Program-made: the position numbers and the translations under genes
Source: an uncultured Clostridia bacterium
Lineage (GTDB): Bacteria > Bacillota_A > Clostridia > Christensenellales > Aristaeellaceae
Direction: 5' to 3'
Length of the DNA stretch: 12,567 nucleotides
Assembly: GCA_946408865.1 (NCBI GenBank)
Contig: CAMJTZ010000044.1
Span: 1 to 12,567 of the forward strand
Part shown: positions 1 to 12,567 of the stretch, piece after piece
Layout: each line of letters opens with the position of its first letter
Numbering within the stretch: position 1 is the first letter of the stretch
The notes under the pieces: generated by a model
What the model saw: only the letters and a program-made list of their open reading frames with translations
Told to the model about the DNA's origin: nothing
Database searches by the model: none

Positions 1-140
1 AGTTGTACTTGATTTGAATGACTTTACAAAATAACAGACAGCCCATGGCATTGTGGATGGATATGATGAAGATAATGATATGATATATACTTGCAGGAGA
101 AGCTGCGCGGACGGCAGGGAATGAAGGAGGAGCTGAAAAC

Positions 141-1388
141 ATGCGGAAGAAGCCTGCGGCGAGGAATTATCTGTTTCTTGGAATTCTGCTGGGGGCCATG
201 GTGCTCGGGGGCCTGACCGGATGGCTTGCGCCGGAATCTGCCCGGACGCTCGCGCCCGTCGGGAAAATCTTCATCAACATGATGTTCTGCGTCGTGGTGC
301 CGCTGGTGTTTGCTTCCGTTTCCGGCTCCGTGGCCGGAATGAAGTCCAGGAAGCGCGCCGGAAAGATCCTGGGAACGACGATCGCCGTCTTTATCGTCAC
401 GGGAACGATCGCGGCGGCGATCATGTTTGTGCTGATGAAACTGTTCCCGCCGGTCCTCCGGCCGTGGAGCGCGATCCCGGCGGAGACAATGGGAGAAGTG
501 GCGCCTTTTTCGGATCTGATCGTGAATTTCTTTACCGCGGACGATTTTGTCGGCCTTCTGTCAAGAAAAGCCATGCTTCCGCTGATCGTTTTTTCCCTGC
601 TCTTCGGCTTTGCCGCAAACGCCGTGGAAAAAGGGGAGGGTCCGGTCACGTCGTTCCTGCAGGGCCTGACGAACGTCATGCTGAAGTTCGTGAACATCGT
701 GACCTTTTTCGCGCCGGTCGCGTTCTTCGCGATTTTCGCGGGCTTGGTCGCCGATTACGGTTCCATGATCACGGAGTCCTACGGCAGGGCGATGCTGATT
801 TACTATCCCGTGTGCTGTGTTTATTTCTTTACGGCCTTCCCCCTGTTCGCGGCCATCGGCGGCGGAAAGGGCGCCGTGAAGGAGATGTTCCGGCATATCG
901 CGAAGCCCGCGGTCGTCGCCCTCGGTACGTGCTCCTCCGTCGCCACGATTCCCACCAATATGGAAGTGGCGGAGCAGACGGGCATTTCAAAGGACGTCTC
1001 CGAAATGGTCGTGCCCCTCGGCGCTTCCATGCATATGGACGGGTCGTGCTTCGCGTGCGTCCTGAAGATCGCGTTTCTGTTCGGGGTGTTCGGAAAGGAG
1101 CTTTCGTGGACGATGTTTTTCCCCGTCGTCGCCGTAGCGGTCTTTTCCTCCGTGGGCATGTCGGGCGTTCCGGGAGGCGGATACATCGGGGAATACATCG
1201 TCTGTTCAATCTTTTTCCCCGGTCAGATGGAACTCGCTTTTCCGATCCTGGTGGCGATCGGCAACCTTGTGGACCCGATCGCGACCATGGTCAATTCGGC
1301 CGGGGATTACGCGGTATCGTTCCTGGTGTCCCGGTTTGTGGACGGGAAGGACTGGCTGCGGAAAAAGCTGGCCCCGCGCAAATGCTGA
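141..1388 (+). CDS. Dicarboxylate/amino acid:cation symporter (DAACS family)
   Basis: A 415-residue membrane protein that couples uptake of a carboxylate or amino acid to Na+ or H+ flow (family knowledge). Sequence landmarks are an HP1-like TCSSVATIP segment (about 264-272), the TM7 motif MHMDGS (297-302), an HP2-like SGVPGGG turn, and the TM8 motif DPIATMVNSAGD (378-389). The family's Na+/substrate residues D300, D378, N385 and D389 are present. However, the Arg that binds side-chain carboxylates in acidic amino-acid carriers is Ala381, and the TM7 Asn is His298, so glutamate/aspartate is an unlikely substrate. The start is supported by AGGAGG at 125-130, 10 nt upstream. The gene is convergent with the sulfur operon. 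Bacillus TcyP, a cystine carrier, belongs to this family, so cystine is a possible substrate, but only by context. No convincing promoter was seen in 1-140. Family assignment is firm; substrate is unknown. Confidence 0.93.
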   Translation: MRKKPAARNYLFLGILLGAMVLGGLTGWLAPESARTLAPVGKIFINMMFCVVVPLVFASVSGSVAGMKSRKRAGKILGTTIAVFIVTGTIAAAIMFVLMKLFPPVLRPWSAIPAETMGEVAPFSDLIVNFFTADDFVGLLSRKAMLPLIVFSLLFGFAANAVEKGEGPVTSFLQGLTNVMLKFVNIVTFFAPVAFFAIFAGLVADYGSMITESYGRAMLIYYPVCCVYFFTAFPLFAAIGGGKGAVKEMFRHIAKPAVVALGTCSSVATIPTNMEVAEQTGISKDVSEMVVPLGASMHMDGSCFACVLKIAFLFGVFGKELSWTMFFPVVAVAVFSSVGMSGVPGGGYIGEYIVCSIFFPGQMELAFPILVAIGNLVDPIATMVNSAGDYAVSFLVSRFVDGKDWLRKKLAPRKC

Positions 1389-1413
1389 CGGGCGGAACGG
1401 CTGAAGGCAATCG

Positions 1414-1436
1414 AAAAGACCCTGCAGAACAGGGTC
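1414..1436 (-). terminator. Intrinsic terminator of the sulfur operon
   Basis: Read on the minus strand, a perfect 7-bp stem (GACCCTG / CAGGGTC, arms 1430-1436 and 1418-1424) with a 5-nt loop is followed at once by TTTT (1414-1417). It lies about 40 nt past the stop codon of the last operon gene. The short U-tract makes it moderate in strength. On the plus strand this stem has no T-run after it, so it should not stop the convergent symporter transcript. A weaker plus-strand alternative is the 6-bp GGCATT/AATGCC pair (1439-1444 and 1468-1473) followed by GTTTT. Confidence 0.6.
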
Positions 1437-1476
1437 CAGGCATTCCTGAGCATTCCGGACAGTGATTAATGCCGTT

Positions 1477-1923
1477 TTAGATGGTATACAGATCCCAGGC
1501 GCCGGAGATCCTTTCGCGGCATTCCTGAATCAGGTCCCAGAGCGTCCGGTTCCCGGCAAAATCCGTCAGAGAGCGGTTCAGGGGCTTCCACAGGCAGTCG
1601 TTCACCGCGCTGCGCAGGCTGCCCTCCTCCCCGTACTCCGCGGGATCCGTTTCCTCCAGGATGCTGTTGTCCAGGGCGTTAAGAATATCGGAGATCGTAA
1701 TCTTCTCCGCGGGGCGGGACAGCGTGTAGCCGCCCCGCAGCCCCTTCTGCGCCCGGATCAGGCCGGCCTGCCGGAGCTGCGTCAGAATCTGCTCCAGATA
1801 TTTCTGGGAGATGTTCTGTCTTTCTGCAATCTCCGGCGCGGAAACAATGGATCCGTTTTCCGAGTACAGCGCGATATCCGCCAGCGCCTGCACGCCGTAT
1901 TCCACTCTTGCCGAAACTCTCAT
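1477..1923 (-). CDS. Rrf2-family transcriptional regulator, CymR-like
   Basis: A 148-residue winged-helix DNA-binding protein. It starts with the family hallmark MRVSARVEYG. The helix-turn-helix spans about 28-55 (APEIAERQNIS, then KYLEQILTQL) and the wing contains KGLRGGYTLSRP (60-71). It has only two cysteines (C110, C135), not the three-Cys cluster of Fe-S Rrf2 sensors such as IscR and NsrR, which fits CymR, the cluster-free repressor of cysteine metabolism in Bacillus and Staphylococcus. The protein ends in DLYTI. CymR also ends in an aromatic-containing tail with a final Ile, and such tails dock in the active site of CysK; two CysK-fold proteins are encoded in this operon. Its ATG overlaps the preceding stop (ATGA), with GGAGG at 1931-1935, 7 nt upstream. 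It is the last gene of the operon and probably autoregulated through the operator at 11608-11633. The CymR-type role is inference; the family is firm. Confidence 0.9.
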   Translation of the reverse strand: MRVSARVEYGVQALADIALYSENGSIVSAPEIAERQNISQKYLEQILTQLRQAGLIRAQKGLRGGYTLSRPAEKITISDILNALDNSILEETDPAEYGEEGSLRSAVNDCLWKPLNRSLTDFAGNRTLWDLIQECRERISGAWDLYTI

Positions 1924-3101
1924 AGCACACCCTCCAGTCTTTCCAGCGCCTCCCGGAGAATACTCCGCGGGCAGGCGGCGTTGATCCGCTGAAATCCTTT
2001 GCCGGCGCTGCCGAAGATGGCGCCGCTGTCCAGCCAGAGCCGGGCCCTGTGAATGATCCGGTCGTCCAGCTCCGCCGCGGGGATCCCGGTCTCCCTGAAA
2101 TCCAGCCACAGCAGATAGGTTCCCTCCGGTCTGCGCATCCGCACCCCCGGCAGGCGTTCCTGCACAAAGCGGTCCGCAAAGCGGATATTGTCCCATACAT
2201 AGGCCTTCATGGCGTCATACCATTCGCCGCCGTGCGCGTACGCCGCCTGCGCCGCCGCGATGCCGAAAATCGTCGGCTCGTCATAGCCGGTGCGGGCAAT
2301 TTCCTCCGTAAAGGCGCGCCGCAGCTCCGGATTCGGGATAAAGATGTTGGACTGCTGCAGCCCGGCCAGGTTGAAGGTTTTGCTGGGGGCAGTTGCGGTC
2401 ACGGTAAACGCCCGGAAAGCCGGGTCCGTCTCCTGAAACACCTGATGCTTCACGCCCCAGGTGAAATCCGCGTGAATCTCGTCGCTGAAGACGGTCACGC
2501 CGCGGGCCGCGCAGATCCTGCCGATCTTCCGGAGCTCCTCCGCGGTCCAGACCCTTCCCACCGGGTTGTGCGGGCTGCAGAGGATAAACAGCTTCACGCC
2601 GTGCTCCTCCACTTTCTGCTCAAAGTCGTCAAAATCCATGCGGTCGTACCCTTCCGCGTCCCGGACCAGGTCCGAGCTGACGACGAGCCGGCCGTTGCGG
2701 CGGATCAGGCTGCTGAAGGGATAATACACCGGCTGCTGGATCATCACGGCGTCTCCCGGCCCGGTGAACGCGCGGATCGCCGCCGCCAGCGCGAAGCAGA
2801 CGCCGGGCGTTTTCACCAGCCATTCCGGCTCCACGTCCCACCCGTGGCGTTTTTTCATCCATCCGCTGACCGCTTCAAAGAAGCCGTCCCCGGGCAGGGT
2901 GTTGCTGTATCCGTAGATATTGTGCCGCGTGAGTTCCGCGAGCGCGTCCTCCACAAAGGAGGAGGTTTTGAAATCCATATCGGCCACCCACAGGGGCAGC
3001 ACGTCCTCCGGATAGCCCCGCTCCGCGGCAAAATCGTACTTCAGGCTCCGGGTGTTTTTCCGGTTCACGACCCGGTCAAAATCGAGATTTCTTTCCGTCA
3101 T
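1920..3101 (-). CDS. PatB/MalY-type pyridoxal phosphate C-S beta-lyase
   Basis: A 393-residue fold-type I PLP enzyme of the MalY/PatB branch. These are cystathionine beta-lyases that cleave C-S bonds of cystathionine, cystine or S-alkylcysteines to a thiol, pyruvate and ammonia. Branch markers are LPLWVADMDF (35-44) and NIYGYS (61-66). The PLP site is visible: N179 in SPHNPVG, D207 in SDEIH, the Schiff-base lysine K241 in APSKTFNLAG, and R372 in KGFQRINAA for the substrate carboxylate. Length is normal. The ATG overlaps the upstream stop codon (ATGA), with an SD-like CTCCTCC complement starting at 3109. Directly following a cystathionine gamma-synthase/lyase-type gene, it can complete cysteine-to-homocysteine transsulfuration, or release thiols from imported S-substituted cysteines. 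Older annotation may call it an aminotransferase class I/II. Confidence 0.92.
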   Translation of the reverse strand: MTERNLDFDRVVNRKNTRSLKYDFAAERGYPEDVLPLWVADMDFKTSSFVEDALAELTRHNIYGYSNTLPGDGFFEAVSGWMKKRHGWDVEPEWLVKTPGVCFALAAAIRAFTGPGDAVMIQQPVYYPFSSLIRRNGRLVVSSDLVRDAEGYDRMDFDDFEQKVEEHGVKLFILCSPHNPVGRVWTAEELRKIGRICAARGVTVFSDEIHADFTWGVKHQVFQETDPAFRAFTVTATAPSKTFNLAGLQQSNIFIPNPELRRAFTEEIARTGYDEPTIFGIAAAQAAYAHGGEWYDAMKAYVWDNIRFADRFVQERLPGVRMRRPEGTYLLWLDFRETGIPAAELDDRIIHRARLWLDSGAIFGSAGKGFQRINAACPRSILREALERLEGVL

Positions 3102-4225
3102 CCGTTTGCTCCTCCGTTTTCGGCAAGCGCCGCGTCAAAAGCCCGGGCAAGATCCGCGACGATATCCTCCGGGTTCTCGATGCCCACGGAAAGCCGCAGC
3201 AGTTTATCCGTAATGCCGAGCCGCTGCTTCTGCTCCTCCGGCACGTCCGGATGCGTCTGCACGGTGGGATAGGTCAGCAGGCTTTCCGTTCCGCCGAGGC
3301 TTTCCGCGAAGGTGATCAGCCGGATATTCTTCAGGATTCCCAGCGCCAGATCCCTGTCCCGCACGGTAAAGGAGATCATGCCGCTGCCGGCGTAATACAC
3401 CTGCTCCACCAGGGGACTTTCCATAAGCCACTCCCGCACCCGCAGGGCGTTGCTTTTGTGCCTTTCCATCCGCAGGGCCAGCGTTTTCAGCCCCCGCAGG
3501 CACAGCCAGCATTCAAAGGGCCCGAGGGTGGAGCCCACCGTTTTGGAAAGCAGCCGGAAGGTCTCCGCAATTTCCGGATCCCTGCAGCAGAGAAATCCGC
3601 AAACCGTGTCGTTATGCCCGCTGAGATACTTGGTTCCGGAATGCACCACGATATCCGCTCCCAGCGCGATGGGCTGCTGAAAATACGGCGTCATGAACGT
3701 ATTGTCCACGATCAGCAGCGCGCCGGCGCTGTGGGCGATTTCCGCGGCGGCGCGGATATCCGTCGTCCGCATCATCGGATTGGTGGGCGTCTCGAGATAA
3801 ACCGCCCGGGTTCCCGGGCGCACATGCTTTTTCAGCGCCTCCGGATCCGTCGTGTCCGCGTATTCGGTCCGGTATCCGTTCTTTTCGCTGATCCGCGCGA
3901 TCATCCGCACGACGCCGCCGTAAAGATCTTCCCCGAGAACGATGTGATCCCCGGGGCGGAAAAGTTCAAACAGCGTCGCGATCGCCGCCATGCCGGAAGC
4001 GAACGCGACCGTGTCATATGCGTTTTCAAGAGAACTGATTGTTTCCTCCAGATAGGCCCGGGTCGGATTGGACTCCCGGGAATAATCAAAGCCGTTGGGA
4101 TTGTGCCCCGGCGTCAGGTGGGAAAAGGAAGCGGTCTGGTAAATCGGATAGCTGATGGCGCAGTTCGGGTCGGGATTGCGGTGTCCTTCTCCGTGAATAC
4201 ATCGGGTGTCGATGGCGTATTCCAT
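3098..4225 (-). CDS. Cystathionine gamma-synthase/gamma-lyase family PLP enzyme
   Basis: A 375-residue Cys/Met-metabolism PLP enzyme. It has the adjacent-subunit phosphate-binding YSR (48-50), the cofactor loop SGMA (77-80), D174 of VDNTF, the Schiff-base lysine K199 in HSGTKYLSGHND, and the C-terminal AESLGGTESL (307-316) with its following TH. It could act as cystathionine gamma-synthase, O-acetylhomoserine sulfhydrylase or cystathionine gamma-lyase; sequence reading alone does not separate these. Oddity: after VYYAG (277-280) it runs straight into SGMISF, without the segment of about 15-17 residues (typically L..HP.H.....Q..GFG) found at this point in most members. The gap is in frame and not a frameshift. 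ATG is preceded by AAAGGAG (complement at 4235-4241), 9 nt away. Coupled by ATGA overlap to the PatB-like gene, so the two probably act in one transsulfuration step. Confidence 0.9.
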   Translation of the reverse strand: MEYAIDTRCIHGEGHRNPDPNCAISYPIYQTASFSHLTPGHNPNGFDYSRESNPTRAYLEETISSLENAYDTVAFASGMAAIATLFELFRPGDHIVLGEDLYGGVVRMIARISEKNGYRTEYADTTDPEALKKHVRPGTRAVYLETPTNPMMRTTDIRAAAEIAHSAGALLIVDNTFMTPYFQQPIALGADIVVHSGTKYLSGHNDTVCGFLCCRDPEIAETFRLLSKTVGSTLGPFECWLCLRGLKTLALRMERHKSNALRVREWLMESPLVEQVYYAGSGMISFTVRDRDLALGILKNIRLITFAESLGGTESLLTYPTVQTHPDVPEEQKQRLGITDKLLRLSVGIENPEDIVADLARAFDAALAENGGANG

Positions 4226-4255
4226 TCCGGTCGGCTCCTTTCTGTTCCAGTCTGT

Positions 4256-5245
4256 TCAGAACGTTTCACCGTCAAAGCGGTATCCCTTCGGCAGGATAAA
4301 TCCGGCAGCCGTCTCCGGCGGCATGTCCGGATGCGCCGGAAGCAGCAGCGCCGTCCGGTTCCGCCGGAAGCCCTCCCGGCTGTAAAAGCCGACGCCGCCC
4401 GGATGGGTGTTGAGAAAAAGGTTCTGGCCCTTCATCTGCGCCGCGAGCCGCGCGACGGTTTCCATGCCGATATGCAGTCCCTGGTATTCCGGGTCCACGG
4501 CAACGTTCAGAATCAGCCCCTGGGATACGCCGTCCGATTCGGCCCGGGCGCACCCGATCAGCTTTCCGCCGTCATAAGCATATTCGGTATACGGGCTGTT
4601 GTCAAAAGTTTTGCGGGTGACGGCCTCGTCCCGCGGGCGGCCGCCGAAGGCCAGGGACAGCAGTTCGTTCAGGCGGGCGTAATCGATCCCCCCGGTCCTG
4701 TCGGTATAGGAGATCGCGAGATGATCCCGGTTCAGGGCGCTTTTTTTACCCTTCGGAAAGTTTCCCGTCGGGGCGTTCCGCTCCCCCTCAAACCAGTAGC
4801 CCGCCGGCAGGAAAAACTCCTCCTCCGGCAGGCGGCGGTCGATGGCTTCCCCGCCCTGCCCGGCGTAGGTAAAGGAGTTCCGTGAGCGCCGGAAGCCGCG
4901 GGCCTCAAAAAACGGGACCGCCCGGGCGTAGGTATAGGTAAACACTTCCTGCCCCCGGACCTGCTCCAGGAGCCGCTCCAGCACGCCGCTGCCGATCCCC
5001 CGGCCTCTGTACTCCGGCAGCACCGCAACGTCCGTCACCAGCGCCCAGGCCTCCCGGTCGGACAGCACCCGCCCGGCCGCCGCGACCCGGTCCCCGTCCA
5101 GGGCGAAAACCGCGCAGGTACTGTTCTGAAAGGCCTTCCGGGTTTTTGCCTCCGTCCAGTCCGCCCGGACGGGCAGGGAGAAAGCCAGCACCTGCGCCGC
5201 CTGCGCGAAGTCGACATTTCCCGCGTCTGTATAGACAATGCTCAT
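4256..5245 (-). CDS. Tandem GNAT-fold N-acetyltransferase
   Basis: A 329-residue protein made of two homologous GNAT domains. Repeat 1 begins near residue 3 (IVYTD) and repeat 2 near residue 178 (ISYTD); later matching pairs are FQNS/FDNS, FRRSRNS/FRRNRTA, and LPAGYWFEGE (146-155) / LPKGYRFDGE (318-327). Acetyl-CoA binding motif A is intact in repeat 1 (LPEYRGRGIG, 76-85) and altered in repeat 2 (DPEYQGLHIG, 251-260, His in place of a Gly), so the first domain is the better candidate for catalysis. The acyl acceptor is unknown. Bacillus sulfur operons of the ytmI type carry a GNAT that N-acetylates S-substituted cysteines, and a similar job would fit here; this is inference. Start supported by AAAGGAG (complement 5254-5260), 8 nt upstream. 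Confidence 0.85.
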   Translation of the reverse strand: MSIVYTDAGNVDFAQAAQVLAFSLPVRADWTEAKTRKAFQNSTCAVFALDGDRVAAAGRVLSDREAWALVTDVAVLPEYRGRGIGSGVLERLLEQVRGQEVFTYTYARAVPFFEARGFRRSRNSFTYAGQGGEAIDRRLPEEEFFLPAGYWFEGERNAPTGNFPKGKKSALNRDHLAISYTDRTGGIDYARLNELLSLAFGGRPRDEAVTRKTFDNSPYTEYAYDGGKLIGCARAESDGVSQGLILNVAVDPEYQGLHIGMETVARLAAQMKGQNLFLNTHPGGVGFYSREGFRRNRTALLLPAHPDMPPETAAGFILPKGYRFDGETF

Positions 5246-5273
5246 TTCTTCCGCTCCTTTGCGCCCGCAGGCC

Positions 5274-6209
5274 TTACTGCTCCCACCGGATCAGCGATTT
5301 TTCCGCCCGGTTCACCAGGATATCGATCACGGTGGTGATCACGCCCACCGTGATTATACCAGCCAGAACGCAGCGGTAATCCGCAAAGCTCTTGTATTTC
5401 TCAATAAAATAGCCGATGCCCAGGTTCATGCCCAGCATTTCCGCGCCGGTCAGGCACATGAAGGCGCCCCGCAGGCTCCGGGAGATGCTCTTGATGATGC
5501 CCGGCAGGCAGTAGGGAAAGATCACGCGCACCAGCATGCCCGCCGTTCCCACGCCCATGGTTTTCGCCGCCTCGATCACCGCCCGGTCGATCTGAGAGAC
5601 CCGGGAAACCGTTCCCTGAAAGGTGGGCCAGAAAACCGCGAAGAAGATCACGGCGACGGCCGCCTCCCGGAAGGTGGCGAAAACCATAATCAGATAAGCG
5701 GAGAACATCAGCGGGGGGATCAGCGTGATCACGTTGGAGATGGGCAGCAGAACCTCCCGCACCCGCCGCACCCAGCCGGCCAGCAGCCCCAGCAGCGTGC
5801 CCAGCACGATGGCCAGCAGGAAGCCCCAGAACAGCAGCTGCAGAGAGCCCAGCACGTCCTTCCAGATTTCGTCCGGCTTCTCCACAAAGACGTGGAAGAG
5901 GCCTTCCGGCGACGGAATCAGCAGATCGTTGTGCACCGCGCCGGTTTTGTACGCCAGTTCCCAGATGGCGAAGAAGGCGAACAGCACGACGGCGATATCG
6001 GACGCGCTCTTCTTCCGGGTCACATGCACGCTCACCGCGTACAGCGCAAAGGCAATGACCAGCGTCACGATATACGCGTTGCTTTCGTAATACCGCTTAT
6101 GCTCCGTCAGGTATGGCATGAACAGGGTCAGCAGAACGTTCGCCGCGAACAGCACCGCCGCCGCTGCGAACTCCACGTACATTCTCCTGTCAAGTAAAAA
6201 TCGTTTCAA
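5274..6209 (-). CDS. ABC transporter permease, SsuC/TauC-like
   Basis: A 311-residue inner-membrane component of an importer of the sulfonate/nitrate/taurine group. The C-terminal part holds the BPD-permease core with the EAA loop that contacts the ATPase (EAAKTMGVG at 213-221, then IFPYCLPGI). Hydrophobic segments lie near 14-31, 46-62, 71-87, 124-144, 160-178, 183-198 and 280-297. Two or three of these are an N-terminal addition compared with the usual six-segment SsuC of about 260 residues. The start is read as TTG at 6207-6209: it has GGAGG (complement 6217-6221) exactly 7 nt upstream and overlaps the ATPase stop as TTGA. The first ATG, at 6180-6182, has AGGAG only 1 nt away, too close to work well. 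The substrate is not deducible; an organosulfur compound is suggested by context. Confidence 0.9.
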   Translation of the reverse strand: MKRFLLDRRMYVEFAAAAVLFAANVLLTLFMPYLTEHKRYYESNAYIVTLVIAFALYAVSVHVTRKKSASDIAVVLFAFFAIWELAYKTGAVHNDLLIPSPEGLFHVFVEKPDEIWKDVLGSLQLLFWGFLLAIVLGTLLGLLAGWVRRVREVLLPISNVITLIPPLMFSAYLIMVFATFREAAVAVIFFAVFWPTFQGTVSRVSQIDRAVIEAAKTMGVGTAGMLVRVIFPYCLPGIIKSISRSLRGAFMCLTGAEMLGMNLGIGYFIEKYKSFADYRCVLAGIITVGVITTVIDILVNRAEKSLIRWEQ

Positions 6210-7012
6210 AGCGCTGCCTCCGCGTCAATGTTTTCCTGCACCTGGGAATAGAAGCCGGCAATCAGCTTCCGGTGCAGCTCCTCATAGGCTGCCGTTCCGA
6301 TGAGATCGTCCCGCTTCCGCGGATGCGGCAGGCTGACCTCCACCTCCGTACGGATCCGCCCCGGCTCCATTACGATAATCCGGTCCGCCAGCAGAATGGC
6401 CTCGTCGATGTCGTGGGTCACGAACACCACCGTCTTCTTCCGGGTGGCGCACAGGCCGGAGACCATCTCCTGCAGCTCCAGCCGCAGCTTCGGGTCAATG
6501 GCGGCGAAGGGTTCGTCCAGCAGCAGCACGTCCGACTCCAGGGCCAGCGCCCGCGCCACGGCCACCCGCTGCTTCATGCCGCCGCTGAGCTGGCCGGGAT
6601 ACTTGTCCCGCGCCGCCAGCAGCTCCACGCTCCGGAGATATTCCTCCGCCTTTTTCGCCCGCTCCTTCCGGGTGTACTTCCGGCCGGACTGGCGGATGGC
6701 GAACATCACGTTTCCCCGGGCGGTGAGCCACGGAAACAGGGAGTACTGCTGAAAAACCACCGCCCGGTCCGGTCCCGGTCCGCGCACGGCCTTGCCGTCC
6801 AGCAGAATCTCGCCCTCCTTCGCGCGGTTCAGCCCGCTCAGAAGGCTCAGCAGCGTCGACTTTCCGCAGCCGGAAGAGCCCAGGATGCACAGAAACTCGC
6901 CGTCGCGGATATCCAGGCGGATCTTCTTCAGCGCTTCGAAGGAACTCTTTTTGTCCACGTAGTCAAAGCTCACGTCCCGTATGGAGATCTTGGGTGCAAC
7001 CGCTTCCGCCAT
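6206..7012 (-). CDS. ABC transporter ATP-binding protein, SsuB/TauB/NrtD-like
   Basis: A 268-residue cytoplasmic ATPase that energises the adjacent permease. All nucleotide-binding motifs are intact: Walker A GSSGCGKST (45-53), Q-loop Q89, signature LSGGMKQRVAVARAL (142-156), Walker B VLLLDEP (162-168) and switch His H200 in VTHDIDEA. The VTHDIDEAI-LADRI-VM pattern is typical of the nitrate/sulfonate/taurine importer ATPases. ATG at 7010-7012 has AAGGAG (complement 7019-7024) 6 nt upstream. Its last codons carry the ribosome binding site of the permease, so the two are translationally coupled. Confidence 0.95.
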   Translation of the reverse strand: MAEAVAPKISIRDVSFDYVDKKSSFEALKKIRLDIRDGEFLCILGSSGCGKSTLLSLLSGLNRAKEGEILLDGKAVRGPGPDRAVVFQQYSLFPWLTARGNVMFAIRQSGRKYTRKERAKKAEEYLRSVELLAARDKYPGQLSGGMKQRVAVARALALESDVLLLDEPFAAIDPKLRLELQEMVSGLCATRKKTVVFVTHDIDEAILLADRIIVMEPGRIRTEVEVSLPHPRKRDDLIGTAAYEELHRKLIAGFYSQVQENIDAEAAL

Positions 7013-7027
7013 AGCCGGCTCCTTCCG

Positions 7028-7954
<927 letters not shown>

Positions 7955-7981
7955 GTTGATCCTCTTTCAGATAAAAAACCA

Positions 7982-9193
7982 TCAGTCCCTGAGCTTCGAC
8001 GCGACGGGGTTGACGGACGCGTCCTGCGAAAGGGTGCGGACCATGGGATTCCGGTCCGCCTGCGCCGGCGCGTTCCACCTGGAAACGGAGATTTCGCTCT
8101 GGTAATCCGCCGCCGTTTCGCCCGCCGGATGCTTTTTGAACACGTGCTCCGGGTCCGCGGACAGGGATTTCCGCGATCCGTCCGCCGCCCACAGCGCGTC
8201 ATACGGCACCTGGGACGCGATCCGCTCCCGGTAGCTGGCGAAGATGCCCTTGGTGCTCTTCTCCGGGAACTCGAAGAAGGTATACTTGCGGAACACCGGC
8301 AGGCTGAACAGATCCTTCACATAGCCCCACAGGTTTTTGTATTCCGTGATCCGCTGCTTCATCGGCCCCACGTTGTGGTAATAGCTGGTTTCCCAGCGCA
8401 CCAGGGTCACGTACAGGCGGATATCGGAATCGGTGATGTAGTCGCCGAAGAGGAAACGGTTCGTTTCCAGCCGCTTGTCCAGCTTTTCCACCGAATCAAA
8501 GAAATCCTCATAGGCCTCGCTGTACGCCTCCCAGCTCTGGCAGAAGGCCATCCGGTAATGTCCGTTGTTCACCGTCGGGAAAAGCCAGTCGTTGAACTCG
8601 TCGATCTCCTTCCGGTATTTCACGGGATACAGGTCCGGCGCGTCTTCCGGCTGGAAAGGCCTGAACTGCACCTCAATGTAATTGGTCAGGCGGTGATAGT
8701 CGTTGTTGACCGCCTTCTTTTCCTTCACGTCCACCAGCGTCGGCGTGGTGGCGCGGCCGGTGAAGCCGGGCTTTGCCCGCTGATAGAACTCGCTGAGGAA
8801 ATGCGCCCCGCAGATCGGATCCCGGTATCCCGGCTGATCCGCGAATCCGTGGCCGTAGACGTTGGTCTCGCCGCTGTGGGTGGTGGCCGCGTCGCCGATC
8901 ACGTCCTGCAGTCCCAGCAGATCCCGCACGATCACCGGGCGGTTGGACCAGTGGCAGCCGTGGGCCCAGTAAATCGCGAACCGGTTCGCTTCCGCGCGCA
9001 GCTTTCCCTCTCCCTCGCCGAAAGGCTGGATAAAGGCGTTGGGCTGGCGGATAAACGCGCCCCGCCCGTCGATCTCGTTCCGTGTTTCCTGGGGTCTGGG
9101 CGGCACCCCCGCCTCCTTCGCGTAGGCTTCCGCCAGCGCGTCCGTATAGGCCTCCGCCGCGGCGGGCCTCCTGATCTCACATGCGTTTGCCAT
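7982..9193 (-). CDS. Xi-class glutathione S-transferase-like protein
   Basis: A 403-residue homologue of Xi-class GSTs (glutathionyl-hydroquinone reductases, E. coli YqjG type), which remove a thiol from S-conjugates through an active-site Cys. Evidence: a thioredoxin-fold start RFAIYWAHGCHWSNRPVIVR (71-90) with catalytic C80, the cis-proline region TTPTLVD (149-155), NDWLFPTVNNG (201-211), and the helical-domain signature FLFGDYITDSDIRLYVTLVRWE (247-268, read in two halves). The usual CPWA motif is CHWS here. About 70 residues at the C-terminus, from about 335, have no counterpart that I recognise in YqjG. Most Clostridia lack glutathione, so another thiol or a thioether is a likelier substrate. 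Set between two cysteine-synthase genes and behind an importer, it may free sulfur from the imported compound (inference). AGGAGG complement at 9203-9208 supports the start. Confidence 0.88.
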   Translation of the reverse strand: MANACEIRRPAAAEAYTDALAEAYAKEAGVPPRPQETRNEIDGRGAFIRQPNAFIQPFGEGEGKLRAEANRFAIYWAHGCHWSNRPVIVRDLLGLQDVIGDAATTHSGETNVYGHGFADQPGYRDPICGAHFLSEFYQRAKPGFTGRATTPTLVDVKEKKAVNNDYHRLTNYIEVQFRPFQPEDAPDLYPVKYRKEIDEFNDWLFPTVNNGHYRMAFCQSWEAYSEAYEDFFDSVEKLDKRLETNRFLFGDYITDSDIRLYVTLVRWETSYYHNVGPMKQRITEYKNLWGYVKDLFSLPVFRKYTFFEFPEKSTKGIFASYRERIASQVPYDALWAADGSRKSLSADPEHVFKKHPAGETAADYQSEISVSRWNAPAQADRNPMVRTLSQDASVNPVASKLRD

Positions 9194-9210
9194 GGTCCCG
9201 TTCCTCCTGT

Positions 9211-10137
9211 TCAGTCAAACAGATCGCTTGACAGGTATTTGTTTCCGCCGTCCGGAAAAATCACGGCGATATTCTTTCCGCGGTTCTCCTCCCGCCGGCC
9301 GATCTCCGCCGCGGCCCATAACGCCGCTCCGGCGGAGATGCCGATCAGCAGGCCTTCCGTTTTCGGGCAGAGCCGGGCGTATTTGTAGGCGTCCTCGTCG
9401 CTGCAGAGCAGAATCTCGTTATAGAGGGTAAGATCCGTTATGGGGCAGACGGCGCCGCCGCCGATGCCCTGGATCTTGTGCGGCCCGGGCGCTCCGCCGT
9501 TGAGGACGGGGCACCCGGCCGGCTCCACGCCGTAGATCTTCAGTTCCGGGTTCATTCTCCGCAGAAACCGTCCGGTGCCCAGCGACGTTCCGCTGGTGCC
9601 GACCGCCGCCACGAGAATGTCCACCTTCCCGTCCAGCGCCTCCCAGATTTCAGGCCCCGTATGGCGCTCATGGGCTTCCGGATTGTGCGGGTTTTCCCCC
9701 TGGGCGGGCCGGAAGGCGCCGGTCTTCTCCGCCAGCTCCGCGGCGGTGCTTCCGGCTTTGCCGAAACCTTCCTGCTTCGGGGTCAGCACCACTTCCGCGC
9801 CGTAAGCTTTCAGGATCCTGATTTTCTCGCTGCCCGCGCCTTCCTGCATGCAGATGGTCGCGCGGTATTTTTTGACCGCGGACACCAGCGCGACGCCGAT
9901 GCCGGTGTTGCCGCTGGTGCCTTCCACGATCCTGCCGCCCGGCTTCAGCTTTCCTTCCGCCTCCGCCGCCTCGATCATGTTCAGCGCGGCGCGGTCCTTG
10001 ACGCTTCCGCCCGGGTTGAGCCCTTCCACCTTGGCGTAGAGATGCGCCTTCAGCCCTTCCGCCTGTTCGATCCGGTTCAGATGCAGCATCGGCGTATGGC
10101 CGATCAGCTCCAGAACGTTCTCATAAATCTTTCCCAT
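9211..10137 (-). CDS. Divergent cysteine synthase paralogue (CysK/CBS fold-type II)
   Basis: A 308-residue protein with the fold and length of CysK. It keeps the PLP lysine K47 (NPGGSVKDR), the asparagine loop GTSGNTG (73-79) and QGIGGG (223-228), but differs at several active-site positions that are canonical in the paralogue encoded two genes downstream. These are: E-P before the loop becomes E-G; the phosphate loop is VGTSGT (179-184); QFTN becomes QGEN (146-149); and the serine that bonds the PLP ring nitrogen becomes Gly297 (PDGGNKYLS). It may use a different acyl-serine or nucleophile, catalyse a beta-elimination, or act as a regulatory partner of the CymR-like protein. ATG at 10135-10137 has AAAGGG 7 nt upstream. 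Automatic annotation will probably say cysteine synthase. Confidence 0.9.
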   Translation of the reverse strand: MGKIYENVLELIGHTPMLHLNRIEQAEGLKAHLYAKVEGLNPGGSVKDRAALNMIEAAEAEGKLKPGGRIVEGTSGNTGIGVALVSAVKKYRATICMQEGAGSEKIRILKAYGAEVVLTPKQEGFGKAGSTAAELAEKTGAFRPAQGENPHNPEAHERHTGPEIWEALDGKVDILVAAVGTSGTSLGTGRFLRRMNPELKIYGVEPAGCPVLNGGAPGPHKIQGIGGGAVCPITDLTLYNEILLCSDEDAYKYARLCPKTEGLLIGISAGAALWAAAEIGRREENRGKNIAVIFPDGGNKYLSSDLFD

Positions 10138-10165
10138 ACGGCTGCCCTTTCATCGCCCGCCCGTT

Positions 10166-11287
10166 TTATTTGTTGGCTTCGTTGAATTCCGCCTGAAGCG
10201 CCTGATAGAATGCGTTGTCGGGATTTGCTTCGATCAGTTCGCTCAGCGCGTTGCTGTAGACTCCCGTGTCGATGTTGCTGCGGATATCGTAGGTCGCGAA
10301 GTCGACGGACGCGCTCTTCAGCAGGCCGGAATTGTTGGCGGCCTCCACATACTTGACGATGCCGCTGGTGTTCGGATCCACCGCGTACTTGGTCACGCCG
10401 CCGTACAGGTAGGTTTCCACATAATCCGTTTCCTTGCCGGACCAGGCGGAAATGATGCTGATCACGTTCGCGCGGATCTCCGCGTCCGTTTCGCCGGCCT
10501 TGTAATACTCAAAGGCGCGGATTCTGGCCTTCTCATAGGCGACAAAAGCGTCCCGGCTGGCCTCCAGTCTGGCTTTGGAGGTCACTTCCCGGCAGCACAC
10601 GTAGTTATTCTGCAGCGCGCCCGCCGCGGTCACGGTCTCCAGTCCGTAGGCGTCGGCGTAGAGCAGCGCGTATTCCAGCGGCAGGAAGCCCAGCTCCACT
10701 TCGCCCTTCTGCACGGCCTGCGCCACCGCGGTTTCATCCGCGTAATAGAGGATGTTGCCGGAGGCTTCGTCCTCGATGGCCGCGATCTGTTCCGCCGTCA
10801 CCCCGTTGTCCAGCAGATACTGGCGGGTGATCACCCAGGCCGCCTCGTTCCGCTTGAAGCCCAGTTTCGCGTTCAGCACCGCGTCGATGTTGATGATTTT
10901 TCCGGCGTCCCGGAAGCCTTCTGCGTTTCCTTCCTTTGCGATGACGGCGCCGCCTTCCACGGCCGTTCCGCCGATCACCACCAGGTCATAGCCGTTTCCG
11001 ATGGCCTGCAGGTCCGGCACGAAACCGGTTCCCAGAATGTCCAGGTTGCCGTCGCCGTTGATGGCGGTCAGGGCGTCCATGCCGCCCAGGTTCACTTCCT
11101 GGACCGTTACGCCTTCCTCTTTGAAATAGCCCAGCTGCTGCGCCAGAATGTTGATTGCAATGCGGATATTGCCCGTCATAAAGGATACGTACAGCGTTCC
11201 GTGATCTCCCTCCGCCAGGCCGGAGCCGGTCAGCCCCGCCAGCAGGACGGCCAGTGTCAGAATGATTCCCAGTACTTTGCGTTTCAT
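10166..11287 (-). CDS. ABC transporter substrate-binding protein, NMT1/SsuA-like
   Basis: A 373-residue exported binding protein, first gene of the operon after the leader. It has a basic N-terminus (MKRKV), a hydrophobic stretch (5-20) and a likely signal peptidase I site after GLA (25/26). The mature part begins GTLYVSFMTGNIRIA, with LGYFKEEGV (52-60), NLDILGTG (81-88) and IGGTA (105-109), the pattern of NMT1/SsuA/TauA proteins that bind sulfonates, taurine, nitrate or pyrimidine precursors. No lipobox cysteine is present, which is unusual for a Gram-positive binding protein. A Cys pair (C231, C232) lies in the second lobe. The start was chosen at 11285-11287 because GGAGG (complement 11296-11300) is 8 nt upstream and the signal peptide begins there; the open frame runs on to 11431 but that part is leader RNA. 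Ligand unknown. Confidence 0.9.
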   Translation of the reverse strand: MKRKVLGIILTLAVLLAGLTGSGLAEGDHGTLYVSFMTGNIRIAINILAQQLGYFKEEGVTVQEVNLGGMDALTAINGDGNLDILGTGFVPDLQAIGNGYDLVVIGGTAVEGGAVIAKEGNAEGFRDAGKIINIDAVLNAKLGFKRNEAAWVITRQYLLDNGVTAEQIAAIEDEASGNILYYADETAVAQAVQKGEVELGFLPLEYALLYADAYGLETVTAAGALQNNYVCCREVTSKARLEASRDAFVAYEKARIRAFEYYKAGETDAEIRANVISIISAWSGKETDYVETYLYGGVTKYAVDPNTSGIVKYVEAANNSGLLKSASVDFATYDIRSNIDTGVYSNALSELIEANPDNAFYQALQAEFNEANK

Positions 11288-11376
11288 TTTCTTATCCTCC
11301 GTTTGTTGTTTCTTATTCTTTTGCTGTTTACTGATTTTTTCTGTTTCTTTCCGTTGGTTTCCGGCCCTGCCGGCAA

Positions 11377-11407
11377 TCAAAAACCGGGGGCCGCTGAGAG
11401 CTCCCGG
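11377..11407 (-). terminator. Leader attenuator terminator
   Basis: On the minus strand CCGGGAGC (11400-11407) pairs with GCCCCCGG (11384-11391): five G-C/C-G pairs at the base, one A-C mismatch, two more G-C pairs, and an 8-nt loop. It is followed directly by TTTTT (11379-11383) and then GATT. It lies between the mini-ORF and the first structural gene. Its 5' arm also belongs to the antiterminator pairing, so the two structures exclude each other. Confidence 0.7.
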
Positions 11408-11511
11408 GCAAAATGGCGTCAGGCTGAACACACGCGCGTTATCCGCGCTGCTTCCTCTCCGGACGTACGGCAGGCAGGCCGAACGTCGTCGCCACGGAAC
11501 ATGCCCGGGAG
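11401..11511 (-). promoter_or_regulatory. Antiterminator pairing (two 10-nt arms)
   Basis: On the minus strand CTCCCGGGCA (11502-11511), inside codons 18-21 of the Cys mini-ORF, is perfectly complementary to TGCCCGGGAG (11401-11410) about 90 nt further on. After one mismatch two more pairs extend it. The second arm covers the 5' side of the terminator stem, so this pairing would prevent termination. The first arm begins about 12 nt after the Cys-Cys codons, so a ribosome waiting there should leave it just free, while a ribosome moving on would cover it. Confidence 0.65.
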
Positions 11512-11564
11512 ATCAACATTCGACAACACATCATGATCTGCTTTCCGCCGTTTTTCCTGAACAT
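11439..11564 (-). CDS. Cysteine-containing leader peptide (attenuation uORF)
   Basis: A 41-codon ORF starting at ATG 11562-11564 and ending with TAA at 11439-11441. It has the strongest ribosome binding site of the region (AGGAGG, 8 nt upstream) and begins about 25 nt after the predicted transcript start. The peptide has a basic, unremarkable start, then MMCCRMLISRACSVA (11-25), with cysteines at 13, 14 and 22, all TGT, although the genes sampled here mostly use TGC. It has no signal peptide or domain. The codons just after the Cys pair form one arm of the antiterminator. The probable role is cis-acting: ribosome progress through the Cys codons reports charged tRNA-Cys supply. Polycysteine leader ORFs with this role are known in mycobacteria; this one is predicted only. 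Confidence 0.75.
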   Translation of the reverse strand: MFRKNGGKQIMMCCRMLISRACSVATTFGLPAVRPERKQRG

Positions 11565-11596
11565 GCTCCGCACCTCCTTCCGGATGAATTGTGTGC

Positions 11597-11625
11597 AATA
11601 TATCACCATTAGCCTACTATGTCAA
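11597..11625 (-). promoter_or_regulatory. Sigma-70-type promoter of the sulfur operon
   Basis: On the minus strand a consensus -35 TTGACA (complement 11620-11625), a 17-nt spacer and a near-consensus -10 TATATT (complement 11597-11602) are present. The transcript should start near 11589-11590, just upstream of the leader ORF. It lies about 70 nt past the stop of the WYL-regulator gene and is the only strong promoter I see for the ten structural genes downstream. Confidence 0.85.
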
Positions 11626-11633
11626 TAGGTAAT
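11608..11633 (-). promoter_or_regulatory. Probable Rrf2/CymR operator over the -35 box
   Basis: An imperfect inverted repeat reads on the minus strand ATTA-CCTA, nine bases, TAGG-C-TAAT. The -35 hexamer lies inside the nine-base centre and its edge, so a bound dimer would block RNA polymerase. CCTA...TAGG half-sites around a -35 fit the size expected for Rrf2-family dimers. The likely binder is the CymR-like protein encoded at the end of the same operon. Binding is inferred. Confidence 0.55.
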
Positions 11634-11684
11634 TTATGATTTTTCTGAAATTTCTTTTTTCCGGTCTTTCGTTCCCGCTTTTTC

Positions 11685-12567
11685 CTATATGCCGTACAGG
11701 GCGTTCGCTTTGCGGATCTCCTCCCGGATTTCCTCCACGAGGGACTCCGGGGAGATCACCCGGATGATGTTCGCGTGCTCTGTCGCCCAGTGCTTCATGG
11801 CCATGGCGCTGACCTTCAGGCGGCAGGAAACGGTGCCGTCGTCCTTTTCGTGGAAAGTGACGTGCTTTCCGAAGAAGTCGATGATCAGGGAAACATATTT
11901 TTTGTCGGTGACGAATTCCGTATCCTTCGCCTCGTCGGTGAACATGTTGAGGTTCTGATAAACGTAATCCTGGAGGTTCAGGCCGTTTTCGAGGCCTTCG
12001 ACCTGCGACTTCGGCTTCACCGGGGTCTCCAGCAGCTCGATCTCCGTAATCCGGTCGATCCGGTAGTTGGAAACGTTGGTGTGGTGGTCGTTGTTGCAGA
12101 TCAGGTAATATCTTCCTTCGCTGGCGACCATCTGATAGGGGTTCAGGGTCTGGCGCCGGACGGAGCCGTCCGCGTTCAGGGTCGGATGCAGTTCGAGGTC
12201 CGTGCCGTACTGGTTGTACGTGATCCGGATCTGCTTCCCCGTGGCGATGGCTTCGTCGAGGATGTCGATGGTGTGGAACAGCTCCGCGTTCTGCGGGGAA
12301 TCCGCGGACATGCAGTGCATGTGGTTCATCCGCTGGTTGAAGTAGACGCTGGACAGCTTTCCGAGCTTGTCGATCAGCTGCCTGCGCTGTTTGTAGGGAA
12401 CGGAGCGGGAGAACAGCAGGCCGTCGATGATCATATGCAGTTCCGCTTCGGTAAAGTCGTGCTCATAGTACAGATCGGTGTAGATCGTGTTTTCTTCCTT
12501 CTCGCCGGTCTTTTTGTTGATATGGCTGCGGTTCACCTCGGTGAACTGGATATCGTACCCGGCGTCG
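11685..12567 (-). CDS. WYL-domain transcriptional regulator (5' end outside window)
   Basis: A partial gene: the reading frame stays open to the window edge, and 294 codons plus the stop (TAG, 11685-11687) are visible. The missing N-terminus should hold a winged-helix domain. The visible part has the inter-domain region (FTEAELHMIIDGLLFS, then LIDKLGKLSSVYF), then the WYL core: QIRITYNQYGTDLELHP, LNPYQMVASEGRYYLICNND and NYRIDRITEIELL, followed by the WYL C-terminal extension. WYL proteins sense small ligands or nucleic acids and control nearby or distant genes. The gene has the same direction as the sulfur operon and ends about 50 nt before the operator, but I see no terminator between them. 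Its targets are unknown; a role in the sulfur operon is only possible. A GTG at 12534-12536 is an internal codon and not a supported start. Confidence 0.9.
   Translation of the reverse strand, partial: DAGYDIQFTEVNRSHINKKTGEKEENTIYTDLYYEHDFTEAELHMIIDGLLFSRSVPYKQRRQLIDKLGKLSSVYFNQRMNHMHCMSADSPQNAELFHTIDILDEAIATGKQIRITYNQYGTDLELHPTLNADGSVRRQTLNPYQMVASEGRYYLICNNDHHTNVSNYRIDRITEIELLETPVKPKSQVEGLENGLNLQDYVYQNLNMFTDEAKDTEFVTDKKYVSLIIDFFGKHVTFHEKDDGTVSCRLKVSAMAMKHWATEHANIIRVISPESLVEEIREEIRKANALYGI

What the first reader, a model, noticed from the sequence alone, without database searches (positions are those of the whole stretch)
11439..11564. Leader ORF with Cys-Cys codons upstream of a cysteine/organosulfur operon
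A 41-codon ORF, too short for ordinary gene calling, has the best ribosome binding site in the region and sits at the 5' end of the transcript. It carries Cys codons at 13, 14 and 22 (all TGT, in a region that mostly uses TGC). The genes downstream import and assimilate sulfur into cysteine. A leader peptide rich in the pathway's end product is the hallmark of ribosome-mediated attenuation. Cysteine-sensing leader ORFs are described in actinobacteria; I do not know of one described for a Clostridia-type SsuABC/CysK operon.
Basis: partly seen in the sequence, partly recalled or inferred. Interest (0 to 1): 0.88.

Follow-up and report, generated by a model that had tools for sequence, protein, structure and literature searches.

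The report
Cysteine-sensing attenuator before clostridial sulfur genes
A tiny cysteine-rich reading frame in front of a sulfur operon looks like the sensor of an on/off RNA switch, and very similar switches sit in front of cysteine, methionine and amino-acid uptake genes in other Clostridia.

Summary
The 41-codon ORF is real (near-consensus promoter, AAGGAGGTG ribosome site, Cys codons 13, 14, 22). It is one copy of a recurring element: I collected 72 instances, 71 with a strong ribosome site and in-frame start, mostly before genes for cysteine/homocysteine synthesis or amino-acid, methionine or organosulfur import. A scan for two exact RNA arms alone, not the Cys codon, found 55 places in 49 of 308 family genomes; 52 are Cys leaders.

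CTCCCGGGCA, 14 nt after the start of Cys codon 14, pairs with TGCCCGGGAG about 90 nt on, the 5' strand of a terminator; six of six G-to-A changes in one arm are matched in the other. Reading: low Cys-tRNA stalls the ribosome, the antiterminator forms, the operon is read; otherwise transcription stops. The hairpin that should hide the first arm when cysteine is plentiful is only weakly supported.

Correction: Cys14 is the conserved codon; codon 13 is Cys in 43 of 72. Four of nine related operons lack the leader. Rfam and ten literature searches showed nothing like it in Clostridia. No experiment was possible. Recurrent Met codons leave dual Cys/Met sensing open.

The parts
11597..11625 (-). sigma-70-type promoter TTGACA-17-TATATT
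   Evidence: like promoter in 69 of 72 instances, spacer 17 nt in 68 and 18 nt in 1
11613..11629 (-). operator-like palindrome CCTATTGACATAGTAGG over the -35 box; probable Rrf2/CymR-type site (inferred)
   Evidence: exact in 40, one mismatch in 21, two in 7, three in 2, absent in 2 of 72; reversed control never better than 4 mismatches; also in L007, which has no leader
11571..11579 (-). Shine-Dalgarno AAGGAGGTG of the leader
   Evidence: 71 of 72 instances have a strong site followed by an in-frame open start
11439..11564 (-). leader peptide ORF, 41 aa, Cys at 13, 14, 22
   Evidence: homologues P0121-P0123 and 71 other instances
11523..11525 (-). regulatory Cys codon 14 (TGT)
   Evidence: Cys in 71 of 72; TGT at this place in 51 of 55 places found without asking for it
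11526..11528 (-). Cys codon 13 (TGT), accessory
   Evidence: Cys in 43 of 72
11516..11524 (-). region 1: GUCGAAUGU, proposed 5' strand of the protector hairpin; would lie under a ribosome stalled at Cys14
   Evidence: 9 of 9 pairs in the window; alignment-wide support weak
11478..11486 (-). proposed 3' strand of the protector hairpin, ACGUUCGGC
   Evidence: fold
11502..11511 (-). region 2 (arm A), CTCCCGGGCA, 5' strand of the antiterminator
11401..11410 (-). region 3 (arm B), TGCCCGGGAG, 3' strand of the antiterminator, overlapping the 5' strand of the terminator
11379..11407 (-). intrinsic terminator CCGGGAGCTCTCAGCGGCCCCCGG then TTTTT (read by eye and by alignment; the simple terminator scan did not list it)
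10166..11287 (-). substrate-binding protein, SsuA/NMT1-like (weak)
9211..10137 (-). cysteine synthase-like (CysK1; TIGR01139 336 bits, just below its cut-off of 351)
7982..9193 (-). GST-like protein (GST_C_2)
7028..7954 (-). cysteine synthase A (CysK2; TIGR01139 432 bits, above cut-off)
5274..7012 (-). ABC ATPase (6206-7012) and permease (5274-6209), Ntr/Ssu/Tau type; below the NCBIfam cut-offs
4256..5245 (-). two-domain GNAT acetyltransferase
3098..4225 (-). Cys/Met metabolism PLP enzyme (cystathionine synthase/lyase family)
1920..3101 (-). PatB-type C-S lyase
1477..1923 (-). Rrf2-family regulator, candidate ligand of the promoter palindrome

Best explanation
This is a ribosome-mediated transcription attenuator that reads charged tRNA-Cys. 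SHOWN by sequence: promoter, ribosome site, ORF, Cys codons, an antiterminator and an intrinsic terminator that share a strand, and a U-tract. INFERRED: when Cys-tRNA is short, the ribosome stalls with codon 14 in the A site and covers about 12 nt downstream, up to arm A, which begins 14 nt from the first base of that codon. Arm A stays free and pairs with arm B, arm B is lost to the terminator, and the operon is transcribed. When Cys-tRNA is plentiful the ribosome runs on about 27 codons to the stop; arm A then becomes hidden, most likely in a protector hairpin (GUCGAAUGU with ACGUUCGGC) that refolds behind the ribosome, and arm B forms the terminator. The protector is the weakest step. The same element stands before a set of operons (O-acetylhomoserine/serine sulfhydrylase, amino-acid and methionine ABC importers, cysteine synthase, this operon) in one family and in further members of the order and class, behind a promoter that probably also carries an Rrf2/CymR-type operator.
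For: (1) 72 instances; in 71 the strong ribosome site has an in-frame open start, in none an out-of-frame one. (2) Search by two exact RNA arms alone in 308 genomes of the family: 55 places in 49 genomes, 52 with the Cys leader; the backward pattern gave none. (3) Antiterminator with its extension helix: 91.5% of cells paired against 86.4% in shuffles (0 of 500 as high), 75 double changes against 26.8, at most 48.6% paired when slid. CTCCCGGACA always with TGTCCGGGAG (6 of 6); arm A ending in G faces C in 4 of 5 and makes G-U in the fifth; arm A ending in T faces A in 1 of 2. (4) Cys at the key codon 71 of 72, at -1 43, at +8 40, at +16 31, at +18 25; Cys is 192 of 2076 codons outside the core, 1.1% in the window genes. 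(5) TGT is 108 of 139 of those accessory Cys codons but 10 of 59 Cys codons in 67 first downstream genes. (6) Downstream genes: see regulon in the full report. (7) Two unrelated Cys-rich leaders, in L003 and L008, stand before related operons with terminators of their own; in L008 the antiterminator strand starts 13 nt from a Cys codon. (8) Masking the RNA up to +13 from the Cys codon raises the mean unpaired probability of arm A, before arm B exists, from 0.354 to 0.540, in 68 of 72; with the ribosome at the stop it is 0.333.
Against: Nothing is measured. Point (8) is not specific: when the 28 bases before arm A are shuffled, arm A is hidden about as well (0.367 against 0.354; native lower in 44 of 72), and opening grows gradually with the mask. 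The protector's 5' strand hardly varies, so covariation does not support it: register 1 has 79.7% paired against 79.6% shuffled (174 of 500 as high), though at most 46.8% when slid; register 2 56.3% against 56.5%. Only 53 of 72 fit one of the registers well (at least 8 of 9, or 7 of 8, pairs). The terminator count is modest: 77.6% against 76.3%, and the version slid by -1 has a higher covariation score, 0.124 against 0.103. Equilibrium energies favour the terminator state without a ribosome in only 17 of 66 instances, the window not among them; masking shifts toward the antiterminator in 50 of 66. In L003 and L008 the best fold is the antiterminator with or without a stalled ribosome. The pair counts are helped by how instances were found: arm A (or near it) was required and arm B chosen as the best match; the rows are related (55 groups at 80% identity). 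The extension helix is poor in the window (2 of 7). L009 has a single Cys. Four of nine related operons lack the leader.
Confidence: 0.82

Rival explanations
1. The leader reads methionine as well as cysteine: stalls at the Met codons at -3, -2 or -1 also keep arm A available, so the switch integrates both sulfur amino acids.
For: Met at codon -2 in 47 of 72, at -1 in 11, at -3 in 12, and at +2 in all 72, against 2.1% Met in the window genes; codons -3 to -1 lie outside the proposed helices; some downstream operons are methionine importers or make homocysteine.
Against: Met at +2 is part of the CGAATG core used to find the instances, and a stall there would reach into arm A; a stall at -2 would leave half of the proposed protector strand free. 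Met may be kept for stalling context.
Confidence: 0.28
2. The conserved peptide (MCCRMLISRAC) is an arrest peptide that stalls in the exit tunnel on binding a metabolite, rather than a charge sensor.
For: CRM..SRA is almost invariant, and part of it (CGAATG) is not yet fully explained by pairing.
Against: S, R and A fall in arm A and are explained by RNA pairing; residues before Cys vary and the distance from start to Cys is 5 to 15 codons; the preference for TGT points to the codon.
Confidence: 0.08
3. The operon is controlled only at initiation by the Rrf2 regulator; the ORF is a bystander.
For: The promoter palindrome is conserved and L007 has it without a leader; an Rrf2 gene ends the operon.
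Against: Does not explain covarying arms, terminator, ribosome site or Cys codons. The two layers can coexist.
Confidence: 0.04
4. The ORF encodes a working small protein (for instance metal or thiol binding).
For: Cys-rich, translated-looking ORF.
Against: N- and C-terminal parts vary in sequence and length; the strongest conservation follows the RNA arms at the nucleotide level.
Confidence: 0.02

Closest known systems
uORFC-8-2 motif (Rhodobacterales, upstream of cysS; PMC8632094, passages read)
   Same: uORF with tandem Cys codons usually at 14 and 15, two stems, terminal U run, proposed stalling at Cys codons
   Different: Found exclusively before cysS in alphaproteobacteria, UGC dominates; here UGU, other genes, several operons, Clostridia; I did not align the two motifs
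Cys leader ORFs of Actinobacteria (PMC1262725, passages read; Canestrari et al. 2020 seen only as a reference, full text not held)
   Same: Cys-rich short ORF before cysteine genes
   Different: Runs of Cys near the stop and no conserved terminator (PMC1262725); the mycobacterial ones are called leaderless in that reference's title and translational in a citing paper (PMC13236596, passages read)
Cysteine T-box of Clostridium (PMC2940859, passages read)
   Same: Senses tRNA-Cys charging and acts by premature termination on cysK, cysP and other genes
   Different: Uses a specifier codon and T-box sequence instead of a translated ORF; no Rfam T-box was found in the window or in six other loci
trp/his-type attenuators (recalled); a His leader in bacilli (PMC2965389, passages read)
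   Same: Leader ORF, antiterminator and terminator sharing a strand
   Different: Here the ORF runs about 27 codons past the control codon, so an unstalled ribosome leaves arm A behind it instead of sitting on it

Membership tests
Ribosome-mediated transcription attenuator | Translatable leader ORF at the 5' end of the transcript | tested here: met
   sequence features only
Ribosome-mediated transcription attenuator | Codons for the regulated amino acid at the control site | tested here: met
Ribosome-mediated transcription attenuator | Antiterminator exclusive with an intrinsic terminator | tested here: met
   terminator support weaker
Ribosome-mediated transcription attenuator | Protector (1:2) structure | tested here: inconclusive
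   53 of 72 fit a register and slid versions fit worse, but no covariation and no clear excess over shuffled strands
Ribosome-mediated transcription attenuator | Genes of the same amino acid's pathway downstream | tested here: met
   substrates of the importers not known
Ribosome-mediated transcription attenuator | Read-through rises when the amino acid or its charged tRNA is scarce | not testable with these tools
   needs an experiment
T-box (cysteine) | T-box sequence and specifier stem | tested here: not met
   no Rfam match
SAM riboswitch (S-box) | Rfam SAM aptamer | tested here: not met
uORFC-8-2 | Upstream of cysS in Rhodobacterales | tested here: not met
   other first genes, Clostridia records
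uORFC-8-2 | Sequence and structure of the motif | not tested
   no alignment of that motif was at hand
Actinobacterial Cys leaders | Cys run near the stop, no conserved terminator | tested here: not met
   key Cys codon about 27 codons before the stop in the window, terminator strand mostly 18-38 nt after the stop

The most novel reading that the evidence does not exclude
An undescribed RNA/peptide regulatory family: one attenuator reused across the sulfur regulon of many Clostridia, whose MCCRM core reads both sulfur amino acids (Met at -2, Cys at -1 and 0) and is tuned to charging through the disfavoured codon UGU, layered on an Rrf2-type operator at nearly every promoter.
Probability: 0.3. 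Interest if true: 0.76.

Novelty: new variant of a known kind. Interest (0 to 1): 0.65.

Why it matters
Clostridia are known for sensing cysteine with T-boxes (PMC2940859, passages) and, in relatives, repressors. A translated attenuator reused across a regulon would be another solution, in gut and rumen bacteria whose sulfur use matters to the host. It also explains many unannotated small ORFs, and its 72 aligned copies are a good data set for testing attenuator design: fixed spacing from control codon to antiterminator, and choice of the rarer codon.

Tried and rejected
Rfam at gathering and relaxed thresholds: nothing credible (the one relaxed hit, a lncRNA family at E 0.65, is chance). Pfam and NCBIfam on the leader: none. 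SsuA relatives in the family of G001 (1 of 200), the family of G003 (2 of 397) and the genus of G005 (3 of 45) gave few operons, so I searched for the leader instead. Equilibrium folding as a test of the switch: mixed. Tandem Cys-Cys as the key feature: rejected (43 of 72). An RNA-only reading: rejected because ribosome site and frame are kept. Set aside as chance after reading: L120, L121, L127; G658, G676, G700 in the arms search (not fetched). L084 has no readable downstream gene; for L041, L096 and L098 the script chose a wrong frame over the permease (the permease start is visible for L041, for the other two it is inferred from their relative L094). Six of 72 were left out because the script found no CCGG 3' strand.

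Full report
OBSERVATION. It has a strong ribosome site and lies behind a near-consensus promoter. The window genes use TGT 4 times and TGC 40 times. An ORF with like features arose in 2 of 5000 exact dinucleotide shuffles of this stretch. The operon behind it runs from 11287 to 1477: substrate-binding protein, CysK, GST-like, CysK, ABC ATPase and permease, GNAT, cystathionine-type enzyme, PatB C-S lyase, Rrf2 regulator. The 'Ssu' label is a superfamily-level guess: the binding protein scores 20 bits against a cut-off of 163.5.

ORTHOLOGUES. A protein search with the leader gave three hits: P0121, which holds the same 41 residues, and P0122 and P0123, which keep MMCCRMLISRACSVA. The genome-contig scan, which used two short peptide patterns, gave nine related operons, L001-L009. 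Three, from one genus, carry the homologous leader: WCRMLISRAC (L001), QCRMRISRAC (L005), YCRMLISRAW (L009). There an M20 peptidase gene stands between leader and binding-protein gene. Two (L003, L008) carry unrelated Cys-rich leaders, with GCCCC and CMMC...CCPC, each followed by an intrinsic-terminator-like hairpin. In four (L002, L004, L006, L007) the upstream stretches I scanned hold no such leader, and the covariance model finds nothing in those genomes at E 1. Gene content is largely shared, with rearrangements.

A FAMILY OF ELEMENTS. The core TGTCGAATGNTGATCTCCCGGGCATG, with up to 3 mismatches, hits 29 of 45 genomes of the genus; the backward control hits none. A looser core hits 52 of 308 genomes of the family, control none. 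Pooled with loci in hand this made 72 distinct instances, window included; they are related: grouping at 80% identity leaves 55. The fairest test is: only two exact RNA arms were asked for. It gave 55 places in 49 of 308 genomes; by comparing coordinates, 52 of the 55 are Cys leaders, 51 with TGT and one (L039) with CGT preceded by a Cys codon. The other three (G658, G676, G700) look unrelated.

SPREAD. A covariance model of the element hit 6 of 248 genomes of the order; four of these are not among the family's 308. Of the four, L116-L118 read as clear leaders, and L119 (E = 8e-5) has its Cys one codon earlier. A class-wide scan of 216 genomes with up to 2 mismatches hit 10, control none; on reading, seven are the element (G005, G1072, G1047, G1020, G994, G1066, G1058, although in G1066, L126, the script found no second arm) and three are chance. 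The genome of L008 holds a separate copy before a MetY-like gene (L129).

RNA ANATOMY. Arm A (CTCCCGGGCA) starts 14 nt after the first base of the Cys codon; arm B (TGCCCGGGAG) is the 5' strand of a terminator followed by U's. 66 of 72 have all ten A:B pairs, G-U allowed. On alignment A3, A:B plus an extension helix: 91.5% of cells paired against 86.4% after shuffling (0 of 500 as high), 75 double changes against 26.8, at most 48.6% when slid. The extension helix covaries (GC 35, AU 14, GU 14 at one pair) but is weak in the window. All six CTCCCGGACA face TGTCCGGGAG; arm A ending in G faces C in 4 of 5 and U in L024; ending in T it faces A in L106 and not in L107. Two biases help these counts: the instances were found by arm A or near it, and arm B was taken as the best match within about 300 nt. 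The terminator has 77.6% paired cells against 76.3% (4 of 500); slid by -1 its covariation score is higher (0.124 against 0.103).

PROTECTOR. In folds of the leader before arm B is made, GUCGAAUGC pairs with GCGUUCGGC in one group (at least 8 of 9 pairs in 35 of 72) and AUGCUGAU with GUCGGCAU in another (at least 7 of 8 in 18); 19 fit neither well. Slid versions of the first register pair in at most 46.8% of cells against 79.7%, but neither register exceeds its shuffles, as expected of a strand that hardly varies and was part of the search. TGTCGAATG itself is not an artefact of the search: it recurs in the arms-only scan.

MECHANISM. A ribosome stalled at codon 14 covers about 12 further nucleotides (recalled value) and ends just before arm A. 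Masking that stretch raises the mean unpaired probability of arm A, before arm B exists, from 0.354 to 0.540, in 68 of 72 (window 0.36 to 0.62); with the ribosome at the stop it is 0.333. A control weakens this: with the 28 bases before arm A shuffled, arm A is hidden nearly as well (0.367; native lower in 44 of 72), and accessibility rises gradually with the mask. The stop lies mostly 18-38 nt before arm B (two at 4 and 6), so a ribosome that does not stall has moved well past arm A. At equilibrium the terminator is favoured without a ribosome in 17 of 66 (not in the window), the antiterminator with a stalled one in 61 of 66, and the shift is toward the antiterminator in 50 of 66. L003 and L008 fold as antiterminators in both states. 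I read the switch as kinetic; that is inference.

CODONS. Cys is at codon 0 in 71, at -1 in 43, at +8 in 40, at +16 in 31 and at +18 in 25 of 72; Met is at -2 in 47. TGT makes up 108 of 139 Cys codons at -1, +8, +16 and +18, but 10 of 59 in 67 first downstream genes. At -1 and beyond the core the arms do not explain this; it suggests selection for the disfavoured Cys codon.

REGULON. First downstream genes of 72 instances, grouped by BLAST: MetY-like O-acetylhomoserine/serine sulfhydrylase 38 (one a stub at a contig end); amino-acid ABC permease 14, plus 3 where the script read a wrong frame; amino-acid binding protein 4; MetN-like 3; MetQ-like 3; M20 peptidase leading the Ssu-like operon 3; CysK 2 (one behind a MetY fragment); the window's binding protein 1; none readable 1. 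Names come from representatives: MetY and CysK pass their cut-offs, the permease passes only the general polar-amino-acid permease domain (HEQRo_perm_3TM), the peptidase passes PepT-like, MetN and MetQ do not pass; the importers' substrates are unknown.

SECOND LAYER. A promoter with a 17 or 18 nt spacer is found in 69 of 72, and CCTATTGACATAGTAGG is exact in 40 and within two mismatches in 68 of 72; the reversed control never comes nearer than 4. It looks like an Rrf2/CymR-type operator; an Rrf2 gene closes the window's operon. This is inference from position and symmetry.

NOVELTY. Cys-coded leaders are in print for Actinobacteria (PMC1262725, passages) and proposed for cysS in Rhodobacterales (PMC8632094, passages); Clostridium is described with Cys T-boxes (PMC2940859, passages); a survey of attenuators reports His leaders in bacilli and knew of none shown outside Proteobacteria and Actinobacteria before (PMC2965389, passages). 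Ten full-text searches of the held library (66 was on CymR) listed no paper whose title, abstract start or read passage describes a Cys attenuator in Clostridia; subscription papers are mostly not held, and I opened only five papers. So: a new variant of a known kind, used at several operons.

Noticed in passing
L003 1846-1917 and L008 9393-9485: Unrelated Cys-rich leader ORFs with their own terminators and complementary strands before related operons: possible convergent evolution of Cys attenuators.
   Followed up: partly
window 11613-11629: Palindrome CCTATTGACATAGTAGG over the -35 box, within two mismatches in 68 of 72 promoters and present in L007 without a leader; probable Rrf2/CymR-type operator.
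   Followed up: partly
window 1477-11287: Operon content (two CysK, GNAT, PatB C-S lyase, GST-like; M20 peptidase added in L001, L005, L009) recalls salvage of S-substituted cysteines rather than plain sulfonate use (recalled comparison).
   Followed up: no
L021 1773-2669; second genes of L026 and L066: MetQ/NlpA-like protein in L021 whose C-terminal half comes first and N-terminal half second: looks circularly permuted; the second genes of L026 and L066 begin alike.
   Followed up: no
window 7982-9193: GST-fold protein with no NCBIfam match at E 0.001, with a relative in all nine related operons.
   Followed up: no
alignment A3, columns 7-10: CGAA after the Cys codon stays almost invariant even in the group whose proposed protector uses the other register; not explained.
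   Followed up: partly
L119 and L039: Variants in which the Cys codon stands one codon further upstream while the RNA strands stay.
   Followed up: partly
window 11685-12566: Upstream neighbour is a WYL/WCX-domain protein, incomplete at the window edge.
   Followed up: no
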